Shown here: piece after piece, positions 1 to 64,000 of the stretch
How the letters are laid out: each line of letters opens with the position of its first letter
How positions within the stretch are numbered: the first letter of the stretch is position 1
NCBI GenBank assembly: GCA_950054155.1
Contig: CATLOT010000011.1
Location: 1 to 64,000 of the forward strand
Source of the DNA: an uncultured Bacteriovoracaceae bacterium
GTDB taxonomy: Bacteria; Bdellovibrionota; Bacteriovoracia; Bacteriovoracales; Bacteriovoracaceae
Direction: 5' to 3'
Length of the DNA: 64,000 bases
Position numbers and translations under genes: made by a program
The notes under the pieces: generated by a model
The model's input: only the letters and a program-made list of their open reading frames with translations
Database searches by the model: none
Told to the model about the DNA's origin: nothing

Positions 1-79
1 TAGGTGATATGTTCTGGAATTTATTTAAGAAAGCTTGGGTATTGCTATCGTGAACTCCAACTGAGGGGGTCAGTTTTTA
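1..79 (-). repeat. End of a third copy of the AAACTGACC-ended repeat, cut by the window start
   Basis: Read on the minus strand, positions 78 to about 52 give AAACTGACCCC followed by a stretch resembling CAGTTGGAGTTCA, closely matching the left ends of the two ~205 bp elements at 35058 and 36608. It lies directly after the TAA stop of the radical SAM gene (77-79), the same placement as in the other copies. Beyond about position 52 I see no clear alignment, and the far end is outside the window, so only the terminal ~27 bases are supported. Confidence 0.5.
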
Positions 80-1225
80 GCGGGTAAACTGGCGCCAAAG
101 CTGAACGAGTTTTCTTAGTGGCTTAAATTGGCGAAGGGTAACGATGAATTCTTCCTTTTGAGAGAGGGGGATAAAAGAGGAGAGATTGCCTCTTTTTACA
201 ATTTCATCTCTCATTAAGGGATGGCGGCAAACTTCTTTAAAGTGCTGATGTAGGGGATGACTCGGATTAAGGATATCCCTTTCTTTAAACTCACTCTCAC
301 TAAAGGTTCCCCAGTTTGAGACTCGCTGGAAGTAGACCTTATCAACTCCTAATTCTTTGCCTAGTTCAACAAAGAGAGGCATCTCCCTGTAGTTGTGATC
401 TTGAACAACAAAGTCGAGTTGAAGGTGATCAAATGTATTTTCTCTTCTCATTTTGACGAGGTGGCGAATATTTTCTAAGAGGGGATTCCAATGCCCTCCT
501 TTTCTCACAATATTGTAAGTGGCCTCTCGAGCAGCATCGATACTGATGATGATATTACTTAGATTGGAGTGAATTTTCTTCATTTTGGAGAAGACACTCT
601 GAGTGAGAAGCACTCCATTCGTATTGAGGTTTATTTTAAGCTTGGGGTAGTCAGTACCATTAAACTCGAAGAGAAAGTCTTTATAAATCTTAGAACTAAA
701 GGGATCACCGGAAGAACAAATATTAAGACTCTCAACATCTTTCATAAGGTCAGGAAGAAATCTTTCTCGGGCCTCACTAATCTTCTTAAGGGTATCACTC
801 TCAAGCGAAATATAGTCCTTGCGGCAACTGGGACAAGCTAAGTTACAGGTGCGGTCTTCACTGAAATAGACAATGCGAGGTCCATGGGGAACTTGACCTT
901 CTTTATGATTTAAATACTCTCGATACTCTTCTTTATAGATATACTCTTTTGGTTGAAGGGTGCGTGATTGAATATCAGGGCAGAGATCGGGCACACAATA
1001 GAGGTAGGAGCCATTTAAGATAGACTTTCTAATCTCCTTTGCCAGATTACCATTCCAGACTTCCTGAAGAGATTTTTTTTCAAGGTCTCCAATAGGAACA
1101 GGGAGCCAGGTTGGACAGCAGAGGTAGCAGCGAAATTCATCATTAACATAGTGAATATCAAGATATTCAAAGGGCTTTGGGCAAAAGCTTTCTTTGAGAT
1201 ATTGGCTGAGGTTGTTAGTTGCCAC
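77..1225 (-). CDS. Radical SAM protein with an N-terminal SPASM-like segment
   Basis: The protein is 382 aa from a GTG at 1225. The longest frame runs up to 1372 but would overlap the upstream gene by 158 bases, whereas the GTG overlaps it by 11 and follows an AGAAG purine stretch. The radical SAM motif CxxxCxxC is seen as CNLACPSC, so it should bind a [4Fe-4S] cluster and cleave S-adenosylmethionine. Before the core lies a cysteine-rich segment (RCYLCC, then a GDL...SLQEVWNG phrase, then two more Cys) that resembles a SPASM auxiliary-cluster domain, which normally follows the core. Substrate unknown. It is the last gene of a minus-strand run. Confidence 0.8.
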   Translation of the reverse strand: MATNNLSQYLKESFCPKPFEYLDIHYVNDEFRCYLCCPTWLPVPIGDLEKKSLQEVWNGNLAKEIRKSILNGSYLYCVPDLCPDIQSRTLQPKEYIYKEEYREYLNHKEGQVPHGPRIVYFSEDRTCNLACPSCRKDYISLESDTLKKISEARERFLPDLMKDVESLNICSSGDPFSSKIYKDFLFEFNGTDYPKLKINLNTNGVLLTQSVFSKMKKIHSNLSNIIISIDAAREATYNIVRKGGHWNPLLENIRHLVKMRRENTFDHLQLDFVVQDHNYREMPLFVELGKELGVDKVYFQRVSNWGTFSESEFKERDILNPSHPLHQHFKEVCRHPLMRDEIVKRGNLSSFIPLSQKEEFIVTLRQFKPLRKLVQLWRQFTR

Positions 1226-1682
1226 TACAGTACTTCTTCTCTGCACCCTGATGGAAGTAGATGATTCTTTGATTCTTAAAGTGAATCGTGAATCTTCCTT
1301 GGGCCTTACAAACATTAAAGTGGTCAATATCGTAGCGGCAATGAGCAAATCCAATTTTTGACCAATAAGCATGGTCCATTAGAGTGGCGACAAAGGCCTC
1401 GACATTTTCCTCTCTATTTCTATTGCTTGTAAATGAGTAGAGACTAGCACTGAAAAAGGTTTGAGTCGTCTTGCCTTCAACACATTCAAACCAAGGCTCT
1501 GTTGGGAGGTTGTCGGCGAAGCGAATCGCCCCAACTTGGTTGAGGTAGTCAAAGAAGTTACTCTCTTGAGGGTTGATGGGAATGAGCTTATTTTCATCAT
1601 CATCATGATCAGTAGCTTGCCCTACAGTGGGGAAAGCACCGAGAAGAAGCGTGAGAATGATTGAAACAGCACATTTTGTCAT
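1215..1682 (-). CDS. Secreted protein of unknown function
   Basis: 155 aa starting with a typical signal peptide (MTKCAVSIILTLLLGAFPTV..., likely cleaved near GQA-TD). The mature part opens with an acidic run (DHDDDENK) and has four cysteines (in WFECVE, AHCRYD, NVCKAQ and KKYCSGN) that could form disulfides in the periplasm. No family recognised. It ends 11 bases inside the radical SAM gene, so the two are probably co-transcribed. No strong ribosome binding site is visible. Confidence 0.65.
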   Translation of the reverse strand: MTKCAVSIILTLLLGAFPTVGQATDHDDDENKLIPINPQESNFFDYLNQVGAIRFADNLPTEPWFECVEGKTTQTFFSASLYSFTSNRNREENVEAFVATLMDHAYWSKIGFAHCRYDIDHFNVCKAQGRFTIHFKNQRIIYFHQGAEKKYCSGN

Positions 1683-1731
1683 AAGAGGCCCAAGCTTACT
1701 TTATGGGTTTGGTTTTTGCCACAAACTATTC

Positions 1732-3684
1732 TTAATTCTGAATTTTAGTACGTTTTTTCAAGGATTTACAACTCTTTAAGAGAGATGATTTGCTCTGCGT
1801 CGCAAGGCTGAAGCAGCTCATCCACCAACCTCCCTGGTCTGAAGTGGCTAGGGGAAACTTAACAACTAAGCGGCCATTGATCTGGTGTACTTTACCATCA
1901 TAATGGGCCTCTCGATTTTGTAATTGGTACCAGCGCTCTTTTGCCCAGTCAGGGGCTAGTGACGAAGTAGGGTAAGTGTAGAAAATGGTCTGACCATCTT
2001 CTCGTATTTTATGAGTAAGAAGCTCGAAGCCTTGAAGCTTTTGAGAGAGAGGATTGGTGGGATCATAGTTGATGAGGGCACTCATTTGGCTTTGTTTTTC
2101 GTTGGGAAAGAAGAGACCTTTGATTGAGCCATTTGCAAAACTAAGATTGCCTCGATAACCCTTTCCACTTTTTTTAAAATCCAGCGCAAGTGGGTGAAGC
2201 ACTGTAGGTAAGAGGTCCTTCGGAAGTTTCATAAACTCAACCCATTCTCCAATGCTTCCCGTGTAGCCTAGGTTAAGCTCTCTGATATTGCCTTTTACAA
2301 AATGCATATATCCACTTGAGTGATTCGAGTACATCCGTTGGTCAAAGAAGGAGTAGACACCCTCTGGCGTTGGGGTGAAATGACCGACAATCACCGTGCT
2401 ATTGTGGAGAATATTCCAAGTGGCGCTCTTCCATGGTCTTCCTAGAGCATCACGCCACATTTCGACTTTATCGGGCTCACCATAGTCGACAATAGGAATT
2501 TGCTGATCGGCCATAGAGCGTCGTGCACCAATAGCCTGTGCCATTCGATTCGCCATTCTTCGAGGGTCATTAAAGAGATCGAGAGTGCTCTTATTAGGCT
2601 CATTCTTAAGGATAAGAGTGAGATTGAAAATATCTTCAGCACCCTTAAAGAGAATATTATCAGGGGAAGCAAAAATCTTGGTGAGCTCTACTTCCTTGAG
2701 GTGCCAATTTTGTAAGGCCTGATCTTTTTGCACGAGGCTCACTCGGGGAAAGAGACGCTGATAGCGAAGAGCATCGCTAAAGCGAGGGCTATAGGGAAAG
2801 AGGAGTTCTTTATAAGTTTCGCCAAATTCAGCGATGAGGTCTTTAAAAAAACGATTCTTATGATCAGTGGCAAAGAGATTAAGCTCTTTAAAACTGGCGG
2901 GAAGTTTACTCTTAGCCTTCCAATCTTTGGCGACCACTTGCATTCCATCTTGCACTCTCAATTGGCGTTCATAAAAAACGGCTTCATTAAGGGGAGCATT
3001 CTTAATTTCCTGAACAGGCAGAGCATAATTCAAGTTTTCACTGCCATTTTTCATAACAACAATTCCCACAACTCGACCCTTAGAGTTGACAAGGGGACCG
3101 CCACTATTACCAGGAGATGTAGGAGAGCTAAAGCGAATAAAATTCCACTTCCCCTCAACATGTTCTGGGGTGAAAGTTGAAACTTGACCTCCTCTTGTCG
3201 AGATTCCCTCTCCTTGGGCATTACCAACAGCGTAGACCATGTCGCCAATTTCAACCTTCTCTTCAAGTTCTAGTGTGACGACATTTTGAGGATAGCTCTT
3301 TAAGTTAAATTGAATAACATCACGGTAAGCACTAAAGCGCTCTATTTTATCGACAGCGTGCACTTGCCCCTGTTGGTCTCTAATAAAGAAGTTATCATGA
3401 AAGCTTGTCGTGTCAGGGGCAAAGACATGAGCAGCGGAGATCAGTGATTTATCGCTAATAAAGAACGCTGTACCAACAGAATGATACTTATCATTGCGCT
3501 CTTTAAAGTCGAGAAGATCCCAAGGTAAGGGTCTTTGATACTGAATCTTTTCATCTTCCAATTTAGGAACAACAACTTCAACGATAGCGGGATATATCTC
3601 TTTGATGACTTTCTTTCTTAAGTGAAGAGTTTCTTGTTGTTGGCAGGAAGCTAAAAAGATAAGGCTAAGAAGTAATCTTTTCAT
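1732..3684 (-). CDS. Trypsin-like serine protease, lipoprotein
   Basis: 650 aa. The N-terminus MKRLLLSLIFLASC is a lipoprotein signal with lipobox LASC, so it is probably membrane-anchored in the periplasm or outer membrane. An S1/DegP-like protease core occupies roughly residues 55-225, with the triad visible as SAAHVF (His), YRDVIQF (Asp) and SPGNSGGPL (Ser). The ~400-residue remainder has no domain I recognise and no obvious PDZ repeat. The ATG at 3684 is chosen because it gives the clean signal; an in-frame TTG at 3693 has a GAGG better spaced and cannot be excluded. The start overlaps the upstream methyltransferase gene by 20 bases. Confidence 0.85.
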   Translation of the reverse strand: MKRLLLSLIFLASCQQQETLHLRKKVIKEIYPAIVEVVVPKLEDEKIQYQRPLPWDLLDFKERNDKYHSVGTAFFISDKSLISAAHVFAPDTTSFHDNFFIRDQQGQVHAVDKIERFSAYRDVIQFNLKSYPQNVVTLELEEKVEIGDMVYAVGNAQGEGISTRGGQVSTFTPEHVEGKWNFIRFSSPTSPGNSGGPLVNSKGRVVGIVVMKNGSENLNYALPVQEIKNAPLNEAVFYERQLRVQDGMQVVAKDWKAKSKLPASFKELNLFATDHKNRFFKDLIAEFGETYKELLFPYSPRFSDALRYQRLFPRVSLVQKDQALQNWHLKEVELTKIFASPDNILFKGAEDIFNLTLILKNEPNKSTLDLFNDPRRMANRMAQAIGARRSMADQQIPIVDYGEPDKVEMWRDALGRPWKSATWNILHNSTVIVGHFTPTPEGVYSFFDQRMYSNHSSGYMHFVKGNIRELNLGYTGSIGEWVEFMKLPKDLLPTVLHPLALDFKKSGKGYRGNLSFANGSIKGLFFPNEKQSQMSALINYDPTNPLSQKLQGFELLTHKIREDGQTIFYTYPTSSLAPDWAKERWYQLQNREAHYDGKVHQINGRLVVKFPLATSDQGGWWMSCFSLATQSKSSLLKSCKSLKKRTKIQN

Positions 3685-4387
3685 AAAGTGCAATCATCCT
3701 CTTGGGTCTGGTTTTGAGATGGGAATTATTCTCCCTTTCAATTGTAGCCCAAAGAAGAGGTAAGTGCCTCTTTTCTTCTTTGACATCTTCGCTAAGAAGA
3801 AACTTCTCAAGGGCCAGGCAACGCTCGTGAAATTCTTGGCCCGTTTCTATGAGAGTGAGTTTAAAACCATTTATAGGCAAAAACTCTTCTCTCTCTTTAC
3901 TATTTTGAATAATCAGCGCCTCCCCATGAACTTGAGAAAGGAGCTTCTTAAGCCATAATTGGCGGCTCCTCATGGGAGGATGATAGAGAGAGTCAATGGC
4001 GATAAGAAGATCACACCTCTGGGTGAGTCTCTCCGGTAAGTAGGAGTGTTGCCAATTCTCTGAAGGAAATTGCTCTTGGCATTGCCTAATCGCGACCTTT
4101 GAAAAGTCTATTCCATACCAAGGTGCTTCTCTATCCTTTGCTTTAGCGCGGGCCAGTCCTAGGCCACAGCCAAAGTCGACGACAGTATTCGTTCTATTTC
4201 TTTGAAGAATTTCTTCTAAGAATTGTTCTTCCCGAAGAGAGAGAAGGTTATAGGCTAGGGGAATTTTGAAGAATTGGGGAAAGGCCTTACTTTGAAGAAG
4301 CTCTTCATAGAAACGATCAAAGGCCTGGGCCTTAGGGTCATAGGGGAGAAGAGCCGCTTTAATTTTATTCTTAAGCAGACCTAACAA
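3665..4387 (-). CDS. SAM-dependent methyltransferase
   Basis: 240 aa, class I methyltransferase fold. The SAM-binding motif I is VVDFGCGLGLA (near residue 70), followed by an acidic strand end (WYGIDFS) and a motif IV-like DLLIAIDSLYHPP. Substrate unknown. The start appears to be a TTG two bases after the TetR stop codon with no clear Shine-Dalgarno, suggesting translational coupling in an operon. The 3' end overlaps the protease start. Confidence 0.7.
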   Translation of the reverse strand: MLGLLKNKIKAALLPYDPKAQAFDRFYEELLQSKAFPQFFKIPLAYNLLSLREEQFLEEILQRNRTNTVVDFGCGLGLARAKAKDREAPWYGIDFSKVAIRQCQEQFPSENWQHSYLPERLTQRCDLLIAIDSLYHPPMRSRQLWLKKLLSQVHGEALIIQNSKEREEFLPINGFKLTLIETGQEFHERCLALEKFLLSEDVKEEKRHLPLLWATIERENNSHLKTRPKRMIALYEKITS

Positions 4388-4389
4388 AT

Positions 4390-4980
4390 TTAAACAGCAC
4401 GGCTACGAGCAATGAGACCATCGACTGTTTCAATGTGACGCTCTTTAGCGACTTCATCTCTTAAGAGTCGTGAATAGAGATGATAGCCGAGCATGTAACT
4501 ATAAAACTCAAAGGCAAAGGCCTTAACGTCGAGATCTTTTTTAAAATGGCCCTCGTCTACAGCGATTTGCGCCGCTTTTTCAAAGGAGCCAATCATCGTT
4601 GATTGATGGTGGCGAATATGGTCGCGAACAGGGCCTGGACGATCGTCGTATTCAAAGGCTGCCGCCACGAAGGGACAGCCCCCCGTAAAGTTTTTGCCCG
4701 ACCATTTATGCCATGTCTCAACTATGGCCAAGATACGAGGAATACCTCTTGGTTTTTTAAAGGCGGGGAGAAAAACATTTTCAGTATAGTTTTTAGCAGC
4801 GTAATCGATGACCATTTTTTGGAGTTTCTCTTTGGAATTAAAATGACCGAAAAGACCGGACTTTGACATTCCTACTCTCTTAGCAAGTTCACCAATACTC
4901 AGTGATTCGAGGCCTAGCTTACTTGAAAAATCGAGCGCTGCTTTAAGAATTAATTCTTTGGTTTCGTTTCCTTTTGTCAT
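4390..4980 (-). CDS. TetR/AcrR family transcriptional regulator
   Basis: 196 aa. The N-terminal helix-turn-helix is clear: ILKAALDFSSKLGLESLSIGELAKRVGMSKSGLFGHFNSKEKL (residues ~11-53). The C-terminal ligand/dimer domain contains GGCPFVAAAFEYDDRPGPVRD, a phrase typical of one TetR subgroup. It follows a 72-aa gene by 60 bases and precedes the methyltransferase gene. A near-perfect palindrome overlapping the likely operon promoter at 5283-5302 is a candidate operator for it, implying autoregulation. Confidence 0.88.
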   Translation of the reverse strand: MTKGNETKELILKAALDFSSKLGLESLSIGELAKRVGMSKSGLFGHFNSKEKLQKMVIDYAAKNYTENVFLPAFKKPRGIPRILAIVETWHKWSGKNFTGGCPFVAAAFEYDDRPGPVRDHIRHHQSTMIGSFEKAAQIAVDEGHFKKDLDVKAFAFEFYSYMLGYHLYSRLLRDEVAKERHIETVDGLIARSRAV

Positions 4981-5040
4981 AATGGGGAAATCGTACCTTT
5001 ATCTTCATTAATTGTCTTGTTTAGGCGCCGCTTTTGTGGC

Positions 5041-5259
5041 CTAACCAAGGTCACGATCAACAAGCTCGTCAAAGAACTGAGGTCCCTCTTCCTTCGTGAG
5101 ACTTGCCGCAATTTGCAGGCCTTCAAATCCCTCTTTTAAAAACTCGCGAAGGAAGCCGGGCTTAAGGGGCTTACCCTTGATGAGGTCATTGAGGCGTTTA
5201 TTACCTTCTTGGGTAAGGGATAGGGGGGAATTGATGTTAACTAGTTGAAATAATGTCAT
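5041..5259 (-). CDS. Small protein of unknown function, first gene of the TetR operon
   Basis: 72 aa, no signal peptide and no family recognised; helical and charged (NKRLNDLIKGKPLKPGFLREFLKEGFEGLQ). A strong AAGGAG lies six bases before the ATG at 5259, which favours this start over an ATG two codons upstream (5265) that directly abuts the AAGGAG. It sits between the palindromic operator and tetR, so its expression is probably controlled by that regulator. Confidence 0.6.
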   Translation of the reverse strand: MTLFQLVNINSPLSLTQEGNKRLNDLIKGKPLKPGFLREFLKEGFEGLQIAASLTKEEGPQFFDELVDRDLG

Positions 5260-5282
5260 ATTCATCTCCTTCTCATGAGTAG

Positions 5283-5302
5283 ATACGAACGATCGTTCTT
5301 AT
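5283..5302. promoter_or_regulatory. Palindromic operator, probably for the TetR regulator
   Basis: GAACGATCGTTC at 5287-5298 is a perfect 12-base palindrome, and the symmetry continues to a 20-base site with one mismatched pair. It overlaps the proposed -10 box of the minus-strand promoter, the classical position for TetR repression. That the neighbouring TetR binds it is inferred. Confidence 0.6.
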
Positions 5303-5324
5303 TTTAATACGAAGATGAATTCAA
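5296..5324 (-). promoter_or_regulatory. Sigma70-like promoter for the small protein/TetR operon
   Basis: On the minus strand TTGAAT (5324-5319) and TAAGAA (5301-5296) are separated by 17 bases, with the start codon about 40 bases downstream. The -10 match is moderate; the spacing and operator overlap support it. Confidence 0.4.
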
Positions 5325-5328
5325 TGCA

Positions 5329-5352
5329 AGAGGGGTCAATCGTGACCCCTCT
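5329..5352 (-). terminator. Strong hairpin after the aminopeptidase gene
   Basis: AGAGGGGTCA and TGACCCCTCT form a perfect 10-base-pair stem with a four-base loop, 17 bases after the leucyl aminopeptidase stop in its reading direction. No good T-tract follows, so it is a weak or factor-dependent terminator, or an mRNA 3'-end stabiliser. Confidence 0.5.
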
Positions 5353-5369
5353 CAAAGAATATTATTTGT

Positions 5370-6878
5370 CTAGATTTGAGAGATAAACTGGGCCAAGCAT
5401 TGTACTGCTTGTCCCGAACCTCCGGCACTACGGTAGGCCTTTTGGCGCGAGCCATTCCACCCATAGATATCAAGGTGTGCCCAAGGAAGATCGCCTGTGA
5501 ATTCTCTTAGGAATACGGCCGCTCGAATAGCTCCACCAAAACCGCTGCCACTATTGGCAAGGTCCGCAACATCACTCTTGAGCTTACCAAGCTGGCTCTC
5601 CATGATGGGCATACGCCAGAGAGGATCACCCGAGATCTGTGAGCAGCTTTGAAGAATAAAGGCGAGGTCATCATTATTAGAGAAGAGGCCGCCAATATCG
5701 TCGCCAAGACCGACTTTGATCGCTCCTGTTAGAGTCGCGACGTCGATTAGGAATTGGGGTTTATCTTTGCCTTTTGCCTCAGCTGCAACACAAAGAGCAT
5801 CGGCCATAACCAGTCGCCCTTCAGCGTCTGTATTGTCAATTTCAACTGACTTACCATTCTTTGCTACAAGCACATCGCTTGGTCGAAAGGATTCGGCATC
5901 AACACTATTTTCGGCCAGGGCGAGATAAATATCGCAGGGAACATCACTCTTAGAATCAACGAGCCATGAGGCCAGACCAACAAGAGCAGCAGAGCCACCC
6001 ATATCTTTTTTCATTAGGCGCATATTTGCTCCGCCTTTGAGATTGAGGCCTCCCGTATCAAAAGTGATTCCTTTTCCAACAAATGCCGCTGGTTGAATAT
6101 CTTGGGCTTTAGCCGGACGATAGCGCAGATGAACCAGGCGTGGCTTTTGAACCGAACCTTGACCGACTCCAAGAATACAGCCCATCTTCTCCTTGGCCAT
6201 TTTCTTGTCGTCCCAAATTGTCACCTTCATGCCGGCCTTATTTTTAAAATAGCCGTTTACGGCCTCGGCATAGTCCACGGGTCTTTTATCCGAAGGAGGA
6301 GTGTCGACGAGGAGGCGACTCATATTTGTTGCTCTGCCTACGGCAATAGCATTTTTGTAGGCTTCCTCAACAGCTTTGGTGGGTAGTTCTCCTTGATAAG
6401 AAGCAGAGATACTTAAAGGCTTAGCGATTTTCTTAAAGTCATAAGCTGCCATTTCAAGGCCAAGAAAACTGCCAAGAATCTCGTCATAATCACAATTGAA
6501 GGTATGAAGATGAAGCTTGGTGCAGCCTGCTTCTTCAGCTTGCAAGTAGAGTGAGCCGACTTGATCTCTTGTGAGAGCATAATTACTTTCCTCTAGCATC
6601 CCTTCGTGATCAAGGGTTTCACTGAGTTGGTCGGGAACATGAACAAGAGCAACATAGCCTTTTGAGCCGTGCATGAAATAACTTGGCTGCTCTGCACTTT
6701 CTATCTTTTTAATTTGGTAGGGAGCAAGTTGTTCTTTAAGCACTGATTTTAACTTTTTAAATTGGCCCTTGGGATAGACGATAACAGTCGTTTCACCCGA
6801 GAGAAATTTGGGCTTAGAGGACTTTGTAATTTTCAGCTTAGCGGGAAGAAGAGTCTTGGAATTAAGAGACAAGGCCAT
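5370..6878 (-). CDS. pepA: Leucyl aminopeptidase (peptidase family M17)
   Basis: 502 aa, normal family length. The C-terminal catalytic domain shows the two-metal site: VGKGITFDTGGLNLKGG (Lys and Asp ligands) and the signature NTDAEGRLVMADAL (Asp, Glu and the catalytic Arg). The N-terminal ~170 residues are the usual regulatory macro-like domain. It is cytosolic, releasing N-terminal amino acids from peptides. No operon partner is evident; a hairpin follows it. Confidence 0.93.
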   Translation of the reverse strand: MALSLNSKTLLPAKLKITKSSKPKFLSGETTVIVYPKGQFKKLKSVLKEQLAPYQIKKIESAEQPSYFMHGSKGYVALVHVPDQLSETLDHEGMLEESNYALTRDQVGSLYLQAEEAGCTKLHLHTFNCDYDEILGSFLGLEMAAYDFKKIAKPLSISASYQGELPTKAVEEAYKNAIAVGRATNMSRLLVDTPPSDKRPVDYAEAVNGYFKNKAGMKVTIWDDKKMAKEKMGCILGVGQGSVQKPRLVHLRYRPAKAQDIQPAAFVGKGITFDTGGLNLKGGANMRLMKKDMGGSAALVGLASWLVDSKSDVPCDIYLALAENSVDAESFRPSDVLVAKNGKSVEIDNTDAEGRLVMADALCVAAEAKGKDKPQFLIDVATLTGAIKVGLGDDIGGLFSNNDDLAFILQSCSQISGDPLWRMPIMESQLGKLKSDVADLANSGSGFGGAIRAAVFLREFTGDLPWAHLDIYGWNGSRQKAYRSAGGSGQAVQCLAQFISQI

Positions 6879-6950
6879 GAGGAATCCTTTGATGAAAGTT
6901 AAAACTTTCAGAAGGATACCTAGGCCTCATTATAATGAAAAGAGCGGCAA

Positions 6951-7130
6951 CTAAGCGCTTTGGGCGTATTTAATGACAGGGCAAGTCCAGTCGCCCTCTT
7001 CTAAGAAAAGAAATTCCATTGTGGGGTGCATATTCTTCGTCGTTTCGACAAACTCTTGGCGCTCTTCTTCAGAGTTAAAAGAAAACTCTGCTGTGTAATC
7101 ATCTTTTTTAATTGCTACCAAGTACTTCAT
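6951..7130 (-). CDS. 59-aa small protein of unknown function
   Basis: An intact 59-codon frame runs from ATG at 7130 to TAG at 6951, preceded by AAGGTAATTTC, an acceptable Shine-Dalgarno. The product (starting MKYLVAIKKDDYTAEFSF) is acidic and looks like a small folded domain, with a central EEERQEF helix and a final DWTCPVIKY. It has the composition of a real protein, and the opposite strand offers nothing better. No family recognised. Confidence 0.6.
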   Translation of the reverse strand: MKYLVAIKKDDYTAEFSFNSEEERQEFVETTKNMHPTMEFLFLEEGDWTCPVIKYAQSA

Positions 7131-7324
7131 GAAATTACCTTTTTTTAGAATGTGAGCTCTTATGAATATTATCGGTGAAAGTGCCTTGAGATTTTAGGCG
7201 GAAAAAATGAGGGAGGAGATGAGGGCTAGTCTAATATTTTGTAGGTTAAGGAGAGTCACAAGGGCGATTTTCCTAATGACAGCTGGAGATACCCAGTTTA
7301 GCGTTATGTAAGCTTATTTACGTG

Positions 7325-7353
7325 GATCATTATAAGCTTTAGTTATAGTGATC
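7325..7353. repeat. Inverted repeat upstream of the YceI gene
   Basis: GATCATTATAA and TTATAGTGATC form 11-base arms with one G-T pair around a seven-base loop, about 75 bases before the yceI start. It could be a regulator binding site or a hairpin. The rest of 7131-7426 is AT-rich and holds no gene I can see. Confidence 0.4.
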
Positions 7354-7426
7354 AACGGTATTTAATATTTTCAATTTATATTGATCTGAGCGAATATATC
7401 TAAAAATAACCTATGTGGAGGAAATT

Positions 7427-7984
7427 ATGAAAAAATCAATCATCTCACTTATCGGACTTCTCTTACTCAGTGCCCAAGCCCTAGGTGCTAGCGTAGATCC
7501 AGCACAATCAAAAGTAGAGTGGCTTGGGAAAAAGGTTACAGGGGAACATAAGGGTACCATTAAAGTTAAAAGCGGAACGCTTGAAATGAAAGATGGTAAG
7601 TTGACCGGTGGGAATATTGTTATCGATATGACGACCATTAATACAACAGATCTTTCAGGAGAGTGGAAGGGTAAGCTTGATAATCATCTGAATAGCCCTG
7701 ACTTCTTTAATACTGCTGATCATAAAACTGCGACTCTAAAAGTCACAAAGGTAGAGGCGCAAAAGAAAGATACCTATAAAGTAACAGGAGATCTTACGAT
7801 CAAGAAGATTACTAAGCCTGTCACTTTTACTGTCACGAAAAAAGGCAATAAGTTTACTGGAAAGCTTACTTTTGACCGTACAAAATTTGACGTGAAGTAC
7901 AAGTCAGGGAGCTTCTTTGAGGGGTTAGGTGACAAAATGATTTATGATGACGTAGAGTTATCTTTCACACTAGCGACTAAATAA
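7427..7984 (+). CDS. YceI family periplasmic protein
   Basis: 185 aa from the ATG at 7427, which follows GGAGG by six bases (a longer in-frame start at 7415 lacks this). A signal peptide (MKKSIISLIGLLLLSAQALGA) is followed by the lipocalin-like YceI domain: SVDPAQSKVEWLGKKVTGEHKGTI at the start, then DLSGEWKGKLDNHLNSPDFFNT, and GDLTIKKITKPVTF. Family members bind polyisoprenoid-type lipids in a beta-barrel; the ligand here is unknown. Transcribed alone, with its own terminator. Confidence 0.9.
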   Translation: MKKSIISLIGLLLLSAQALGASVDPAQSKVEWLGKKVTGEHKGTIKVKSGTLEMKDGKLTGGNIVIDMTTINTTDLSGEWKGKLDNHLNSPDFFNTADHKTATLKVTKVEAQKKDTYKVTGDLTIKKITKPVTFTVTKKGNKFTGKLTFDRTKFDVKYKSGSFFEGLGDKMIYDDVELSFTLATK

Positions 7985-8010
7985 TTTTTTTAAAAAAATT
8001 ATAGTATAGG

Positions 8011-8036
8011 GGGGCTCAAGTGAGCCCCTTTTTTTT
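8011..8036 (+). terminator. Rho-independent terminator of yceI
   Basis: GGGGCTCA and TGAGCCCC form a perfect eight-base-pair stem followed by eight T residues, 26 bases after the yceI stop codon. Confidence 0.92.
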
Positions 8037-8055
8037 GTCTTAAAAAGGATGTCCT

Positions 8056-8601
8056 ATGAAAATGCTTCTTCTTGCCCTTTTCTTTACTTTCTCTCTTCAG
8101 GCCCAAGTTGTTGTTATGGAAACAAGTATGGGAACTGTTGAAATAACACTCAATAAAAAGAAAGCACCAAAGACTGTGGAAAACTTTCTTGAGTACGTAA
8201 AGTCGGGTTTTTACAACGGTACAATCTTCCACCGAGTCATGGATAACTTTATGATTCAAGGAGGAGGCTACACGACTGATCTAAAGAAGAAGGAAACGCG
8301 CTCCCCAATAAAGAATGAAGCGAATAACGGACTCGCTAATAGCGTCGGAACTATTGCGATGGCAAGAACAGGTGACCCCCATTCAGCGACGGCCCAGTTC
8401 TTTATCAATGTGAATGATAATACCTTTCTTAATCACACCAGCCAGACTCCACGTGGTTGGGGTTATGCTGTTTTTGGCAAGGTGACTAAAGGGATGACAG
8501 TCATTAACCGCATTAAGAAAGTGACAACTGCTCCTAATGGACCTCACCAGAATCTTCCAACCGAAAATGTTATCATTAAGAAAATGAGTCTGAAGAAATA
8601 G
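8056..8601 (+). CDS. Peptidyl-prolyl cis-trans isomerase, cyclophilin type, exported
   Basis: 181 aa with a short signal peptide (MKMLLLALFFTFSLQAQ) and one cyclophilin domain. Seen are TVENFLEYVKSGFYNGTIFHRVMDNFMIQGG (with the catalytic Arg in FHRV), NSVGTIAMART and TAQFFINVNDN. It assists folding of periplasmic or outer-membrane proteins, as PpiA does. Only seven bases separate it from the dus gene, so the two are probably co-transcribed. Confidence 0.92.
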   Translation: MKMLLLALFFTFSLQAQVVVMETSMGTVEITLNKKKAPKTVENFLEYVKSGFYNGTIFHRVMDNFMIQGGGYTTDLKKKETRSPIKNEANNGLANSVGTIAMARTGDPHSATAQFFINVNDNTFLNHTSQTPRGWGYAVFGKVTKGMTVINRIKKVTTAPNGPHQNLPTENVIIKKMSLKK

Positions 8602-8608
8602 TTTTTTG

Positions 8609-9670
8609 ATGACCCCATTCAAGCAAGGCCTCTCAACGCTGTGGGGAGAGGTCAATTTTCCTTTCACTTTAGCGCCGATGGTGGGCTTAAGCCACGTCGT
8701 CCTTCGAGAAGTCGTAAGAGATTATCTCCCCGCGAATGCTAAAACAATTTGGCCGACAGAGATGCTTAACTCTCGAAGGCTTCCTCATCAGGCCGTTGGA
8801 AAGACTCCAGAGACCCTCTTCTCTGAAAGGGATGAGTTGGTTGTTCCGCAAATTCTAGGCAATGAGAAAGAGTTCATTGAAAAGAGTATCGCAAAGTTAG
8901 AACCTCTTGGGATTCGAGGAATCGATATCAATATGGGTTGCCCTGTCCAAAAAGCTCTTAAGCATAATTATGGAGTTGCCCTTATGGGTGATGCTCAGTA
9001 TGCCGCAAGCGTAGTAAGAATGGCAAAGGAGTCGACCGATCTTCCTGTCAGTGTGAAATTAAGGGTGGGACTTCATAAAGATGAAGATCATTTCTATAAG
9101 TTCTGTCATGGACTCATTGAGAATGGAGCTGACCTCCTGACCCTTCATCCTCGTACTGGGGCTCAAAAGAGGCGTGGCAATGCGGACTGGAATCAAATCA
9201 AAGCACTCAAAGAAAGAGTAGGCGTTCCTATCATTGGAAATGGAGATGTCCAAACCTATCAAGACGCCATGAGAATGCTCGAGGAAACGCAGTGTGATGG
9301 TGTGATGATTGGGCGCGCCCTGACCTGTAGGCCTTGGATTTTATGGCAGCTCGGAGAAGAGTATGGTTTTGAAGCTCCAAGAGGTCGCGAAGGACAGCGA
9401 GCACCACAAGGGGAGAGTGAAGAAGCGCGTGAGTATGGTGTTGTTGTACAAAGGTATTGCGAATTATGCTTTCAGTACTTTCCCTATCCCTTGGCGATGC
9501 GGAAAATAAAATTCTTTTTACGGGTATCGAGTCCTTGGCTTAATTTTGGTCATAGTTTGACTAAGGTTCTTGGTAAATGTCGTGAGTTAGAAGAGCTTCA
9601 AGCGGCGACGCAGAAGTTCTTTGAAAGTGATTCTTTAATCCTAAGTCCCTATACGAACTTAGCCTACTAG
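8609..9670 (+). CDS. tRNA-dihydrouridine synthase (Dus family)
   Basis: 353 aa from the ATG at 8609; a TTG one codon earlier is possible. FMN-dependent TIM barrel: LAPMVGLSHVVLREVV at the N-terminus, DINMGCPVQKALKHNYGVALM with the catalytic Cys, VSVKLRVG, LTLHPRTGAQK, and PIIGNGDVQT...CDGVMIGRALTCRPW binding FMN phosphate. It reduces uridines in tRNA. Subfamily (DusA/B/C) not assigned. Its stop shares a CTAG with the convergent astE-like gene. Confidence 0.88.
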   Translation: MTPFKQGLSTLWGEVNFPFTLAPMVGLSHVVLREVVRDYLPANAKTIWPTEMLNSRRLPHQAVGKTPETLFSERDELVVPQILGNEKEFIEKSIAKLEPLGIRGIDINMGCPVQKALKHNYGVALMGDAQYAASVVRMAKESTDLPVSVKLRVGLHKDEDHFYKFCHGLIENGADLLTLHPRTGAQKRRGNADWNQIKALKERVGVPIIGNGDVQTYQDAMRMLEETQCDGVMIGRALTCRPWILWQLGEEYGFEAPRGREGQRAPQGESEEAREYGVVVQRYCELCFQYFPYPLAMRKIKFFLRVSSPWLNFGHSLTKVLGKCRELEELQAATQKFFESDSLILSPYTNLAY

Positions 9671-10665
9671 GATTGCTTCTTAACGAGCAGTCCCGTTCTT
9701 TGGCCAATAGGAACATCATTATTGGGAAAGACGACAGCACATTCTTCCTTCGTCTTATAGGGACCACTTTTTAGCGTTTCAAGAAGCGAGCCCTTAGCAA
9801 TTGGGGTGAAATTAGCGTAGTCCTCTTCAAGGTGTAGTAAGTAGTTTTCACTGTCTTTAATCAATTCTTTTTCTACTTTGTATTGAATAGGAAGTTTCTC
9901 ACTTGTCTTTTCAAGAATGCTGTCGGATTCGATAAATTGAATAAGACCCTTCTTCACTGCTTTAAATTTCTCATGGGGGTTCTTACCAAAAGGGTAAACC
10001 TTTCCAAGTTCTAGGGTATAGGCATAGGCCCCAAAATTTTCACAAGAGTGTGCTGAGAAGGTTGAGGCCTTTCCATTGGCAAGTAAAATGGCATCAATAT
10101 CAAGATTGGCGAGGAGGTTCATCTCTTCTTTTGTTGGAACGCCATTTTCTTGATGGGGAAAGACGGCAAAACGGGTGACGTGGCTTGGCCTGATCGCCGT
10201 GTGAAGATCCAAGTGCCAGGGTCTTTGAGAGAAAGGAGCGTAGAATTTTGCCATAATCTCTTCGAGCTCTTTTGCTCTTTTTGACTCTTGGACCTTTGGA
10301 TAATTGAGATGATTTCCACAAAACAAGCGGTTCATATTAAAGTCGATAAAGCGCTTATGCTCCTTCATTGCTTTGACATGAGCAAAGATAAAGAGCAAGG
10401 GGCGAGCAACGTTAATTTCTTGGTTTGAAATGGCACCGAGCAGATCATTCATGATTTCAATGGGAGCCGTTTCATTACCGTGCACACCACAGCTTAAGAC
10501 TGCAGGAGCAAGTGATGAGTTTTCCGGGATGATTTCAACAACACCAAAAGCAACTTCTCTTAAAGAGAGCTTAGTTTCGGTGAGGTTCAAACTTTCATGG
10601 GTGCAGACTTTTTCTTCTAAGATGTGCTCGAGGTAGTTACTAAAAACACTCATAAGTTTAGACAT
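9667..10665 (-). CDS. Succinylglutamate desuccinylase/aspartoacylase family zinc hydrolase
   Basis: 332 aa. Zinc-binding residues are visible as SCGVHGNETAP (His62, Glu65) and HLDLHTAIRPS (His155), with NMNRLF and TLELGK as further family motifs. The closest pattern is AstE, which removes succinate in the arginine succinyltransferase pathway, but no other ast genes are in the window, so the substrate is not certain. The start overlaps the JmjC-like gene by eight bases, indicating co-transcription. Confidence 0.82.
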   Translation of the reverse strand: MSKLMSVFSNYLEHILEEKVCTHESLNLTETKLSLREVAFGVVEIIPENSSLAPAVLSCGVHGNETAPIEIMNDLLGAISNQEINVARPLLFIFAHVKAMKEHKRFIDFNMNRLFCGNHLNYPKVQESKRAKELEEIMAKFYAPFSQRPWHLDLHTAIRPSHVTRFAVFPHQENGVPTKEEMNLLANLDIDAILLANGKASTFSAHSCENFGAYAYTLELGKVYPFGKNPHEKFKAVKKGLIQFIESDSILEKTSEKLPIQYKVEKELIKDSENYLLHLEEDYANFTPIAKGSLLETLKSGPYKTKEECAVVFPNNDVPIGQRTGLLVKKQS

Positions 10666-11527
10666 GAACCTTGCGCGCTAGTCCTCTGGCCCGTTTCTCT
10701 TTCCATTCGTACCAGCGTTGAGGGGCGAGCTTATTGATAAAACGATCCACCATTTGCATGAAGAGAAGGTTGAAAACTCCCTCAATTCTTTTTGAGAGAT
10801 TATGGTGAGGGCATCTTAGAGAGAGGGCATAGCCAGCATCTTCATAAACCACATGGTGCCAAAAGCCACTTGGAATAAAGAGGGTTTCACCTGGTTCAAG
10901 CATCACTTCAAAGCCTTTAGCTTCCTTAAGAAGAGGGTATTTTTCAAAGTCTGGGTTATCAACATCCACATAACTTCTAATGGTAAAGGGGTGACGGTAT
11001 AACTTCTTACTTTCACTTTGAGCGAAGAGAACAAAACGCTTTCTCCCTTTGATTGCCGTGTGAAAGACATGACTCATATCAATATCATAATGAATCTGAG
11101 TGACAGCGCCTTTAGGTCCAAAGAACATAAAGAGAAATCTCTTTGAAAAGCCCTTCATCAGAGGAGGAAGGTTAACATCCTTCTTAAGCTCTGGTGCTTT
11201 ACTCACAATATTATAGAGAAACATCCTCAGGTCTTGACCTGAATTGAGAATAGAGTTGAGGTAATCACCAAAGCGCATATCACGAGCACGGCCCATGTAG
11301 CTTTTTCCTGGCTTTGAGAAACTTCCGTTATAAACTTGAACAGTGTTGTCCCCATAAGTTTCTTCAAAATATTCAGGGGACCATTTCTTAAGGGCAGGCC
11401 AGTCCTTTGCAAAGTCTTTAAGAACGACGGGCCTATTGGGTTTCGCATATTGAGTGAAAAACTCATGAGAAGAGAGGTTTTCTTTACGAGGGACTGCTTC
11501 AAGGTGAAGTTTATTTTGTGTCTTCAT
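10658..11527 (-). CDS. JmjC/cupin_8-like Fe(II) oxygenase
   Basis: 289 aa. The N-terminal phrase RPVVLKDFAKDWPALKKW and the metal triad IHYDID (His146, Asp148) plus SGFWHHVVY (His224 or His225) mark a cupin-like domain of the JmjC class. These are usually 2-oxoglutarate-dependent hydroxylases acting on proteins, RNA or small molecules; the target here is unknown. First gene of a two-gene unit with the astE-like gene. Confidence 0.8.
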   Translation of the reverse strand: MKTQNKLHLEAVPRKENLSSHEFFTQYAKPNRPVVLKDFAKDWPALKKWSPEYFEETYGDNTVQVYNGSFSKPGKSYMGRARDMRFGDYLNSILNSGQDLRMFLYNIVSKAPELKKDVNLPPLMKGFSKRFLFMFFGPKGAVTQIHYDIDMSHVFHTAIKGRKRFVLFAQSESKKLYRHPFTIRSYVDVDNPDFEKYPLLKEAKGFEVMLEPGETLFIPSGFWHHVVYEDAGYALSLRCPHHNLSKRIEGVFNLLFMQMVDRFINKLAPQRWYEWKEKRARGLARKVHV

Positions 11528-11602
11528 GGGCGAACAATATCAAGAAAAGAGATTGCTTCACAAGGCGTAAAATATCAGGTTCTCTTTATTACAGTTGTAC
11601 TT

Positions 11603-12613
11603 TCAGGGGGTTTTCGGCGCGTTAGGGAATTCTGACCACGCAATGACTTGTTTGTGGCCCTCTTTTAAGCCCATGAGTTTAAGCCACTCATCCATAACTT
11701 GAGTCGCCATGTGCTCATTTGGCAGGTTGAGGCTTGGGTGCAGTTGAAGGGTGAGGGAAAGGGTCTCCTTCCAGTGCCACGCCGTAGCAGCAACAGGGAG
11801 AATTTGGGTAGAGGGGGCAACGACTGCACGCCACTTCACATCACTTTTTCCTTCAAGGTAGGGACCAGGCCAGGCGCCTAAATTACTAAAAACCCCTGTG
11901 CCAACTTCTTTAATAGAGCGCGCGACCTTTAAAGTTCCTTTAAAGCCGATAAAACGCGCCATGTTTGAGTAGAGAAAGCTCCCCCAGTGAATATTATTTT
12001 TAAGATAACTCTTAATCATTTGATGAGTTTCTTGGCTGGTGTAGTGATGGTTCTCTTTATAATTTAAAATAATAGAAGCCGAGTAGTTTCCGTTAATCAG
12101 GTGGGCCTTCTCTTGAGGTCTCATATTAAGAGGAAGGATCCACTTTCGAGCTGAATCCTGGCCCAGAAGGTGACTCTTTGTTGCTTGATCAAGGGCCGTA
12201 ATCATAATGGAGTTGGGACTAACACCCATTGCTTTGGCCTTATCATAAAAGGCTTGAAGATTTTGACCTTGTATTCTTACGAGGACAAAGTGTTTGGGGA
12301 TACCTGTTTGATCTTTTCTCTTATAGAGCCAAGAGAGATTCACTTTCTTAGTGAGCTTGATGTAACGAAGAAGGGCACCAATCTTAAAGAGAGGTTCACT
12401 CTTTGACTTTAAGCCGGGAAGAGAGTCGACCTTGAGACCCTCTTCTTCGGCAATCATTTTAATGGCAGACATACCGTCTGCCTCCATATGATGGATAAAA
12501 CCAGCCTGATACTCTTCATCATCGGTAACCCCTTTGAGGAAGAGTACATTCATCCATTCGCCAAGGGCTTCAGCCACTTGAAACTTAACGGCAGAGTGGT
12601 CTTTCTTAGGCAT
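11603..12613 (-). CDS. HHxxxDG acyltransferase (condensation or wax-ester-synthase-like)
   Basis: 336 aa. The active-site motif HHMEADG (residues 41-47) is that of the CoA-dependent acyltransferase superfamily: condensation domains, carnitine acyltransferases and WS/DGAT enzymes. Downstream, NSIMITALDQAT, WILPLNMRP and FSNLGAWPG fit the second lobe. The N-terminal lobe looks short for a full enzyme. No peptide-synthetase domains are nearby, so a lipid- or metabolite-acylating role is more likely. Three bases after the adjacent lipoprotein gene. Confidence 0.65.
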   Translation of the reverse strand: MPKKDHSAVKFQVAEALGEWMNVLFLKGVTDDEEYQAGFIHHMEADGMSAIKMIAEEEGLKVDSLPGLKSKSEPLFKIGALLRYIKLTKKVNLSWLYKRKDQTGIPKHFVLVRIQGQNLQAFYDKAKAMGVSPNSIMITALDQATKSHLLGQDSARKWILPLNMRPQEKAHLINGNYSASIILNYKENHHYTSQETHQMIKSYLKNNIHWGSFLYSNMARFIGFKGTLKVARSIKEVGTGVFSNLGAWPGPYLEGKSDVKWRAVVAPSTQILPVAATAWHWKETLSLTLQLHPSLNLPNEHMATQVMDEWLKLMGLKEGHKQVIAWSEFPNAPKTP

Positions 12614-12616
12614 GAA

Positions 12617-13318
12617 CTACCAGCCTCTATAGCCTTTAAAGGACTTCTTCTTCTCTTCCTTCCAAACCTTCTTACCTTCTTTTTCAACCATCTCTGGGAA
12701 TTCCCAGTAGACCTCTGCGGTGGAGTCAAAGGGGAATTGAACGTAATCTGGCATGACCTTAAGAGCAAAGCCATTACTAAGTTCTGTTTTTAAAGTGGTG
12801 CAAGCAGTTCCTGAGCCAGACCATGAGTCAAGATTATCTCCACTTTTCATCACCTTGCCTTTGATAGGCTCTTTGTTTAAATCATCCTTGTGCCAAGAGA
12901 GGGGAATGCTCTCTCCCTTAGGGTTTTGAAAAAAGACTTTCCAATTCTTGAGGTGGCTCACTTTATCAAAACGAAGGGCTTGATAACTGACGGTGAAGCA
13001 GAGTTTGTCGTCGATGAATTCTTCTTTAAGTTTGCTAAGAATTTGTTGATGTTGTTTTTGACTGAGCCCTCTTAAAGACGATTGTTCTCTTGCTTGAGCC
13101 TTTACATAGCCAACGACTACGGGAAAGGCAGAAACTTCATAGAAGCCGCCGGCCATACTTAAGTCGCGAGAAAGTGCGCTCTTATATTGATCTGAGCTGG
13201 TAGAAGCGGGGGCCATGTCATTGAGGTAGAGATAGGTATGGTCATCTTTATTTGGGCTAAATAGCGCGCAGCCGGAAAGAAGAGTGAGTAAGAAAAGGGA
13301 AGAAAGCAATTGATGCAT
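12617..13318 (-). CDS. Lipoprotein of unknown function
   Basis: 233 aa from the ATG at 13318, which has GAGG at proper distance and begins a lipoprotein signal, MHQLLSSLFLLTLLSGC (lipobox LSGC). The longer frame to 13399 would add 27 residues before this signal and is rejected. The mature protein is mostly beta-rich by eye, with two cysteines (DKLCFTV, GTACTTL). No family recognised. Followed closely by the acyltransferase gene, so possibly a partner in envelope metabolism. Confidence 0.75.
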   Translation of the reverse strand: MHQLLSSLFLLTLLSGCALFSPNKDDHTYLYLNDMAPASTSSDQYKSALSRDLSMAGGFYEVSAFPVVVGYVKAQAREQSSLRGLSQKQHQQILSKLKEEFIDDKLCFTVSYQALRFDKVSHLKNWKVFFQNPKGESIPLSWHKDDLNKEPIKGKVMKSGDNLDSWSGSGTACTTLKTELSNGFALKVMPDYVQFPFDSTAEVYWEFPEMVEKEGKKVWKEEKKKSFKGYRGW

Positions 13319-13437
13319 AGAGTACCTCAAGGAATTGATTTGCCTTATTATTGCCAGATGAAGAGAGTCGGTCAAAAGCACGCTGCGCCATTTGCTCAAT
13401 TTTTAGCTCAGCTGTAGTCTTATGGGTGGAGGATTGA

Positions 13438-14001
13438 GTGAGTGTTATAAAGATAGAGCCTCTTAAAAAAGAGGACTTCGCCGAAATCATTGCTTTTTGT
13501 GACCGCTGGATAGGTGTGGGCTACTTTAATGAGGAAGAGCTTGAGAAGGTTTTTGAGGCTTCTTTCTTTGAAGATGAAGTGGTGAGCTTTGTGGCGAGAA
13601 GTGAGCAGGAGATAGCAGCGATTCGCCTGACATTTGCTCCGGGAACCTGGGATAAGTTAATTACCACAGGATTGTCTCCAAACAGGTGGTCGATGGAATT
13701 TCAAGAAGTCGCGTACTTTAAAAGCCTCTTTGTCGCTGACACTTTTCAGGCCCAAGGACTTGGTCGTCAGTTATCTGAAAAGTCGATGCAGGTCTTAAGA
13801 AGAAAAGGGGCAAAGGGAATTCTTTGTCACTCATGGCTTGAGTCACCTCACAATTCCTCTGTTCGCTACCTTGAGAAGTTTGGCTTTAAAGAAGTCTGCC
13901 GCCATCAGGAGTATTGGAAGGAAGTCGATTATCTGTGTATTCGCTGTGCTCCGGGGCGTTGTCTTTGCACAGCAGTTGAAATGCTTAAGGAATTAGAATG
14001 A
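13438..14001 (+). CDS. GNAT family N-acetyltransferase
   Basis: 187 aa starting at a GTG with GGTGGAGG five bases upstream. The acetyl-CoA-binding motif is FQAQGLGRQLSEKSMQVLRRKGAKGI, followed by NSSVRYLEKFGFKE, both classical for GNAT. The C-terminus carries an unusual Cys-rich tail (YLCIRCAPGRCLC). Its stop overlaps the start of the oxidoreductase gene by four bases (ATGA), so the two form an operon, possibly for amine or amino-acid metabolism. Confidence 0.85.
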   Translation: MSVIKIEPLKKEDFAEIIAFCDRWIGVGYFNEEELEKVFEASFFEDEVVSFVARSEQEIAAIRLTFAPGTWDKLITTGLSPNRWSMEFQEVAYFKSLFVADTFQAQGLGRQLSEKSMQVLRRKGAKGILCHSWLESPHNSSVRYLEKFGFKEVCRHQEYWKEVDYLCIRCAPGRCLCTAVEMLKELE

Positions 14002-15167
14002 GTGTGTCGTATTGGCTCGATCGAGCAAAAGCGCGTTCTCCTCAAAGGGTTGATGCGGTCATTATAGGAGCGGGAATAGCTGGTCATTCAAGTGCTTACT
14101 GGCTTGAAAAAGAGTTCCCAGATTTTAAGATAGCGGTCCTTGAAAAGGGCTTACGAGGCAGCGGGGCCACGGGACGAAATGCGGGCTTTATTACTTGCGG
14201 TTCGGTTGAGCACTTTAGTCGTCTTGTGCAAACCCATGGTGAAGAAAGTGCAAGAGAGATGTGGCAGTACTCAGAGAAAAACTTAAGTCTTTTAAAAGAA
14301 GAGCTTAACCTCTCACTCGACAAGCATGGATTTGAGCAAAAGGGTTCTTTCTCTTTGGCCTCTAGTGAGCATGAGCTTAAGGAGCTTAAAGAGTCAGCTC
14401 TTCTTATGAAGAAGTTAAATATATCTGTTGAGGTTCTTGATGAGAAGGAATGTGCTCAGAGGTTGGGGTGCGAGGGCTTTAAAGGAGGCGTCAAGTATTG
14501 TGATGACGCTAGTATAAATCCACTCCTTCTTATAGATGAAATTCATGGCCGGCTTTCTCCTCACGTCTCTTTCTATGAGAATCACGAGGTGTTCTCCATT
14601 GAAAAGAAGGGGCAAACTCGTCTTGTCAGAACCAATCAAGGAAGCTTTGAAGCCGATGTCGTCATTATGGCAACGAATGGTTATAGCGCTCTTCTTCATC
14701 CCTTCTTTAAGGGAAAAATTGAGCCGACGAGAGGGCAGATTTTGGCCACAGAAGCGGTGGCGCCTTTTATGGAGGGACCAAGTTATGCAAACTTTGTTCT
14801 TGATTACTTTCGCCAGCTTCCAAGTGGTGAACTCATCATTGGTGGCTTCAGGCAACTCGATAAGCAAGGTGAGGTTGGTTATAGTGACGAAACTAATCCA
14901 ATCATCCATTCTGCCTTAGAGAAGTTTATTGAAGATCACTTGCCCCGTTTGAAAAATAAAAAGATCACTCATAAGTGGAGTGGTGTAATGGGTTTTAGTT
15001 TTGATGGACAACCAATAATTGGAAGTCTTGCTGATGACCCTCAGGTTTACTTTCTAGGAGGCTTTACGGCCCATGGATTAGGCCTGGCCTTTCATGGGGC
15101 GAAGACCCTCAGTGATATTTTGCAGGGACGAAGTTGTCCCGAGTTTTTAAATGCGAGAAGGATATAA
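13998..15167 (+). CDS. FAD-dependent amine/D-amino acid oxidoreductase (DAO family)
   Basis: 389 aa. An N-terminal Rossmann motif binds FAD (DAVIIGAGIAGHSSAYWL, then the acidic strand end VLEKG and ATGRNAGFI), and the C-terminus has the DAO-type closing motif YFLGGFTAHGLGLAFHGAKTL. The pattern is close to gamma-glutamylputrescine oxidase or sarcosine/glycine oxidases; the substrate cannot be read. Second gene in a GNAT-DAO-GDPD run. Confidence 0.85.
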   Translation: MSVSYWLDRAKARSPQRVDAVIIGAGIAGHSSAYWLEKEFPDFKIAVLEKGLRGSGATGRNAGFITCGSVEHFSRLVQTHGEESAREMWQYSEKNLSLLKEELNLSLDKHGFEQKGSFSLASSEHELKELKESALLMKKLNISVEVLDEKECAQRLGCEGFKGGVKYCDDASINPLLLIDEIHGRLSPHVSFYENHEVFSIEKKGQTRLVRTNQGSFEADVVIMATNGYSALLHPFFKGKIEPTRGQILATEAVAPFMEGPSYANFVLDYFRQLPSGELIIGGFRQLDKQGEVGYSDETNPIIHSALEKFIEDHLPRLKNKKITHKWSGVMGFSFDGQPIIGSLADDPQVYFLGGFTAHGLGLAFHGAKTLSDILQGRSCPEFLNARRI

Positions 15168-15169
15168 AG

Positions 15170-15889
15170 ATGCATCAGTGGTATACCCAACGACCAATCG
15201 CTCATAGAGGCTACCATTGGAGAGAAAAAGTTGATGAAAACTCCTGGGAGGCCATTGAGTTAGCAGTGGAGAAGGGCTTTGCCGTTGAATTTGATATACA
15301 CCTCAGTCGTGATGGTGTTCCCTTTATTCATCATGATCACAGTTTAAAAAGAATGACGAACAGAGATGAGTTGGGAACTTCTCTTAAAGCGCGGGAGCTT
15401 AGAAAAACTCATACCCATCACAGTGAAAGAGGAATACCTCTTCTTGAAGAGGTCTTGGATTTTGTTCAGGGAAGAGTTCCCTTAGTGATTGAACTTAAGC
15501 ATACGGAAAATTCAAAAGGACTAGAGCAAGCAACTTTTCATTGCTTAAAACATTATGGAGGTGAGTACAGCCTTCAAAGCTTTCACCCTCAATCCTTACT
15601 CAAACTTAAGGAACTTGGAAGTGAAGCACCTATGGGAATGTTATCAGGCGATCTTTCCCAAGCAGGTTTGTCACCATTTACGAGGGTCTTTATTAAAAGC
15701 CTTTGTCTCGCCCCCTATATTAAGCCCGATTATATTGGCTATCAATGGGATTGTATTTCGCTAAGAGCTCCGCAAGAGATGAGGGAAAGGTACAGTATTC
15801 CCTTGCTCGCTTGGACCGTTCGTGATGAGAGGGCACGCAGGTTTTGTGAGAAATGGGCTGATGGAATCATCTTTGAAAATATTTTTTAG
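15170..15889 (+). CDS. Glycerophosphodiester phosphodiesterase
   Basis: 239 aa from the ATG at 15170, two bases after the oxidoreductase stop and preceded by AGAAGG; a longer frame from 15134 is unlikely. GDPD TIM barrel motifs: RPIAHRGYHW (catalytic His-Arg), NSWEAIELAVEKGFAVEFDIHLSRDG (Glu and Asp metal ligands), PFIHHDHSL, PLVIELK and a final WTVRDERARR. It splits glycerophosphodiesters into glycerol-3-phosphate and alcohol. No signal peptide, so cytosolic (UgpQ-like). Confidence 0.9.
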   Translation: MHQWYTQRPIAHRGYHWREKVDENSWEAIELAVEKGFAVEFDIHLSRDGVPFIHHDHSLKRMTNRDELGTSLKARELRKTHTHHSERGIPLLEEVLDFVQGRVPLVIELKHTENSKGLEQATFHCLKHYGGEYSLQSFHPQSLLKLKELGSEAPMGMLSGDLSQAGLSPFTRVFIKSLCLAPYIKPDYIGYQWDCISLRAPQEMRERYSIPLLAWTVRDERARRFCEKWADGIIFENIF

Positions 15890-17232
15890 GCGGCTTCTTT
15901 TTTCTTTTTGGTGAAATCAGCAATGATGCGAAGAGGCTTTAAGAGTCTTTTCTTCTTACAGAAGGTCACGACATCTTCCCCTAGGCGATTACGACTTTTA
16001 AGGTTGGCCCCAGAAATTAGGAGTTGCTGAAAGCTTTTAAAGGCATTGTTTTTTATCGCAAGATGGAGAAGACCTTCTCCTTCGTACTTAGCTTCTAGTC
16101 GAGCCCCACTGTAAACGAGGAAATCGATAAGGGCTGCATTGTCACCAATCGTCGCTTCAAAGAGGGGATCATGACCTTTATTGTCGCGCTTATTTACTTT
16201 GAGATTGTAGCTTTCAACTAGATCTTCAATAAGACTAAGGTCATTAGTTCCCCGACAGGCATAGTGTAATAAGGATTTTCCTTGATAGCTAAGGAGATTG
16301 GGATCTGCACCACTTTCTAGAAGCTTTTTTACTTTATCAATTTTTCCCATACGGGCAAGAACCATAACAGGTGTCATACCATGAGCATTACGGGAGTTAA
16401 TACTTTGGGGATCCTTTGTGAAGTCTTCAGCTTCTTGAGCGCCACCCTTTATAAGGTAGTTTTCTTCTTTGATGACTTCTTTTTGGCCTTTGATAGTGAT
16501 GGCCTCTTCTTTGAGATCTTCTTTTTCACCAGAGATTGTTTGTGAAAATTTCTCCTCCTCTTGTGCGTTTCCTTTAACGACTTGAGAAAATTTATCCTCG
16601 TCTTTTGATCCCGATAGGACAGTGACGCTCTCTTCTTCCTCATTTAAGCCCGCGATTCGAGAAATTTCCTCATCACCTTTGAAGTAATCCCCTTTAACGA
16701 CAGTAACGTCATCACTTTCAATCTCTTCGCTTTCTTTATGAGAAAGCACTCTTTCATCGAGGTCCAAAACAGCGTTATCAAGTAGGGTAACGATTGAGCT
16801 AAGCTCCTGCATTGTCTGTGATAGCTTTATAGAGTCTTCTTCAAGTGTTTCTTTAGTAACTGGGCTCAAGAGAAACACATACTTGCTGTAGAGCTCTTCA
16901 TAATAAACTTGGGCCTTATTTGTATTTTCCAAAGTCGTATCAAAAGGGTCTATTGGAAGAAAGACCATATGCTTATTTTGACTGTCTTCTGATGAAGCGT
17001 AATAGAGGAGGACGTCTAGGTCAGTGCTGTTGACTCCAGTGAAAGGCTCAGTTTGAAAGGTTGAAAAGAGGATGGCCTCCACAAAGTTATCTTTAATGAA
17101 GTCAAAGGACTCTAGCATGGTGGTAGGATTTATGACTTCATAGTCACTAAAAACTTCGCGAACCCTTTCTAGTAGGGATGCATCTTCCCCGTAGAGTAGA
17201 ATGATTTTTTGGCCGGTGATGGCTGGAGACAA
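15886..17232 (-). CDS. Ankyrin-repeat protein with N-terminal receiver-like domain
   Basis: 448 aa from a TTG at 17232, with AAGGA about eight bases upstream. Residues 1-150 resemble a degenerate response-regulator receiver (KIILLYGEDASLLERVREVFSDYEVI). Residues 165-265 are very acidic with loosely repeated units ending in VKG, SG or KG and containing EEE/KFSQ. Residues ~285-440 are ankyrin repeats, for example GMTPVMVLARMGKIDKVKKLL, GKSLLHYACRG and GEGLLHLAIKN. The aspartate of a true receiver is not clear. Role: protein-protein interaction, function unknown. Confidence 0.8.
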   Translation of the reverse strand: MSPAITGQKIILLYGEDASLLERVREVFSDYEVINPTTMLESFDFIKDNFVEAILFSTFQTEPFTGVNSTDLDVLLYYASSEDSQNKHMVFLPIDPFDTTLENTNKAQVYYEELYSKYVFLLSPVTKETLEEDSIKLSQTMQELSSIVTLLDNAVLDLDERVLSHKESEEIESDDVTVVKGDYFKGDEEISRIAGLNEEEESVTVLSGSKDEDKFSQVVKGNAQEEEKFSQTISGEKEDLKEEAITIKGQKEVIKEENYLIKGGAQEAEDFTKDPQSINSRNAHGMTPVMVLARMGKIDKVKKLLESGADPNLLSYQGKSLLHYACRGTNDLSLIEDLVESYNLKVNKRDNKGHDPLFEATIGDNAALIDFLVYSGARLEAKYEGEGLLHLAIKNNAFKSFQQLLISGANLKSRNRLGEDVVTFCKKKRLLKPLRIIADFTKKKKEAA

Positions 17233-17393
17233 GAAATTATCCTTTTTTAATTTACTAAACTCATAAGTTTATCGGAAAACAACCAAAAAAAATTGACTCA
17301 AAAAATCACTATTTTTTGTTATTTCTTCATCACATTTTTAAATATTGCCTTTCTTTTGAGGCACGATTTTTGGCGAATTTTCTTAATAAATTA

Positions 17394-17406
17394 TCTAAGT
17401 CCCTAA
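17394..17406. repeat. 13-base motif shared by two promoter regions (copy 1)
   Basis: TCTAAGTCCCTAA lies 115 bases before the fliA start; the identical 13-mer is at 21336-21348 before the FecR gene. The meaning is unknown. This 288-base gap also holds GCCGATGA (17429-17436), like a sigma28 -10 box but without a correctly spaced TAAA, and a perfect TATAAT (17455-17460) without a visible -35. Confidence 0.3.
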
Positions 17407-17520
17407 TAAGTCGTTCTTCTTATTTTAGGCCGATGAGAATAGTCGGTTAAAGCCTATAATGGGGTCTGTGGAGAAAACGCCGACAATCACAGGCACCAGC
17501 TCAGTAAGTGAGGAGAATTT

Positions 17521-18279
17521 ATGACAGCGAAAATTGTGCAGTTCAAGCCTAGCCAGTTAAGCAAGCGTGAAAAGGACAAGCTTATCCTTAGTTATATGAA
17601 TGTTGTAAAAATCATCGCAAAGAAGATTTTTATTAAATTACCTGCAAGCTATGAGCTGGATGATTTAATTTCGGTAGGAACGATTGGTTTAATGGATGCC
17701 ATTGATAAGTATGATCCCGCCCAAGAGGTTAAGTTTAAAACCTATGCAGAGTATCGTATTAGAGGACAAATATTAGACGAGCTGAGAGCCCTCGATTGGG
17801 CCTCAAGGGCTACAAGAGATAAAATCAAAGCGGTCGAAAAAGTTAATCATGATTTGAAGAATGAGTTAGGTCGGGAAGTGACAGAGTCTGAACTTTGTTC
17901 AGCGCTTAAGCTTAAGAAGAAAGACTACTTCAAGCTTATGCAAAGAATTCAACCTGTTCAAACCTATAGCTTATCACCAGTTTCTTCAGGAGAATCAGCA
18001 CTGCCAGGTCTTCAACTTGCGTTAACAGATCAAAGCGAAGAGACGAATCCTTATCACTGTGCTGAGCAGAGTAATATGAAAGAGGTGCTTAAAACGAGAA
18101 TTCAAGACCTTCCAGAAAACGAAGGAAAAGTTTTAAGCCTCTATTATTTTGAAGAAAAGACGATGAAAGAGATTAGTCAAATTCTTGAGGTCACGGAGAG
18201 TAGGGTTAGCCAACTCCATCAGACATCAATCGTAAGGCTTAAAAAGAGAGTACGCACTCAAGACCTTAGTGCAGCTTAG
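17521..18279 (+). CDS. fliA: FliA-type RNA polymerase sigma factor (sigma28 family)
   Basis: 252 aa. Region 2 is seen in YELDDLISVGTIGLMDAIDKYDPAQEVKFKTYAEYRIRGQILDELRALDWASRATRD, the hallmark of FliA/WhiG sigma factors. Region 3 follows (ELGREVTESELCSAL), and region 4 is LPENEGKVLSLYYFEEKTMKEISQILEVTESRVSQLH. It directs transcription of flagellar or related late genes. AGGAG precedes the start. It stands alone here without flagellar neighbours. The stop overlaps the convergent CBS gene by four bases (TTAG). Confidence 0.88.
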   Translation: MTAKIVQFKPSQLSKREKDKLILSYMNVVKIIAKKIFIKLPASYELDDLISVGTIGLMDAIDKYDPAQEVKFKTYAEYRIRGQILDELRALDWASRATRDKIKAVEKVNHDLKNELGREVTESELCSALKLKKKDYFKLMQRIQPVQTYSLSPVSSGESALPGLQLALTDQSEETNPYHCAEQSNMKEVLKTRIQDLPENEGKVLSLYYFEEKTMKEISQILEVTESRVSQLHQTSIVRLKKRVRTQDLSAA

Positions 18280-18908
18280 ACATAGTTTTCGTAGGGCATA
18301 CTACGCACGAGGCATTCAAGAAGATCTGTCTTCGTAATTATTCCAACAAGGTGCTCTTCTTCATTAACAAGAGGAAGGGCGCTAATTTCATTTTCTATCA
18401 TCATTCGAGCAATCATTTTAATTTCTGTCGTGTCTCTCGCAATGAGAACTTCTTTACTCATATGCCTTTCGAGTCGATTGCTTGGACGCTCTCTTAAAAG
18501 ATCTCGATCCGAGACAATCCCACAAATAATGCCATTCTCGCCAATGAGGGGGAGGTGATGAATTTGGTACTTTTCCATGAGTTCGATTGCTTTTTCAACT
18601 CGGTCTTGTGGCGTAAGTGTAACCACTGGGCTTGAACAGACATCACGAGCGTGCAGTAGCTTTGTGTGGCGCTTTGATTGTTCTTTCTGTTGGAGATAGG
18701 ACTTAATGGCTTGGGTTTTATCCCTTGTCTTGTCCTTAGACTTTTCTTTGGAAAAGGGATTCTCAGGTGAAGACTCTTCTTTTTCAAGAACATCTTCAAA
18801 GTGAACTTTATTATCGAGGTCCCGGTCGTCGACACTATTCACGCGTCTTGCCTGACTGGGCCTTTTGAAATCTTGAATTTTTCCATTGCGTGAAATCAAG
18901 AGCGCCAT
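18276..18908 (-). CDS. Tandem CBS-domain protein
   Basis: 210 aa from the ATG at 18908, which has AGAGG at proper distance; the longer frame to 18980 adds 24 residues without support. The N-terminal 80 residues are charged and probably disordered (many Lys/Glu/Asp). Two CBS domains follow at ~88-140 (SSPVVTLTPQDRVEKAIELMEKYQIHHLPLIGENG...GIVSDRDLL) and ~148-203 (ISALPLVNEEEHLVGIITKTDLL). CBS pairs sense adenine nucleotides; no catalytic domain is attached. Confidence 0.85.
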   Translation of the reverse strand: MALLISRNGKIQDFKRPSQARRVNSVDDRDLDNKVHFEDVLEKEESSPENPFSKEKSKDKTRDKTQAIKSYLQQKEQSKRHTKLLHARDVCSSPVVTLTPQDRVEKAIELMEKYQIHHLPLIGENGIICGIVSDRDLLRERPSNRLERHMSKEVLIARDTTEIKMIARMMIENEISALPLVNEEEHLVGIITKTDLLECLVRSMPYENYV

Positions 18909-19054
18909 AAATACCTCTACTTTATATTCTATCAAATTTTGGGAGGACACTTGGTCAAGAGGAAAATAAGTCCGATTCACGCTAAGAGGACTTGATTTAA
19001 GGTCTTTGCTATTTTTATTGAGGAGAGAAGGAGTTTCTAAACTTAGGACTTATT

Positions 19055-20062
19055 ATGAAGACTATTACCATTATTTTTTCTTTCCTTTCTATTTCAAGTC
19101 ACGCTGGTCTTTTTCAAATTGTGAATCGAACAGGAACTTGTCAGAGTGCATGTGACTTTCTTGAGAATGAGGTTAACGATAATCTTCCTGATGCAGACGC
19201 TTCAAATTACCTCAAGGGGATGGCCAATAGTTCAGTCACTTCACAAAAAGGTCTTGGCGCGAGTTATGGATCAAATATTGAATTTATCGAAGTCGGCTTC
19301 ACTGGTGGACTAGGTGCTGATTTAGGAGACAATTCAACAAGTGATCTCGTTAAAGGAGATGTCGATTACGATCAAATTCGTGGTGTTGGCTTTGGTGGGG
19401 CCGTCAGTTTAGGCTTAAAGGGAAGTCTCTTTGGCAATAAGCTAGGACCACTTGATATGAAGAGAACAAGTTTCTATGGCTACTTCTTAGATATTGATCC
19501 GCCAGATCTTGATGATATCAAAGGAAAAACAACTTCTTTTGGCCTTCATATTCAGTACAAACTCATTCCTCAAATAACATTAGGGCCAGGTCTTTTAAGT
19601 TGGGGAGGAGTTGATGTGACAACTGGTCTAGAGAGGGCATCAATGCGTCTTAACTTTGTTAAGGGGATAACAGAGAGTGCTTCAAGCGGAGGGGCAAGTG
19701 CTTCATTTGATGGTACTGCTACGGTAGGTGCTGATGTCACCACTTATACAATTCCCCTTGAGGTGAGCACTAATGTAAGCTTGCTTCATGTTTTCACTCT
19801 CTTTGGTGGAATGGGAGCAGACCTCTCCTTTGGTAAAGCTGAAAGCATTGCTAACCTCACCGGTAATGTGACAGTGAGTGGGGGAGGAACAGGTGAGGGG
19901 AATCTTGATCTAGGTCAGGAGGAGTCACCAGATGTGCTTAGCTTGCGAGGCTTTATGGGACTTCAATTAAACTTTACCGCTCTTAATACCTTCTTACTTG
20001 TTAACAAGGGCTTCACCAACGACACGTTAGGCTTGAGTTTAGGGATTCGCTTGGCCTTTTAA
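19055..20062 (+). CDS. Exported glycine-rich protein, probable outer-membrane beta-barrel
   Basis: 335 aa with a signal peptide (MKTITIIFSFLSISSHAG). The body is rich in Gly, Ser and Thr with alternating hydrophobic residues, and the last strand ends RLAF, a C-terminal Phe as in many outer-membrane barrels. One cysteine pair sits near the mature N-terminus (GTCQSACDF). No family recognised. Ends seven bases from the convergent response-regulator gene. Confidence 0.65.
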   Translation: MKTITIIFSFLSISSHAGLFQIVNRTGTCQSACDFLENEVNDNLPDADASNYLKGMANSSVTSQKGLGASYGSNIEFIEVGFTGGLGADLGDNSTSDLVKGDVDYDQIRGVGFGGAVSLGLKGSLFGNKLGPLDMKRTSFYGYFLDIDPPDLDDIKGKTTSFGLHIQYKLIPQITLGPGLLSWGGVDVTTGLERASMRLNFVKGITESASSGGASASFDGTATVGADVTTYTIPLEVSTNVSLLHVFTLFGGMGADLSFGKAESIANLTGNVTVSGGGTGEGNLDLGQEESPDVLSLRGFMGLQLNFTALNTFLLVNKGFTNDTLGLSLGIRLAF

Positions 20063-20069
20063 GGAAGTA

Positions 20070-20456
20070 CTAGGACTTGAGAAGGGGGACGATAACCTCA
20101 AGGAGTTCATCCTTTGAGAAAGGCTTAAGGATTCCCGCATCAGCACCTTTATCAAGGGCGGTATCAACAGCAACGCCAGCAAAAATATCACCTGAAGCGC
20201 CACCACCAGAGAATACAAGAATTTTGACTTGGGGAAACTTATCACGAATATGTTGAGCAAGATCAATTCCATTGATCTCTGGCATGATGATATCCGTAAC
20301 AACAAGATCGATTTCTTCGGAGGCAATGAGTTCAATAGCTTCATTAGGATTATTAGAAGCGAGGGTTTTGACAGCGACCAGATCCTCTAAGTAGCCTTCA
20401 ATAACTTCACTGACGTTAGGATCATCATCAATAATAAGAACTTTCTTTTCACTCAT
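20070..20456 (-). CDS. Single-domain response regulator (CheY-like)
   Basis: 128 aa, receiver domain only: acidic pair IIDDDPNV, phosphoacceptor VVTDIIMPEING, Ser switch LVFSGGGASG and conserved Lys ILKPFSKDEL. It lacks an output domain, so it signals by protein binding. No histidine kinase is nearby. Nine bases downstream of the ribbon-helix-helix gene, so probably one operon. Confidence 0.92.
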   Translation of the reverse strand: MSEKKVLIIDDDPNVSEVIEGYLEDLVAVKTLASNNPNEAIELIASEEIDLVVTDIIMPEINGIDLAQHIRDKFPQVKILVFSGGGASGDIFAGVAVDTALDKGADAGILKPFSKDELLEVIVPLLKS

Positions 20457-20465
20457 AATTTACAC

Positions 20466-20756
20466 CTACAAAGACTTATGAATATCCATCATATAATCAA
20501 TTTTTTCTTTGAGAAGGCTTTTTAAACTATCTCGCAAATATTTTTCGAGATCCTCATCACTACTGGCCGTATTGCTGATGATTGTATCATAAATATCTTT
20601 TGTTTCCTGAGAAACGCTTATCGTGATTTTGTACTCTGAGAGGTAGTCGTCAAGGAGGTCGCGAAAGAGGCCACTGGCGTTTAATCCCTTGTCTGTAAGG
20701 GTCTTATGTTGATCCTCTCGAATCATAAGGCTCACTCTTTTGAGGGACTGTTTCAT
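20466..20756 (-). CDS. Ribbon-helix-helix-like DNA-binding protein, possibly two units in tandem
   Basis: 96 aa. The first half reads as an RHH unit: strand KRVSLMIRED, helix QHKTLTDKG and helix NASGLFRDLLDDYLSEY. The second half repeats the pattern (ITISVSQETKDIYDTIISN...DEDLEKYLRDSLKSLLKE), suggesting a duplicated domain. It is upstream of the response-regulator gene in the same direction. Two palindromic ATACATA/AGTATGT elements in the divergent spacer toward the pspC gene may be its targets. Family assignment is by pattern only. Confidence 0.6.
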   Translation of the reverse strand: MKQSLKRVSLMIREDQHKTLTDKGLNASGLFRDLLDDYLSEYKITISVSQETKDIYDTIISNTASSDEDLEKYLRDSLKSLLKEKIDYMMDIHKSL

Positions 20757-20846
20757 TTTATTCTCCTAGAAATACATTAAATAAGTAATTGATTTTATTA
20801 TTTTTGTCAAAACAATAAGCGCTAATATGTAAAAACATCTTGAAGT

Positions 20847-20881
20847 ACATACTCGTATATAATAGTATGTATAAATACATA
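20847..20881. promoter_or_regulatory. Two overlapping palindromes between the RHH and PspC genes
   Basis: ACATACT (20847-20853) and AGTATGT (20864-20870) are inverted arms around a TATAAT (20858-20863); TATGTAT-AA-ATACATA (20866-20881) is a second perfect palindrome. They lie just upstream of the pspC gene and look like operators overlapping a -10 region. No convincing -35 is visible. Binding by the divergent RHH protein is inferred. Confidence 0.5.
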
Positions 20882-20901
20882 TATCAACCCAAGGAGTTAT
20901 G

Positions 20902-21294
20902 ATGACATATGTACAAAAGCGCACACCTCGCTTCACACGTTCTCAAGATGGCGTTATTTCAGGTGTCTGTTCTGGTATTGCCAATCAATTGGGAATGGAT
21001 CCAGGTGTGGTGAGATTGCTTTGGTTGCTCTCTGTTTTGGTTTTTGGAACAGGGATTCTTCTCTATGCCTTCTTGGCAGTTATGCTTCCAAGAGAAGATA
21101 GAGTGGCTGAATATGAAAAGCCGAAGTTCTTAGGCGTGTGTAGCCGCATTGGTGCCAATTATGGCCACGAGGTGGCACTTATTAGGATGGTCTTTGTTCT
21201 GAGCTTCTTCCTCTCTGGTGGGCTAACATTTCTCTTCTACATTGGTCTTTGGCTTTTTCTTCCTGAAAATTCCAAATGCCAATTCTATAGCTAA
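20902..21294 (+). CDS. PspC-domain membrane protein with two PspC units
   Basis: 130 aa; the ATG at 20902 is five bases after AAGGAG, while an adjacent ATG at 20899 is too close. Two consecutive PspC-like units: FTRSQDGVISGVCSGIANQLGMDPGVVRLLWLL with a transmembrane segment ending LPRED, then PKFLGVCSRIGANYGHEVALIRMVFVL with another ending LFLPEN. PspC proteins act in envelope-stress control; no pspA or pspF is seen here. A terminator follows. Confidence 0.85.
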   Translation: MTYVQKRTPRFTRSQDGVISGVCSGIANQLGMDPGVVRLLWLLSVLVFGTGILLYAFLAVMLPREDRVAEYEKPKFLGVCSRIGANYGHEVALIRMVFVLSFFLSGGLTFLFYIGLWLFLPENSKCQFYS

Positions 21295-21310
21295 TTTCGC
21301 CATTTGTTTG

Positions 21311-21340
21311 GGCCAGGTTTTAGCCTGGCCTCTCTTCTAA
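21311..21340 (+). terminator. Terminator after the PspC gene
   Basis: GGCCAGG and CCTGGCC form a seven-base-pair stem with a six-base loop, followed by the pyrimidine tract TCTCTTCT, 16 bases after the stop codon. Confidence 0.7.
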
Positions 21341-21348
21341 GTCCCTAA
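21336..21348. repeat. 13-base motif shared by two promoter regions (copy 2)
   Basis: TCTAAGTCCCTAA, identical to 17394-17406 before fliA, lies 108 bases before the FecR gene start, overlapping the tail of the pspC terminator. Similar distance from both start codons; meaning unknown. Confidence 0.3.
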
Positions 21349-21456
21349 AAAGAGTGAACTCTTGGTGGGATAACTTTTCCTTTCTAAAATTAAAGAGGCG
21401 CTTTAAATAAGATCTTTTAAGGTAATGCCGTAAAGTCCATTGAGAAGAGGACTTCA

Positions 21457-22755
21457 ATGAAAAGACTACTTTTAAGCCTATACCTTATAACTTCACTTTC
21501 ATCTCTTGCGAATGAGGTGGCCAAGGTCATTATCCTCAAGGGAAATGTCGCCGCCTATGTGGAGAACTCTGAAAAGCCGCGAAAATTGAAAAGAGGAGAC
21601 TGGGTCTCAGAAGGTGAGATTATAAAGTGCGCTGGTAAGAGCTTTGCGAAGCTTCTCTTTATCGATAAGTCACAGATTAATATTTCGCCAAATTCAGAAA
21701 TGGTCATAAAGGAATTTCCTCGCAAAAAAGCAGGAATAATTAATCTTATTAAAGGAAAGGTGAGGGCAAAGGTTACAAAGAACTATATGGATATTAATCC
21801 CTCAGGCTCTAAGCTTTTTATAAAAACTCGTACAGCGGCCATGGGTGTCCGTGGAACAGATTTTCAAGTGATTTTTAATCCTAAAAATGATGTGACGTCT
21901 CTTTTGACCTTCGAAGGTGCCGTCGCAATGGCAAAGCTTAATGGCAATATCCCTAATGACCAAAGGAACCTTGATAATCTTCTCAATAATAGAGAAGCTG
22001 TTCTTGTTCGCGCTGGTCAATTCTCGGGCTCAATGCCTAGTAGAGGTCGTGTTTCCCTTCCTGTTAAAATTTCACCCACTCAACTGGAGTCACTTAAAAA
22101 TAGTGATGATCAAGTGAGTTCTGGAAAAACGAAGAAGGTTGAAAAAAAGAGTAAGGTGGTGCGCTCAATTGTTCCCAAAGGTCTTGACCCTAAGAAGGTC
22201 GCCGAAGTTGGTCAGGAGATCGTTAAAAAGACGATTGGCGTAAACTCTTCAACCGAAGTAAAGACTGATAGAGGGAATCGGCCGCCAGCTGAGGGATTTA
22301 GCAACAAGAGAACGGGTGAGTTTGCTCCTCCTGCTGGAGGTTATGTTGATCAAAAGACTGGTCTTTATGTCCCCCCTGTTGAAGGGAGTACTTATGATGC
22401 TAATGCTGAAGTTTATATCCCACCTCCAGAAGTTGGAAGTGTTGATGTTGAAACGGGAGAATATGTTCCACCAGAGGGCTATAAATTGACAGACTCTGGT
22501 GAATTAACAAAAGAAGTGGACACTTCAAGGGGACCTGCGAGTGTCGGCACTACTAATGAAAGTAAGATCAATGTAATTACGGCAGCTGAAACTGGCGTGA
22601 GTGGTGGAGCAGAGGCGGCGGATGGTCCTAGTGGTGATACTCAAAAGAGGCTGATTAATAACTTTCAGCAAGAAACACTACAAGACTTTAATAATCCTAC
22701 AGAGAAAAAAGTTCGCACAGGAAATCCCAACGTAAAGATACGTCTCAGACGCTAA
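21457..22755 (+). CDS. FecR-domain protein with C-terminal proline-rich repeats (cassette 1)
   Basis: 432 aa with a signal peptide (MKRLLLSLYLITSLSSLA). A FecR-like domain spans ~25-155: GNVAAYVENSEKPRKLKRGDWVSEGEIIKC, INISPNSEMVIKEF, NLIKGKVRAKV, IKTRTAAMGVRGTDFQV. Residues ~270-345 hold about four 16-residue repeats of the form PPxxGxxDxxTGxYxP. The C-terminal fifth is polar and Gly/Asn-rich. The same repeats occur in the gene cut off at the right edge of the window, and both are followed by paralogous TPR/barrel genes. Likely periplasmic; partner unknown. Confidence 0.85.
   Translation: MKRLLLSLYLITSLSSLANEVAKVIILKGNVAAYVENSEKPRKLKRGDWVSEGEIIKCAGKSFAKLLFIDKSQINISPNSEMVIKEFPRKKAGIINLIKGKVRAKVTKNYMDINPSGSKLFIKTRTAAMGVRGTDFQVIFNPKNDVTSLLTFEGAVAMAKLNGNIPNDQRNLDNLLNNREAVLVRAGQFSGSMPSRGRVSLPVKISPTQLESLKNSDDQVSSGKTKKVEKKSKVVRSIVPKGLDPKKVAEVGQEIVKKTIGVNSSTEVKTDRGNRPPAEGFSNKRTGEFAPPAGGYVDQKTGLYVPPVEGSTYDANAEVYIPPPEVGSVDVETGEYVPPEGYKLTDSGELTKEVDTSRGPASVGTTNESKINVITAAETGVSGGAEAADGPSGDTQKRLINNFQQETLQDFNNPTEKKVRTGNPNVKIRLRR
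22270..22490 (+). repeat. Coding repeat: ~48-base units encoding a 16-residue proline-rich motif (cassette 1)
   Basis: Successive units in the FecR protein contain EGFSNKRTGEFA, GGYVDQKTGLYVP, GSTYDANAEVYIP and GSVDVETGEYVP, each introduced by PP or a Pro/Ala/Gly group. The DNA units have diverged but the protein spacing of about 16 residues is kept. The final unit runs into a YKLTDSGEL tail. Confidence 0.65.
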
Positions 22756-22797
22756 GATGTGTTATTATAAGAAAAACTGACCATGGATGGTTTTTCT

Positions 22798-24390
22798 ATG
22801 CTGAGACTCTCAAAGTCCCAAAACTTTTTTATTATACTCTCATTTTTAACATGTCTGTCTTCTTTCGCTCGGGTTGATTTGAGTGAATTCTATAAGCACT
22901 TTAAGAAAGGGGAGTATCTTAAGGCTCAGGATATCATAGGGAGAATTCCTTATGATGAAGCCTTTGAGGGGACACGTTATTATCTTCTAGCGATTACCTT
23001 TAAGTATTTACAGCGACACGATCTCGCTGTTCCCAATTTTAAAAAAGCGATTCAATTAGGGAAGAAATCAGAGGATCTCTTCTTTGAGTATGGACAGTCT
23101 CTCTTTGCTATCAATGAGCTTGAAGCTGCGAGAAGAGCTTTTCGTATCTCTTATAAGGCGCAATTTAAAGAAGCCTATTCTCTCTATTACATCGCCCATA
23201 TTAGTGAAATTTTAGAGGATCACAATAAAGTAAAAAGTAATTATGCGAAGATCTTAAAGAATCCCGAAGCTGAGCCTGAAATTAAACAAGTGGCTTACTT
23301 AAGATTGGCAGAGCTTATTTACGAGCAAACAAAGAACAAATTCTACGCGGAAAACTATATCGCCGACTATGTTGTCCCGCTACTCAATAGAGGTCTCGCT
23401 ATTGACCCCGAGAGTGACAATGGAAAAGAAATTCAATCTCGCTACGATGAAATTCTTCTAAAGCAAAATATGCACCCTTTGCTCCTTGAAAATGGTCGGC
23501 TGCTCTCAAGACAAGGGGATAATCTTTTTTTCACTCAGAGTTTTGAGTACGACAATAATGTTACTCTAGAATCCGATTCTCCCTCTCAAACAAATACGGC
23601 CACTGATATAGCAAGTTGGTATAGCCGCTCAGACTTTTTTTACAGTAAAAGGTTTGTCGGAGGTAAGCACTATGTCTTCACTCCTGAGCTAAGGCTTACC
23701 CATACTCACTATTTTAATCGAGATAATAGTCAAATCTTTCAAAACGACTCCTATTCAATAGCTCCCGCTCTTAGAGGGTCTTATAACTTTTCATGGAATA
23801 AAAAGAGAGCAGAGCTTCTCTTTGAATTAGACTACAATTATACGGCCAGAGATATCTATGGCATTGAAGAGAGAAAGTTCTATGGACGCTCAACCATCTA
23901 TTCTCTTGGTCTTCGAAGAAAGTTCTTCGACAAAGGGGATACGACTATTAAACTTAGGAGTCGAAATCTCTCAAGTTATCTCGAGGAACTCTCTGGAAAG
24001 ACGACAACGCTCTATGCTGATCAATTATGGATCCGTGAAAATGGTCATATCGTCATTGGCCTAGCTATTTATGATATGTATCGTCCCAATAGTGAGAGTC
24101 TTAGCACTAACTCTCTTCTTTTAAGGACAGACTATTTAATGCCTCAGTTTTGGCAAGGTCTTGATCTTAACTTATCGGGGAGTATCAACTTTCTCGACAC
24201 CATGGAGCAAGCCGACACCCGAGGAACTGAGAAAACCTACGGACTTGAAGTGAGGCTTCAAAAGCGTTGGAATAAGAAATGGAGGTTTGGAGTGGGGTAT
24301 AACTACGCTAAGAACACCTCTCTTGATGAGGAGAATTTTAGCTATACCCGATCACTTTGGTCGCTTGAGGCGCGCTATTCCTTTTACTAG
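22798..24390 (+). CDS. Exported TPR protein with C-terminal beta-barrel-like domain (cassette 1)
   Basis: 530 aa from the ATG at 22798, where GGATGG lies seven bases upstream and a signal peptide (MLRLSKSQNFFIILSFLTCLSSFA) begins directly; an ATG at 22783 is an alternative. Residues ~30-215 are TPR-like helices (RYYLLAITFKYLQRHDLAVPNFKKAIQLG, FEYGQSLFAINELEAARRAF). Residues ~240-530 consist of alternating aromatic/hydrophobic strands ending SLEARYSFY, a C-terminal aromatic typical of outer-membrane barrels. It is clearly paralogous to the gene at 61684-63300: EYGQ(S/A)L(F/Y)AxNEL, SLYY(I/M)AHIS and TRGTEKT recur. Likely acts with the FecR protein 42 bases upstream. Confidence 0.8.
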   Translation: MLRLSKSQNFFIILSFLTCLSSFARVDLSEFYKHFKKGEYLKAQDIIGRIPYDEAFEGTRYYLLAITFKYLQRHDLAVPNFKKAIQLGKKSEDLFFEYGQSLFAINELEAARRAFRISYKAQFKEAYSLYYIAHISEILEDHNKVKSNYAKILKNPEAEPEIKQVAYLRLAELIYEQTKNKFYAENYIADYVVPLLNRGLAIDPESDNGKEIQSRYDEILLKQNMHPLLLENGRLLSRQGDNLFFTQSFEYDNNVTLESDSPSQTNTATDIASWYSRSDFFYSKRFVGGKHYVFTPELRLTHTHYFNRDNSQIFQNDSYSIAPALRGSYNFSWNKKRAELLFELDYNYTARDIYGIEERKFYGRSTIYSLGLRRKFFDKGDTTIKLRSRNLSSYLEELSGKTTTLYADQLWIRENGHIVIGLAIYDMYRPNSESLSTNSLLLRTDYLMPQFWQGLDLNLSGSINFLDTMEQADTRGTEKTYGLEVRLQKRWNKKWRFGVGYNYAKNTSLDEENFSYTRSLWSLEARYSFY

Positions 24391-24480
24391 TTTCAGGTGT
24401 TTAGAGTATCTCTTAAGTTTTTTCGTAAGATTCCGTTAAGTTACTAGAATTGCTGAATTTTATTGAGAAGGAAAAGGCAT

Positions 24481-25494
24481 ATGAATTCTGAGAAATGGTA
24501 CTTATACGATCCCGAAACAGAAGAAAAAATCGAGCTCTCATTTGAAAAAGAGTTTGTTGTCGGTAGGGCCAAATCAAATGACCTCCCTATTTCAGATCAA
24601 TCCATTTCGTCACGTCATGCAAAAATCCTTCTGAAAGAGAAGAATCTCTGGATCGTTGATCTCAACAGCTTTAATTCAACATATCTTAACGGCAAAGAAA
24701 TTGAAGGGGAGAAGGAATATAAGTTAAAACCTCGAGATGTTATCCAGTTTGGAGACAAGGTTTATTATTTTTCTTCAACAGAGGCGAACCAAGCCTTTCT
24801 TGATCTTCCTAGCTTAACGGGCTCTTTTAATTTAACAATTAATGATACTCAAGATGTGGTTCTTCATAATTATGATGAGCCTGTGATCAATCTTGAAAGT
24901 AAGAAGAAGACTTTTTCTTTAAAAGGACTAAGAAAACAAAAAGAAGAACTCGATACTCTGAAACAGCAACTTAAAGAAGCTGAAAATGGTGTCAAAAATA
25001 GAGAAAAGACGCGTAAGAAGGCAGGAATAAAAGCTAAAGAACTTGAAGAATTTAACTCTTATTTAAAGGCTAAGAACTATCAGTCAGAAAGCGCAGTAAA
25101 AGCGACGATGGATAGTATTTTAGAGGTTAATGAAAGGTTAGAGCGTGACAAAGATAAAATTGGCTTAGAGATAAAGAAACTCGAAGAGCAAATCCTAGCC
25201 TTTAAAAATGAGATCAAAGAACTTGATAAGACTGAAGAAACCAATAAAGCGATTATGAGTGAATTAAAAAATGATATTGAAATCATTAAGGGAAGAGACT
25301 CCCTCGAAGAGGAGCTTTCTGTTCTATATCGCAAAATTCGTAGCTGGGAAAAAGAAGATATTACTCAGCAGATCACCATGATTAAAGTCTTAATCGAAGA
25401 GAAAGAGGTTGAATTTAAGAAAGTTCAAAAAGAATATGCCGATTCTCGATTTGGCGATAATTCAAAGCTATTTGGTGGAAAGAAAGTAGGTTAG
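24481..25494 (+). CDS. FHA-domain protein with long coiled coil (cassette 1)
   Basis: 337 aa from the ATG at 24481, preceded by a GAAGGAAAAGG stretch. The FHA domain at ~15-95 has all signature residues: VGRAKSND, SISSRHAKI and NSFNSTYLNGKEI, predicting phosphothreonine-peptide binding. From ~150 to 330 the protein is charged heptad-rich coiled coil (KQKEELDTLKQQLKEAENGVKNR...). No transmembrane segment, so probably cytosolic. It follows the TPR/barrel gene by 90 bases; this position is occupied in cassette 2 by a cyclase. Ends four bases from the convergent hydrolase gene. Confidence 0.88.
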   Translation: MNSEKWYLYDPETEEKIELSFEKEFVVGRAKSNDLPISDQSISSRHAKILLKEKNLWIVDLNSFNSTYLNGKEIEGEKEYKLKPRDVIQFGDKVYYFSSTEANQAFLDLPSLTGSFNLTINDTQDVVLHNYDEPVINLESKKKTFSLKGLRKQKEELDTLKQQLKEAENGVKNREKTRKKAGIKAKELEEFNSYLKAKNYQSESAVKATMDSILEVNERLERDKDKIGLEIKKLEEQILAFKNEIKELDKTEETNKAIMSELKNDIEIIKGRDSLEEELSVLYRKIRSWEKEDITQQITMIKVLIEEKEVEFKKVQKEYADSRFGDNSKLFGGKKVG

Positions 25495-25498
25495 ACTC

Positions 25499-26257
25499 TT
25501 ACTTTAAAAAATCAACAATATTGTCACTGACCCATTCGGGATCATCTAGCGGAAGATCGTGACCAGCATCTTTGTGAAGATGAAGCTTTTGATCAAAGCG
25601 TCTTGCAATGGCCTTACTGCATTTATAACTCGCCAGTCGATCACCTTTCGCAGCAAGAACCAAAAGTGGGATTGTGACCTCTTCAGGAACATTAAAGCGT
25701 GACGCTGCATACATTTGTTTGAGGAAGGAAGCTCTTTTGATCGGACTCTCTGCGCTGTAGCTTGCGTGCCTCTTAATAAGGTCCTGATCAATCGTTATAA
25801 GGTTTGTTGTAAGCTTAAGGATCGCCTCCTCTCTCTCTTCATAATCCTCTCTAAAGAATAATTTTAAAACCATGCCCATGGCCTTGGGTGAAAAGCGGTG
25901 ATGGGGAGGGGATATATTACCAGCCGAAGAGTTGATCAGAATGAGAGCACTCATATCATTTCTAAAGCGGTCTACCCAATCAAGAGCAATCATGCCTCCC
26001 ATGGAGATGGCGATAATTCCCCATGGGCCTTCATGCTTTTCTTTTAATTCTAACCACTCTCTTCTGAGTTCATTGGTGTAATCAGAAATATGGGAATGAG
26101 CTTCATTATTGGCTTTCTTTCCAACTCCCGGAAGTTCTAGAAAATGAAGATTGAGTCCGGGAAGTTTTTCCTTAAGGATCGCAGGAAATTGACCCCAGTG
26201 ACGTTCTTCACGAGCAAGACCTCTGACAAGGAGAATATTCTTTGCTTTTAAGTCCAT
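25499..26257 (-). CDS. Alpha/beta hydrolase
   Basis: 252 aa, single hydrolase fold without signal peptide. Nucleophile elbow IAISMGGMI (Ser), acid LAAKGDRLAS (Asp) and DAGHDLPLDDPEW (His) form the triad. Related to many small esterases/lipases; substrate unknown. The start overlaps the M14 carboxypeptidase gene by ten bases, so the two are translated from one mRNA. Confidence 0.8.
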   Translation of the reverse strand: MDLKAKNILLVRGLAREERHWGQFPAILKEKLPGLNLHFLELPGVGKKANNEAHSHISDYTNELRREWLELKEKHEGPWGIIAISMGGMIALDWVDRFRNDMSALILINSSAGNISPPHHRFSPKAMGMVLKLFFREDYEEREEAILKLTTNLITIDQDLIKRHASYSAESPIKRASFLKQMYAASRFNVPEEVTIPLLVLAAKGDRLASYKCSKAIARRFDQKLHLHKDAGHDLPLDDPEWVSDNIVDFLK

Positions 26258-27243
26258 GATTTAAAATTCCTTGATGCCCGAAAGAGAAAGTCGATAAGAA
26301 GCATATGGCGTCTCATCGTGCGATCATAGCGATGGGATTTTATAGGATTAAAGAAGCCACCTGCTGTAAAAATTTGCAGGGGATTCTTTTTAACCCAAAT
26401 CCAGGAACCCATTTCAAGGGTCCAAGGAATAAGGGTATTTTCATTGTCACTATTAGCTTCCCTGTGAAGATCATAAATATAGTCCCAAAGGTCTCCACTA
26501 ATAGTGTAGCTATCAAACTGGGGCTCTATTTGATAAATATGATGGGGAAGGGTTTCGTCGAGAATATCTTTGATGTTCTGAACTTGCTTAATACTTGGGA
26601 AGGGTTGACTTGTTTTTGCGTAAGGAAACCATAAGCGGTCTTTCATACCAAAACCAGAGTGAAAATCAACAGTCACTGCTGCTGGGCAATCAAAGAGTTG
26701 CTCCTTACAGAAATCGACGAGGGCCTGAGATTCAATCTCCATGGGTTTACCTTCTTCGCCACGGTACCAGGGAAGTCGGTTTGAATAACGATGACCACTT
26801 ACAAGGAAAGTCGGTTTTTCCTCTTCACAATCTATGGGAGCGTTTCTCATAAGATCAACACCATTGGGATTAGAGCGTTGATGGGCGGCCATACCTGCGG
26901 GGTTGATCAAGGGAATAGAGACAATACGGCAATCTTTAAGGCGCTCTCTTAATTCCTCATCCCAGGAGAGTTGCTTAAAAAGAGAAGTCAGATAAGTAAT
27001 AACGACATGACTTCCTACTCTTTCAAGTCCATGAACTCCACCAAAGAGACCAAGAGCGGGTTTTGTCTTATCTGTTGTTCCTATGGTGAAGGCAATAATA
27101 GGGTAACTATTTCCATCAATATAGACTCGATCGAGTTCGTGAGTTTGGATTAGGTCGTCTTTAAAGTGGGTAAGTTCTCGAATGAGCTTAAGCTCGTGAA
27201 GGTCTTTCACTGATAAAATCCTCGTGATTTCAATTTGTTCCAT
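26248..27243 (-). CDS. M14 family zinc carboxypeptidase
   Basis: 331 aa. The zinc ligands are GVHGLERVG (His71, Glu74) and TVDFHSGFG (His195); NPNGVDLMRN is the substrate-binding motif and PWTLEMGSW supplies the catalytic Glu277. No signal peptide is visible, so it is probably cytosolic, perhaps trimming peptidoglycan-derived or other peptides. First gene of a two-gene unit with the hydrolase. Confidence 0.85.
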   Translation of the reverse strand: MEQIEITRILSVKDLHELKLIRELTHFKDDLIQTHELDRVYIDGNSYPIIAFTIGTTDKTKPALGLFGGVHGLERVGSHVVITYLTSLFKQLSWDEELRERLKDCRIVSIPLINPAGMAAHQRSNPNGVDLMRNAPIDCEEEKPTFLVSGHRYSNRLPWYRGEEGKPMEIESQALVDFCKEQLFDCPAAVTVDFHSGFGMKDRLWFPYAKTSQPFPSIKQVQNIKDILDETLPHHIYQIEPQFDSYTISGDLWDYIYDLHREANSDNENTLIPWTLEMGSWIWVKKNPLQIFTAGGFFNPIKSHRYDRTMRRHMLLIDFLFRASRNFKSWT

Positions 27244-27285
27244 TTTATCGTGAGTTAGGGGGAAGGGATATAGGGGTAAGCTTTT

Positions 27286-28416
27286 CTAAAGCCAGTAGCG
27301 GATTAAGTTGAGCATAATAGTTGAGAATGATTGAGGGCCATAACGCTTAAGAATATCCTTTTTCTTAAGCTCAACTGAGTCTGCGAGGTCGAAGAGAAAC
27401 TGCTTGATAAGAGACTCTTTATTATTAGGGTCTCGAAGAACCACATCGACCTCATAGTCATGTCTAAAGCTTCTGCTATTCATATTACTACTTCCCACCA
27501 CACACCATTGATCGATGATAACGACCTTGGAGTGAAGAATTCGAGGAAGGTACTCGAATATTTTAATACCTTTGTCCGCAAGATGACGGGTGCTAAGAGA
27601 GTTGATTAAAGGAAAGAGCTTCATATCACTTTTTCTTGGGATAAGGATTGTAACATTGACGCCCTTTTGACTAGCTCTTGTCAGCGCTTCAATGAGCTCC
27701 TTTGTTGGAACAAAGTAGGGATTCATGATCCAAACTCGTTTTTGAGCACTTTCTATTCTCTTTATCAAATCACGATTTTGAAGTGCCCTTGAAAAAGTAC
27801 CATCATTGAGACGTAACCCACTCTTAAGGTTAATCAGTGCATCTTTTAAATTTTCTTTAGAGCTAAGATGATCGAGGTGATCTCGCCACGCCCTTAAAAA
27901 AGAAGTGCGTAAAAGTTGAACTCTCTCATCTTTAATTTTAATTCCCGTATCCCGCCATGATCTCTCGCCTCTAAGGCGCAGTGAATGAAGACTTGTAATA
28001 TTAATGGAGCCGACAAAGGCAATCCTCTTGTCGATAATATAGGTCTTTCTATGATTTCTCTTATTGATGGTAAAAAGTCCTTTTAAAAGGGGGCTAAGAA
28101 TAGACTTTAAACTGCGGTTGGCATTTGTGGCGAGCTGGTGGGGGAGGGGATTAAAAATGCGAATCTCAAAATTGGGATGACTAAGCTTTTTATAAAGAAG
28201 GGGACAAAAAGATGAACTGCCAATGCCATCCATGAGTATTCTAACTTTAACTCCCTCGCGGGCCTTTTTTTTGAGAACTCTAAGCAAGCGTTTACCGAGT
28301 TCATCAGTTTCAAAAATATAGGCTTCGATAAGGATTTCATGGCGAGCGCGTTTACACTCTTTGAGAAGGCCATCAAAGAAGAAGTCACCCTTATGAAAGA
28401 GAATTTCTCGTGTCAT
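27286..28416 (-). CDS. Phospholipase D superfamily protein (cardiolipin-synthase-like)
   Basis: 376 aa from the ATG at 28416; the frame extends to 28524 but those 36 residues look non-coding. Two HKD motifs are present: HRKTYIIDKRIAFVGSIN and HSKVVIIDQWCVVGSSNMNSRS, the second with the usual GSxN tail. The two-domain layout fits bacterial cardiolipin synthase ClsB or related transphosphatidylases, but it lacks the N-terminal transmembrane pair of ClsA. Acts at the inner membrane, if so. Confidence 0.82.
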   Translation of the reverse strand: MTREILFHKGDFFFDGLLKECKRARHEILIEAYIFETDELGKRLLRVLKKKAREGVKVRILMDGIGSSSFCPLLYKKLSHPNFEIRIFNPLPHQLATNANRSLKSILSPLLKGLFTINKRNHRKTYIIDKRIAFVGSINITSLHSLRLRGERSWRDTGIKIKDERVQLLRTSFLRAWRDHLDHLSSKENLKDALINLKSGLRLNDGTFSRALQNRDLIKRIESAQKRVWIMNPYFVPTKELIEALTRASQKGVNVTILIPRKSDMKLFPLINSLSTRHLADKGIKIFEYLPRILHSKVVIIDQWCVVGSSNMNSRSFRHDYEVDVVLRDPNNKESLIKQFLFDLADSVELKKKDILKRYGPQSFSTIMLNLIRYWL

Positions 28417-28658
28417 GCGCCTATTAAAAGACCATTTGGCTCCGGAGGAAAGGGGGCAATGCAATCTTGATAAAACCCTGCTTAAATGGTGAAAATTTGG
28501 GGGAGGCAAGGCACTTGCTAACACAATCTTAATATAATCTTAGCGCTCATCCTACTGTCATGGGGCCTCTTGTTGTTCTACAATTACCTTGTAACAGTCC
28601 TCTACTAGGGCGATACACACACATAAAAATCATGGATTGAGATTTTTAAGGAGAGAAC

Positions 28659-29513
28659 ATGACAACGAGATTAGAGGCATTATCAAACCCCTTTAAGAAT
28701 TTTCTTCGCTTACCTAGAGGATGGGATATTCGTTTCTCTCCTCGTTTTATCGCTTACACTCCGACATATGATATTGAAATTGAGACGGGAAATTATCGTC
28801 TTGAAACCGCAGCGACCATGAATGACCTTCTTGAAGTCTTTGAGATGCGCCATCAGATTTTCCTAGAAGACACGGGAGCTGCTACTGAAGAAAGCGATGG
28901 GTATGATGTTGATGAGTTTGATTCCATTTGTGATCACATCATTATTCGCTCAAAAGAGACAAACAAAATAGTTGGAACATACCGTGTGATCTCAAGTCAC
29001 TATAGTGACTCTTTCTATTCTCAAACCGAGTTTGATCTTGAACAATTCCTCAATACCTCTGGACCAAAGCTTGAACTTGGAAGAGCGTGTATTCATCATG
29101 GGCATCGTAATGGAGCGGTAATTGATCTTCTGTGGCGTGGTATTGGAGAGTATATTAAACTTACAGGCTCACAATACCTCTTCGGTTGCAGTTCTCTTAA
29201 AATTACCGACCCTATGGAGGCTAAGGCCGTGATGGGTTACCTCGGAGAAGACGATAAGCTTGAGGATTGTTTTTCTATTCGTCCTATTGGCAAGTTTGAT
29301 ATGGATCTTGAAAATGTTCACCAAGGAAAAATGGATGCTTCTGATATCAAGGGACTAATTCCACCTCTTTTAAGAAGTTACTTTACAGCAGGTGCAAAGG
29401 TTTACGGTGAACCAGCGCTTGACGTTGACTTCAAATGTATCGATTTTTTAACGATCCTTGATGTGAATAATTTGACCTCAGGTTATAAAAGAAGATATTT
29501 TAAGGGTCTATGA
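28659..29513 (+). CDS. olsB: Ornithine-acyl-ACP N-acyltransferase-like protein (OlsB family)
   Basis: 284 aa, AAGGAGAG before the start. The N-terminal GNAT-like fold shows RLETAATMNDLLEVFEMRHQIFLED, CDHIIIRSKETNKIVGTYRVIS, LELGRACIHHGHRNGAVIDLLWRGIGEY and YLFGCSSL, the pattern of OlsB/hemolysin-type acyltransferases. It would attach a 3-hydroxyacyl chain to ornithine. It overlaps the PlsC-like gene by four bases, as expected for an ornithine lipid pair. The 242-base upstream gap contains a TATAAT at 28533 but no convincing -35. Confidence 0.78.
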   Translation: MTTRLEALSNPFKNFLRLPRGWDIRFSPRFIAYTPTYDIEIETGNYRLETAATMNDLLEVFEMRHQIFLEDTGAATEESDGYDVDEFDSICDHIIIRSKETNKIVGTYRVISSHYSDSFYSQTEFDLEQFLNTSGPKLELGRACIHHGHRNGAVIDLLWRGIGEYIKLTGSQYLFGCSSLKITDPMEAKAVMGYLGEDDKLEDCFSIRPIGKFDMDLENVHQGKMDASDIKGLIPPLLRSYFTAGAKVYGEPALDVDFKCIDFLTILDVNNLTSGYKRRYFKGL

Positions 29514-30295
29514 AAGCTATCCTGCGAGCCGCAGCAAAGATGTTTATCTTTATAAGTGCCGTAATGACCTATTTCGTTGCGGCCTTAACTCTTTACCCCT
29601 CGTTAAAAAAGAACCCGATGCAAGCACGCAAGAAGATTGCCCGTCTTATTAGTGCCTACGCTCGTTTCGCCTGTTGGTTTATGGGAATTAAAGTAAGCCT
29701 AAAAGGGGCTGAAAGATTAAAGCAGGGAAATAATCTCATCGTCTCAAATCACTTATCTTATACTGATATTTTGGTGATCTGCTCTTACTTTCCCGCGTGC
29801 TTTGTCACCAGTGTCGAAATGAGGGATACACCCTTTCTTGGTCATATTTGTAAGTTAGCAGGTTGTGTTTTCGTTGAAAGGCGAAATAAGAAGAATCTTG
29901 GAAATGAAGTTAAAGAAATAACCGAAGCTCTCAAAGCAGGGCTTGATGTCGTCATCTTTCCTGAGGCGACGAGTACTAATGGTGAAGAAGTCATTCGCTT
30001 TAGAAGACCTCTTTTTCGCTCAGCTATTGACTCCCAGATCCCCGTAAAACCTCTTACTCTAAACTATCGCTCCCTAGATAATGTTGAAGTGAGTCTTCGT
30101 AATCGAGACGAAGTTTTTTGGTATGGAGATATGACCTTTGTTGATCACCTTTGGAATTTCTTTAAGCACGGTGAAATTGCCGTTGACCTATGGGTAGGAG
30201 AAGACCTCAAGGTTGGTGATGAAATCGACCATGGTATTCTCGCCGAGCAAAGTCACGCCAAAGTTAAAAGCCATTACAGACAAGTTCTTGCTTAG
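29510..30295 (+). CDS. olsA: PlsC-like acyltransferase (probable OlsA)
   Basis: 261 aa with an N-terminal membrane segment (MFIFISAVMTYFVAALTLYP). The catalytic HX4D is VSNHLSYTDILV; motif III is VIFPEATSTNGEEVIRFRRPLF. It would add the second acyl chain to lyso-ornithine lipid; plain lysophosphatidate acylation is the alternative. Its stop shares TTAG with the convergent YiiX-like gene. Confidence 0.8.
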   Translation: MKAILRAAAKMFIFISAVMTYFVAALTLYPSLKKNPMQARKKIARLISAYARFACWFMGIKVSLKGAERLKQGNNLIVSNHLSYTDILVICSYFPACFVTSVEMRDTPFLGHICKLAGCVFVERRNKKNLGNEVKEITEALKAGLDVVIFPEATSTNGEEVIRFRRPLFRSAIDSQIPVKPLTLNYRSLDNVEVSLRNRDEVFWYGDMTFVDHLWNFFKHGEIAVDLWVGEDLKVGDEIDHGILAEQSHAKVKSHYRQVLA

Positions 30296-31797
30296 GGATA
30301 AATATATTCCTTGAAACTATCCTCGCAGCTGTAACGAAAACGAAGTCCGTCTCTTCTGTGGCGATAGTGTTCCCGCTTACATTTGAGAGAGTGCTTCTGA
30401 TAGACTCCTTGTCTCTCGTAGAAGCTTAGTGTTTTCGCAAAGTCATCTTTGCTATGATAGTGAAGCCCTTGCTCGTCTCCTGTGGCATACATCACTGTTT
30501 TAAGAGGGGTGCCCGTATAAAAAGCAAGCTCAGCTAAATTATTAGGTGAAATGGTAAGACGTCCTAGGAGCTCTTCCATCGGCCAAGAGATAGGGCCAAA
30601 GGAGAAGGCGATAATTTCTGTACAGGTAATCGTCTCGCCTGTCATGGCATCAAAACTAAAATCATATTCCTTATCGAGTTGATCCGCGAGAAAGTCTAAT
30701 GTTTGACTCAATTCATTCTTAGACTTTTGCGCAAAACCATCAACTCTTAAAACGGCCATTTCATCTAGGTTTACAAAGTCTCGTAGTGAATCAAAAACAA
30801 GTCCCCAGCGGCGCACTTGAAAGATTGTTTTTCCTTTTTCAATATTTTCTTTAAAAGGAAGAATTGAGGGATGATCCCAAAGCCCTAATTCCATAAGTTG
30901 ATCTTTCGAACCTAAGTAAACACCCACATGGCCCCAGTGACCGGGAATTGTTTTGTCGGTAAACTTAAAGGCTTTCTTCTCCATGAGAAGATCAAAGGGG
31001 AGGAGTGTCTCATTGAGATCACTTAGTAGTTTTTCATCATCTTTAAGGTATCCCTCTCTCCAGGCAATATTTCCCGCAATTGCACCAAAGGCACTTGAAG
31101 CACCTGTGGCAATACTTCCAAGACCTGCACTTAAGCTGTCGCTAATATTTCTAAGGGTAAGTTCTGTATCAGTTAGTTCACTTAATTTCTTCCCTTGAGC
31201 AATGAGTTTTTGAGAAAGGCTATTGTCCCATGCACTTTGAAGGGCATCACTTGTAAAGTTCATCTTCTTTGAGTTCTTTTTAAGAATAGACTCTATCTTA
31301 GAAGCACTTCTCTCATTCTTTTTAAGGATGGCTTCCCAGCCTTTTTTGAGATGGGGATTACTGGCGAATTGATCCTTCATAAGACCACGAAGGATAGTGG
31401 GATGAAAAAAGAGATCATTTATTTTTTTGACTGACTCAAGACTGAGCGCCTTAAGCGTTACATTCTCAAGGCTATTATCACGCTCTTGAAGATTAGAGTT
31501 AATCATGATGACAACTTCGAAGTAGCCTTTAATGAGGTTGAGAGAGTAGGGCTGTAGTCCTCCTTGAGAGAGTTGTTCTTCATAAAGCTCTGCTAGGGCA
31601 TGACCATAGTGCGTAGAGCGGCTAAGGTTATCGAGAACGCTTTCAATTGAACTTTTTTGATTCAATGGAGTTTGCTTCCATTCCTTTAACTCTTGCAGGT
31701 GAACTTGAGTTGAACTGTAATTAAGTTCAAGGGCATGGGCCCCGGTGAGAGAAAGGAGTAAGCTCCCCAAAATAAGGCTTTTTAGATACTTTTTCAT
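30292..31797 (-). CDS. Exported YiiX/permuted papain-like hydrolase
   Basis: 501 aa with a signal peptide (MKKYLKSLILGSLLLSLTGAHA). The first 250 residues are helical with no family recognised; a Gly/Ala-rich segment sits near 220-245. Residues ~285-420 resemble the permuted NlpC/P60 (YiiX-like) fold: GHWGHVGVYLG (His290) and ETITCTEIIAF (Cys392). Such enzymes cut amide or ester bonds in cell wall or lipids. Probably periplasmic. Confidence 0.7.
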   Translation of the reverse strand: MKKYLKSLILGSLLLSLTGAHALELNYSSTQVHLQELKEWKQTPLNQKSSIESVLDNLSRSTHYGHALAELYEEQLSQGGLQPYSLNLIKGYFEVVIMINSNLQERDNSLENVTLKALSLESVKKINDLFFHPTILRGLMKDQFASNPHLKKGWEAILKKNERSASKIESILKKNSKKMNFTSDALQSAWDNSLSQKLIAQGKKLSELTDTELTLRNISDSLSAGLGSIATGASSAFGAIAGNIAWREGYLKDDEKLLSDLNETLLPFDLLMEKKAFKFTDKTIPGHWGHVGVYLGSKDQLMELGLWDHPSILPFKENIEKGKTIFQVRRWGLVFDSLRDFVNLDEMAVLRVDGFAQKSKNELSQTLDFLADQLDKEYDFSFDAMTGETITCTEIIAFSFGPISWPMEELLGRLTISPNNLAELAFYTGTPLKTVMYATGDEQGLHYHSKDDFAKTLSFYERQGVYQKHSLKCKREHYRHRRDGLRFRYSCEDSFKEYIYP

Positions 31798-31901
31798 ACG
31801 CCCATATTAAGACAGGGCTAAGGCTAGGGGTTTAATTTTGAAATAATGAAAGAGGGGTGTTTACTTTTTGGACGCTCAGGTTGACGTCTAACTGTTTGAT
31901 A

Positions 31902-32252
31902 TTACTTGCGCCATTGAGGCCCATCTTCTCCTGTAATCAAATCCCAGTGAGTAAAGACATGCTCAAGTAAGCCCTCCTCATCAAGAATGACCTCAAGGTC
32001 CTCTTGGAGTTCTTGAGGATCCTCGGGAAGGAGGAGTCCACAGGTGTAGTGAATGAGAGGGTCTTGATGGATGAAGTCTTTATCAGTCGATTGGCTGGTT
32101 ATGACGATGCTATAGAAAGAGAGTTTTCCTTTTTGCCACAATTCTCTCTCTTCTTGGCTCACTTGAGAAAATTTTCCATCTGGTCGGTAATCTGGAGTTC
32201 GCGTGAGCTCCATAAGGATGTGGAAGTTTTCGACGTCGAGTTCAAATCTCAT
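31902..32252 (-). CDS. Protein of unknown function
   Basis: 116 aa, no signal peptide, acidic. It starts MRFELDVENFHILMELTRTPDYRPDGKFS and ends WDLITGEDGPQWRK. No family recognised. The start overlaps the solute-binding-protein gene end by four bases (ATGA type), which supports expression. Confidence 0.55.
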   Translation of the reverse strand: MRFELDVENFHILMELTRTPDYRPDGKFSQVSQEERELWQKGKLSFYSIVITSQSTDKDFIHQDPLIHYTCGLLLPEDPQELQEDLEVILDEEGLLEHVFTHWDLITGEDGPQWRK

Positions 32253-32977
32253 AATTTGATTCCTGTTTTTTTGAATATTCTATTATAAACGCCGTCACTT
32301 CTCATCTTTTGAATGGCCTTTTCAACTTGATCCCTTAGTTGCCAGTGGTCCTTGTGAAAAACTGGTCTTAAGATAATGGGAAAGTCGAGATGCTTTACTG
32401 CAGTTAGGCTCTTGTCCTTACTTTTTCGAAGTACTTTGGCAAAGTTTTGATGGGTTGTCATGACCCCATGGACGCGGCCTAGTTTTAGCATTTTAAAACC
32501 ATTTTCAAGATATCCCACCTGGTTATAAGCACTTCTGGGGAGGTCTTTGTGGACATAGCTTGCTCCACGGGGAAAAGCTATCTTTAGAGAAGCAAGGTCC
32601 TGCCAATCTTTGCCATAAAAGAGCTCTGGATTATTGGTGATAACGGTCATTGTGAGAATGGTTAAAGGTGTTTGCGTTGAAATAAGATGAGCTTTAAATT
32701 CCGGAGGAATCGGGGCCTGCCAGCCAATATCACCATCGATGACTTTGTTGCGAATATCCTTGAGGACCCTACCATGGGGATAGTGGTGAACTTTAAATTG
32801 AGTATGAGGAATATAATTACTAATCTCTTTATAGAGAAGCTTTGCTATGGGCAGCCAACTCTTGGGGGAGCCCATGGAAAGAGTATAGACTTTATCAACT
32901 TTCTTCACCGGCTTGGCCCCTAATATTGGGCAAGCTAACAAGAGCGTGAAAAGGGTGATAAAATAGAGGTGTTTCAT
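32249..32977 (-). CDS. Periplasmic solute-binding-protein-like (family 3) protein
   Basis: 242 aa from the ATG at 32977, giving a signal peptide (MKHLYFITLFTLLLACPILGA). The body follows the bacterial extracellular solute-binding family 3 pattern: YTLSMGSPKSWLPIAKLLYKEIS, DLASLKIAFPRGASYV, LKLGRVHGVMTTHQNFAKVL, and a final VEKAIQKMRSDGVYNRIFKKTG. No permease or ATPase genes are adjacent, so it may be an orphan sensor. Start context lacks a strong Shine-Dalgarno. Confidence 0.7.
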   Translation of the reverse strand: MKHLYFITLFTLLLACPILGAKPVKKVDKVYTLSMGSPKSWLPIAKLLYKEISNYIPHTQFKVHHYPHGRVLKDIRNKVIDGDIGWQAPIPPEFKAHLISTQTPLTILTMTVITNNPELFYGKDWQDLASLKIAFPRGASYVHKDLPRSAYNQVGYLENGFKMLKLGRVHGVMTTHQNFAKVLRKSKDKSLTAVKHLDFPIILRPVFHKDHWQLRDQVEKAIQKMRSDGVYNRIFKKTGIKL

Positions 32978-33042
32978 GTCACTGCACGTTATCAAAAAAG
33001 GACAGCGAGTTGAAGTGCCTTTGGGAAGATGAACAGATTTTA

Positions 33043-33717
33043 ATGAGGAAAAATGAGGTTTTTTCTGTCGACTCCATAATTAATGATGAGGAGTTTGAAG
33101 ATATCTTGAATTTCATCGCTAAGAAGTGGTCTCTAGACTCCTTTGGAGACGAATCAGGGCCTTTTCCCTTTGGCCTTCCATGTGAAGATGAAATCATCTT
33201 TTATCCCGGTAGCTTCTCTCCTTGGCATAAGGGGCATGGGGCTTGTGTACGAAATGCTCCCAAGAATCTCCCATTAGTAGTGATGCCTGATTACAATCCC
33301 TGGAAAGAGGTGCGAAAAGAGGGCATGTGGCAAGAAGTTCAGACTATTTGGAGAGACCTTACTGAGCTTGAAAAGTCTGGTCATAGGGTTTCGCTCTTTC
33401 TTGGATTTCTCGCCTTAAAAAAGCGCAATCCTACCGTTAAGTGGATGTCTTATTTTAAAGAAGTTCATCCCCAAAAGAAGATATGGCTTTTGATGGGTGA
33501 GGACTCCTTCCTTCATCTTCACGAGTGGTACAGAGCTCAGGAGCTCCTCTCTTTACTGCATGGGATTTATATTTGCCCTAGGGGAGAAGAGGAAGACCAG
33601 ATCAAGAAACAAAGGGAAGTTATTCTCGAAATGGCCGAAAAGCCTATCATGATTGAGCGCTTAAGCTCCCACCCCTATGAGCACTTCAGCTCTACCTTTT
33701 TGCGTGAATCTAGATAG
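33043..33717 (+). CDS. NadD-like nucleotidyltransferase
   Basis: 224 aa from the ATG at 33043. The adenylyltransferase motif FYPGSFSPWHKGHGA (residues 53-66) and the C-terminal FSSTFLRES match nicotinate-nucleotide adenylyltransferases (GSFxPxHxGH and SST-x-IR). A ~50-residue N-terminal extension precedes the fold, and the central part (MGEDSFLHLHEW, in place of GxDxxxxxxxW) is diverged. It could supply NAD+ synthesis or be a relative with another substrate. A strong terminator lies ~140 bases downstream. Confidence 0.65.
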   Translation: MRKNEVFSVDSIINDEEFEDILNFIAKKWSLDSFGDESGPFPFGLPCEDEIIFYPGSFSPWHKGHGACVRNAPKNLPLVVMPDYNPWKEVRKEGMWQEVQTIWRDLTELEKSGHRVSLFLGFLALKKRNPTVKWMSYFKEVHPQKKIWLLMGEDSFLHLHEWYRAQELLSLLHGIYICPRGEEEDQIKKQREVILEMAEKPIMIERLSSHPYEHFSSTFLRESR

Positions 33718-33747
33718 GTAGTAAAATTTACAGTGTCTCTTTTCATT

Positions 33748-33769
33748 GCCTTGTCACTCGGTGACAGGC
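33748..33769 (+). repeat. Hairpin downstream of the NadD-like gene
   Basis: GCCTTGTCAC and GTGACAGGC pair with one bulged T around a TCG loop. There is no T-tract. It may stabilise the mRNA 3' end. Confidence 0.4.
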
Positions 33770-33858
33770 CTTCTATAAAGCCCATGTCTACTCATCACAA
33801 GTGGAAAGTAGTTGTCCTAACTACTCCTGTTGTAATGAAGTGTTCCTGTTGTTGTGGG

Positions 33859-33894
33859 GGGTCTTGGACGGATTCCAAGACCCTTTCTTTTTTT
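33859..33894 (+). terminator. Rho-independent terminator
   Basis: GGGTCTTGGA and TCCAAGACCC form a perfect ten-base-pair stem with loop CGGAT, followed by TTTCTTTTTTT. It ends transcription from the NadD-like gene before the convergent lipase-like gene. Confidence 0.92.
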
Positions 33895-34512
33895 CTATCT
33901 CCGACAATTCAACGATCCCAATGTTTGTGAAAGAGCAAAGGAAGAGAGCTTTCGGGGAAGAGCGATGTGACTGGCCTGACCTGTGACATTAAACTCTCTA
34001 TCAGCTCCTTTTACCTTCATGCCTGCTAAAGGCACTTTCTGGTAAATATTAATAAAGTGATTCACCAGCGGACTTCCAGGATTAGAGTAGCGATAGCTGT
34101 AGCCCCTAGGATCAAAGGTTACGACATTGTCGACTTGAAGACCCTTCTTTTTCGCTTCCTTTAAGAAATTGAAGACACCTTTTCCGGCGCCAAAACTGTG
34201 GCCTACAAGATTGAGGCGAAAAGAACTTCCAAACTCCTTCTTAAAAGAGAGAGCGCACTGAACAGCCTTTTTAGCCTTTGCTTTTGAGTAGTAAAAGTCC
34301 GCTCCTATAATTGAATTTCCACAGAGGTTCTTGGCTTCTTTAACAAAGCTCTTTTGGAGCAGCTTTGCCTTGAGCTCAGCTGTCATAAGGCCATCAAAGG
34401 TAATAATAAGAGTGCTTCGGTCTTCGTTAATGGCCTCTTTGAGTTGTGTTGGGCAATTCGCCTTGGCCTTGAGCACGAGGCACAAGCTCACAAGGATCAG
34501 TAGTGTTTTCAT
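33895..34512 (-). CDS. Secreted lipase-like alpha/beta hydrolase
   Basis: 205 aa with a signal peptide (MKTLLILVSLCLVLKAKA). The nucleophile motif is LVGHSFGAGKGV; candidates for the other triad members are Asp in VVTFDPRG and His in ASHIALP. Four cysteines (ANCPTQ, NLCGNS, VQCALS, LNCRR) fit a disulfide-bonded exported protein. Substrate unknown. Confidence 0.7.
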   Translation of the reverse strand: MKTLLILVSLCLVLKAKANCPTQLKEAINEDRSTLIITFDGLMTAELKAKLLQKSFVKEAKNLCGNSIIGADFYYSKAKAKKAVQCALSFKKEFGSSFRLNLVGHSFGAGKGVFNFLKEAKKKGLQVDNVVTFDPRGYSYRYSNPGSPLVNHFINIYQKVPLAGMKVKGADREFNVTGQASHIALPRKLSSFALSQTLGSLNCRR

Positions 34513-34676
34513 GGGTCTTAACTCCTATAATTAAATAGTTTTCGTGTTGGTGGAGGGCTACCTTGCCATAACTTGAGGTCGAAGAGGTTGGAGTAGGGAA
34601 ATTTTTCATAAGGCTTTAACACGGAGGGTAAACGAAGTATTCTCCTCCTCCCAAACCTAATTTGTTGGAGAAAGTC

Positions 34677-35060
34677 ATGAAAAAGTCCATCTTCGCAGTT
34701 GCTCTATTATTGTCTTTGCAAAGCTTTGCTTCAGACTCTTTGAGCTGTCAGATTGTAGAAAGTGCTGAAAGAAGTGCTTTTCTTGATAGCGTTCAATCCG
34801 ACATTAGGGAAGGAATTGCCAGCGGTCAGTATACGGAGTCCCTGCTCGAACAAGTCTCTCAGATTAATGCTATTTTCATTGGCCTTAATAAGGAGCTGTG
34901 CCTGAGTGATGAGTTTTCCAAGTCTGAAAAAGAAGGTCTTAAAGGTGCGGCCCAAGCGGATATTAAAGAGATTCTTGAAAGTGAGAAGGTGGCGAAGAGC
35001 GACGCTGATTTTCTTGAGACAATTGCGGGGCTCTTCTCACGCGCCATTCACCGTCTTTAA
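34677..35060 (+). CDS. Small exported protein of unknown function
   Basis: 127 aa from the ATG at 34677 with GGAGAAAG upstream; a longer frame from 34662 is rejected. A signal peptide (MKKSIFAVALLLSLQSFAS) is followed by a helical, acidic mature part with two cysteines. No family recognised. Its TAA stop is formed by the first bases of repeat element A. Confidence 0.65.
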   Translation: MKKSIFAVALLLSLQSFASDSLSCQIVESAERSAFLDSVQSDIREGIASGQYTESLLEQVSQINAIFIGLNKELCLSDEFSKSEKEGLKGAAQADIKEILESEKVAKSDADFLETIAGLFSRAIHRL

Positions 35061-35261
35061 ACTGACCCCTCTAGTTGGTGCTGATAAAAAAACGGCCAGC
35101 TCATCGTTAATTAAACTAACAACTTAAGGTGGATATCTTAGGAGACATGCTTAAGGGCTTACCTCTCTCTTTTGCAACACCATTTAATGTCCTAAGCTAA
35201 CGCTTTTATTCAAGGTCTAAAGCTCAAGAGAATTCAAACACCATTTAAGTCGGTCAGTTTA
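35058..35261. repeat. ~205 bp element with terminal inverted repeats, copy A
   Basis: The ends are TAAACTGACC (35058-35067) and GGTCAGTTTA (35252-35261), a perfect 10-base inverted repeat extending imperfectly to 22 bases (AAACTGACCCC..TTGGTG against its mirror). Copy B at 36608 has nearly the same length and aligns throughout, including CACCATTTAAG near the right end and an internal CTTAGGA/TCCTAAG pair that would form an inner stem. No reading frame fits. The TA at each outer edge is compatible with a TA-targeting (mariner/IS630-like) miniature element; this is inference. The left end overlaps the stop codon of the preceding gene. Confidence 0.8.
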
Positions 35262-35346
35262 CAATGTCTTTGATTAAAATTCCTCTGCTTTATGGAGTGA
35301 GTAAATTCGTTTATATTTGAAGCATCACTTTAACCGAAGGATACCA

Positions 35347-35613
35347 ATGAAACGATTACTTATTCTGAGCCTCTTCCTGACGGCCGGATGTGCAATGAAT
35401 TCTCATGAGCATAAAAAAGATGACCCTCACTATAAGCATAAATCTCACAACCATGTGGACCATCATCACAAGCATCACAAGGATCATGATCACAAACATA
35501 AGAAGAGTTGTGGGCATGAAAGTAAGAAGCATGAAGATCATGTGGACTATAAGCATGAGGGGCATCTCCATCATCAGGCTGATGGGCATACTCATGAGTG
35601 TCACGAAGACTAG
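35347..35613 (+). CDS. Histidine-rich lipoprotein
   Basis: 88 aa from the ATG at 35347, preceded by AAGGA; an upstream in-frame start at 35317 would spoil the signal. Lipobox LTAGC at residues 11-15. The mature 74 residues contain 24 histidines plus Lys, Asp and two further cysteines in repeated H-x-H and HH patterns (DHHHKHH, DHDHKHK). Such proteins bind Zn, Ni, Cu or Co in the periplasm; the metal is not known. It lies between the two repeat elements and has its own terminator. Confidence 0.8.
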   Translation: MKRLLILSLFLTAGCAMNSHEHKKDDPHYKHKSHNHVDHHHKHHKDHDHKHKKSCGHESKKHEDHVDYKHEGHLHHQADGHTHECHED

Positions 35614-35654
35614 AAAGATTTAAGAAATGCCAAACTCAACCTGGCACTTTTTGG

Positions 35655-35684
35655 AAAGCCCGCGAAACGCGGGCTTTGTTTTTT
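35655..35684 (+). terminator. Rho-independent terminator of the His-rich lipoprotein gene
   Basis: AAAGCCCGCG and CGCGGGCTTT form a perfect ten-base-pair stem with an AAA loop, followed by GTTTTTT. Confidence 0.92.
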
Positions 35685-35710
35685 GAGATTTTAAGAAGCT
35701 TGTCTAAATT

Positions 35711-35765
35711 GACCGGCCCCTCCACGGGTCTCTTCGGGCGCTGACGCTTCCTCGAGCCTGTGTGA
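35711..35765. other. GC-rich, structured intergenic stretch
   Basis: Between the His-rich lipoprotein terminator and the rpsD stop, about 55 bases are far more GC-rich than the surroundings. CACGGG and CCTGTG (G-T pairs allowed) could form a stem enclosing smaller GC pairings. It has no gene and matches no RNA family I can identify. It could be the rpsD 3' region or a small RNA. Confidence 0.25.
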
Positions 35766-35812
35766 CTTCTCAGCATCAAAATAGGCCACTGACCTTTTTT
35801 GACTGCAGGAAG

Positions 35813-36448
35813 TTACTTGACCTTCCAATAGTGTTCTACAACGAGCTGACCGTTGTACTCGAAAGGAATATCCTCTGGAAGGGGATTAGCGATAAGCTCT
35901 GCTTTTCTCGCATCATCATTTCCTTCAACTTTCCAACATGCTGGAAGAGAAGGGAGACGAGGAGTTTCAACTGAACGCTTATAGTTTTGGTTCTTGTAAC
36001 CTTTTTCTGTAAGTTCGATTTTATCGCCAACTTTAACCATGAAAGAAGCTTTATCAACGATCTTACCGTTAACCTTAACTTGTCCGTGTGCAACCATTTG
36101 AGAAGCAGCAGGAATTGAAGGGGCCCAGTTAAGACGGAAGATAGCGTTGTTAAGACGACGCTCAAGGTGAGCAATCATGTACTCCATCCAAGGCTTACCA
36201 GCAGAGTGGCGCTTAGAGTACTTCACATACTTAACAAGTTGCTTTTCACGAAGTCCGTAGTGAAAAAGAAGCTTTTGCTTTTCTTTAAGACGAACAGCGT
36301 AGTCAGAGATTTTCTTTCTCTTGTTACCGTGAACACCTGGTCCGTAAGGACGACGCTCAAGAGCACCAGCTTTACCAAGACCTGGAAGCTCAATACCAAG
36401 AGCTCTTTGGATTTTAAAACGAGATACACCCGTTGTTGCCTTTGCCAT
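35813..36448 (-). CDS. rpsD: 30S ribosomal protein S4
   Basis: 211 aa, normal S4 length. Recognised by ERRPYGPGVHGNKRKKISDYAVRLKEKQKLLFHYGLREKQL at the N-terminus, the S4 RNA-binding domain LERRLNNAIFRLNWAPSIPAASQMVAHGQVKVNG, and the C-terminal PEDIPFEYNGQLVVEHY. It has no zinc-binding cysteine cluster (the C- form). It stands alone, not within an alpha operon with rpsM/rpsK/rpoA. ATAAGGAG precedes the start. Its mRNA leader carries a conserved-looking stem that could be an S4 autoregulatory site. Confidence 0.97.
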   Translation of the reverse strand: MAKATTGVSRFKIQRALGIELPGLGKAGALERRPYGPGVHGNKRKKISDYAVRLKEKQKLLFHYGLREKQLVKYVKYSKRHSAGKPWMEYMIAHLERRLNNAIFRLNWAPSIPAASQMVAHGQVKVNGKIVDKASFMVKVGDKIELTEKGYKNQNYKRSVETPRLPSLPACWKVEGNDDARKAELIANPLPEDIPFEYNGQLVVEHYWKVK

Positions 36449-36471
36449 ATCAGATTCTCCTTATAAACAGT

Positions 36472-36525
36472 GACCTTTGCGGCGTATGGCTCAAATGCAC
36501 GCATCACAAATTGAAGCCGCAGGTC
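36472..36525 (-). promoter_or_regulatory. Stem in the rpsD mRNA leader, candidate S4 binding site
   Basis: On the minus strand GACCTGCGGC (36525-36516) pairs with GCCGC-AA-AGGTC (36483-36472), a ten-base-pair stem with a two-base bulge closing a ~32-base loop, 23 bases before the rpsD start codon. S4 represses its own mRNA through leader structure in several bacteria; that this one does so is inferred. Confidence 0.45.
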
Positions 36526-36550
36526 TGTACTGATGAATGCGTGAAAGGGA

Positions 36551-36579
36551 TTTTTAGTAAATTTGGGCAGTTAAGTCAA
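36551..36579 (-). promoter_or_regulatory. rpsD: Probable rpsD promoter
   Basis: TTGACT (36579-36574) and TAAAAA (36556-36551) on the minus strand are 17 bases apart, giving a leader of about 95 bases. The -35 is strong, the -10 moderate. The gap 36449-36803 thus holds the rpsD leader, this promoter and repeat element B, and no gene. Confidence 0.5.
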
Positions 36580-36607
36580 TGTGAAAAACTCTTCCTAGAA
36601 AAGTTTT

Positions 36608-36811
36608 TAAACTGACCCCGCTAATTGGTGTTCAAAAAAAGATACCATATCAAAAGGTGAATTAAACCCACAGCTTAGGACAGAGTTTTAGGGAGGAGTA
36701 AGGGAAGCTTACCCCGACTCCCTTAAAGCTCCATTTAAAATCCTAAATAGCTATTTTTATTAAAGAAATGAGGTGAATAGAAAACAAGCACCATTTAAGT
36801 AGGTCAGTTTA
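36608..36811. repeat. ~205 bp element with terminal inverted repeats, copy B
   Basis: Ends TAAACTGACC (36608-36617) and GGTCAGTTTA (36802-36811), the same direct orientation as copy A, about 1.55 kb away. Homology to A is strongest at both ends and around TCCTAA...TTTTTATT; the centre differs (here GGGAG...CTCCC forms a local stem). Its right end overlaps the 3' end of the convergent-reading aminotransferase gene and supplies its TGA stop. No coding frame. Confidence 0.8.
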
Positions 36812-37673
36812 AGTTGAGAATAAAGGTTTTGTAGTGTTTGTGAAGCTCCTTGGTCTTAGGGCCAGGAACACCTAGACCTATAACTTGATTATCAACCTGC
36901 GTCACAGGAAGGACCTCTCGAGTAGAAGAGGTGATAAAGACCTCATTAGCACTTTTGAGGGTATCGACAGTGAAGTTTTGCTCTTTAATATCAAAGCCTT
37001 GTGCTTTTCCAAGCTCCATGACTTTCTGGCGCGTGATCCCTCCTAAGAGGCCTGCCTCAAGAGGAGGGGTGATGATGGACTCGCCAAGGACCATCCAGAT
37101 ATTGGCACTTGTTGACTCGGTGACATAGCCTTTCGCGTTTAGCATCACTGCGTCATAGGCACCGGCTTCGCGTGCTTGCTTGATGGCGAGGACGTTATTG
37201 AGGTAGTTGCCTGATTTGACGCTAGGGTCCATCGACTTCTTAGGGTTTCTGAGAACCTCACTGGTGAAGAGAGTGACGCCTTTTTCGTAAAGGGCCGTGT
37301 CGAGGGCCGGTAATTCTTTAAAGAGGATTAGCGTTGTCTGCTCTTCCCCCAGGGCTGGGTCCAGTCCCAGATCTCCGATACCACGCGTAATTATGATCCG
37401 GATATATTGCCTCTCAAGGCCAAGCTTGCGAGCGCCCTCATGGATAATGCGAGTGAGTTCTTCTCGCTTCATCTGAATGGAAAGGCCGATGCCATCAGCG
37501 CTGTGCCAAAGACGATCGAGATGCTCCTCAACGAGAAAGGGTTTTCCTTTATAGGTGAGGGTCACCTCATAAATTGAGTCCCCATAGAGAAAGCCCCGGT
37601 CAAAGATAGAGACTTTTGCCTCTTGGGGGGAGATGAAGGCGCCATTTTGATAAACGAGCCCTGACTTATTCAT
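36804..37673 (-). CDS. Class IV PLP aminotransferase (branched-chain or D-amino acid type)
   Basis: 289 aa from the ATG at 37673, which overlaps the rhodanese gene end by eight bases; the frame extends to 37718 but is not needed. Class IV motifs: IFDRGFLYGDSIYEVTLTYKGKPFLVEEHLDRL, YIRIIITRG, the PLP lysine in SVKSGNYLNNVLAIKQAREAGAYDAVMLN, and VTESTSANIW. IlvE and D-alanine aminotransferase both fit. Its last codons (LNLN, stop TGA) lie within the end of repeat element B, so the element's insertion may have set its C-terminus. Confidence 0.85.
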   Translation of the reverse strand: MNKSGLVYQNGAFISPQEAKVSIFDRGFLYGDSIYEVTLTYKGKPFLVEEHLDRLWHSADGIGLSIQMKREELTRIIHEGARKLGLERQYIRIIITRGIGDLGLDPALGEEQTTLILFKELPALDTALYEKGVTLFTSEVLRNPKKSMDPSVKSGNYLNNVLAIKQAREAGAYDAVMLNAKGYVTESTSANIWMVLGESIITPPLEAGLLGGITRQKVMELGKAQGFDIKEQNFTVDTLKSANEVFITSSTREVLPVTQVDNQVIGLGVPGPKTKELHKHYKTFILNLN

Positions 37674-38178
37674 CCCATACTCCTTTATAGGGTTCTTGCG
37701 TAAAATTCCAGGCCTCACTCATGACGTGCACTTTAAAAGTAGGCTGCCCCTTAGGGTCGACGAGGGGTAACGAGCGATTGACCCAACCCAGAATACCTTC
37801 TTTGAGGCTAAAGCCATGGATCTTTTCTTTCTTTGCGAGATCTTGAATATACTGGCTACTGCGCTGACCAATGGTGCAATAAGCAACAGGGATACGATCC
37901 TTATAGGTTTCTCTTTGCAGCTCAAATTGGCTTTTGGAGATAGCCCCAGAGATCATACTAATATCGCGCTCTCTTTGGCTGCGAACATCGATCAGGAGAA
38001 ACTTAGGATCCTTTTGAAATTCTTCAACACTGAGGTGAGAAACTTTCGGAAAAGATTTTACGATGGTTTTGCTCATTCCCGCGATGACCTTGTCTTTATT
38101 GGCGACCTCTCCTGGATTGAGGCAGGAGGGGATGAGAAGAAGGGCGGCGAGAAGAGTAGTGGTCATTGTCTTTGTCAT
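37666..38178 (-). CDS. Rhodanese-domain lipoprotein
   Basis: 170 aa from the ATG at 38178, giving a lipoprotein signal MTKTMTTTLLAALLLIPSC. The rhodanese domain shows LSVEEFQKDPKFLLIDVRSQRERDISMISGAI and the active-site loop VAYCTIGQRSSQYIQDL with the catalytic Cys. It may move sulfur or act as a redox/phosphatase-like protein in the periplasm. Translationally coupled to the aminotransferase gene, though no metabolic link is evident. Confidence 0.82.
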   Translation of the reverse strand: MTKTMTTTLLAALLLIPSCLNPGEVANKDKVIAGMSKTIVKSFPKVSHLSVEEFQKDPKFLLIDVRSQRERDISMISGAISKSQFELQRETYKDRIPVAYCTIGQRSSQYIQDLAKKEKIHGFSLKEGILGWVNRSLPLVDPKGQPTFKVHVMSEAWNFTQEPYKGVWDE

Positions 38179-38252
38179 AGGGGCTATTATGCAAGGATTG
38201 AAGGGACTTGGGAAGTTTGACATTAATTGTCGAGAAAGGGGATAATTTGCTT

Positions 38253-39560
38253 ATGATAAAAGCCCTTACCCTTGTCTTATTTCTGATCTCAACTCCTCTC
38301 TTTGCTCAGTCTGTGAGCGATATTACGGCCGATGATTCCTATGAGTTTCTCACGGTCACTCTTTATACCAATAATAAGGCCAATAGCTTTGATATTTTCG
38401 AAGAAGCGGGAAGTGCAGCTTCAAGTTCAAACCCTCATAAGATTTATGTGCCCTTTATGACCACAGGCACGGCCAACCAAAATTTCAGCTACTATGCTTC
38501 AAGGGCCAGTCTTCCCACCATTAATGGAGGAACGCCGACGAACTCACCTCAGCTGCGCTTCGTTCTCGATGTGGACGTTAATGGTAATGCCGATGACCTT
38601 CATGTGGCCGTCGCCGATAGTGTCACGGGGACCTATTACGTTTTAGATTTTATTGCGACCACCACCGATGGCACTTTCACTTACGATCTTTCTTTTTCTG
38701 ATATCTGTAATATCACTGACCTGACTTTTAGATGTGATGACTTCGATCAAACAGTGACACCTAATGAAATTGAGGAGCTTGGACTTTTCTTCTTTGTTAA
38801 TGATGGCATTTTGGTTGAGGGCGACACCATTACGGCCAGTAACTATACCGGGGATTACTACGAACTTAATATGAGTAATCGCATCTATACTTCTAATTTC
38901 GTATCGCTTACGGAACTGAGAAAAGGGGATGAGCAACTGCGGGCTAACTATTCAACTTTCTCTTTTGGAACAGGTTATGCCTACTCCCTCTTTGCCTATG
39001 TGCAACCTGGTGCTGCTGACACTCTTTGTGATTCTGTCGTTAATGCTAGTAATTCCAGTGTGACTCTCGGAAGTGAGGGCATTAGCTTTGGAAATTTAAC
39101 GGATCTTCTTACTGTTGAAACCTCTGGTCTTGCTCCGGTAAAGAGCCTTGAGAATAACCGTTGCTACAATGTTCAACTCTTCTTTTGTGACCGCTTTGGC
39201 TTTTGCAGTTACTCTTCTGAGGAAATTCAAAATAGCCCCGAAGATATTGAGGCCCTTCTTGAGCAGCAGGCCTGCTTCTTTTTTACTGCGGGCTTTGGAG
39301 AGCAGCACTATGTTGTCGATTACTTCCAGGCTTTTAGAGATAATATTCTTCTTAAGAGTCGTTTAGGCCGAGCTTTTGTCAATTGGTACTATGACTTTGC
39401 TCCTCAGCATACTCCCTACATCTTAGAGCGACCTTGGCTTCAGAAAATTATCCGAGGTATTGCCTATGTCTTATATGGTCTTATGCATAGCTTTTGGGCG
39501 ATTCTTTTCTTTATTTCCTTGGCCGTTGTACAATCGTTGAGACTAAGACGTTCATCATAG
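38253..39560 (+). CDS. Exported protein with C-terminal membrane anchor, unknown function
   Basis: 435 aa from the ATG at 38253, which begins a signal peptide (MIKALTLVLFLISTPLFAQ). The body is Ser/Thr/Asn-rich, beta-like, with paired cysteines (SDICNITDLTFRCDD, TLCDSVV, NRCYNVQLFFCDRFGFCSY). The C-terminus has one strong transmembrane segment (YVLYGLMHSFWAILFFISLAV) then a basic tail (RLRRSS), so it is probably anchored in the inner membrane facing the periplasm. No family recognised. Confidence 0.65.
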   Translation: MIKALTLVLFLISTPLFAQSVSDITADDSYEFLTVTLYTNNKANSFDIFEEAGSAASSSNPHKIYVPFMTTGTANQNFSYYASRASLPTINGGTPTNSPQLRFVLDVDVNGNADDLHVAVADSVTGTYYVLDFIATTTDGTFTYDLSFSDICNITDLTFRCDDFDQTVTPNEIEELGLFFFVNDGILVEGDTITASNYTGDYYELNMSNRIYTSNFVSLTELRKGDEQLRANYSTFSFGTGYAYSLFAYVQPGAADTLCDSVVNASNSSVTLGSEGISFGNLTDLLTVETSGLAPVKSLENNRCYNVQLFFCDRFGFCSYSSEEIQNSPEDIEALLEQQACFFFTAGFGEQHYVVDYFQAFRDNILLKSRLGRAFVNWYYDFAPQHTPYILERPWLQKIIRGIAYVLYGLMHSFWAILFFISLAVVQSLRLRRSS

Positions 39561-39575
39561 TTAAGGAGTAAACCC

Positions 39576-40316
39576 ATGGCCGGTCACTCGAAATGGGCCA
39601 ATATCCGCCACCGTAAAGGGGCACAAGATGCTAAGCGCGGAAAGATTTTTACCAAACTGATTAAAGAGATCACGGTTGCCGTTAAAAATGGCGGACCTGA
39701 TGCTGAAACCAATCCTCGTCTAAGACTTGCTCTGCAAAATGCCCGTGGCCAAAATATGCCAAAGGATAATATTGAGCGCGCGATCAATAAGGCCAGTGGC
39801 GCTGATGGCACTCAATATGAGGATGTCACTTTTGAAGGCTATGGACCTGATGGCATCGCGGTCTTTGTTGAATGTGCAACTGATAATAACACCAGAACGG
39901 TGGGTAATGTTCGCAGCTACTTTAGAAAGTATGGCGGTAATCTTGGAAAGGATGGTTGTCTTGAATTCGTCTTTGACCGCAAAGGAATCTTTAGTCTTGA
40001 TCAAGGTGAACTCGATGAAGATGACTTCACCATGGAGATGATTGACGGTGGGGCTGAGGATGTTGAGTTTGATGATGGTCTCATTACCGTGACTACTGCG
40101 ATGGAAGACTTTGGAAATCTTCAAAAGAAATTGGGAGAGCTTGCTATTGAGCCTAAAGAAGCTGGTCTTCAGCGCATTCCAACAACAATGAAGGAAATCG
40201 ACTCAGGGACTTGGGAGACTTTTTCAAAACTTATCGATGCTCTTGAAGACGATGATGACGTTCAGAAGGTCTATCACAACGTCGAATTTAATGAAGAGAT
40301 TATGGGGGCAGAGTAA
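39576..40316 (+). CDS. yebC: YebC/PmpR family regulator
   Basis: 246 aa, full length. The unmistakable start MAGHSKWANIRHRKGAQDAKRGKIFTKL is followed by KNGGPDAETNPRLRLALQNARGQNMPKDNIERAI and YEDVTFEGYGPDGIAVFVECATDNNTRTV. Members act as transcriptional regulators or as translation factors that relieve ribosome stalling. AAGGAG precedes the start. Only five bases separate it from the methyltransferase gene. Confidence 0.96.
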   Translation: MAGHSKWANIRHRKGAQDAKRGKIFTKLIKEITVAVKNGGPDAETNPRLRLALQNARGQNMPKDNIERAINKASGADGTQYEDVTFEGYGPDGIAVFVECATDNNTRTVGNVRSYFRKYGGNLGKDGCLEFVFDRKGIFSLDQGELDEDDFTMEMIDGGAEDVEFDDGLITVTTAMEDFGNLQKKLGELAIEPKEAGLQRIPTTMKEIDSGTWETFSKLIDALEDDDDVQKVYHNVEFNEEIMGAE

Positions 40317-40321
40317 ATCCT

Positions 40322-41281
40322 GTGAAAAAAGAACCTCAAGCTTATTTTATAACACTCATCCATACCCTTAGCTTTTTAAAAGAGGAGTTTGCTGAGTACT
40401 ACCCCTCATGGCACTTTAAAAGTGGAGCTCATGGTTTTGCGACCTTCACTCTTGATCGAGAATATGGTCTTGAGGAGTTTCGCTCCTTTAATACGACCTT
40501 CGCTCTGGCCAAGGGGATTCTCCTTCATCAGGGAAATCTTGCTGAAATGGAAGCGAAGCTTGAAGAAGTGCAAGAAACTTATAAGGCGATTACTCTTCAC
40601 CGCTGGGACCTTATGGCGGAAGAAGGAAAAATGGGGGATCGCAAGAATCGTGGCGTCGTCATTGATTTTATTCGCTATGATGAAGATCAATTTGCCCTTG
40701 GTGTTCGCTATCAGATTCGAGGGGACTTTGCTCCCTATAGTGGCATCTCTCCGATCCCAATGCCGGAGCGTAGCCCTAGTAAGGCCTATCAGAAATTGGG
40801 GGAAGCCTTTAAGCACTTTCGCCCTCTTGTCGCTCACGATGATGTTTTCTTAGATATTGGCTGCAGCCCAGGGGGCTCAAGTTACTATCTTTTAAAGAGA
40901 GGTTACAGGGTTATCGGTGTAGATCTCCTTGATATCGATCCTAAGGTCAGAGAGGACTTTCCTGAAGGGTTTCTCTTTCTTAAGCAAAGTTTTTCAGAGC
41001 TTAAAACGAAGCACTTAAGAGGCCTGCCTCCTGTGAATTGGATTGTCTTTGATGTGGACTGTGAACCCATTGAAGCCCTGACATCCCTTCTTAAAATGAT
41101 GGATAAACTTGATGAATGCGATGGTCTTATTATGACCATTAAGCTTGATCGTGGTTTTACTTTAAAAGATTTGGGAACATTAGAAACGATGGCAAAGAAC
41201 CACGCTTACGGGGTGATTCGAAAGGGACTTCTTCCGAGTCATGAAAAAGAGTTTTGCCTCGTTTTACAAAAGACTGACTAG
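40322..41281 (+). CDS. RlmM/FtsJ-like RNA 2'-O-methyltransferase
   Basis: 319 aa with a GTG start. The C-terminal Rossmann domain binds SAM through VFLDIGCSPGGSSYYLLKRGYRVIGVDLL; WIVFDVDCEP and GLIMTIKLDRGF supply the Asp and Lys of the FtsJ-type catalytic set. The N-terminal ~130 residues look like a THUMP-related RNA-binding part. The overall plan resembles RlmM, which modifies C2498 of 23S rRNA. Co-directional with yebC, suggesting a translation-related operon. Confidence 0.75.
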   Translation: MKKEPQAYFITLIHTLSFLKEEFAEYYPSWHFKSGAHGFATFTLDREYGLEEFRSFNTTFALAKGILLHQGNLAEMEAKLEEVQETYKAITLHRWDLMAEEGKMGDRKNRGVVIDFIRYDEDQFALGVRYQIRGDFAPYSGISPIPMPERSPSKAYQKLGEAFKHFRPLVAHDDVFLDIGCSPGGSSYYLLKRGYRVIGVDLLDIDPKVREDFPEGFLFLKQSFSELKTKHLRGLPPVNWIVFDVDCEPIEALTSLLKMMDKLDECDGLIMTIKLDRGFTLKDLGTLETMAKNHAYGVIRKGLLPSHEKEFCLVLQKTD

Positions 41282-41284
41282 CTC

Positions 41285-42292
41285 ATGTTTGATTTTTTAA
41301 GTGCCTGGAAGGGCCTGCGTTTTCCTCTTTTTCTAACTCTTGGAACCCTCATTTTTGGTACAGTGGGTTTTAAGTTTATCTATCCTGAGGAGTCCCTCAC
41401 GCAACTTCTTTATATGTCGGCCATAACGGTCAGTACTGTTGGCTATGGAGACATCCTCGATATACATCAAAATACCGGGGCTATTGTTTTTACCATTATT
41501 TTTATGTTTGCAGGCATGGGGGTTGTTCTTTATTCAACCTCTTTGGTGACTGCCTATATTATTGAAGGGAATTTAAGAGATGCATTCTCTATTGAGAGAA
41601 TGAAGAAAAGGATAAGAGGCATGAAGAATCACACGATAATCTGTGGAGCAGGGGAGACAGGGAGTCACGTTATTGCTCAGATGATGTCCCTTGGAAAAGA
41701 GTGTGTCGTCATCGAGGCGGATATTGATAAGAAGAATGAACTCATCGATGAGTTTCCAAGCTTAACGATCCTCACCGGTGATGCAACTTCTGATCTTATG
41801 CTTGAAAAGGCGGGCATTGAAAACGCCGCAGGCCTAGTGGCCGCTCTTAGTAATGATAAGGATAATCTCTTTCTGACGATTTCAGCGAAAATGCTCCAGC
41901 CTCAAATCACCATCGTCTCAAAGGCCATTGAACTGACAATGATTAAGAAGCTTAAGCGAGCTGGTGCTAGTCGAGTTGTCTCTCCTAACTATATTGGCGG
42001 CATTCGAATGGCCTCAGAAATCATTCGCCCCCATGCGACGGAGTTTCTTGATCAGGTGGGGGATAAAATTCAGGAGCAGATCATTCCCGGGGAATCCCCT
42101 CTTATAGGAAAGAAGCTCTCAGAGGTTGATTTCTATGGTGATTGTGGAGTCAATATCCTGGGACTTAGTAATAATCGTCAAAACTACGAGACCAACCTAA
42201 GTCCAGATTTGACCATTGAAGAGGGGCAGGTTTTGATCTTCTTTGGCTCTTCAGAGGACACGAAAAGAGTACAGTCAGTCGTAAGTCCTTAA
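41285..42292 (+). CDS. Potassium channel with RCK (TrkA-N/TrkA-C) domains
   Basis: 335 aa. Two transmembrane helices (~13-32 and ~67-92) flank a pore with selectivity filter TVSTVGYGDIL. The cytosolic part has an NAD-type RCK domain (HTIICGAGETGSHVIAQMM, VVIEADIDKK, LTGDATSDLMLEKAGIENAAGLVAAL) and a TrkA-C domain near 255-335. Tetramers gate K+ flow in response to a cytosolic ligand. Three bases after the methyltransferase stop. Confidence 0.9.
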   Translation: MFDFLSAWKGLRFPLFLTLGTLIFGTVGFKFIYPEESLTQLLYMSAITVSTVGYGDILDIHQNTGAIVFTIIFMFAGMGVVLYSTSLVTAYIIEGNLRDAFSIERMKKRIRGMKNHTIICGAGETGSHVIAQMMSLGKECVVIEADIDKKNELIDEFPSLTILTGDATSDLMLEKAGIENAAGLVAALSNDKDNLFLTISAKMLQPQITIVSKAIELTMIKKLKRAGASRVVSPNYIGGIRMASEIIRPHATEFLDQVGDKIQEQIIPGESPLIGKKLSEVDFYGDCGVNILGLSNNRQNYETNLSPDLTIEEGQVLIFFGSSEDTKRVQSVVSP

Positions 42293-42417
42293 TAATACTG
42301 AGCCTTTATGCTGTAAAAGAAGCTGACGGCCCAGGGTAGGTTTTACAACTTAACCTCAAATTTTTCACAAAGCAGCTATCCTAAAGACCCAATTTAATAA
42401 TGGTCGCAGGAGACTAG

Positions 42418-43305
42418 ATGCTACAAGCTGAGCAAATTGATAACTTCAATGAGGATGTCCTTAAGCCTAAGGTTACGGACTTTTCTGATTATGCTGACTT
42501 TCTTAACAGCTATGTGAGCCTCTATGGTAAGTATGGTCATGGTCCTTATAACCTGCAAAATTGGGCCCTGAGATTAGGCTATAAGTCTCCAAGTTCCCTG
42601 ACAATGGTTCTCAAGAAGAAGCGTCTTCCCACTTATAAAATGGTGGTTAATCTCTGTGATGACTTTGGATTTTCAAAAGATGAAAGAGAATACTTTGAAA
42701 CCCTTGTTGAAATTGAGAAAAATATTGAAAAAGGCAAAGACATCCAAAAGCTTTTGGAAAAGGCAAAGAGCTTAAGTGGAAAGAGTGAATATCAAAAAGT
42801 AAGTCTTGAGCAATTTTCACTGCTCAGTGACTGGTATTGCTATGCTGTAAAGGCGCTTATTGCTCGCAAAGACTTTGTGAATGATCTTGATTGGATGGAA
42901 AGAGCCTTAAGAAGAAAAGTGACTAAGGCCCAAATTAAAGGGGCTATTTATAATCTCTTAAAAGTTGGCTTCGTTGAAGAGTGTGAGGAGCGAGGTCTAA
43001 AGGTAGCAAAAGGCAAAACCCATACTGGTAATGGAATTCCAAGTGCCGCTATTAAAAATCATCATCGTGGTATGGTCCATCAGGCTTCTCAAGCTATCGA
43101 TGAGCAATCGGTAGAGGAGAGAATTCTTCAAGGCCTCACTCTTAATATTGATAAAGAGAAGGACAAGGAAGAAGCCTTCAGTGACATCATGAAATTCATT
43201 CAAGATTTTAACAGTAAGTATCGCAATGATGAGGACGGTGAAAGTACTTATCAGCTCAATATTCAATTCTTTGAACTTGCCAAGAAAGTGGAGCTAGACG
43301 GATGA
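42418..43305 (+). CDS. TIGR02147/DUF4423 family protein, putative regulator
   Basis: 295 aa, AGGAG before the start. The N-terminal helical part (FLNSYVSLYGKYGHGPYNLQNWALRLGYKSPSSLTMVLKKKRLPTYKMVVNLCDDFGFSKDEREYFETLVEIEK) is helix-turn-helix-like. The second half has the family pattern SLLSDWYCYAVKALIARKDF...DLDWMERALRRKVTKAQIKGAIYNLLKVGFVEE. This family is common in Bdellovibrio-type and Fibrobacter genomes. It overlaps the next gene by four bases and so is probably functionally tied to that secreted protein. Confidence 0.8.
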   Translation: MLQAEQIDNFNEDVLKPKVTDFSDYADFLNSYVSLYGKYGHGPYNLQNWALRLGYKSPSSLTMVLKKKRLPTYKMVVNLCDDFGFSKDEREYFETLVEIEKNIEKGKDIQKLLEKAKSLSGKSEYQKVSLEQFSLLSDWYCYAVKALIARKDFVNDLDWMERALRRKVTKAQIKGAIYNLLKVGFVEECEERGLKVAKGKTHTGNGIPSAAIKNHHRGMVHQASQAIDEQSVEERILQGLTLNIDKEKDKEEAFSDIMKFIQDFNSKYRNDEDGESTYQLNIQFFELAKKVELDG

Positions 43306-44405
43306 AAAAAATATTATCAGTAACTCTACTTTCACTTTGTTTTTCAAGCTTTGCCAATATTTTAGCGCCCTCGGCAGTAGCCGAATATTCACAAGAGAAC
43401 AAAGCAATGGGCCTTGAGACGGTTAATATTCTCAGTGGTGATATTGTCGGCAATGGGTGGATTTCCCCAAAAATTGATGAAAATGAAATTGAAAAACTCT
43501 TTCTCTCTCCTGAAGAGATTGAGCGCCGAAATGATTACTTTGAAAATTTTCTTAAGCAAATTGGTGTCGAGCAAGAAGAATTCCAAAGTGGTGATGTCGT
43601 TGGAAATGGCAGCGGCTTCTTTGAAACTCAAGGGGCGTACTTCATGGAAAGTATGCCAAAGAACATAATTGAAGCCCTCAATCAAAAGGCCATTGTTTTT
43701 CATTCTCACGAGAAAGAAATTCTTCTTAGAATACTAGATAACTTACAAACCGAATTATCTCCGGTCCTTATTGTGAGTGAAAGTGATTTTCCTGGACTAT
43801 TCTTTAATCGAAAGGTTGAGCGCTCACCAAGAATTGCTAAAACAGGCTTTTCAAGTGGTCTTCCTATTTTCATCAACCGTGAGGTGCTCGATAACCGTAC
43901 CAGTGTGATGGATACACTTTACTGGGTAGGACTTCTTACTCATGAACTAGGACACCAGGCGGGAGTTGCGAGTCATTTTGTTTTAGATAAATTAGCGGCA
44001 AAAATGAGACTCGTCTTAAGTCTTGGGGAGAAGAGAATTAGCTTCCCCGCCATTAATAGCGAGGAACTTAAGGTAGAGGTGATTAATCACCATTACATTC
44101 AATCTGCACCAGACCTCTATGTTTCTCAAGGTAATAATATTGTGTCGATTTCTGAGTGGGATATTGACCAAATGAAAGAAGCGTGTGGAGAGCTTCGCTA
44201 TACTGGTTTTGAACTCTCTAATCTTCATTGGTTGAATTATGGCACTTATAATAGTGTTTACGAGCTTGAATTATCTCTTGGGGCATGGGCCCTAGTGAGG
44301 TGTGTTGACCCTGAAACAAAGGGTGTTCATACCCGTTATAAAGACCTTAAACTTGATATTTTCTGTAGAGAAGACGGGCTGGCCGTGAGACCAACCCTCA
44401 AATAA
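43302..44405 (+). CDS. Exported putative zinc metalloprotease (HExxH)
   Basis: 367 aa with a signal peptide (MKKILSVTLLSLCFSSFA). LLTHELGHQAG near residue 209 is an HExxH zinc-binding motif in a hydrophobic context. The N-terminal region contains two copies of an SGD(I/V)VGNG phrase about 80 residues apart (LSGDIVGNGWI and QSGDVVGNGSG), of unknown meaning. No peptidase family assigned. Translated with the TIGR02147 gene through a four-base overlap. Confidence 0.7.
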   Translation: MKKILSVTLLSLCFSSFANILAPSAVAEYSQENKAMGLETVNILSGDIVGNGWISPKIDENEIEKLFLSPEEIERRNDYFENFLKQIGVEQEEFQSGDVVGNGSGFFETQGAYFMESMPKNIIEALNQKAIVFHSHEKEILLRILDNLQTELSPVLIVSESDFPGLFFNRKVERSPRIAKTGFSSGLPIFINREVLDNRTSVMDTLYWVGLLTHELGHQAGVASHFVLDKLAAKMRLVLSLGEKRISFPAINSEELKVEVINHHYIQSAPDLYVSQGNNIVSISEWDIDQMKEACGELRYTGFELSNLHWLNYGTYNSVYELELSLGAWALVRCVDPETKGVHTRYKDLKLDIFCREDGLAVRPTLK

Positions 44406-44408
44406 AAA

Positions 44409-44804
44409 TTAGGAATTGAGAACTTGCTCGAGTTCTCCAGCTTCATACATCTCCATGATGATGTCATTGCCGCCGATAAGTTGTCCCTTAACATAGAGTT
44501 GAGGGAATGTTGGCCAGTTACTATACACCTTAACACCTTGACGGATATCCATATCAGTAAGGATATCAAAAGTGCTGTACTTCGCATTCATCGCGTTGAG
44601 GATACCAATAACATTGGCACTGAAACCACACTGAGGCATTTGGGGATTGCCTTTCATAAAGAGAAAAATATCAGAGCTCTTAATCAATGAAGCAATTCTC
44701 TCATTGAGATCGCCCGACTTATTTTCTTCGGTGACCGCTTGACCGCCTTCTTGAGGAACTTTGTCACTTCCAAGAATATTAAAAGGATTGTTGTCATTAC
44801 TCAT
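44409..44804 (-). CDS. grxD: Monothiol glutaredoxin, Grx4 type
   Basis: 131 aa. The glutaredoxin domain follows a ~35-residue polar extension; the CGFS active site is in KGNPQMPQCGFSANVIGILN, and WPTFPQLYVKGQLIGGNDIIMEMYEAGEL binds glutathione. It carries and delivers [2Fe-2S] clusters. Its start overlaps the BolA-family gene by eight bases, and BolA is its known partner. Confidence 0.95.
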   Translation of the reverse strand: MSNDNNPFNILGSDKVPQEGGQAVTEENKSGDLNERIASLIKSSDIFLFMKGNPQMPQCGFSANVIGILNAMNAKYSTFDILTDMDIRQGVKVYSNWPTFPQLYVKGQLIGGNDIIMEMYEAGELEQVLNS

Positions 44805-45060
44805 TGAGGACTCCTTGTGCTTGAGCTTTAGCTTTTGTTAGTGTTTTAAGTTGAACCGCATGAATCTCATTAGAGTCGAGTTTTTCACGCAAAATATCCA
44901 TAATCATCTGGTGCTGTTGAATGAGGATCTTTCCTTCAAAGGCATCACTGATAATCATAATTCCAAGATGATCCATTGTTCCGGTAAGGTCTGTGACTCT
45001 GACAACGGCATCTTCCAAATGAGTTTTAATTAAGTTTTCTACTGTTGTGAATTCAACCAT
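44797..45060 (-). CDS. BolA family protein
   Basis: 87 aa. BolA fold pattern: VENLIKTHLEDAVVRVTDLTGTMDHLGIMIISDAFEGKILIQQHQMIMDIL, with the cluster-ligand His in EIHAVQLKTLT. Shorter than E. coli BolA and nearer to IbaG. It binds Grx4 to form a [2Fe-2S] heterodimer; the overlapping grxD gene fits this. Confidence 0.92.
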   Translation of the reverse strand: MVEFTTVENLIKTHLEDAVVRVTDLTGTMDHLGIMIISDAFEGKILIQQHQMIMDILREKLDSNEIHAVQLKTLTKAKAQAQGVLNE

Positions 45061-45090
45061 ATTTATTCTCTCTTTTTAGATTAAAGGGTA

Positions 45091-45483
45091 TTAAGCCTGT
45101 GGGGTAACGGCCCAAAAACTCGTCGCAAAAGTCAGGACTCTCAGGGTAAAAGCGCTCCAGCCCAATTTTTTGTGAAGGGGTTTTATAGAATTGTCGCCCT
45201 TAAGAAGCTTTCTTCCCGTATAGATCATCACAAAATAGAGAAGCACAGTACTCACCGCAATAGTCACATGAATATTGAGAATCATTGCGTTAGTAACAGC
45301 ATTTGAGGCCTTGATGATCGCACTTCGGTTAAGCTCAATTTGTAAGACGAGGAGAATATCCCAGAAAATCGTCCCTCCCATGAGTTTAACGTGGAGCGAG
45401 CGTTTTTTGCGGTTGATCAAACCGGCGATCATTAAAGTCAGAATCAGAGCTGACTGAATTTGAAAAATAAGGGCTGTAGTCAT
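45091..45483 (-). CDS. Small membrane protein, four transmembrane helices
   Basis: 130 aa from the ATG at 45483; upstream in-frame ATGs at 45513 and 45519 are also possible. Four hydrophobic segments are visible (ALIFQIQSALILTLMIAGL, GGTIFWDILLVLQIEL, ILNIHVTIAVSTVLLYFVM, KLGWSAFTLRVLTFATSFW) with histidines in helices 2-3. The layout resembles DUF420-type proteins, but this is not certain. Confidence 0.55.
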   Translation of the reverse strand: MTTALIFQIQSALILTLMIAGLINRKKRSLHVKLMGGTIFWDILLVLQIELNRSAIIKASNAVTNAMILNIHVTIAVSTVLLYFVMIYTGRKLLKGDNSIKPLHKKLGWSAFTLRVLTFATSFWAVTPQA

Positions 45484-45584
45484 AAATATCTTTATATGTG
45501 AAACAATCCTCATCCGCAATTCTCTTAATGTGAGATTTGTCCTAGATTAGAGGAAAGTTTAAAAAAACAAAGGAAGTATTTCGC

Positions 45585-48479
45585 ATGGCGAAAGGTTTAG
45601 GGCGCTGGACAATTATCGATATTGAGACCACGGGTGTTGATCCCTATAACGACGATATTATCGATGTGGGTTTTCTCTCATTTGAGGGGACCACCTTAGT
45701 TAAGAAATACTCCTCAGTTGTGAGACCCGAATATCCACCTAGCTACTTTATTCAAAAGCTGACAGGTCTCACCGAAGATATTCTTAAAAAAGCGCCACTG
45801 TGGGAGAGTGTTGAACCCGAAGTCACAGAGCTCTTTGGCCAACCTCTCATTGCCCATAATGCAGAGTTTGAAAAGAGTTTCTTAGCCCCTTTCTTTGATG
45901 AAGTCGATGATGGCTCAGGTCGAGAGAGTTATGAAGACTCCATGCCTTTTTTGGCTTCGCTCTTTCCTTATAAGCAGTCTTTTAAGCTTGAAAACTTTAT
46001 TGTTGATTGGGGGATTGCTGAGGGCGAGGTTCACCGAGGTCTCGAAGATAGTATTGATTTATTAAAGGTCCTCTTAACCGCCATTCGCGTGGTCAAAAGT
46101 GACCGTGAGTATAGCCAGACTTTAATGGCCCTCTTTCACAAGTATGACCTCAAAAAATACTGGTACTACGAACTCTTTAATCTCTTTGATGACGAACTTG
46201 AGGAACTAGCGAGTGCTATTGATTTTGATCTCGATCAGGCCACTAAGGCAGCGCTTGAATTTGAAAGAGCAGCTCTTTATCCCGAGATGATTGAGGCAGG
46301 GGAGAGGCCCTTTAGTTTTGAATTTAGTGGCGAAAACTTAAAGAATATCTTTCGGGCCGAAGAGAAGTTGCGGGAAAAACTTCCCAATTATACTTATCGA
46401 AAAAGTCAGGAGGAGCTGAGTTTAAGAGTTGGCCAGAGTTTTAAAAATGGTGTCCATGCATTGGTGCAAGCCCCAACGGGGACTGGTAAAACAATGGGCT
46501 ATCTCATTCCTAGCGCTCTCTATGCCAAAGAAGAGGGAAAACAAGTCTTGGTGGCAACGGGGACAAAGACCCTCCAGCATCAGGCGATGTATAAAGATGT
46601 TCCTCAATTAAGAAGAGTGCTTGGACTCGATCAGGAGGAGCTTAAAGTAAAAAGGCTCGTGGGCTCTTCAAATCACTTATGTGAACTCCTCTTTCGTCAA
46701 AGTATTGATGAGGAGGACCTTCTCTTTTCTGCGAGAGGTTTTGAAGAGAACTTCACTGATATGTTCTTTGAGTTGGTCTTCTATCACAACTCTCGCTTTG
46801 ATGCTGATGCGTGGATTCTTAGAGATGAGCTTCCCTTTGTTTTCAAACGCAAATTTAATAGTTTTAAAGATCGTGACAAGGACAATGCTGTTGATTACCG
46901 CTCTTGCACGGGTAATAGCTGTCCCTTTAAAAATGATTGCACCTATATCCGAGGCCTAAGAGAAGCGAAAGAAGCTGATATTGTGATTGGCAACCACGCT
47001 CTAATGTTCACCTGGCCTCGTGCCTTTCCAAGACCTGAACATATCGTTGTGGATGAAGCCCATAAGATTGAGGAAGAAACGACCAGGGCCTTTAGTTTAG
47101 AAGCCTCCCAAGAGGGGCTTGAAGGTTTCGCGCGTTCCCTCAATCATATGCAGGGAATTGGCTCTCTCTTTTATCTTCTCGCTCAAAAGGAAGATGAGGT
47201 TGGTGACAGCACGCCGATTATTAATCAGCTGCGTGAGGCGACAACAGATACTTATCAATTGCTCATGGATCATCTTCGCACTCTTCCTGATGTTATTGAA
47301 CAGTACTTCAAGAAACAGCCACGCTATACGGACTCTTTTTGGAATGAAACGCCAATGGTGACAGGGCAAGCGGATCAAGATGGACTCGCGCGGGGGATTT
47401 TTAATCACCTTGAGAGTCTTGAATTCATTCTTAATTCTTATAGTGAGAAGTTGACTCCCTATGCCTCTCTCTTTGATTTGAAAAACCTTGAAGGAGAGAG
47501 TCAGATTATCGCCTTTACGCGCTTTGAAACTTTTGTGTCAACGCTTGATGACTTAGTCTTGGCCTTAAAAACTTCCGTGCAAAAGAAGAGTGGCTATAGC
47601 CACAGCTTAAGGTTTCATGAAAAAGAGGGCTACTGCATTTACTCGGGGCCGATAAACGTGGGGGAGACTCTCTACAATCATCTCCTTCAAACAGCGCGCA
47701 GTGTTTTCTTTACTTCGGCGACTCTTGGTAACGCTCTTGGAGACCAAGGCTTTCGTGGTGTCGAATGGGCCACAGGTTATGGATATCTTGAGCCAGAGAG
47801 ACGCTTTCGCCATGGCTTCTTCTTGCCGGCGCCCTATGATTATCGCAATAATACGAGAGTTTACTTGTGTGATGATGTTCCTAATCTTCATGAGAATAAA
47901 TTTGTTGATGTTATTCTCAAGCAAATAAACCCCCTCATTCGAGACCTCGGGGGGAGAACGCTCCTTCTCTTTAGTGCACGCAAAAGATTTGAGCTCGCGC
48001 GAGAAATTTTACTGCGAGAGTTTGATGGGCAAATTCCGGTCTTTGTCCAAGGAATGGGTTCTAATGTGGTGGATGAATTCAAGCAAAGTGGTCAAGGAAT
48101 TCTTTTGGGAATGGAGAGTTTTGGTGAAGGGATTGATATTCCCGGAGAAGCGCTGCAATTTGTCTTTATCGATAAGGTACCTGATCTCAGAATGGATCAA
48201 GTTATCAATGAAAGACGTCATTTCTATGAAACGAATATTGGAAATGAGTTTACCGATTATTATCTCTCTCACCGAACGCGAAGTCTGCATCAAAAACTTG
48301 GAAGGCTCTTAAGAACCGAGACTGATCGAGGAGGCGTCATTATTGTCGATTCTCGAACGAGGCGTTGGAAGGGCAAGACGATGGAAAAATTTAATCGTCT
48401 GATGGAGCCTTATGCTATTTCACGGACTCCACTGAAAGACGCTGTTGATGGAGTCAGCGAATTTATTGGACTTCATTAG
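45585..48479 (+). CDS. dinG: DinG-type helicase with N-terminal DEDDh exonuclease domain
   Basis: 964 aa, the length of exonuclease-fused DinG. Exonuclease residues 1-170: DIETTG (Asp12, Glu14), HNAEFEKSF (Glu95 where Asp is usual) and HRGLEDS (His150, Asp155). Helicase motifs: Walker A QAPTGTGKT (296-303), DEAHK box, and motif VI-like NERRHFY...LGRLLRTETDRGG. The iron-sulfur cysteines are SSNHLCEL and SCTGNSCPFKNDC. It unwinds DNA 5'-3' and may degrade 3' ends. Stop overlaps the convergent gene by TTAG. Confidence 0.93.
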   Translation: MAKGLGRWTIIDIETTGVDPYNDDIIDVGFLSFEGTTLVKKYSSVVRPEYPPSYFIQKLTGLTEDILKKAPLWESVEPEVTELFGQPLIAHNAEFEKSFLAPFFDEVDDGSGRESYEDSMPFLASLFPYKQSFKLENFIVDWGIAEGEVHRGLEDSIDLLKVLLTAIRVVKSDREYSQTLMALFHKYDLKKYWYYELFNLFDDELEELASAIDFDLDQATKAALEFERAALYPEMIEAGERPFSFEFSGENLKNIFRAEEKLREKLPNYTYRKSQEELSLRVGQSFKNGVHALVQAPTGTGKTMGYLIPSALYAKEEGKQVLVATGTKTLQHQAMYKDVPQLRRVLGLDQEELKVKRLVGSSNHLCELLFRQSIDEEDLLFSARGFEENFTDMFFELVFYHNSRFDADAWILRDELPFVFKRKFNSFKDRDKDNAVDYRSCTGNSCPFKNDCTYIRGLREAKEADIVIGNHALMFTWPRAFPRPEHIVVDEAHKIEEETTRAFSLEASQEGLEGFARSLNHMQGIGSLFYLLAQKEDEVGDSTPIINQLREATTDTYQLLMDHLRTLPDVIEQYFKKQPRYTDSFWNETPMVTGQADQDGLARGIFNHLESLEFILNSYSEKLTPYASLFDLKNLEGESQIIAFTRFETFVSTLDDLVLALKTSVQKKSGYSHSLRFHEKEGYCIYSGPINVGETLYNHLLQTARSVFFTSATLGNALGDQGFRGVEWATGYGYLEPERRFRHGFFLPAPYDYRNNTRVYLCDDVPNLHENKFVDVILKQINPLIRDLGGRTLLLFSARKRFELAREILLREFDGQIPVFVQGMGSNVVDEFKQSGQGILLGMESFGEGIDIPGEALQFVFIDKVPDLRMDQVINERRHFYETNIGNEFTDYYLSHRTRSLHQKLGRLLRTETDRGGVIIVDSRTRRWKGKTMEKFNRLMEPYAISRTPLKDAVDGVSEFIGLH

Positions 48480-49219
48480 TCTTTATCAAGGTCGTTGAGG
48501 TACTTCACTTGAATGCGAATCCCGTCTTGTGAGCGCACCAGATAGGGAATGGTGCTGTGTTTAGAAATTTGAACTGTGATGAAGGGAACCTCATCAAAGT
48601 CTTCTTCGTTTTCTAGATCGACAGCATCATAGATCTTATAAGGGGTGGCCTGCACGGACTGGCCATCAAGATTAAGAGACTCACTGGCAAGGGCTGCTCT
48701 TTCAGAGACAATCGTCTGCTGAATAGGGGAGCCTTCGCACTTCCATTGGTTTGAAGAGCTTACGGTGGCATAGTAGTTCTTTGAAGTCGTATCCTCTTTC
48801 TTTGTTTTTAAAAAGAGCATAGAGGAGCTGGCACACGGAGTTGAGATTGAAAATTTTGGGGGCACTTGCAGCTGAAGATGGTCCTGACCGTCTTTCGTGA
48901 TAAAGAGGTAATCAAGGGTATTGGTTCTGGAGTTGAAGTCGTACATCTCGCAGACTTTATTATCCCCTAGAGTGCGCTCAATGGTGAGCTTTTGAGGGAT
49001 GTAATCCTTATTGAGAGTGAAATCCATGTAGACATTGAGAAGTTCTCCTGTGGCCACTCGGGAATGGATTTGGCCAAAGAAGCTCATTCCTAATTCTTTT
49101 CGGTCCTTATAAACTTCAAACTCTTCCTCGGCGTAGAGGGTCTCACCTTTGAAGTAGTTATAGGCACCGCGATATACTTTGTCCCCACGGGGTTTTCTTC
49201 TTATTTCCATATTAGACAT
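48476..49219 (-). CDS. Protein of unknown function
   Basis: 247 aa, no signal peptide, beta-rich by appearance. Contains EIRRKPRGDKVYRGAYNYFKGETLYAEEEF at the start and three cysteines. Nothing familiar in sequence or neighbours. Intact frame with an AGGCC purine stretch before the start. Confidence 0.6.
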   Translation of the reverse strand: MSNMEIRRKPRGDKVYRGAYNYFKGETLYAEEEFEVYKDRKELGMSFFGQIHSRVATGELLNVYMDFTLNKDYIPQKLTIERTLGDNKVCEMYDFNSRTNTLDYLFITKDGQDHLQLQVPPKFSISTPCASSSMLFLKTKKEDTTSKNYYATVSSSNQWKCEGSPIQQTIVSERAALASESLNLDGQSVQATPYKIYDAVDLENEEDFDEVPFITVQISKHSTIPYLVRSQDGIRIQVKYLNDLDKD

Positions 49220-49314
49220 TTTAAGGCCTATCGGGATTTTTTCCCAGAAATTAGAAGTAAAAAGAGATGGACTTTGTTAGTCTGGAAAGGACTACTTAAA
49301 TAATGAGGATTGTT

Positions 49315-49668
49315 ATGAGCGAAAATTTTTATCGTGTGCTTCACTATGGTGCCCTTTTCTTCTTTCTCTCTGGACTTGGGATTTCTCTTTTTACGGAAAA
49401 TACCAATAAGGCCAATAAGATCATTACGGGAATTGCTTCTCTTCTCATTCTTGTTGCTGGTATGGGATTAATTGCTAAAGCTCTTGAAATTGGTCACGGC
49501 TCATCATGGCCTGCATGGATTCATGCAAAGCTAACTATCTGGGCGCTCCTCTCTATCGGAGGACCAGTGCTGGCCAAGCGTCTTGGTAAGGGGAGAGTTG
49601 CTGCTTTCTACGTTATTCTCATTCTTGCCACCACTGCGGCCTACCTCGCTGTTAATAAGCCTTTCTAA
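49315..49668 (+). CDS. Small membrane protein (possibly SirB-like)
   Basis: 117 aa from the ATG at 49315, with GAGG at proper distance; the upstream start at 49303 is less likely. About four transmembrane helices: YRVLHYGALFFFLSGLGISLF, IITGIASLLILVAGMGLIA, AWIHAKLTIWALLSIGGPVL, AAFYVILILATTAAYLAV. Three His residues within or near the helices recall haem-type or SirB proteins. Function unknown. Confidence 0.6.
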   Translation: MSENFYRVLHYGALFFFLSGLGISLFTENTNKANKIITGIASLLILVAGMGLIAKALEIGHGSSWPAWIHAKLTIWALLSIGGPVLAKRLGKGRVAAFYVILILATTAAYLAVNKPF

Positions 49669-49671
49669 GAG

Positions 49672-50985
49672 TTGAAATTAAAGGGATTGCACCTTAAGGA
49701 CCTGTGGTGGTTCTCGGTGCCCTCTATTTTCTCATCGGTTTTTGAGCCGCTCGCTTCTATTGTTGATACGGCCCTTGTCGGCCGCTTAGATACCAACAGT
49801 CTCGCGGCTTTGGCCCTTTCTGTCGCCATTTTTAACGCCATTACGTGGATGTTCAATTTCCTCGTTCACACGAGTACTCAATCTGTTGCTGATTACGAGG
49901 CTTCCAAAAATCCAGAGCTTCTCAGAGGACGCATTCGAATCGCCTTGAGTTTGGCCTTTTCAATTGGACTCATTTGCTCGGTGCTCTTATGGGTTCCCAA
50001 ATCTTTTTGGTTTGAATTGGCAGGAGGAGAGGCCTTTCTCTTTGATGAGTTTAACTCCTATTTTAGCCCGAGAGTTATTGGCCATACCTTCACTCTATTA
50101 AGTGTGACACTTTTGAGTCTTCTCAGGGGATTTGGCCGCCTTAATCTGGTGCTTGGAATGATGATCTTAAGTACCACTCTTAATATTTTCTTAAGTTGGC
50201 TCTTTCTCTATCCCATGAATCTTGGAATTGCAGGGGCTGCCTACGGGACAATAATCTCTCATGTTATCACCACCCTCATCGGTTTCTTCTTTCTCATTAA
50301 AGACGAGCGAGTAGGCTTTAAAATTTTTAAAGCTAAGGTTCCCCAAGGTCAGTGGTTAAAATTTGGAAAGAATAGCTTTGACCTCTTTGGGCGAAGCTTC
50401 ACTTTGACCCTCTGTTTTTTCTCGGCGACACGTCTGGCCTCTCGTTTAGGAGTGGAGGCGCTTGGGGCCCATCAGGTTCTTTTACAAGTGTGGCTACTCG
50501 CTAGTTTCTTTCTTGATGGTCTCGCCATCAGTGGCAATATTCTCGGTGCGCGCTTTTACTTTGCTGGTCAGTTTAAAAGGTGCGCTATTGTTTTCAATCA
50601 ACTCCTCAAACTGGGGGGGATTGTAGGCTTTTGCTTCACTTTCTTTTATCTTATGGGGTGGGAGTTTTTAACCAAGGCCTTTACAGAGGATCCGCAAGTT
50701 CTGTTGGAAATGGAGAAAGTAAAGGGGCTTATTATCGTGTCGCAAATGATTAGTGCCATTGCCTTTGTCTATGATGGCCTTCTTTTTGGGATGAGTGGTT
50801 TTGGCTTTCTTAGAAAGCATATGATCATTGGTGCCCTGGTGGTTTTTCTTCCCTTGGGGCTTGTGAGTTTATGGATTCCAAAATTGTGGTGGATTTGGGC
50901 CGCTCTTGTTACCCTCAATCTCTATCGTGGAATGAGCGGTTTTACCTTCGTGAAAAGAGAACTCTATGCCAAAGCGAATACCTGA
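49672..50985 (+). CDS. MATE family efflux transporter (DinF-like)
   Basis: 437 aa from a TTG three bases after the preceding stop. About 12 transmembrane helices; the MATE pattern is seen in WWFSVPSIFSSVFEPLASIVDTALVGRLDTNSLAALALSVAIFNAITWMFNFL and in the second half ARLGVEALGAHQVLLQVWLLASFFLDGLAISGNILGAR. It exports drugs or metabolites using Na+ or H+ gradients; the NQR nearby could supply Na+. Overlaps the following methyltransferase gene by 20 bases. Confidence 0.88.
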   Translation: MKLKGLHLKDLWWFSVPSIFSSVFEPLASIVDTALVGRLDTNSLAALALSVAIFNAITWMFNFLVHTSTQSVADYEASKNPELLRGRIRIALSLAFSIGLICSVLLWVPKSFWFELAGGEAFLFDEFNSYFSPRVIGHTFTLLSVTLLSLLRGFGRLNLVLGMMILSTTLNIFLSWLFLYPMNLGIAGAAYGTIISHVITTLIGFFFLIKDERVGFKIFKAKVPQGQWLKFGKNSFDLFGRSFTLTLCFFSATRLASRLGVEALGAHQVLLQVWLLASFFLDGLAISGNILGARFYFAGQFKRCAIVFNQLLKLGGIVGFCFTFFYLMGWEFLTKAFTEDPQVLLEMEKVKGLIIVSQMISAIAFVYDGLLFGMSGFGFLRKHMIIGALVVFLPLGLVSLWIPKLWWIWAALVTLNLYRGMSGFTFVKRELYAKANT

Positions 50986-51649
50986 ATCAGGGGAGAGTGG
51001 TTTTTCTCAAGATTATTGGGATAAGAACTATGATGAGCCTGAAGAAATGGATGGCATTGTTAATGCCGAACAGCATGCGCGCTACCTCAAAAGCTTCTTT
51101 GATGTCGACTTTGTCGATATAAGCTCAGTCATCGACTTTGGCTTTGGCCTCGGTCATCTCTTTGAAAAAATAGTACACGAATTTAATCCCTACCGGGTTT
51201 GGGGAATTGAGCCCAGTGAATTCGCTTTTCAAGAGGGCCATAAGCGCAAGCTTAAGGTTGTTCCTAGTACAAAGGTCACTCTAAAGCAGTGGAGTTTGAC
51301 CAAATGGGCAGAAAAGAAAGGGGACCCGACAAAGAAGCATAAGTGGTTTGACCTCGGCATTTGCACGAGTGTTTTTCAATACCTCAGCGAAGAGGAACTT
51401 AACGACGTTTTGCCTGTAATGGCGCGCATGGTGAAGTACCTTTATTTATCTGTGCCCACTGATTATGAGCTTGAGCGCCAAGTGAGTGACCTTGAATTTA
51501 AAGATGAGTACGCGATCAGGCGGTCAAAAGAATTTTACCGCCAAATTTTAGCGCCTCACTTTACTCTCATTGGAAATCGAATTCTTGAGAGTAAGGTCCA
51601 CTTTAATGAGGACAATACCTTTTTTACAGATTATCTTTTTAGGGATTAA
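50966..51649 (+). CDS. SAM-dependent methyltransferase
   Basis: 227 aa. Motif I is [18 protein letters not shown] with the acidic end VWGIEPSEF; a [17 protein letters not shown] phrase corresponds to motif IV. Substrate unknown. The start lies inside the MATE gene and reads in another frame; the continuous class I pattern shows it is real. Confidence 0.75.
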
Positions 51650-51674
51650 AAACCATAATAGCGAAAGAGGAAGT

Positions 51675-52175
51675 ATGAGAACGGAGTGGCTCGAGGACGA
51701 TTGTCCGTGTGGATCTGACAAAGAATTCAAAGCATGTTGTGACCTTTATATTAGTGGACAAGAGGAAGCTCCTACAGCTGAAAAGCTCATGCGCTCACGT
51801 TATAGTGCCTTTGTTGTGGAAGAGCCGGAATATATTTTCAATACCCATGACCCTGCAACGCGCGATGATGTTGACCTCGAAGAAATCCGTGCTTGGTCGG
51901 AGCAGTCTGACTGGGAAGGACTCAATATTGTCGCTACTGAAGCGGGTCTTGAGTCTGACACGACTGGTAAAGTAGAATTCGTCGCTCATTACACAGCGGG
52001 TAAAAAAGAAGAGCATCACCACGAACTTTCAACTTTCAATAAAAAAGATGGAAAGTGGTTCTTCACTGATGGTGCTCTTGTGAATAACACCGTTCGTCGC
52101 AGTGGACCAAAAGTTGGTCGCAATGATCCTTGTGTTTGTGGCTCTGGAAAAAAATATAAAAAATGTTGTGGCTAA
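51675..52175 (+). CDS. YchJ-like (UPF0225) protein with two SEC-C-type metal motifs
   Basis: 166 aa from the ATG at 51675, with GAGGAAG upstream; the longer frame from 51570 overlaps the methyltransferase and is rejected. An N-terminal [13 protein letters not shown] cluster and a C-terminal [19 protein letters not shown] are both SEC-C zinc-binding motifs, flanking the YchJ core ([30 protein letters not shown]). Role unknown; SEC-C motifs bind ribosomes or SecB in other proteins. Confidence 0.85.
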
Positions 52176-52196
52176 ATTTTTTTAAAATCTAGGTAG

Positions 52197-52224
52197 TTAC
52201 ACATAGTAAAGTATTTGCTATAAA
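52197..52224 (+). promoter_or_regulatory. Possible promoter of the nqr operon
   Basis: TATAAA (52219-52224) is preceded by TTACAC (52197-52202) at 16 bases. The region is AT-rich and is the only intergenic space before nqrA. The -35 is weak. Confidence 0.3.
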
Positions 52225-52272
52225 TCTTTGTAAAATCAAAAACATTGCAATATTTCCTGACAGGATTTCTCT

Positions 52273-53610
52273 ATGATCAAGATTAAGAAAGGTCTCGATT
52301 TACCTATCTCTGGGGTTCCCGCCCAAAAAATCTTTAATGCGCCAGCTGTGACTGAAGTCGCGCTGACTGGACCAGATTACGTGGGAATGAAACCTACGAT
52401 GTTTGTAAAAGTCGGTGACAAAGTTAAAGTTGGTGACCCTATTTTTGAAGACAAGAAGACACCTGGTGTTCTTTTTACTTCTCCCGCTCATGGTACGGTA
52501 AAAGCTATCAATAGAGGGGAGAGAAGAGTTCTTCAAAATGTTGTGATCTCAGTTGAAGGTGAAGAGCAAAAAGCTTTTGACTCTTATCTTTCAAAAGAGG
52601 CAGGTGAGTACGAAGGCAAAGAGATTGAAGCTCTTATGGTTGAAGCCGGTCTTTGGCCTGCTTTTAGAACCCGTCCTTTTTCACGCTCTCCAGAACTGGG
52701 AAGCCAGCCTTCAAGTATCTTTGTGAGCCTCATGGACACCAATCCTCTTGCTGCTGATCAAGAAGTGATTCTTGCTGAGTATGAAGAAGCTTTTAAAATA
52801 GGTGTTGAAGCGCTTACAAAGCTTGCTCCAAAAGTATTTGTTACCAAGAGAAAAGGGGCGAAAACTCCAAGTGTTGCCGGTGAAAAAGTCATTGAAGAAG
52901 AATTCTCTGGACCTCACCCAGCAGGACTTGTGGGCACACATATCCACCACCTTGATCCAGTCTCTCTTAATAAGAAAGTTTGGCATATCGGTCTTCAAGA
53001 TGTGATCGCTCTTGGTCACCTCCTGAGTACTGGTAAAGTCTTTATTGAAAGAGTGGTTGCTTTGGCCGGGCCAAAGGCAACGAATCCAAGACTTTTGAGA
53101 ACTCGACTTGGTGCTTGCATGAAGCAAATTACGGCGGCTGAAGTGGCGACGGGTCCTGTTCGTATTATTTCAGGGTCAATCCTTAGTGGACGTAAAATGG
53201 ATGATACCTTTTGCTTCCTTGGTCGCTTCCATACTCAGGTTTCAGTGATCGAAGAAAATAGCGATCGTGAATTTCTTGGTTGGCAAGGTCCTGGATACGA
53301 TAAGTATTCAATCAAGAATTGCTATGCTGGAAAATTCAAAAATAAAGTCTTTGATTTTCACACCAACACTTATGGCTCACGCCGTGCCATCGTTCCCGTG
53401 GGAATGTTTGAAGCGGTTATGCCTCTTGATATTCTTCCCACTCAGCTTATTAAAGCTCTTAAGACAAAAGATGCAGACCTTGCTACTGCTCTTGGCTGTC
53501 TCGAGTTGGATGAAGAAGATCTGGCCCTTTGTACTTTTGCCTCTCCAGGAAAAGATGACTTTGGTCCAGCCCTTAGAGAAACGTTAACGACTATTGAGAA
53601 GGAAGGATAA
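52273..53610 (+). CDS. nqrA: Na+-translocating NADH:quinone reductase subunit A
   Basis: 445 aa, family length. The N-terminal [18 protein letters not shown] and the biotinyl-like [44 protein letters not shown] are diagnostic, as are [21 protein letters not shown] and [14 protein letters not shown]. It is the cytosolic, cofactor-poor subunit that contributes the quinone site. First gene of an eight-gene operon. Confidence 0.97.
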
Positions 53611-54812
53611 TGAAGGCCTTAAGGAATTTCCTCGACTCCCAACATGATCTCTTCGCAGAGGGTGGAAAGTTAGAAAAGTTCTATCCCCTCTATGAAATGA
53701 TCGACACATTTGTTTACACTCCCGGTGAAACAGCCCATGGTTCAGTTCACGTAAGAGATGCTATTGACCTCAAAAGACTTATGGGGACAGTGGCCATTGC
53801 TCTTATTCCCTGTATTTTAATGGCGCTTTACAACACCGGTTACCAGGCCAATACCGTTCTTGCGGGAATGGGGCAAACTGTTGCTGAAGGTTGGCGTGGA
53901 TGGATTCTAAGCATGCTCGGTCTTGCGACAGATCCTACCAATATTATTTCAAACGTCATTCATGGTGCTCTCTACTTTGTTCCTGTTTTTCTTGTGACTC
54001 AGATCGCGGGTGGTCTTTGTGAAGTCGTTTTCGCGGTAGTGAGAAAGCACGAGATTAACGAGGGCTTTCTCGTAACAGGGATGCTCTACCCACTGACTCT
54101 TCCTCCTACGATTCCTCTATGGCAAGTTGCTATCGGTATTATCTTTGGTGTTGTCGTTGGTAAGGAAATCTTTGGCGGTACAGGGAAGAACTTTCTTAAC
54201 CCAGCTCTTACGGCCCGTGCCTTCCTCTTCTTTGCTTACCCAGCTCAGATTTCTGGCGATAAGGTATGGACGGCAGTTGATGGTCACTCAGGAGCAACGA
54301 TCCTTTCTCAAACCGTTCAAAGCGGTATCCAAGGTGTAGACTTTAGCTTCTTTGAAGCTTTCATCGGTCTGATCCCTGGTTCAATGGGTGAGACATCAAC
54401 TCTTGCTTGTCTTCTAGGGGCGGCTTACTTGATTATTACGGGAATTGGTTCTTGGAGAATCATTCTTTCAAGTTTTATCGGTCTTATTCTTACGACTGGA
54501 CTCTTCTTTATGATGGGAAGTGACACCAACCTTATGTTCTCAATGCCACCTCTATGGCATGTGGTTGTCGGTGGTTTCGCTTTTGGTGCTGTCTTTATGG
54601 CAACTGATCCTGTATCCGCTTCAATGACGGAAACAGGGAAGTGGTACTACGGCTTTCTCATTGGCTTTATGGTTGCGCTCATTCGTGTTGTGAACCCTGC
54701 TTATCCAGCGGGAACAATGCTTGCGATCCTCTTTGCCAATTGTTTTGCACCCCTAATTGATTACTTTGTGGTTAATGCCAATATTAAGAGGAGGGCCCTC
54801 AGAAATGTCTAA
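53610..54812 (+). CDS. nqrB: Na+-NQR subunit B
   Basis: 400 aa, starting in the TAATG that ends nqrA. Many transmembrane helices, with [28 protein letters not shown] typical of NqrB/RnfD. DGHSGAT (Thr230) is the site where FMN is attached by ApbE. It binds riboflavin and quinone and carries the Na+ path across the inner membrane. Confidence 0.97.
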
Positions 54813-55587
54813 CGATAGTACAGTAAAAACCCTCGTTGTTGCGACCGCCTTATGTGTTGCCTGTTCGGTTCTTGTTTCTACTGCTGCAGTAAAACTAAAA
54901 CCAATTCAGGTTAAGAATAAGCGTCTCGACGTTAAGAAAAACCTCCTTCTCGCTGCCGGTCTTATAGAGTCTTCTAAGGCTAACGAAAAAGAAGTGAATG
55001 AAGCCTATACTCAAGTTGAGACTAAGCTCATTGATCTTTCTACAGGTAAGGAAGTCACGGATATGGACCCCGCGACTTACGATCTTGAAAAAGCTGATAA
55101 AGACCCTGAACTGGCCACTGAAATTCCAGCGGATGAAGATATTGCTAAAATCAAGACTCGTGCAAAAGTAAGACCTGTTTACCTTGTTAAAAGTGGTGGT
55201 CAGGTTAGCCAGATCATTCTTCCTTTTCATGGGAAGGGACTTTGGTCAACAATGTACGGCTTCCTCTCTCTTGCTCCTGATACGCAGACAGTTAAAGGGA
55301 TTGGTTTTTACCAGCACGGTGAAACTCCCGGACTTGGGGGAGAAATTGATAACAAGAAGTGGCAAGCGAATTGGGAAGGGAAGAAAGTTCTCTCTGAAAA
55401 TTACAAGCCAACAATTGATGTTATTAAAGGAAGTGTCGACTCAAGTACACCTGGAGCTGAGAGTAAAATCGACGGTCTTAGTGGAGCGACGCTTACATCA
55501 AATGGAGTTGAAGCCAGTGTTAATTACTGGGTGAGTAACGAAGGTTACGGAAAATTCCTGGCGAACTTTCGTGCAGGAGGAGTGTAG
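54805..55587 (+). CDS. nqrC: Na+-NQR subunit C
   Basis: 260 aa from the ATG at 54805, overlapping nqrB by eight bases; the frame's earlier start is unneeded. One N-terminal membrane anchor ([19 protein letters not shown]) and a periplasmic domain with [24 protein letters not shown] and DGLSGAT (Thr229) for covalent FMN. Confidence 0.97.
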
Positions 55588-55589
55588 AT

Positions 55590-56207
55590 ATGAGTGTTAA
55601 GAAAACTCTTTTTGATCCCTTATTTAATAATAACCCCATTGCTCTGCAGATTCTTGGGATCTGTTCAGCCCTTGCGGTTACGACTAAGTTAGAAACAGCG
55701 CTGGTCATGTCTGTTGCGGTTATCCTTGTAACAGCATTCTCTTCCTTCTTTGTTTCTATCATTAGAAACCATATTCCTTCATCGATTCGTATTATCGCTC
55801 AGATGGTTGTCATTGCTTCGATGGTTATTCTGACAGATCAGGTCCTCAAGGCCTTTGTCTTTGATGTCTCAAAGTCAATGTCGGTCTATGTCGGTCTGAT
55901 CATTACCAACTGTATCGTGATGGGACGCGCTGAAGGTTACGCCATGAAGAATGGTCCTGTGATGTCTCTTCTTGATGGTATTGGAAATGGAATTGGTTAC
56001 TCTTTCATTCTCATCGTTGTTGCCTTCTTTAGAGAACTCTTTGGATCGGGCAAGCTTATGGGCTTCACTGTCTTTAAGACCATCGGTGATGGTGGTTGGT
56101 ACCAGCCCAATGGTATGGCCCTTCTTTCACCATCGGCCTTCTTCATTATTGGCTTCATTATTTGGGCCATTAGAACTGTTAAAACTGATCAAATTGAAGC
56201 TGAGTAA
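55590..56207 (+). CDS. nqrD: Na+-NQR subunit D
   Basis: 205 aa, six-helix membrane protein; [27 protein letters not shown] at the start and [21 protein letters not shown] are NqrD/RnfE signatures. With NqrE it holds the intramembrane iron-sulfur centre through Cys residues such as that in ITNCIVMGR. Two bases after nqrC. Confidence 0.96.
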
Positions 56208-56218
56208 GGATACAAGCT

Positions 56219-56833
56219 ATGGAACACCATCTTAACTTATTTATTAAAGCTGTTTTTATTGAAAACTTAGCCCTAGGTTTCTTCCTTGGAATGTGTACCT
56301 TTCTTGCCGTTTCTAAGAAAGTAAATACAGCCCTTGGTCTTGGGGTCGCGGTTGTTGTGGTGCAGACGATTACTGTTCCTGTAAACAATCTTATCTATAA
56401 TAATCTTCTTAAAGAGGGAGCTCTTGCTTGGGCAAGTCCAAGTCTAGCTTCTGTCGATCTCTCTTTTCTTGGCCTTATCTCGTATATTGGAGTTATCGCG
56501 GCCATGGTTCAGATTCTTGAGATGACTCTCGATCGCTTCTTTCCTTCACTCTATAACGCGCTTGGGATTTTCCTTCCGCTTATTACTGTGAACTGTGCGA
56601 TTCTTGGAGGGACACTCTTCATGGTTGAGCGTGATTATAACTTTGCTGAGTCTGTTACTTACGGAGTTGGCTCTGGTGTTGGTTGGGCCCTTGCGATTGC
56701 TGCACTTGCAGGAATCCGTGAGAAGATGAAGTACTCTGATGTTCCTCCGGGACTGAGAGGTCTAGGGATTACCTTTATTACCGTTGGTCTGATGGCCATT
56801 GGTTTTCTTGGCTTCTCTGGTATCCAACTTTAA
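56219..56833 (+). CDS. nqrE: Na+-NQR subunit E
   Basis: 204 aa, six helices in inverted relation to NqrD. Shows [37 protein letters not shown] and [20 protein letters not shown], with the two Cys expected to bind the iron centre (GMCTF and VNCAI). Confidence 0.96.
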
Positions 56834-56874
56834 GAGTAAATTTAGAAGTTTAATTTAAGATATAGGATAAAATT

Positions 56875-58098
56875 ATGAGTCAAATTTTCTTAGGGGTGCT
56901 TATGTTTACCGTGGTCATTTTGGCCTTGGTACTCATCATTCTTTTGGCGAAATCATACCTCGTTGCATCTGGTCCCGTTAAGCTTGATATTAACGGTGAA
57001 AAAGAAGTTGAAGTGTCTGCCGGTGGTAAGCTCCTCAATATTCTTGCCGACCAAAAGCTATTTGTAAGCTCCGCCTGTGGTGGTGGTGGTACATGTGGCC
57101 AGTGTAAAGTTAAGGTTCTTGAAGGTGGGGGAGAGATCCTTCAAACAGAAATGTCTCACATCTCAAAAGGGGAAGCCCGTGAAGGTGTTCGTCTTTCTTG
57201 TCAGGTTGCTGTTAAGCAGGACATGAAAGTTGAAGTTCCTGAAGAGGTCTTCGGTGTTAAGAAGTGGGAATGTACTGTTAAGTCTAACGAGAACGTTGCG
57301 ACTTTCATTAAGGAATTTGTTCTTGAACTTCCTCCTGGTGAAGAAGTTCCTTTCCGTGCCGGTGGTTTCATTCAGATTGAAAGACCAGGCGGACTTAATA
57401 TCGATTATAAAGATTTCTCTGTTGAAGAAGAATATAGAGAAGACTGGGATAAGTTCAATCTGTGGCAATATAAGTCTTATGTAGCAGAGCCCACGATTAG
57501 AGCTTACTCAATGGCGAACTACCCAGAAGAGAAGGGAATCATTATGCTTAATGTGCGTATTGCTTCTCCTCCTCCACGTCTGCCTAATGTCCCTCCAGGG
57601 AAAATGTCTTCTTATATCTTTAGCCTTAAACCAGGTGATAAGACGACGATCTCTGGTCCTTTTGGAGAGTTCTTTGCTCGCGATACAGAAAAGGAAATGG
57701 TCTTTGTTGGCGGTGGTGCAGGTATGGCGCCAATGCGCTCACACATTTTTGATCAATTCCGTCGTATCAAGACTGATCGTAAGGTTACTTTCTGGTACGG
57801 AGCTCGTTCAAAGCGTGAGATGTTCTATGTAGAAGACTTCGATATGATTCAAAGAGAGAATGAGAACTTCAAGTGGCACGTAGCCCTTTCAGATGCCCTT
57901 CCTGAAGATAATTGGGAAGGTTACACTGGCTTTATCCACCAGGTTCTTCATGATGAGTATCTTAAGGATCATCCAAACCCTGAGGATTGTGAGTACTATC
58001 TCTGTGGTCCACCAATTATGAATAAGTGTGTGATTGATATGCTTATTTCTCTTGGTGTAGAAAGAGAAGATATCATGCTCGATGACTTTGGTGGATAA
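56875..58098 (+). CDS. nqrF: Na+-NQR subunit F (NADH dehydrogenase flavoprotein)
   Basis: 407 aa. N-terminal membrane helix, then a 2Fe-2S ferredoxin domain ([21 protein letters not shown] and RLSCQVAV), an FAD domain ([13 protein letters not shown]) and an NADH-binding domain ([34 protein letters not shown]). It takes electrons from NADH into the pump. A 41-base gap precedes it. Confidence 0.97.
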
Positions 58099-58101
58099 GA
58101 A

Positions 58102-59193
58102 GTGAATCATAAGTATATAAAATTAAGTTTTTCAAATGCCCTAGCAATGCTGGGGCTTTTGTTTTTTTCAGGTTGCCTTTCTAAGGAAGGGGAGCTCATT
58201 CATATTAGTGGTCGCACCATGGGGACTCACTACAATGTGAAGTTCTACTCCAGCAAGGATCTCGATTCAAAAGAGTTGGCCCAAGAGGAGATCGACACCA
58301 TTCTTAAGAAAGTGAATAAGGAAATGTCCACTTACCTTAAGGAAAGTGAGATCAGCTACTTTAATAACTCTGACCGTATTGGTTGGATCAGTATTAGTAA
58401 GAGTTTCTTTAAGGTGACTGAGTATGCCCTCAATCTTGCGAAGAATACTGAGGGACGCTTTGATCCCACGATTGGACCACTTGTTAATCTTTGGGGATTT
58501 GGCCCTGGGGGTGAGCGCAAGGTTCCAAAGGAAGAGGAGATTAAGGCGGCTCAAATGAGAGTTGGTTTTGATAAAATTCTTCTTAATAAAGAAAAGAGTG
58601 AAATCAAAAAGAAAGTGCCTGGGATCTATCTTGACCTCTCCAGTCTCGCCAAGGGTTTTGGTGTTGATCAGGTCAGTGACTTTCTTGAGTCTAAGAAGAT
58701 TCAAAGCTATATGGTGGAGATTGGCGGAGAAGTGCGCACCCTCGGAAAGAAAGTTAAGGGCGGGGCTTGGCGTATCGCTATTGAGGCTCCTCACCCCGAG
58801 AACTCTGGAGAGCAATACCAAAAGATTCTTGATCTTAATAAAATGAGTTTGGCCACGAGTGGAAACTATCGTAATTTCTTTATGGAAAATGGGCAGAAGT
58901 TCTCCCATACCCTTGATTCTAAGACGGGCAGACCTGTTGCCCACACTCTTGCGAGCGTTTCTGTCGCCCATCCTGAGAGCTGTATGAAGGCTGATGCACT
59001 CGCTACGGCCTTGATGGCCATGGGAGTAGAAAAAGGCCTAGACTTCGCTCAAAAAGAGGGGATTGCAGCCTATTTTGTTTTCAGGGATGATGGCCAAGAG
59101 GGTCAGCCCTTTGTTACTAAAGAAACAACAGAATTTTCACGCCTCTTTGGCCCTAAAAAGGTCGATAAGGTTTCAAAGGTTCAGTCGTTATGA
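58102..59193 (+). CDS. apbE: FAD:protein FMN transferase, lipoprotein
   Basis: 363 aa from a GTG four bases after nqrF. Lipoprotein signal with [10 protein letters not shown]. ApbE motifs: [62 protein letters not shown], and the metal/flavin site [14 protein letters not shown]. It transfers FMN to Thr in the D-x-x-S-G-A-T motifs of NqrB and NqrC, both visible in this operon. Confidence 0.95.
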
Positions 59194-59441
59194 AGCTCTT
59201 TCTTCTCTCCTTAACAGTCGTTGGTCTCGCTATTCTTGGAATGGCCGTCGGAGTCATTATCAGTAATAAGAAGCTTAAAGGCTCCTGTGGTGGCCTTGGC
59301 GCTATTATGGGTGAAGATTGCATGTTCTGCGATAAGAAAGAAGAGTGTGAAGAAGAGAAAAAAAGAGAGGCCATTTTAAAGGCCCCTCTTGATATTGATT
59401 CTGATTCAGGTCTTGTTCAGCTTAAGAATCTCGTCGATTAA
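59190..59441 (+). CDS. nqrM: NqrM, Na+-NQR maturation factor
   Basis: 83 aa. One N-terminal transmembrane helix followed by [21 protein letters not shown], whose cysteines are characteristic of the DUF539/NqrM family thought to deliver iron to the NqrD/NqrE centre. It overlaps apbE by four bases, and its TAA stop directly abuts the stop of the convergent cyclase gene. Confidence 0.93.
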
Positions 59442-61670
59442 TTACTTTGATGTCAGAGTCCAGACACCATCCCAATTTGGCGGTGGCGGTACCTTTATAT
59501 ACTCTTCACAGCGCTCAATATAAATTTCACTTGGATTAGTCTTTACTCCCTTAAGCTCAGGGAAACGCTGGTATTCTAATTCCAGTGTCTCTTTAAAAGT
59601 ACCAAGGGCTTCTTCAAAGCGTTGGGCCTTATAAAGTGAGAGGCCAAGGGTGAATTTTTCAGCGAGTTCCTTAAGAAAATCTGGTGCAGAGTCTTTTAAC
59701 CCTAGAAGATCATAACTGGTAACGGGCACTGATTTTCCCATCACCCGAATGGTATCAAGTTCTCGCCATAGAAAATCGTCTCCAGCGAGTTCTACAGTTT
59801 CTTTAGCGACTTGAGTGAAGATGCCATATTGCTTGGCTGACTCTTCGAGGCGGGCTGCGAGGTTCACGCTATCTCCCATCATTGTATAGTTCATTCGCGA
59901 GGCGGAGCCCATATTTCCGGTCACGATTTCACCGGAATTGATCCCAATTCTCATGCGCATTTCATGAACAATTTGCGGCCACTTGTCTCCTTCGCCTTGC
60001 CACTTGATGCGAAGCTGAGCGAGTTTCATCTGCATTTGATGGGCGACGAGGCAGGCGCGGTGAGCGTGATCTTCAAGAGGCATGGGAGCGCCAAAGAAAG
60101 CGATGATGGCGTCACCCTCATACTTATCAAGGGTGCCTTTTTCTTCAAGAAGAATGTCCGTCATAGCGGTAAGGTATTCATTGAGAAGCTCTACAAGTTG
60201 AGTAGCAGTTAGCTTTTCTGAAAAGGTTGAGAAGCCTTGGATATCTGTGAAGTAGGCCGTTCGTACCCCAGAGTCTCCACCAAGCTTTGGAGGCTCACCA
60301 CTTTTATACATTTCATCAATAAGTTCTGGAGAGATATAGTTTCCAAAAGCACTCTTTAAAAAAGCCTTGTCTTTATTGGCGAGATAAAAGTGGAGAAAGG
60401 TATTCCACATGTAAATACCAATGATGGAAAAGAGAATGAAGAAGAGCTTAATCTCATAGCCCTCTGGAGTGAAGTGATTGATGTCGGCATAGAAGGCTCC
60501 ACTTGAGATTAAGATAGCCCCGAGAACATCGAAGAGGGGATTTCCGAGGAATTGAATAATGATCATCAGAAGCGAGCCGCCGATCAAGAGATACCAAGAC
60601 CACTTCACGGATTCGGCCATGGGCTTAAAGAAATTTCCTTCAAGCAGCATATGAAGCATATTCATGTGAAAGAAAACCCCTGGCATAAGAGGGTCCACCG
60701 GGGTGTGGCGCAGGTCGTGAGCACCATAGGCCGTTGATCCAATGAAGACGACATTACCATTGAAGGCCTGTTTGAGGATGGGATCATCATCGGCTGCATT
60801 GAGAACATCCCAAAAACTATAAGTGGGAAAATGGCCTTCACCACCTAGCCAGCGCACTTTTGTTTCACCGAGATTATTAAGATGAAGGTCGCCACTTTTA
60901 AGCTTTAAGACGTATTCGCCGTAGTTGAGCATTTCAAGGGTGATGCTGTCGCCTGTATAGGCCTCATAGGTCGCGAGTGAAAAGCCTGGAAGATAGAGGG
61001 TTTCAACATTTCCAACCAAAGGGTAGTGGCGAAGAAGACCATCTTTATCGGCTTCAACTTGAATGTGGGCGAGAGCAACATCTTTTTCTGATATCTGAGG
61101 AATGGGGAAGACTCTTCTCTCAACGTACATCTGACGGGTGTTTAAGCCTTCACTTTGCTTGGTGTCCATGACAAAGTTGTAGAGGACATCAGGCATTTGC
61201 TCAAAGATCTCCTCTGGATAGCTTGAAAGAGAGTAGGGAATGACAACTCGATTGCCATCGACACTTTGAAAGTTCGCCATCGCCTCTGTGAATTCACTAT
61301 CTACATTAGAGCCTGGACACACAAGGGCCTGTTCTGAAAAGAAGACGTCATAGGCGATGACCTTTGCGCCAAAATTCTTAAGCTTATTCATCAGACGAGT
61401 GTAGTTTTCACGGGGAAAAGGCCACTTTCCAATTGCTTTAATCGATTCATCATCGATGGCAACAAGGGTAACACGCTTATCAATTTTAGATTTATCACGA
61501 ATGAGATTCTCTCGATAATCATAGAAGCGCGACTCAAAGAGAGAGGTAAAAGCAAAATTACTCTTTGTTTGATGGCTTTCTTCTCTAAATCCTACGGATA
61601 TCAGAATACAAAGAGAGGAGAAACCTAGGATTAAAAAGACTCCTAGGTATTTAATAATTTTTGACCACAT
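59442..61670 (-). CDS. CHASE2-domain class III adenylate cyclase (cassette 2)
   Basis: 742 aa. N-terminal membrane helix, an extracytoplasmic CHASE2 sensor (~30-350; VTLVAIDDESIKAIGKWPFPRENYTRLMNKL, GAKVIAYDVFFSEQ, NVVFIGSTAYGAHDLRHTPVDPLMPGVFFHMNML), three helices (~355-430), then a cyclase domain. Metal Asp in YFTDIQGF and YEGDAIIAFFG; Lys in LDKYEGD and Asp in MMGDSVNLAARLE indicate ATP rather than GTP; Asn and Arg of NLAARLE complete the site. A ~70-residue tail resembles one TPR. It follows the TPR/barrel gene by 13 bases, which suggests that envelope cues control cAMP production. Confidence 0.93.
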   Translation of the reverse strand: MWSKIIKYLGVFLILGFSSLCILISVGFREESHQTKSNFAFTSLFESRFYDYRENLIRDKSKIDKRVTLVAIDDESIKAIGKWPFPRENYTRLMNKLKNFGAKVIAYDVFFSEQALVCPGSNVDSEFTEAMANFQSVDGNRVVIPYSLSSYPEEIFEQMPDVLYNFVMDTKQSEGLNTRQMYVERRVFPIPQISEKDVALAHIQVEADKDGLLRHYPLVGNVETLYLPGFSLATYEAYTGDSITLEMLNYGEYVLKLKSGDLHLNNLGETKVRWLGGEGHFPTYSFWDVLNAADDDPILKQAFNGNVVFIGSTAYGAHDLRHTPVDPLMPGVFFHMNMLHMLLEGNFFKPMAESVKWSWYLLIGGSLLMIIIQFLGNPLFDVLGAILISSGAFYADINHFTPEGYEIKLFFILFSIIGIYMWNTFLHFYLANKDKAFLKSAFGNYISPELIDEMYKSGEPPKLGGDSGVRTAYFTDIQGFSTFSEKLTATQLVELLNEYLTAMTDILLEEKGTLDKYEGDAIIAFFGAPMPLEDHAHRACLVAHQMQMKLAQLRIKWQGEGDKWPQIVHEMRMRIGINSGEIVTGNMGSASRMNYTMMGDSVNLAARLEESAKQYGIFTQVAKETVELAGDDFLWRELDTIRVMGKSVPVTSYDLLGLKDSAPDFLKELAEKFTLGLSLYKAQRFEEALGTFKETLELEYQRFPELKGVKTNPSEIYIERCEEYIKVPPPPNWDGVWTLTSK

Positions 61671-61683
61671 AAGGGACCCTTAA

Positions 61684-63300
61684 TTAGTAACTGGCACTTA
61701 TTTCAAAGCGCACAACATTCTTCTTATAATCAAAACTATTCTTATCTTTTGAAATATTCTTCGTGTAATCAAAGCCTAGTGTTGCTGAGATTCGTTTTCC
61801 AAAAGCCTTCTTAATTTCAATCGAAGGAGCAATCGTTTTCTCTGTACCACGTGTTGCGCTTTGCTCTTTAGTGTCAAGGGCGCTAAGGCTCATTGTCGCG
61901 GTGAGAGTATAGGTCGGCCAGATCTCAGGCCAGAGATAGTCGGTACGAAAGATAAAGTTATTCGTGCTCGTATTAGAATTATTATAGGTATCAATAAAGT
62001 CAGCTCTTAAGAGAAAGATGAAGAGGTGACCCCATGACGTACTCTTAATTTGATCCACAGAGATTGTCTTTGTCTTATTAAAGAGAGTCTCTGTGTAAGC
62101 ACGATAGTCTTTATAGGCGAATTTAACTGTCGTCGGGCCAAAGTTAAAGAAGCGAAAACGCTCGCCAACTGTAAAGGTCCAGGCGCGAGAGAAGAAGTTC
62201 TTCTCTTTAATCCCTTGCGCGTCTCTTCCAATATAAACATATTCAAGGTCATAGAGGAGGTTGGCCTGTTTTCCAAAAGCACTGTGCTCATAGGTATTTC
62301 GAGAACCCATTGTCATATTATAGGTGTCATTTTTAAAGACAGTGCTGTCTTCTCTTTCTGTGTGGTAAACATTACGAAAGCGAAAGAAGGGGGTGAAGGT
62401 AAAGCGTTTCTTATGAGCGAAGAGGTATTGAAAGTTAAAGTTTGTCTCATGGATAAAGGTATCTTTTTGAAGAGAAGCTGCAGTGGGGACATCGGTTGCT
62501 AAGGTGATATTGCTGTCTCTTGAGATTTGATGGCGAAAGCGCGCGCTAAAGCGCTGTTCTTGGAGAACACGACCATTTTCCATGATATTGGGATCAAGTC
62601 CATACTGGCGCTGAATTTCCTTTCTTCTCTTTTCAATGTCCTTTGCAAGTTTTCCGTCGGGAAGGGTACTAAAGGCCTGGTTAAGGGCAGGAAGAACATA
62701 CTTATCAACGAGCCTAGCAGAGTCATCTCTATTTTCAGCGAGGGCGAGAAAGGACTCTGAAAGTTGAAAACGCGCAATTTGTTGCATCTTCTTATCATTC
62801 TTGCTCATTTTGATAAGCTTTGAGTAAAAGTCTCGTGCCTTCTTATGCTCCTCTAAGAGCTGAGAGATATGGGCCATATAATAGAGTGAACTTTCTTTTT
62901 TAAAGCCTTTTTCAAAACTTTGAGAAAAAGCGTCTCTCGATTTTAGAAGTTCATTATTGGCATAGAGTGCTTGTCCATACTCATAATGAAGATCATCAGC
63001 TTTGTGTTTTTTTTGCAGGGACTTCTTAAAAGATTCGGCGGCCTGATCATATTGTTGAAGGCGGTTTTGAATAAGTCCTTCTAGATAGTAGCGAGTGGCG
63101 AGGACCTTTCGGGGGGACTTTATTTTCTTAAGGGAGTCGAGTGCATCGCTGTACTTTGCTAACTTAAATTCTTTGAAGGCTTTGATGAGGTGAACATTCT
63201 TATACTTAGCGTGAAGGGGAGTAGAGAAGAGGGAAATACAAATAAAAATCTTTAAGAACTTCAAGATTCCAATCCTTTTTGATGCTCGATCCATGAACAA
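61684..63300 (-). CDS. Exported TPR protein with C-terminal beta-barrel-like domain (cassette 2)
   Basis: 538 aa; signal peptide ending near STPLHA (start at 63300 or at the next Met, 63294). TPR-like helices at ~35-220 (ATRYYLEGLIQNRLQQYDQAAESFKKSLQKK, YEYGQALYANNELLKSRDAF), then strand-rich sequence to the end (NVVRFEISASY, a C-terminal aromatic). Paralogous to 22798-24390 over its whole length. Lies between the FecR gene and the cyclase gene and probably links them, for example as an outer-membrane sensor or export channel; this role is inferred. Confidence 0.8.
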   Translation of the reverse strand: MFMDRASKRIGILKFLKIFICISLFSTPLHAKYKNVHLIKAFKEFKLAKYSDALDSLKKIKSPRKVLATRYYLEGLIQNRLQQYDQAAESFKKSLQKKHKADDLHYEYGQALYANNELLKSRDAFSQSFEKGFKKESSLYYMAHISQLLEEHKKARDFYSKLIKMSKNDKKMQQIARFQLSESFLALAENRDDSARLVDKYVLPALNQAFSTLPDGKLAKDIEKRRKEIQRQYGLDPNIMENGRVLQEQRFSARFRHQISRDSNITLATDVPTAASLQKDTFIHETNFNFQYLFAHKKRFTFTPFFRFRNVYHTEREDSTVFKNDTYNMTMGSRNTYEHSAFGKQANLLYDLEYVYIGRDAQGIKEKNFFSRAWTFTVGERFRFFNFGPTTVKFAYKDYRAYTETLFNKTKTISVDQIKSTSWGHLFIFLLRADFIDTYNNSNTSTNNFIFRTDYLWPEIWPTYTLTATMSLSALDTKEQSATRGTEKTIAPSIEIKKAFGKRISATLGFDYTKNISKDKNSFDYKKNVVRFEISASY

Positions 63301-63392
63301 ATATTCTTTTGATCATTATAGCTAAAGGACTGATTTTATTCTAGAGTTGCTCTTTTTACCCTTTGCTTCAAAGCAGAGCAGTCGGTTATTGA

Positions 63393-64000
63393 TTACTCCG
63401 CATTAACGTTGAAGTTTACATTGGAACTTTGGGTGCCTCCGAAAATAAGATTATTATCCGAGTTATTAAAGTCCTCAAAGGTTTCATTATTCTCACTCAT
63501 CTGTTCATCAACTAAAGAAGCAAGGTTAGGATCAAGCTCTGGAGCAGAACCGTCGCCACTTGAGCCAAAGCTTGGTGGTGGGGGCACATCGCCTTCCATC
63601 ACAGAGTCCATCATTTCTGGATTAATATTGTCCATCATTGTGGGAACCATGGTTACTGTTGGTGGCGGTGGGGGAGCGCTTTCACTCTTTGCTCCAGAGT
63701 CAGCGCTGGCCGGAGCACGTGTTCCAGGAGTTGGTGAATTGCTGGCTACTTCTTTTGGTTTCTCACTAAAAGAGCCATCCTCATTGAGAACAAAGTGATC
63801 ATTCATATAGTTTCCAGTTGCGGGATCAATTCCACCCATCTCTGGTGGGGGGACATAGACGCCAGCATTGGCATCAAATGTGGAACCCGGTGGTGGTGGG
63901 ATATACTGTGCTGTTTTAATATCGACAAAGCCACCCGCTGTTGGAGCAATTTGTCCTGTTTTCATATTGATGGAACCTTCTGGAGGAGCCGTTTGTGCTG
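63393..64000 (-). CDS. FecR-type protein, C-terminal part only (cassette 2; 5' end beyond window)
   Basis: The reading frame is open to the window edge, so this is the last ~202 residues of a larger protein. Four ~16-residue proline-rich repeats are visible (EGSINMKTGQIA, GGFVDIKTAQYIP, GSTFDANAGVYVP, GGIDPATGNYM), matching those of the FecR protein at 21457, then a polar tail rich in Pro, Ser, Asn and Asp with PPPPPTVTMV and PPPPSFG. The FecR domain itself would lie outside the window; its presence is inferred from the paralogue. Followed by the TPR/barrel gene. Confidence 0.75.
   Translation of the reverse strand, partial: AQTAPPEGSINMKTGQIAPTAGGFVDIKTAQYIPPPPGSTFDANAGVYVPPPEMGGIDPATGNYMNDHFVLNEDGSFSEKPKEVASNSPTPGTRAPASADSGAKSESAPPPPPTVTMVPTMMDNINPEMMDSVMEGDVPPPPSFGSSGDGSAPELDPNLASLVDEQMSENNETFEDFNNSDNNLIFGGTQSSNVNFNVNAE

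Follow-up and report, generated by a model that had tools for sequence, protein, structure and literature searches.

A FecR and TPR-barrel gene pair upstream of a CHASE2 adenylate cyclase in the Bacteriovoracaceae: a candidate envelope-to-cAMP signalling locus

The input side of CHASE2 sensors is mostly obscure, and the described systems closest to the locus reported here come from other bacterial groups. In S. meliloti, it has been shown that the outer-membrane barrel protein NsrA is required for activation of CHASE2 cyclases, with cAMP as the output, in a pathway comprising NsrA, CyaK/CyaD1/CyaD2 and Clr (PMC7529298, PMC13001267); the FecR gene SMc02177 is dispensable for signal perception (PMC5498481). 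In Campylobacterota, as one report describes in a single passage, a CHASE2 adenylate cyclase is clustered with a FecR-domain outer-membrane protein, a TPR protein and a phosphodiesterase, for which the authors proposed one pathway (PMC9239204). In the Burkholderia BiofilmReg operon, a LysM-FecR periplasmic protein is encoded next to a CHASE2 kinase (PMC5192318). On the secretion side, T11SS outer-membrane proteins consist of TPR and a 14-strand barrel, PgaA having 16 strands (PMC8406197). Two T11SS surveys (PMC12282271 and PMC8406197) make no mention of FecR or of a cyclase, and FecR/CHASE2 signalling and T11SS secretion were found to be unconnected in the literature searched. A previous sequence-only reading of this DNA knew of no described system with its gene order; the combination has already been reported in Campylobacterota (PMC9239204), with related precedents in S. 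meliloti and Burkholderia.

The window analysed is the whole stretch of 64,000 nucleotides from an uncultured Bacteriovoracaceae bacterium. Toward its end, three adjacent minus-strand genes encode, in the order of transcription, a FecR protein, a 538-aa protein combining TPR with an outer-membrane beta-barrel (hereafter TPRB) and a CHASE2 cyclase, the cluster ending at 59442. This succession of three gene types, proposed from the sequence alone, was confirmed by open reading frames and domain matches. The FecR gene (488 aa, C11:63393-64859, minus strand) runs past the window, which holds only its C-terminal part (63393..64000). It is separated by 92 bases (63301..63392, minus strand), with no terminator-like site inside, from the gene encoding TPRB (61684..63300, minus strand), a predicted exported protein whose start codon is TTG at 63300 or ATG at 63294. 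The gene of the 742-aa cyclase (59442..61670, minus strand) follows after 13 bases (61671..61683, minus strand), exactly the spacing first noted. A terminator-like hairpin with a T-run lies about 50 bases past the cyclase stop (59363..59390, minus strand), as indicated by consensus scan only; the promoter and terminator scans returned a number of sites not above that of shuffled sequences, and no RNA element was found at the locus with Rfam.

The immediate neighbours of the cluster are DUF3943, OMP_b-brl, hemF and nqrM. On the 5' side of the FecR gene are encoded a small outer-membrane barrel (OMP_b-brl) and a DUF3943 protein (L011:5966-7452), which are kept in many cyclase-linked loci and directly precede the cyclase in loci L083, L093 and L107. 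On the other side, nqrM, the last gene of the Na+-NQR operon, is convergent with the cyclase gene; the Na+-NQR genes, with those of an ApbE-like protein and NqrM, occupy positions 53610-59441 of the window on the plus strand.

By its sequence, the 742-aa protein is a CHASE2 class III adenylate cyclase with intact catalytic residues. Its CHASE2 domain (residues 41-368; 60567..61550, minus strand; E 1.9e-48, 165.7 bits against a Pfam cut-off of 26.3) is predicted to be periplasmic, between a first predicted TM segment (residues 3-30) and later ones (354-397 and 407-428). The catalytic domain (residues 471-648; 59727..60260, minus strand) matches Guanylate_cyc (E 4.4e-23) and carries the metal Asp residues D476 and D520, the adenine-site Lys and Thr (K516 and T596) and the transition-state Asn and Arg (N603 and R607), all conserved in 26/26 cyclases of an alignment that also includes, as row 27, a CHASE2 histidine kinase. 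The genome encodes 12 cNMP-binding domains. CHASE2 paralogues of about 630 aa were considered as further cyclases and rejected: the single paralogue inspected proved to be a CHASE2 histidine kinase encoded just before an NtrC-type response regulator (L012:3859-7253, contig C1 of the same genome), and CHASE2 proteins of this length are near-universal in the family. In one relative (G068), the cyclase is broken up, 51 bases separating an ORF of 509 aa from another of 244 aa (L054:7784-10099), reflecting a frameshift, an assembly error or decay.

An AlphaFold model of TPRB, built from 23 homologues (mean pLDDT 86), predicts 11 TPR helices at residues 36-232 (62605..63195, minus strand; pLDDT about 93) and exactly 14 strands at residues 251-537 (61690..62550, minus strand), ending in an aromatic C-terminus; with a pTM of 0.57, the placement of the TPR domain relative to the barrel is uncertain. 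TPR models are matched by 27/27 members of the TPRB family. Sequence search returned solved-structure relatives for the TPR part only, and Foldseek returned BcsC as the best match (E 1.6e-10), along with the 14-strand porins CymA and OmpG, and PelB. Structure prediction and TPR profiles thereby bear out both folds that had been assigned to the second gene.

The signal peptide of the FecR protein runs straight into the FecR domain (C11:64389-64697; PF04773, E 6.8e-12, 43.3 bits against a cut-off of 24), located beyond the window end, and there is no anti-sigma N-terminus. The part within the window (63393-64000), a Pro-rich tail with 'DxxTGxYxPP'-like repeats, has no Pfam match, and the original label of FecR-type repeat protein was therefore a correct guess made from this tail. 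The TGxYxPP-type repeats span residues 292-351 (63807..63986, minus strand), and the protein ends in a strand-like tail, SSNVNFNVNAE (63396..63428, minus strand). An alternating C-terminal strand pattern was found in 63/71 TPRB-paired FecR proteins versus 1/13 unpaired ones, 126/1283 other ORFs and a mean of 8/71 shuffled tails; since the pattern was written after inspecting the tails, these counts are descriptive and do not constitute a blind test. In the model of a FecR orthologue, the FecR domain (27-212) is confident and the repeat zone moderate, the remainder being mostly disordered. The best matches of its FecR fold are the PupR cell-surface signalling domain (6ovk, E 9e-7) and the anti-sigma domain of BDI_1681.

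CHASE2 proteins were found in 94 of the 95 family genomes and the long cyclase type in 79. A first conservation count anchored on the cyclase alone was biased, and TPRB was therefore searched genome-wide on its own, adjacency being counted from both tables. This independent search of the 95 genomes recovered 102 near-full-length TPRB copies in 76 genomes, 40 of them (in 40 genomes) directly upstream of a long cyclase on the same strand, against a chance expectation of 0.17. The linkage is maintained over many genera with small gaps, and the order FecR, TPRB, cyclase recurs in dozens of genomes, including named relatives from Bacteriovoracaceae, Halobacteriovoraceae and Bacteriovorax. In the TPRB tree, most cyclase-linked copies fall in one clade, with 8 label changes versus 19.4 for shuffled labels, at least four of which are forced by well-supported branches (L073, a convergent neighbour, was counted as cyclase-linked). 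Inheritance therefore explains part of the 40 linked cases.

FecR is found directly upstream of TPRB, on the same strand, for 71/73 testable distinct TPRB sequences (76 with known surroundings, minus three at contig ends, one of which, L200, shows a cut-off FecR tail). It also precedes TPRB in 20/20 of the cyclase-free loci sampled, where the next gene is variable, encoding an FHA protein or a large lipoprotein (4/20) or lying on the opposite strand. Conversely, in many relatives hemF is directly divergent from the cyclase with neither FecR nor TPRB between, and in three relatives the DUF3943 and small-barrel couple stands alone between them; the cyclase is therefore independent of an adjacent pair. 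Two genomes have TPRB and cyclase without FecR. Other families of the phylum carry the FecR-TPRB pair, one locus (L203) having the order cyclase, FecR, TPRB. The invariant unit is accordingly the FecR-TPRB pair, and the cyclase is an attachable partner. The proposal of a three-gene cassette holds insofar as the three genes are a conserved unit whose full order recurs in dozens of genomes; only the pair, however, is invariant.

Several further arrangements deserve mention on their own. A second FecR-TPRB pair is present within the window (21457-25494, plus strand), followed by an FHA-domain protein and no cyclase, an arrangement shared by L138. Elsewhere, a cyclase-free pair is followed by a 1085-aa lipoprotein, likely a surface protein, which carries toward its end an endosialidase-type chaperone domain (L135:2859-6116). 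On contig C20 of the window's genome, a FecR gene is divergent from that of a 535-aa protein, which lacks a Pfam match and resembles another TPR-plus-barrel protein (L020:4883-8157).

Fusions have also been found. In at least 15 relatives, all among the fetched genomes, as well as in the window's own (C32:2744-4768, also listed as L013:2744-4768), FecR is fused to a TPRB-type barrel devoid of TPR. These proteins of about 645-720 residues have an N-terminal FecR domain, Pro-rich repeats as a linker and a C-terminal barrel, the linker repeats being of the same type as those of the FecR tail. In two further genomes, the FecR gene and that of a barrel lacking TPR are separate, with 2 bases between them.

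Comparable operons exist beyond the phylum: on Paracoccus aminophilus pAMI5 and Shinella sp. p1, the genes of a TPR-barrel protein, a FecR protein and a CHASE2 cyclase follow one another at short distances. In Azospirillum thermophilum, the pair occurs with no cyclase, and in Ruegeria and S. meliloti FecR adjoins a CHASE2 cyclase. Profile comparison between TPRB and the alphaproteobacterial TPR-barrels gave a weak C-terminal match only (probability 11), so that homology is not demonstrable at the profile level and the likeness is one of architecture. On Shinella and Ensifer plasmids, NHLP-type bacteriocin export genes are located beside FecR/CHASE2 cyclase clusters (L214:14055-17281 and L196:1-4809).

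Judging from gene arrangement and predicted folds, the FecR protein and TPRB very probably form an outer-membrane complex, as suggested by their strict adjacency, the fusions, the C-terminal strand of FecR and its PupR-like fold. In such a complex, the TPR and FecR domains would face the periplasm, and the Pro-rich FecR tail, ending in a beta-strand, would engage the 14-strand barrel. Where a cyclase is attached, an altered state of the complex, caused by a bound ligand, passing cargo or stress on the outer membrane, would be relayed by the periplasmic FecR domain to CHASE2, which would alter cytoplasmic cAMP synthesis, cAMP being read by the cNMP-binding proteins of the cell. Because the linkage of FecR to CHASE2 recurs with different outputs, anchors (LysM, barrel) and gene orders, the complex may well regulate the cyclase where the two are linked. 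Consistent with such a relay are the linkage in 40 genomes, the two genomes that retain TPRB and cyclase alone, the order in L203, the Paracoccus and Shinella operons, the FecR genes beside CHASE2 cyclases in Ruegeria and S. meliloti, the intact cyclase residues and the 12 cNMP-binding domains, together with the S. meliloti precedent in which NsrA acts on CHASE2 cyclases and cAMP. Against it stand the cyclase without the pair at the hemF locus, the concentration of linked copies in one clade and the dispensability of SMc02177 in S. meliloti (PMC5498481). Since the pair often lies directly before a cAMP-producing enzyme, these genes probably report outer-membrane events to the cell interior. 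Taken as a whole, the complex with its relay to CHASE2 and cAMP is the best explanation, which we hold with moderate confidence. The barrel itself may act as a receptor, a solute pore or a secretion-type translocon.

Another explanation, which we consider possible though doubtful, is that TPRB is a T11SS/Slam-like translocon, FecR being its retained cargo or plug, or a surface-lipoprotein accessory, and that the cyclase reports export or the state of the cell surface. The combination of TPR with 14 barrel strands is the one stated for T11SS, against 16 strands in PgaA (PMC8406197), and TPR_Slam is matched by 13/27 TPRB members, below its cut-off. The Paracoccus and Shinella FecR proteins carry a C-terminal domain like that of Slam-dependent surface lipoproteins (E 5.5e-9 and 1.2e-8, below the curated cut-off), and a large lipoprotein gene comes next in the 4/20 cyclase-free pairs mentioned above. 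In addition, the N-terminus of the FecR orthologue model matches the cell-surface anchoring domain 5ix9 (TM 0.75 by target, E 1.9e-3), and the FecR N-terminus has a weak match to the LapA retention module (E 7e-4). However, PF04575 (Slam) is unmatched by TPRB, neither the window's genome nor its relatives gave a match to it, the window's FecR protein lacks a TbpB-type barrel, and the profile comparison with the alphaproteobacterial TPR-barrels was weak. The architecture shared with T11SS, the resemblance of the alphaproteobacterial FecR ends to Slam cargo, the neighbouring lipoproteins and the fold match to an anchoring domain all point toward an export or plug role, but each of these pointers is a below-threshold match or an analogy. 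A more specific proposal, which we regard as unlikely, is that TPRB is a distant T11SS-like translocon and FecR its retained substrate, with the tail threading the barrel and the FecR domain in the periplasm; the CHASE2 cyclase would then read plug engagement, and cAMP would report export or surface contact, for example with prey.

It is rather improbable that FecR and TPRB make up an independent envelope structure or solute pore, placed before the cyclase by inherited gene order, with co-regulation but no signalling contact. The presence of the pair in all sampled cyclase-free loci, the hemF-cyclase locus devoid of it and the grouping of most cyclase-linked TPRB in one clade are what such independence would predict, but the linkage persists with small gaps over many genera, L203 shows another gene order, parallel operons exist in Alphaproteobacteria and Campylobacterota, and in Burkholderia FecR and CHASE2 are linked with a kinase too (PMC5192318). 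Finally, an exopolysaccharide exporter of the BcsC/PelB/PgaA kind, suggested by the Foldseek matches to BcsC and PelB and by one Azospirillum pair sitting among glycosyltransferases, is very unlikely, and membership in this porin group was rejected, as TPRB has 14 strands and not 16, no polysaccharide synthase adjoins the window genes and a FecR partner is foreign to these systems.

The preferred reading, a FecR-TPRB complex relaying to CHASE2 where linked, provides with its recurrent barrel and FecR partner a concrete and testable candidate for CHASE2 input. It suggests a path from the envelope to cAMP in a group some of whose members live by prey contact, the FecR-TPRB core generalising beyond a cyclase-linked system. 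In at least three phyla, a barrel and FecR are associated with CHASE2 cyclases, in differing domain arrangements, and the locus brings together two literatures, FecR/CHASE2 signalling and T11SS secretion.

Compared with known systems, the Campylobacterota cluster (PMC9239204) brings the same three kinds of protein together; there, FecR is described as carried on the outer-membrane protein and a phosphodiesterase is included, whereas at the window locus FecR is a protein of its own, the barrel protein includes the TPR domain and the neighbours scanned did not include a phosphodiesterase. The NsrA pathway is similar in its general layout of an outer-membrane barrel, CHASE2 cyclases and cAMP as the output; unlike in the window pair, the NsrA barrel lies at about residues 600-1200, and no FecR role in perception was found. 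BiofilmReg also places a periplasmic FecR protein beside a CHASE2 sensor but has a histidine kinase and response regulator output and no barrel. The FecR fold as a relay between an outer-membrane barrel and the inner membrane recalls FecIRA/PupIRB; membership in FecIRA-type cell-surface signalling was nevertheless rejected, as the anti-sigma N-terminal part and TM, an adjacent ECF sigma gene and a TonB receptor gene are all missing. LapA-type adhesin retention modules are weakly matched by the FecR N-terminus, in sequence as well as in structure, but no RTX adhesin or TolC-type pore was seen at the locus. With T11SS/Slam (DUF560) proteins, TPRB shares a periplasmic TPR domain and a 14-strand barrel, and the Paracoccus and Shinella FecR proteins end in a domain that resembles Slam cargo at below-cut-off scores. 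Similar FecR/TPR/CHASE2 clusters were thus already known in other phyla; what is new is the strict FecR-TPRB pairing and the likeness to a secretion pore.

Follow-up and report, generated by a model that had tools for sequence, protein, structure and literature searches.

A split-gene FecR, TPR-barrel and CHASE2-cyclase cassette in a Bacteriovoracaceae bacterium, probably an NsrA/CyaK-like envelope-to-cAMP signalling system

Three consecutive genes of an uncultured member of the Bacteriovoracaceae specify a FecR-domain protein, a TPR-barrel protein and a CHASE2 adenylate cyclase. Together they probably form a split-gene, NsrA/CyaK-like system which would convey signals from the cell envelope to cAMP, running from the barrel through FecR and CHASE2 to cAMP and thence to CRP-type regulators and a Bd1971-like phosphodiesterase. 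The domains, the folds, the gene linkage, the intact catalytic residues and the presence of a single class III cyclase in the genome were established by computation.

The window, i.e. the whole stretch of DNA that was analysed (64,000 bases), represents bases 1-64000 of a 97,671-base contig (C11) of a 3.5 Mb genome. Its features are listed in Table 1. The initial annotation had recognized three consecutive minus-strand genes at the end of the window, with the cyclase and TPR genes 13 bases apart; both the genes and the gap (13 nt) are as described, the third gene crossing the window end. On the complete contig these are the last three members of a five-gene cluster (DUF3943, OMP, FecR, TPR-barrel and CHASE2-cyclase), within which the genes are separated by anything from a 1-base overlap to 105 nt. 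Just 3' of the cyclase stop codon, inside the convergent nqrM gene, a consensus scan revealed a terminator-like hairpin with a 10-pair stem, six G-C pairs and a T run. Terminator-like matches showed no excess across the region (6 observed vs 9.1 in shuffles), and promoter scanning of the region gave candidates at no more than the shuffle level. The FecR and TPR-barrel genes may share a transcript with the cyclase, judging solely by gene order. The stop codons of nqrM and the cyclase abut on opposite strands at 59441/59442.

Table 1. Features of the cassette and of the paralogous cassette in the same window (C11, contig numbering)
Feature	Position	Strand	Remarks
DUF3943 protein	C11:65642-66451	-	First gene of cluster in transcription order; Pfam
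OMP_b-brl protein	C11:64965-65642	-	Second in transcription order; Pfam
FecR-domain exported protein, 488 aa	C11:63393-64859 (63393..64000 in window)	-	Third in transcription order; Pfam FecR
TPR-barrel protein, 538 aa	61684..63300	-	Fourth in transcription order; AlphaFold2
CHASE2 class III adenylate cyclase, 742 aa	59442..61670	-	Fifth in transcription order; Pfam
Terminator-like hairpin	59363..59390 (L003 5364-5391)	-	Consensus scan only
Paralogous FecR-domain protein, 432 aa	21457..22755	+	Pfam FecR E 3.1e-12
Paralogous TPR-barrel, 535 aa	22783..24390	+	35% identical to 61684-63300 product
FHA and coiled-coil cytoplasmic protein, 343 aa	24463..25494	+	Pfam FHA E 1.5e-18

By its sequence the product of the third cassette gene is a CHASE2-domain class III adenylate cyclase with an intact active site, in agreement with its original assignment. 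The Pfam matches lie far above the cut-offs (CHASE2, E 1.9e-48; Guanylate_cyc, E 4.4e-23). An N-terminal transmembrane segment (residues 9-27) is followed by CHASE2 (41-368), a membrane region (approximately 358-427) and the cyclase domain (471-648), so that CHASE2 is flanked by hydrophobic segments and precedes the class III catalytic domain. The catalytic residues are all in place (Asp476, Asp520, Lys516, Thr596, Asn603 and Arg607), invariant in 20 relatives and aligned with those of solved adenylate cyclases. From general knowledge of class III cyclases we take Asp476 and Asp520 to be the metal-binding aspartates, Lys516 and Thr596 to bind adenine, and Asn603 and Arg607 to act on the transition state. 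The C-terminal tail (about PPPPxWDGVxTxTSK; window 59442-59490, minus strand), well outside the catalytic domain, is also highly conserved in 20 relatives.

The second gene had been taken to encode an exported protein with TPRs and many beta-strands, and the prediction of both a TPR and a barrel fold bears this out. The protein has 538 residues if translated from a TTG codon, the ATG two codons downstream being the likelier start, and begins with a hydrophobic segment. Its AlphaFold2 model (51-sequence alignment; pLDDT 92.3, pTM 0.77) displays helices from residue 35 to 231 and then 14 long strands (250-536). In structural comparison with VIA-align, CymA (Z 22.0) and OmpG (Z 20.8) matched the barrel half; matches of the helical half were to TPR domains at Z 19-20 and to TPR proteins such as YrrB (Z 19.3) and MamA (Z 18.7). 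Structure prediction thus points to an exported periplasmic TPR solenoid joined to a 14-strand outer-membrane beta-barrel. Its best-conserved stretch is a TPR helix (103-113, LHYEYGQALYA), as would be expected of a partner-binding surface. In the barrel, strands and loops are similarly conserved and, therefore, no ligand site is argued for.

Of the FecR gene, the window includes no more than the last 201 codons. The encoded protein possesses a hydrophobic, export-signal-like N-terminus and a single FecR domain (residues 55-157; Pfam E 5e-11), located beyond contig position 64000. The initial annotation spoke of a FecR-type repeat protein: the FecR domain is real, if single and outside the window, and the repeats, which occupy the C-terminal half, are short proline-rich beta motifs rather than FecR. 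The fold was modelled with AlphaFold2 on the in-window paralogue, using 35 relatives, which gave a confident FecR domain (20-220), a small beta-repeat domain (approximately 275-355) and a disordered tail. The best solved match of this FecR model is the cell-surface signalling domain of PupR (6ovk; Z 15.5, rmsd 2.6 over 143 residues), followed by the putative anti-sigma factor 4m0n (Z 14.4).

Conservation of the gene order was assessed in two partly overlapping collections, a first set of 59 genomes (58 relatives and the window's own) and a second, named collection in which relatives were found by sequence; these are nearly all Bacteriovoracia or members thereof (Bacteriovoracaceae, Halobacteriovoraceae, Bacteriovorax), and comprise metagenome-assembled genomes and a few isolates. 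A cultivated relative with the cassette is Bacteriovorax sp. BSW11_IV (L175). A TPR-barrel match was present in 38 of the 59 genomes. Among the neighbourhoods fetched, the FecR gene lay upstream of the TPR-barrel gene on the same strand at 44 loci (gaps of -26 to 239), and the TPR-barrel gene upstream of the CHASE2-cyclase in 15 genomes (gaps of -37 to 41 nt). In the named collection FecR adjoins the TPR-barrel at 50 of 55 homologous loci and the TPR-barrel adjoins the cyclase at 24 of the 55, so that the linkage predicted at the outset does occur in relatives. In the window and the fetched relatives alike, FecR and the TPR-barrel each have a gene of their own, and the order FecR, TPR-barrel, CHASE2-cyclase is kept in family members down to approximately 30% identity. 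Chance does not account for this order, which was met in 15 family genomes and again at 24 loci in the second collection. Roughly half of the relatives have the FecR/TPR-barrel pair by itself and the cyclase at another site, and hence the three genes are not an obligate unit. As evidence of a unit, the conserved context is strong for FecR with the TPR-barrel and weaker for the cyclase as their fixed partner. The CHASE2-cyclases of other Bdellovibrionota families mostly have no FecR neighbour, a single locus (L136) being the exception among those fetched.

A second cassette on the plus strand of the same window contains paralogues of FecR and the TPR-barrel, with the place of the cyclase taken by an FHA protein devoid of any hydrophobic segment. 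The FHA gene is linked at six TPR-barrel loci, which constitute one clade on the TPR-barrel tree, and this form was seen in the window's genus. Points against the signalling interpretation are that the pair is often alone, that its paralogue is accompanied by a cytoplasmic FHA protein, and that no relation in sequence could be detected between the barrel and that of NsrA. A broader proposal, which we consider improbable, is that FecR and the TPR-barrel form a portable outer-membrane sensing module of the Bacteriovoracia wired to different outputs (a CHASE2 cyclase and cAMP, or an FHA phospho-threonine reader), and that in the predatory lineage it would report a surface cue such as prey contact, via the sole class III cyclase, into cAMP-gated breakdown of c-di-GMP.

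The genes might also have stayed together in one bacterial family through descent, without any joint function. The linked TPR-barrels do cluster, the cyclase-linked, FHA-linked and unlinked states requiring five changes in all on the TPR-barrel tree vs 27 in shuffles, and synteny seems to extend to the hemF side of the locus. The stand-alone cyclases of other relatives are several times found beside a gene of approximately 300 codons resembling hemF by size and position, the window's copy being the only one identified. Against this, the FecR/TPR-barrel pair is kept in several different contexts, the linkage recurs in Proteobacteria and Campylobacterota, the gaps are of a few nucleotides and the parts are fused in NsrA. 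Furthermore, the remnant locus of one family genome (G012) keeps DUF3943, the OMP gene and a TPR-only piece, with no FecR, barrel half or cyclase detected. Descent by itself is, accordingly, a highly improbable explanation.

The initial annotation stated that no described system was known with this gene order; two comparable ones have in fact been published. In Sinorhizobium meliloti, experiments have shown that neither NsrA nor CyaK can be dispensed with when the cell responds, through cAMP, to a protein signal from outside, free ribosomal uL2 being one example (PMC7529298, PMC13001267). NsrA of pSymB of strain 1021 (1219 aa) contains a FecR domain (85-179; E 2.3e-15), TPRs (397-606) and a C-terminal region which is a barrel by published prediction, and the end of its gene coincides with the start of cyaK, specifying CHASE2 and a cyclase. 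In both systems, therefore, the sequence just upstream of a CHASE2 class III cyclase gene specifies a FecR domain, TPRs and a predicted outer-membrane barrel. Profile comparison indicates homology of the cyclases and of the FecR domains: the window cyclase aligns with CyaK over its full length (E 1.6e-60, 31%) and the FecR protein matches the FecR domain of NsrA at E 4e-7. For the TPR-barrel, comparison with the C-terminal half of NsrA using hhalign gave no match (probability 0.1, NsrA being supplied as a single sequence), and no homology to this half or to the TPR proteins of Paracoccus and Shinella was detected, hhalign having returned generic TPR similarity only. The two systems differ in that NsrA is a single chain with a barrel of approximately 600 residues, whereas the window has separate FecR and TPR-barrel genes, a 14-strand barrel and two extra genes (DUF3943 and OMP) upstream. 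Because of the separate genes, we describe the cassette as one that would work like NsrA rather than file its product as an NsrA protein. The fused form in NsrA argues that the split proteins interact.

The second published case is that of the Campylobacterota, in which every adenylate cyclase is a CHASE2 protein and most are encoded in clusters together with FecR, TPR and phosphodiesterase genes, proposed to act in one pathway (PMC9239204); there, the phosphodiesterase is a fourth gene. Three-gene clusters of TPR, FecR and CHASE2-cyclase were also found on plasmids of Paracoccus and Shinella, and at all 11 loci sampled on alpha- and betaproteobacterial plasmids FecR is fused to CHASE2, beside it or one gene away. 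Close upstream of the Paracoccus cluster lies the gene of a cyclic-nucleotide-binding, patatin-like phospholipase (L153 167-1993), a possible cAMP effector. In the BiofilmReg operon of Burkholderia and relatives (PMC5192318), a periplasmic FecR-domain protein again adjoins a CHASE2 sensor; its FecR protein carries LysM, its output is a histidine kinase with a response regulator, and it has no TPR-barrel. In ECF sigma-dependent cell-surface signalling of the FecR/PupR type, the FecR fold resembles the PupR signalling domain and an outer-membrane barrel is the presumed input; the window FecR protein differs in that its N-terminus looks like an export signal and a transmembrane anti-sigma part is missing, its barrel partner combines TPRs with 14 strands, and no ECF sigma or TonB-dependent transducer genes were found among those read around the cassette. 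The general system is thus already known, and the cassette is a split-gene variant of envelope-to-cAMP signalling. As far as our searches show, the Bacteriovoracia add to it a split-gene layout in which the TPR-barrel has 14 strands, a cluster of five genes, a paralogue linked to FHA and the context of a sole class III cyclase.

The BcsC, PgaA and Slam transporters likewise join a TPR solenoid in the periplasm to a barrel in the outer membrane, and the main rival explanation is an export or surface-display module of this type (like BcsC/PgaA, or the type XI translocon Slam), in which FecR would be cargo or a periplasmic adaptor; the cyclase would be a neighbouring regulator that acts separately. 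BcsC, a TPR-barrel exporter, is the top whole-chain Foldseek match, and the FecR model bears a weak resemblance to the anchoring domain of a surface protein (5ix9, Z 6.9). The FecR partners in Paracoccus and Shinella (L153 3856-5823, L155 2762-5311) possess weak, sub-threshold C-terminal matches to TbpB_B_D/FHBP_C, the signature of Slam cargo; from their sequences, the alphaproteobacterial proteins with such tails may be secreted by the type XI route through the TPR proteins encoded next to them. These tails, and the occurrence of the pair alone or with FHA in many genomes, keep export in contention. On the other hand, the barrel is closest to CymA/OmpG, the cassette contains no substrate, polymer synthase or TbpB-type cargo genes, and Pfam detected no TbpB_B_D domain in the window's FecR protein. 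PF04575 (Slam) did not match the window's TPR-barrel at E up to 1 and was absent from the 25 families matched by most of 51 members at that limit; TPR_Slam was weakly matched by 33 of the 51 (best 1.5e-4). A Slam identity was set aside, as PF04575 gave no match in this comparison; a TbpB_B_D cargo beside the barrel is likewise missing. NsrA, moreover, has an equal domain set and is needed for cAMP signalling. We regard export as unlikely, while still the best of the rivals. A PHROGs look-up returned nothing for the barrel and unnamed families only for the cyclase.

The cassette's CHASE2-cyclase is the one PF00211 cyclase of the genome, and the search for class I enzymes, the other class covered, found none. 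The genome gave 12 cNMP-binding matches, among them a CRP-like regulator and a protein with cNMP-binding and EAL domains (L228 532-1785, minus strand; contig C13) which aligns end to end with Bd1971 (E 8.4e-91), the cAMP-sensing c-di-GMP phosphodiesterase of Bdellovibrio (PMC6717892). A second cNMP match falls in a 419-aa frame at C22:46024. The genome also encodes a CHASE2 histidine kinase of 626 aa (L034 5859-7739; contig C1), and a CHASE2 protein of about this size occurs approximately once in nearly every family genome. Four of 37 family genomes (G009, G012, G032 and G034) are without a class III cyclase, and all four also lack an intact TPR-barrel (uncorrected Fisher p 7.6e-5). When corrected on the tree of the CHASE2 kinase the co-loss was not significant (median p 0.25); it cannot reach significance since only three independent losses were scored, all in the same direction.

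Putting these results together, the TPR-barrel would be held in the outer membrane by its 14 strands, the TPR arm reaching into the periplasm, and the exported FecR protein would span the periplasm, one end on the TPR arm and the other on CHASE2 of the inner-membrane cyclase. The occupancy or conformation of the barrel would alter the contact between FecR and CHASE2 and so set cAMP synthesis. The cAMP would then act on CRP-type regulators and on the cAMP-gated c-di-GMP phosphodiesterase resembling Bd1971, the gene of which lies at another site in the genome. The order of contacts is proposed because of the NsrA fusion and the adjacency of FecR and CHASE2. We infer the contacts between the proteins, that of FecR with CHASE2 included, as well as a ligand, the downstream steps and the choice between activation and release of inhibition. 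Passage of a signal from the barrel and FecR to CHASE2, as first suggested in the initial annotation, is plausible: it fits the Sinorhizobium precedent, the linkage and the folds, with the reservation that many relatives do without the three-gene unit.

The cyclase could also be on by default, FecR and the TPR-barrel being either its targets, in a reversal of the direction, or a check on envelope integrity that would keep CHASE2 inhibited until the barrel is properly assembled. The published working model of NsrA, as cited in PMC9239204, is inhibition of the transmembrane cAMP enzyme, and a FecR-domain gene is among the Clr/cAMP targets in S. meliloti (PMC5498481); against this stands the fact that a transcript shared with the cyclase is read from gene order only. 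We think a reversed or checkpoint arrangement improbable, and retain signalling from the envelope to cAMP as the preferred reading.

For NsrA/CyaK, knowledge of how a Gram-negative cell relays a surface cue through two membranes to cAMP is genetic rather than mechanistic. With its parts on separate genes, a compact barrel of 14 strands and a single class III cyclase to consider, the present variant should be easier to dissect. For bacteria of this predatory lineage such a system would provide a defined cAMP input; in Bdellovibrio, cAMP is sensed by the c-di-GMP phosphodiesterase Bd1971 (PMC6717892).
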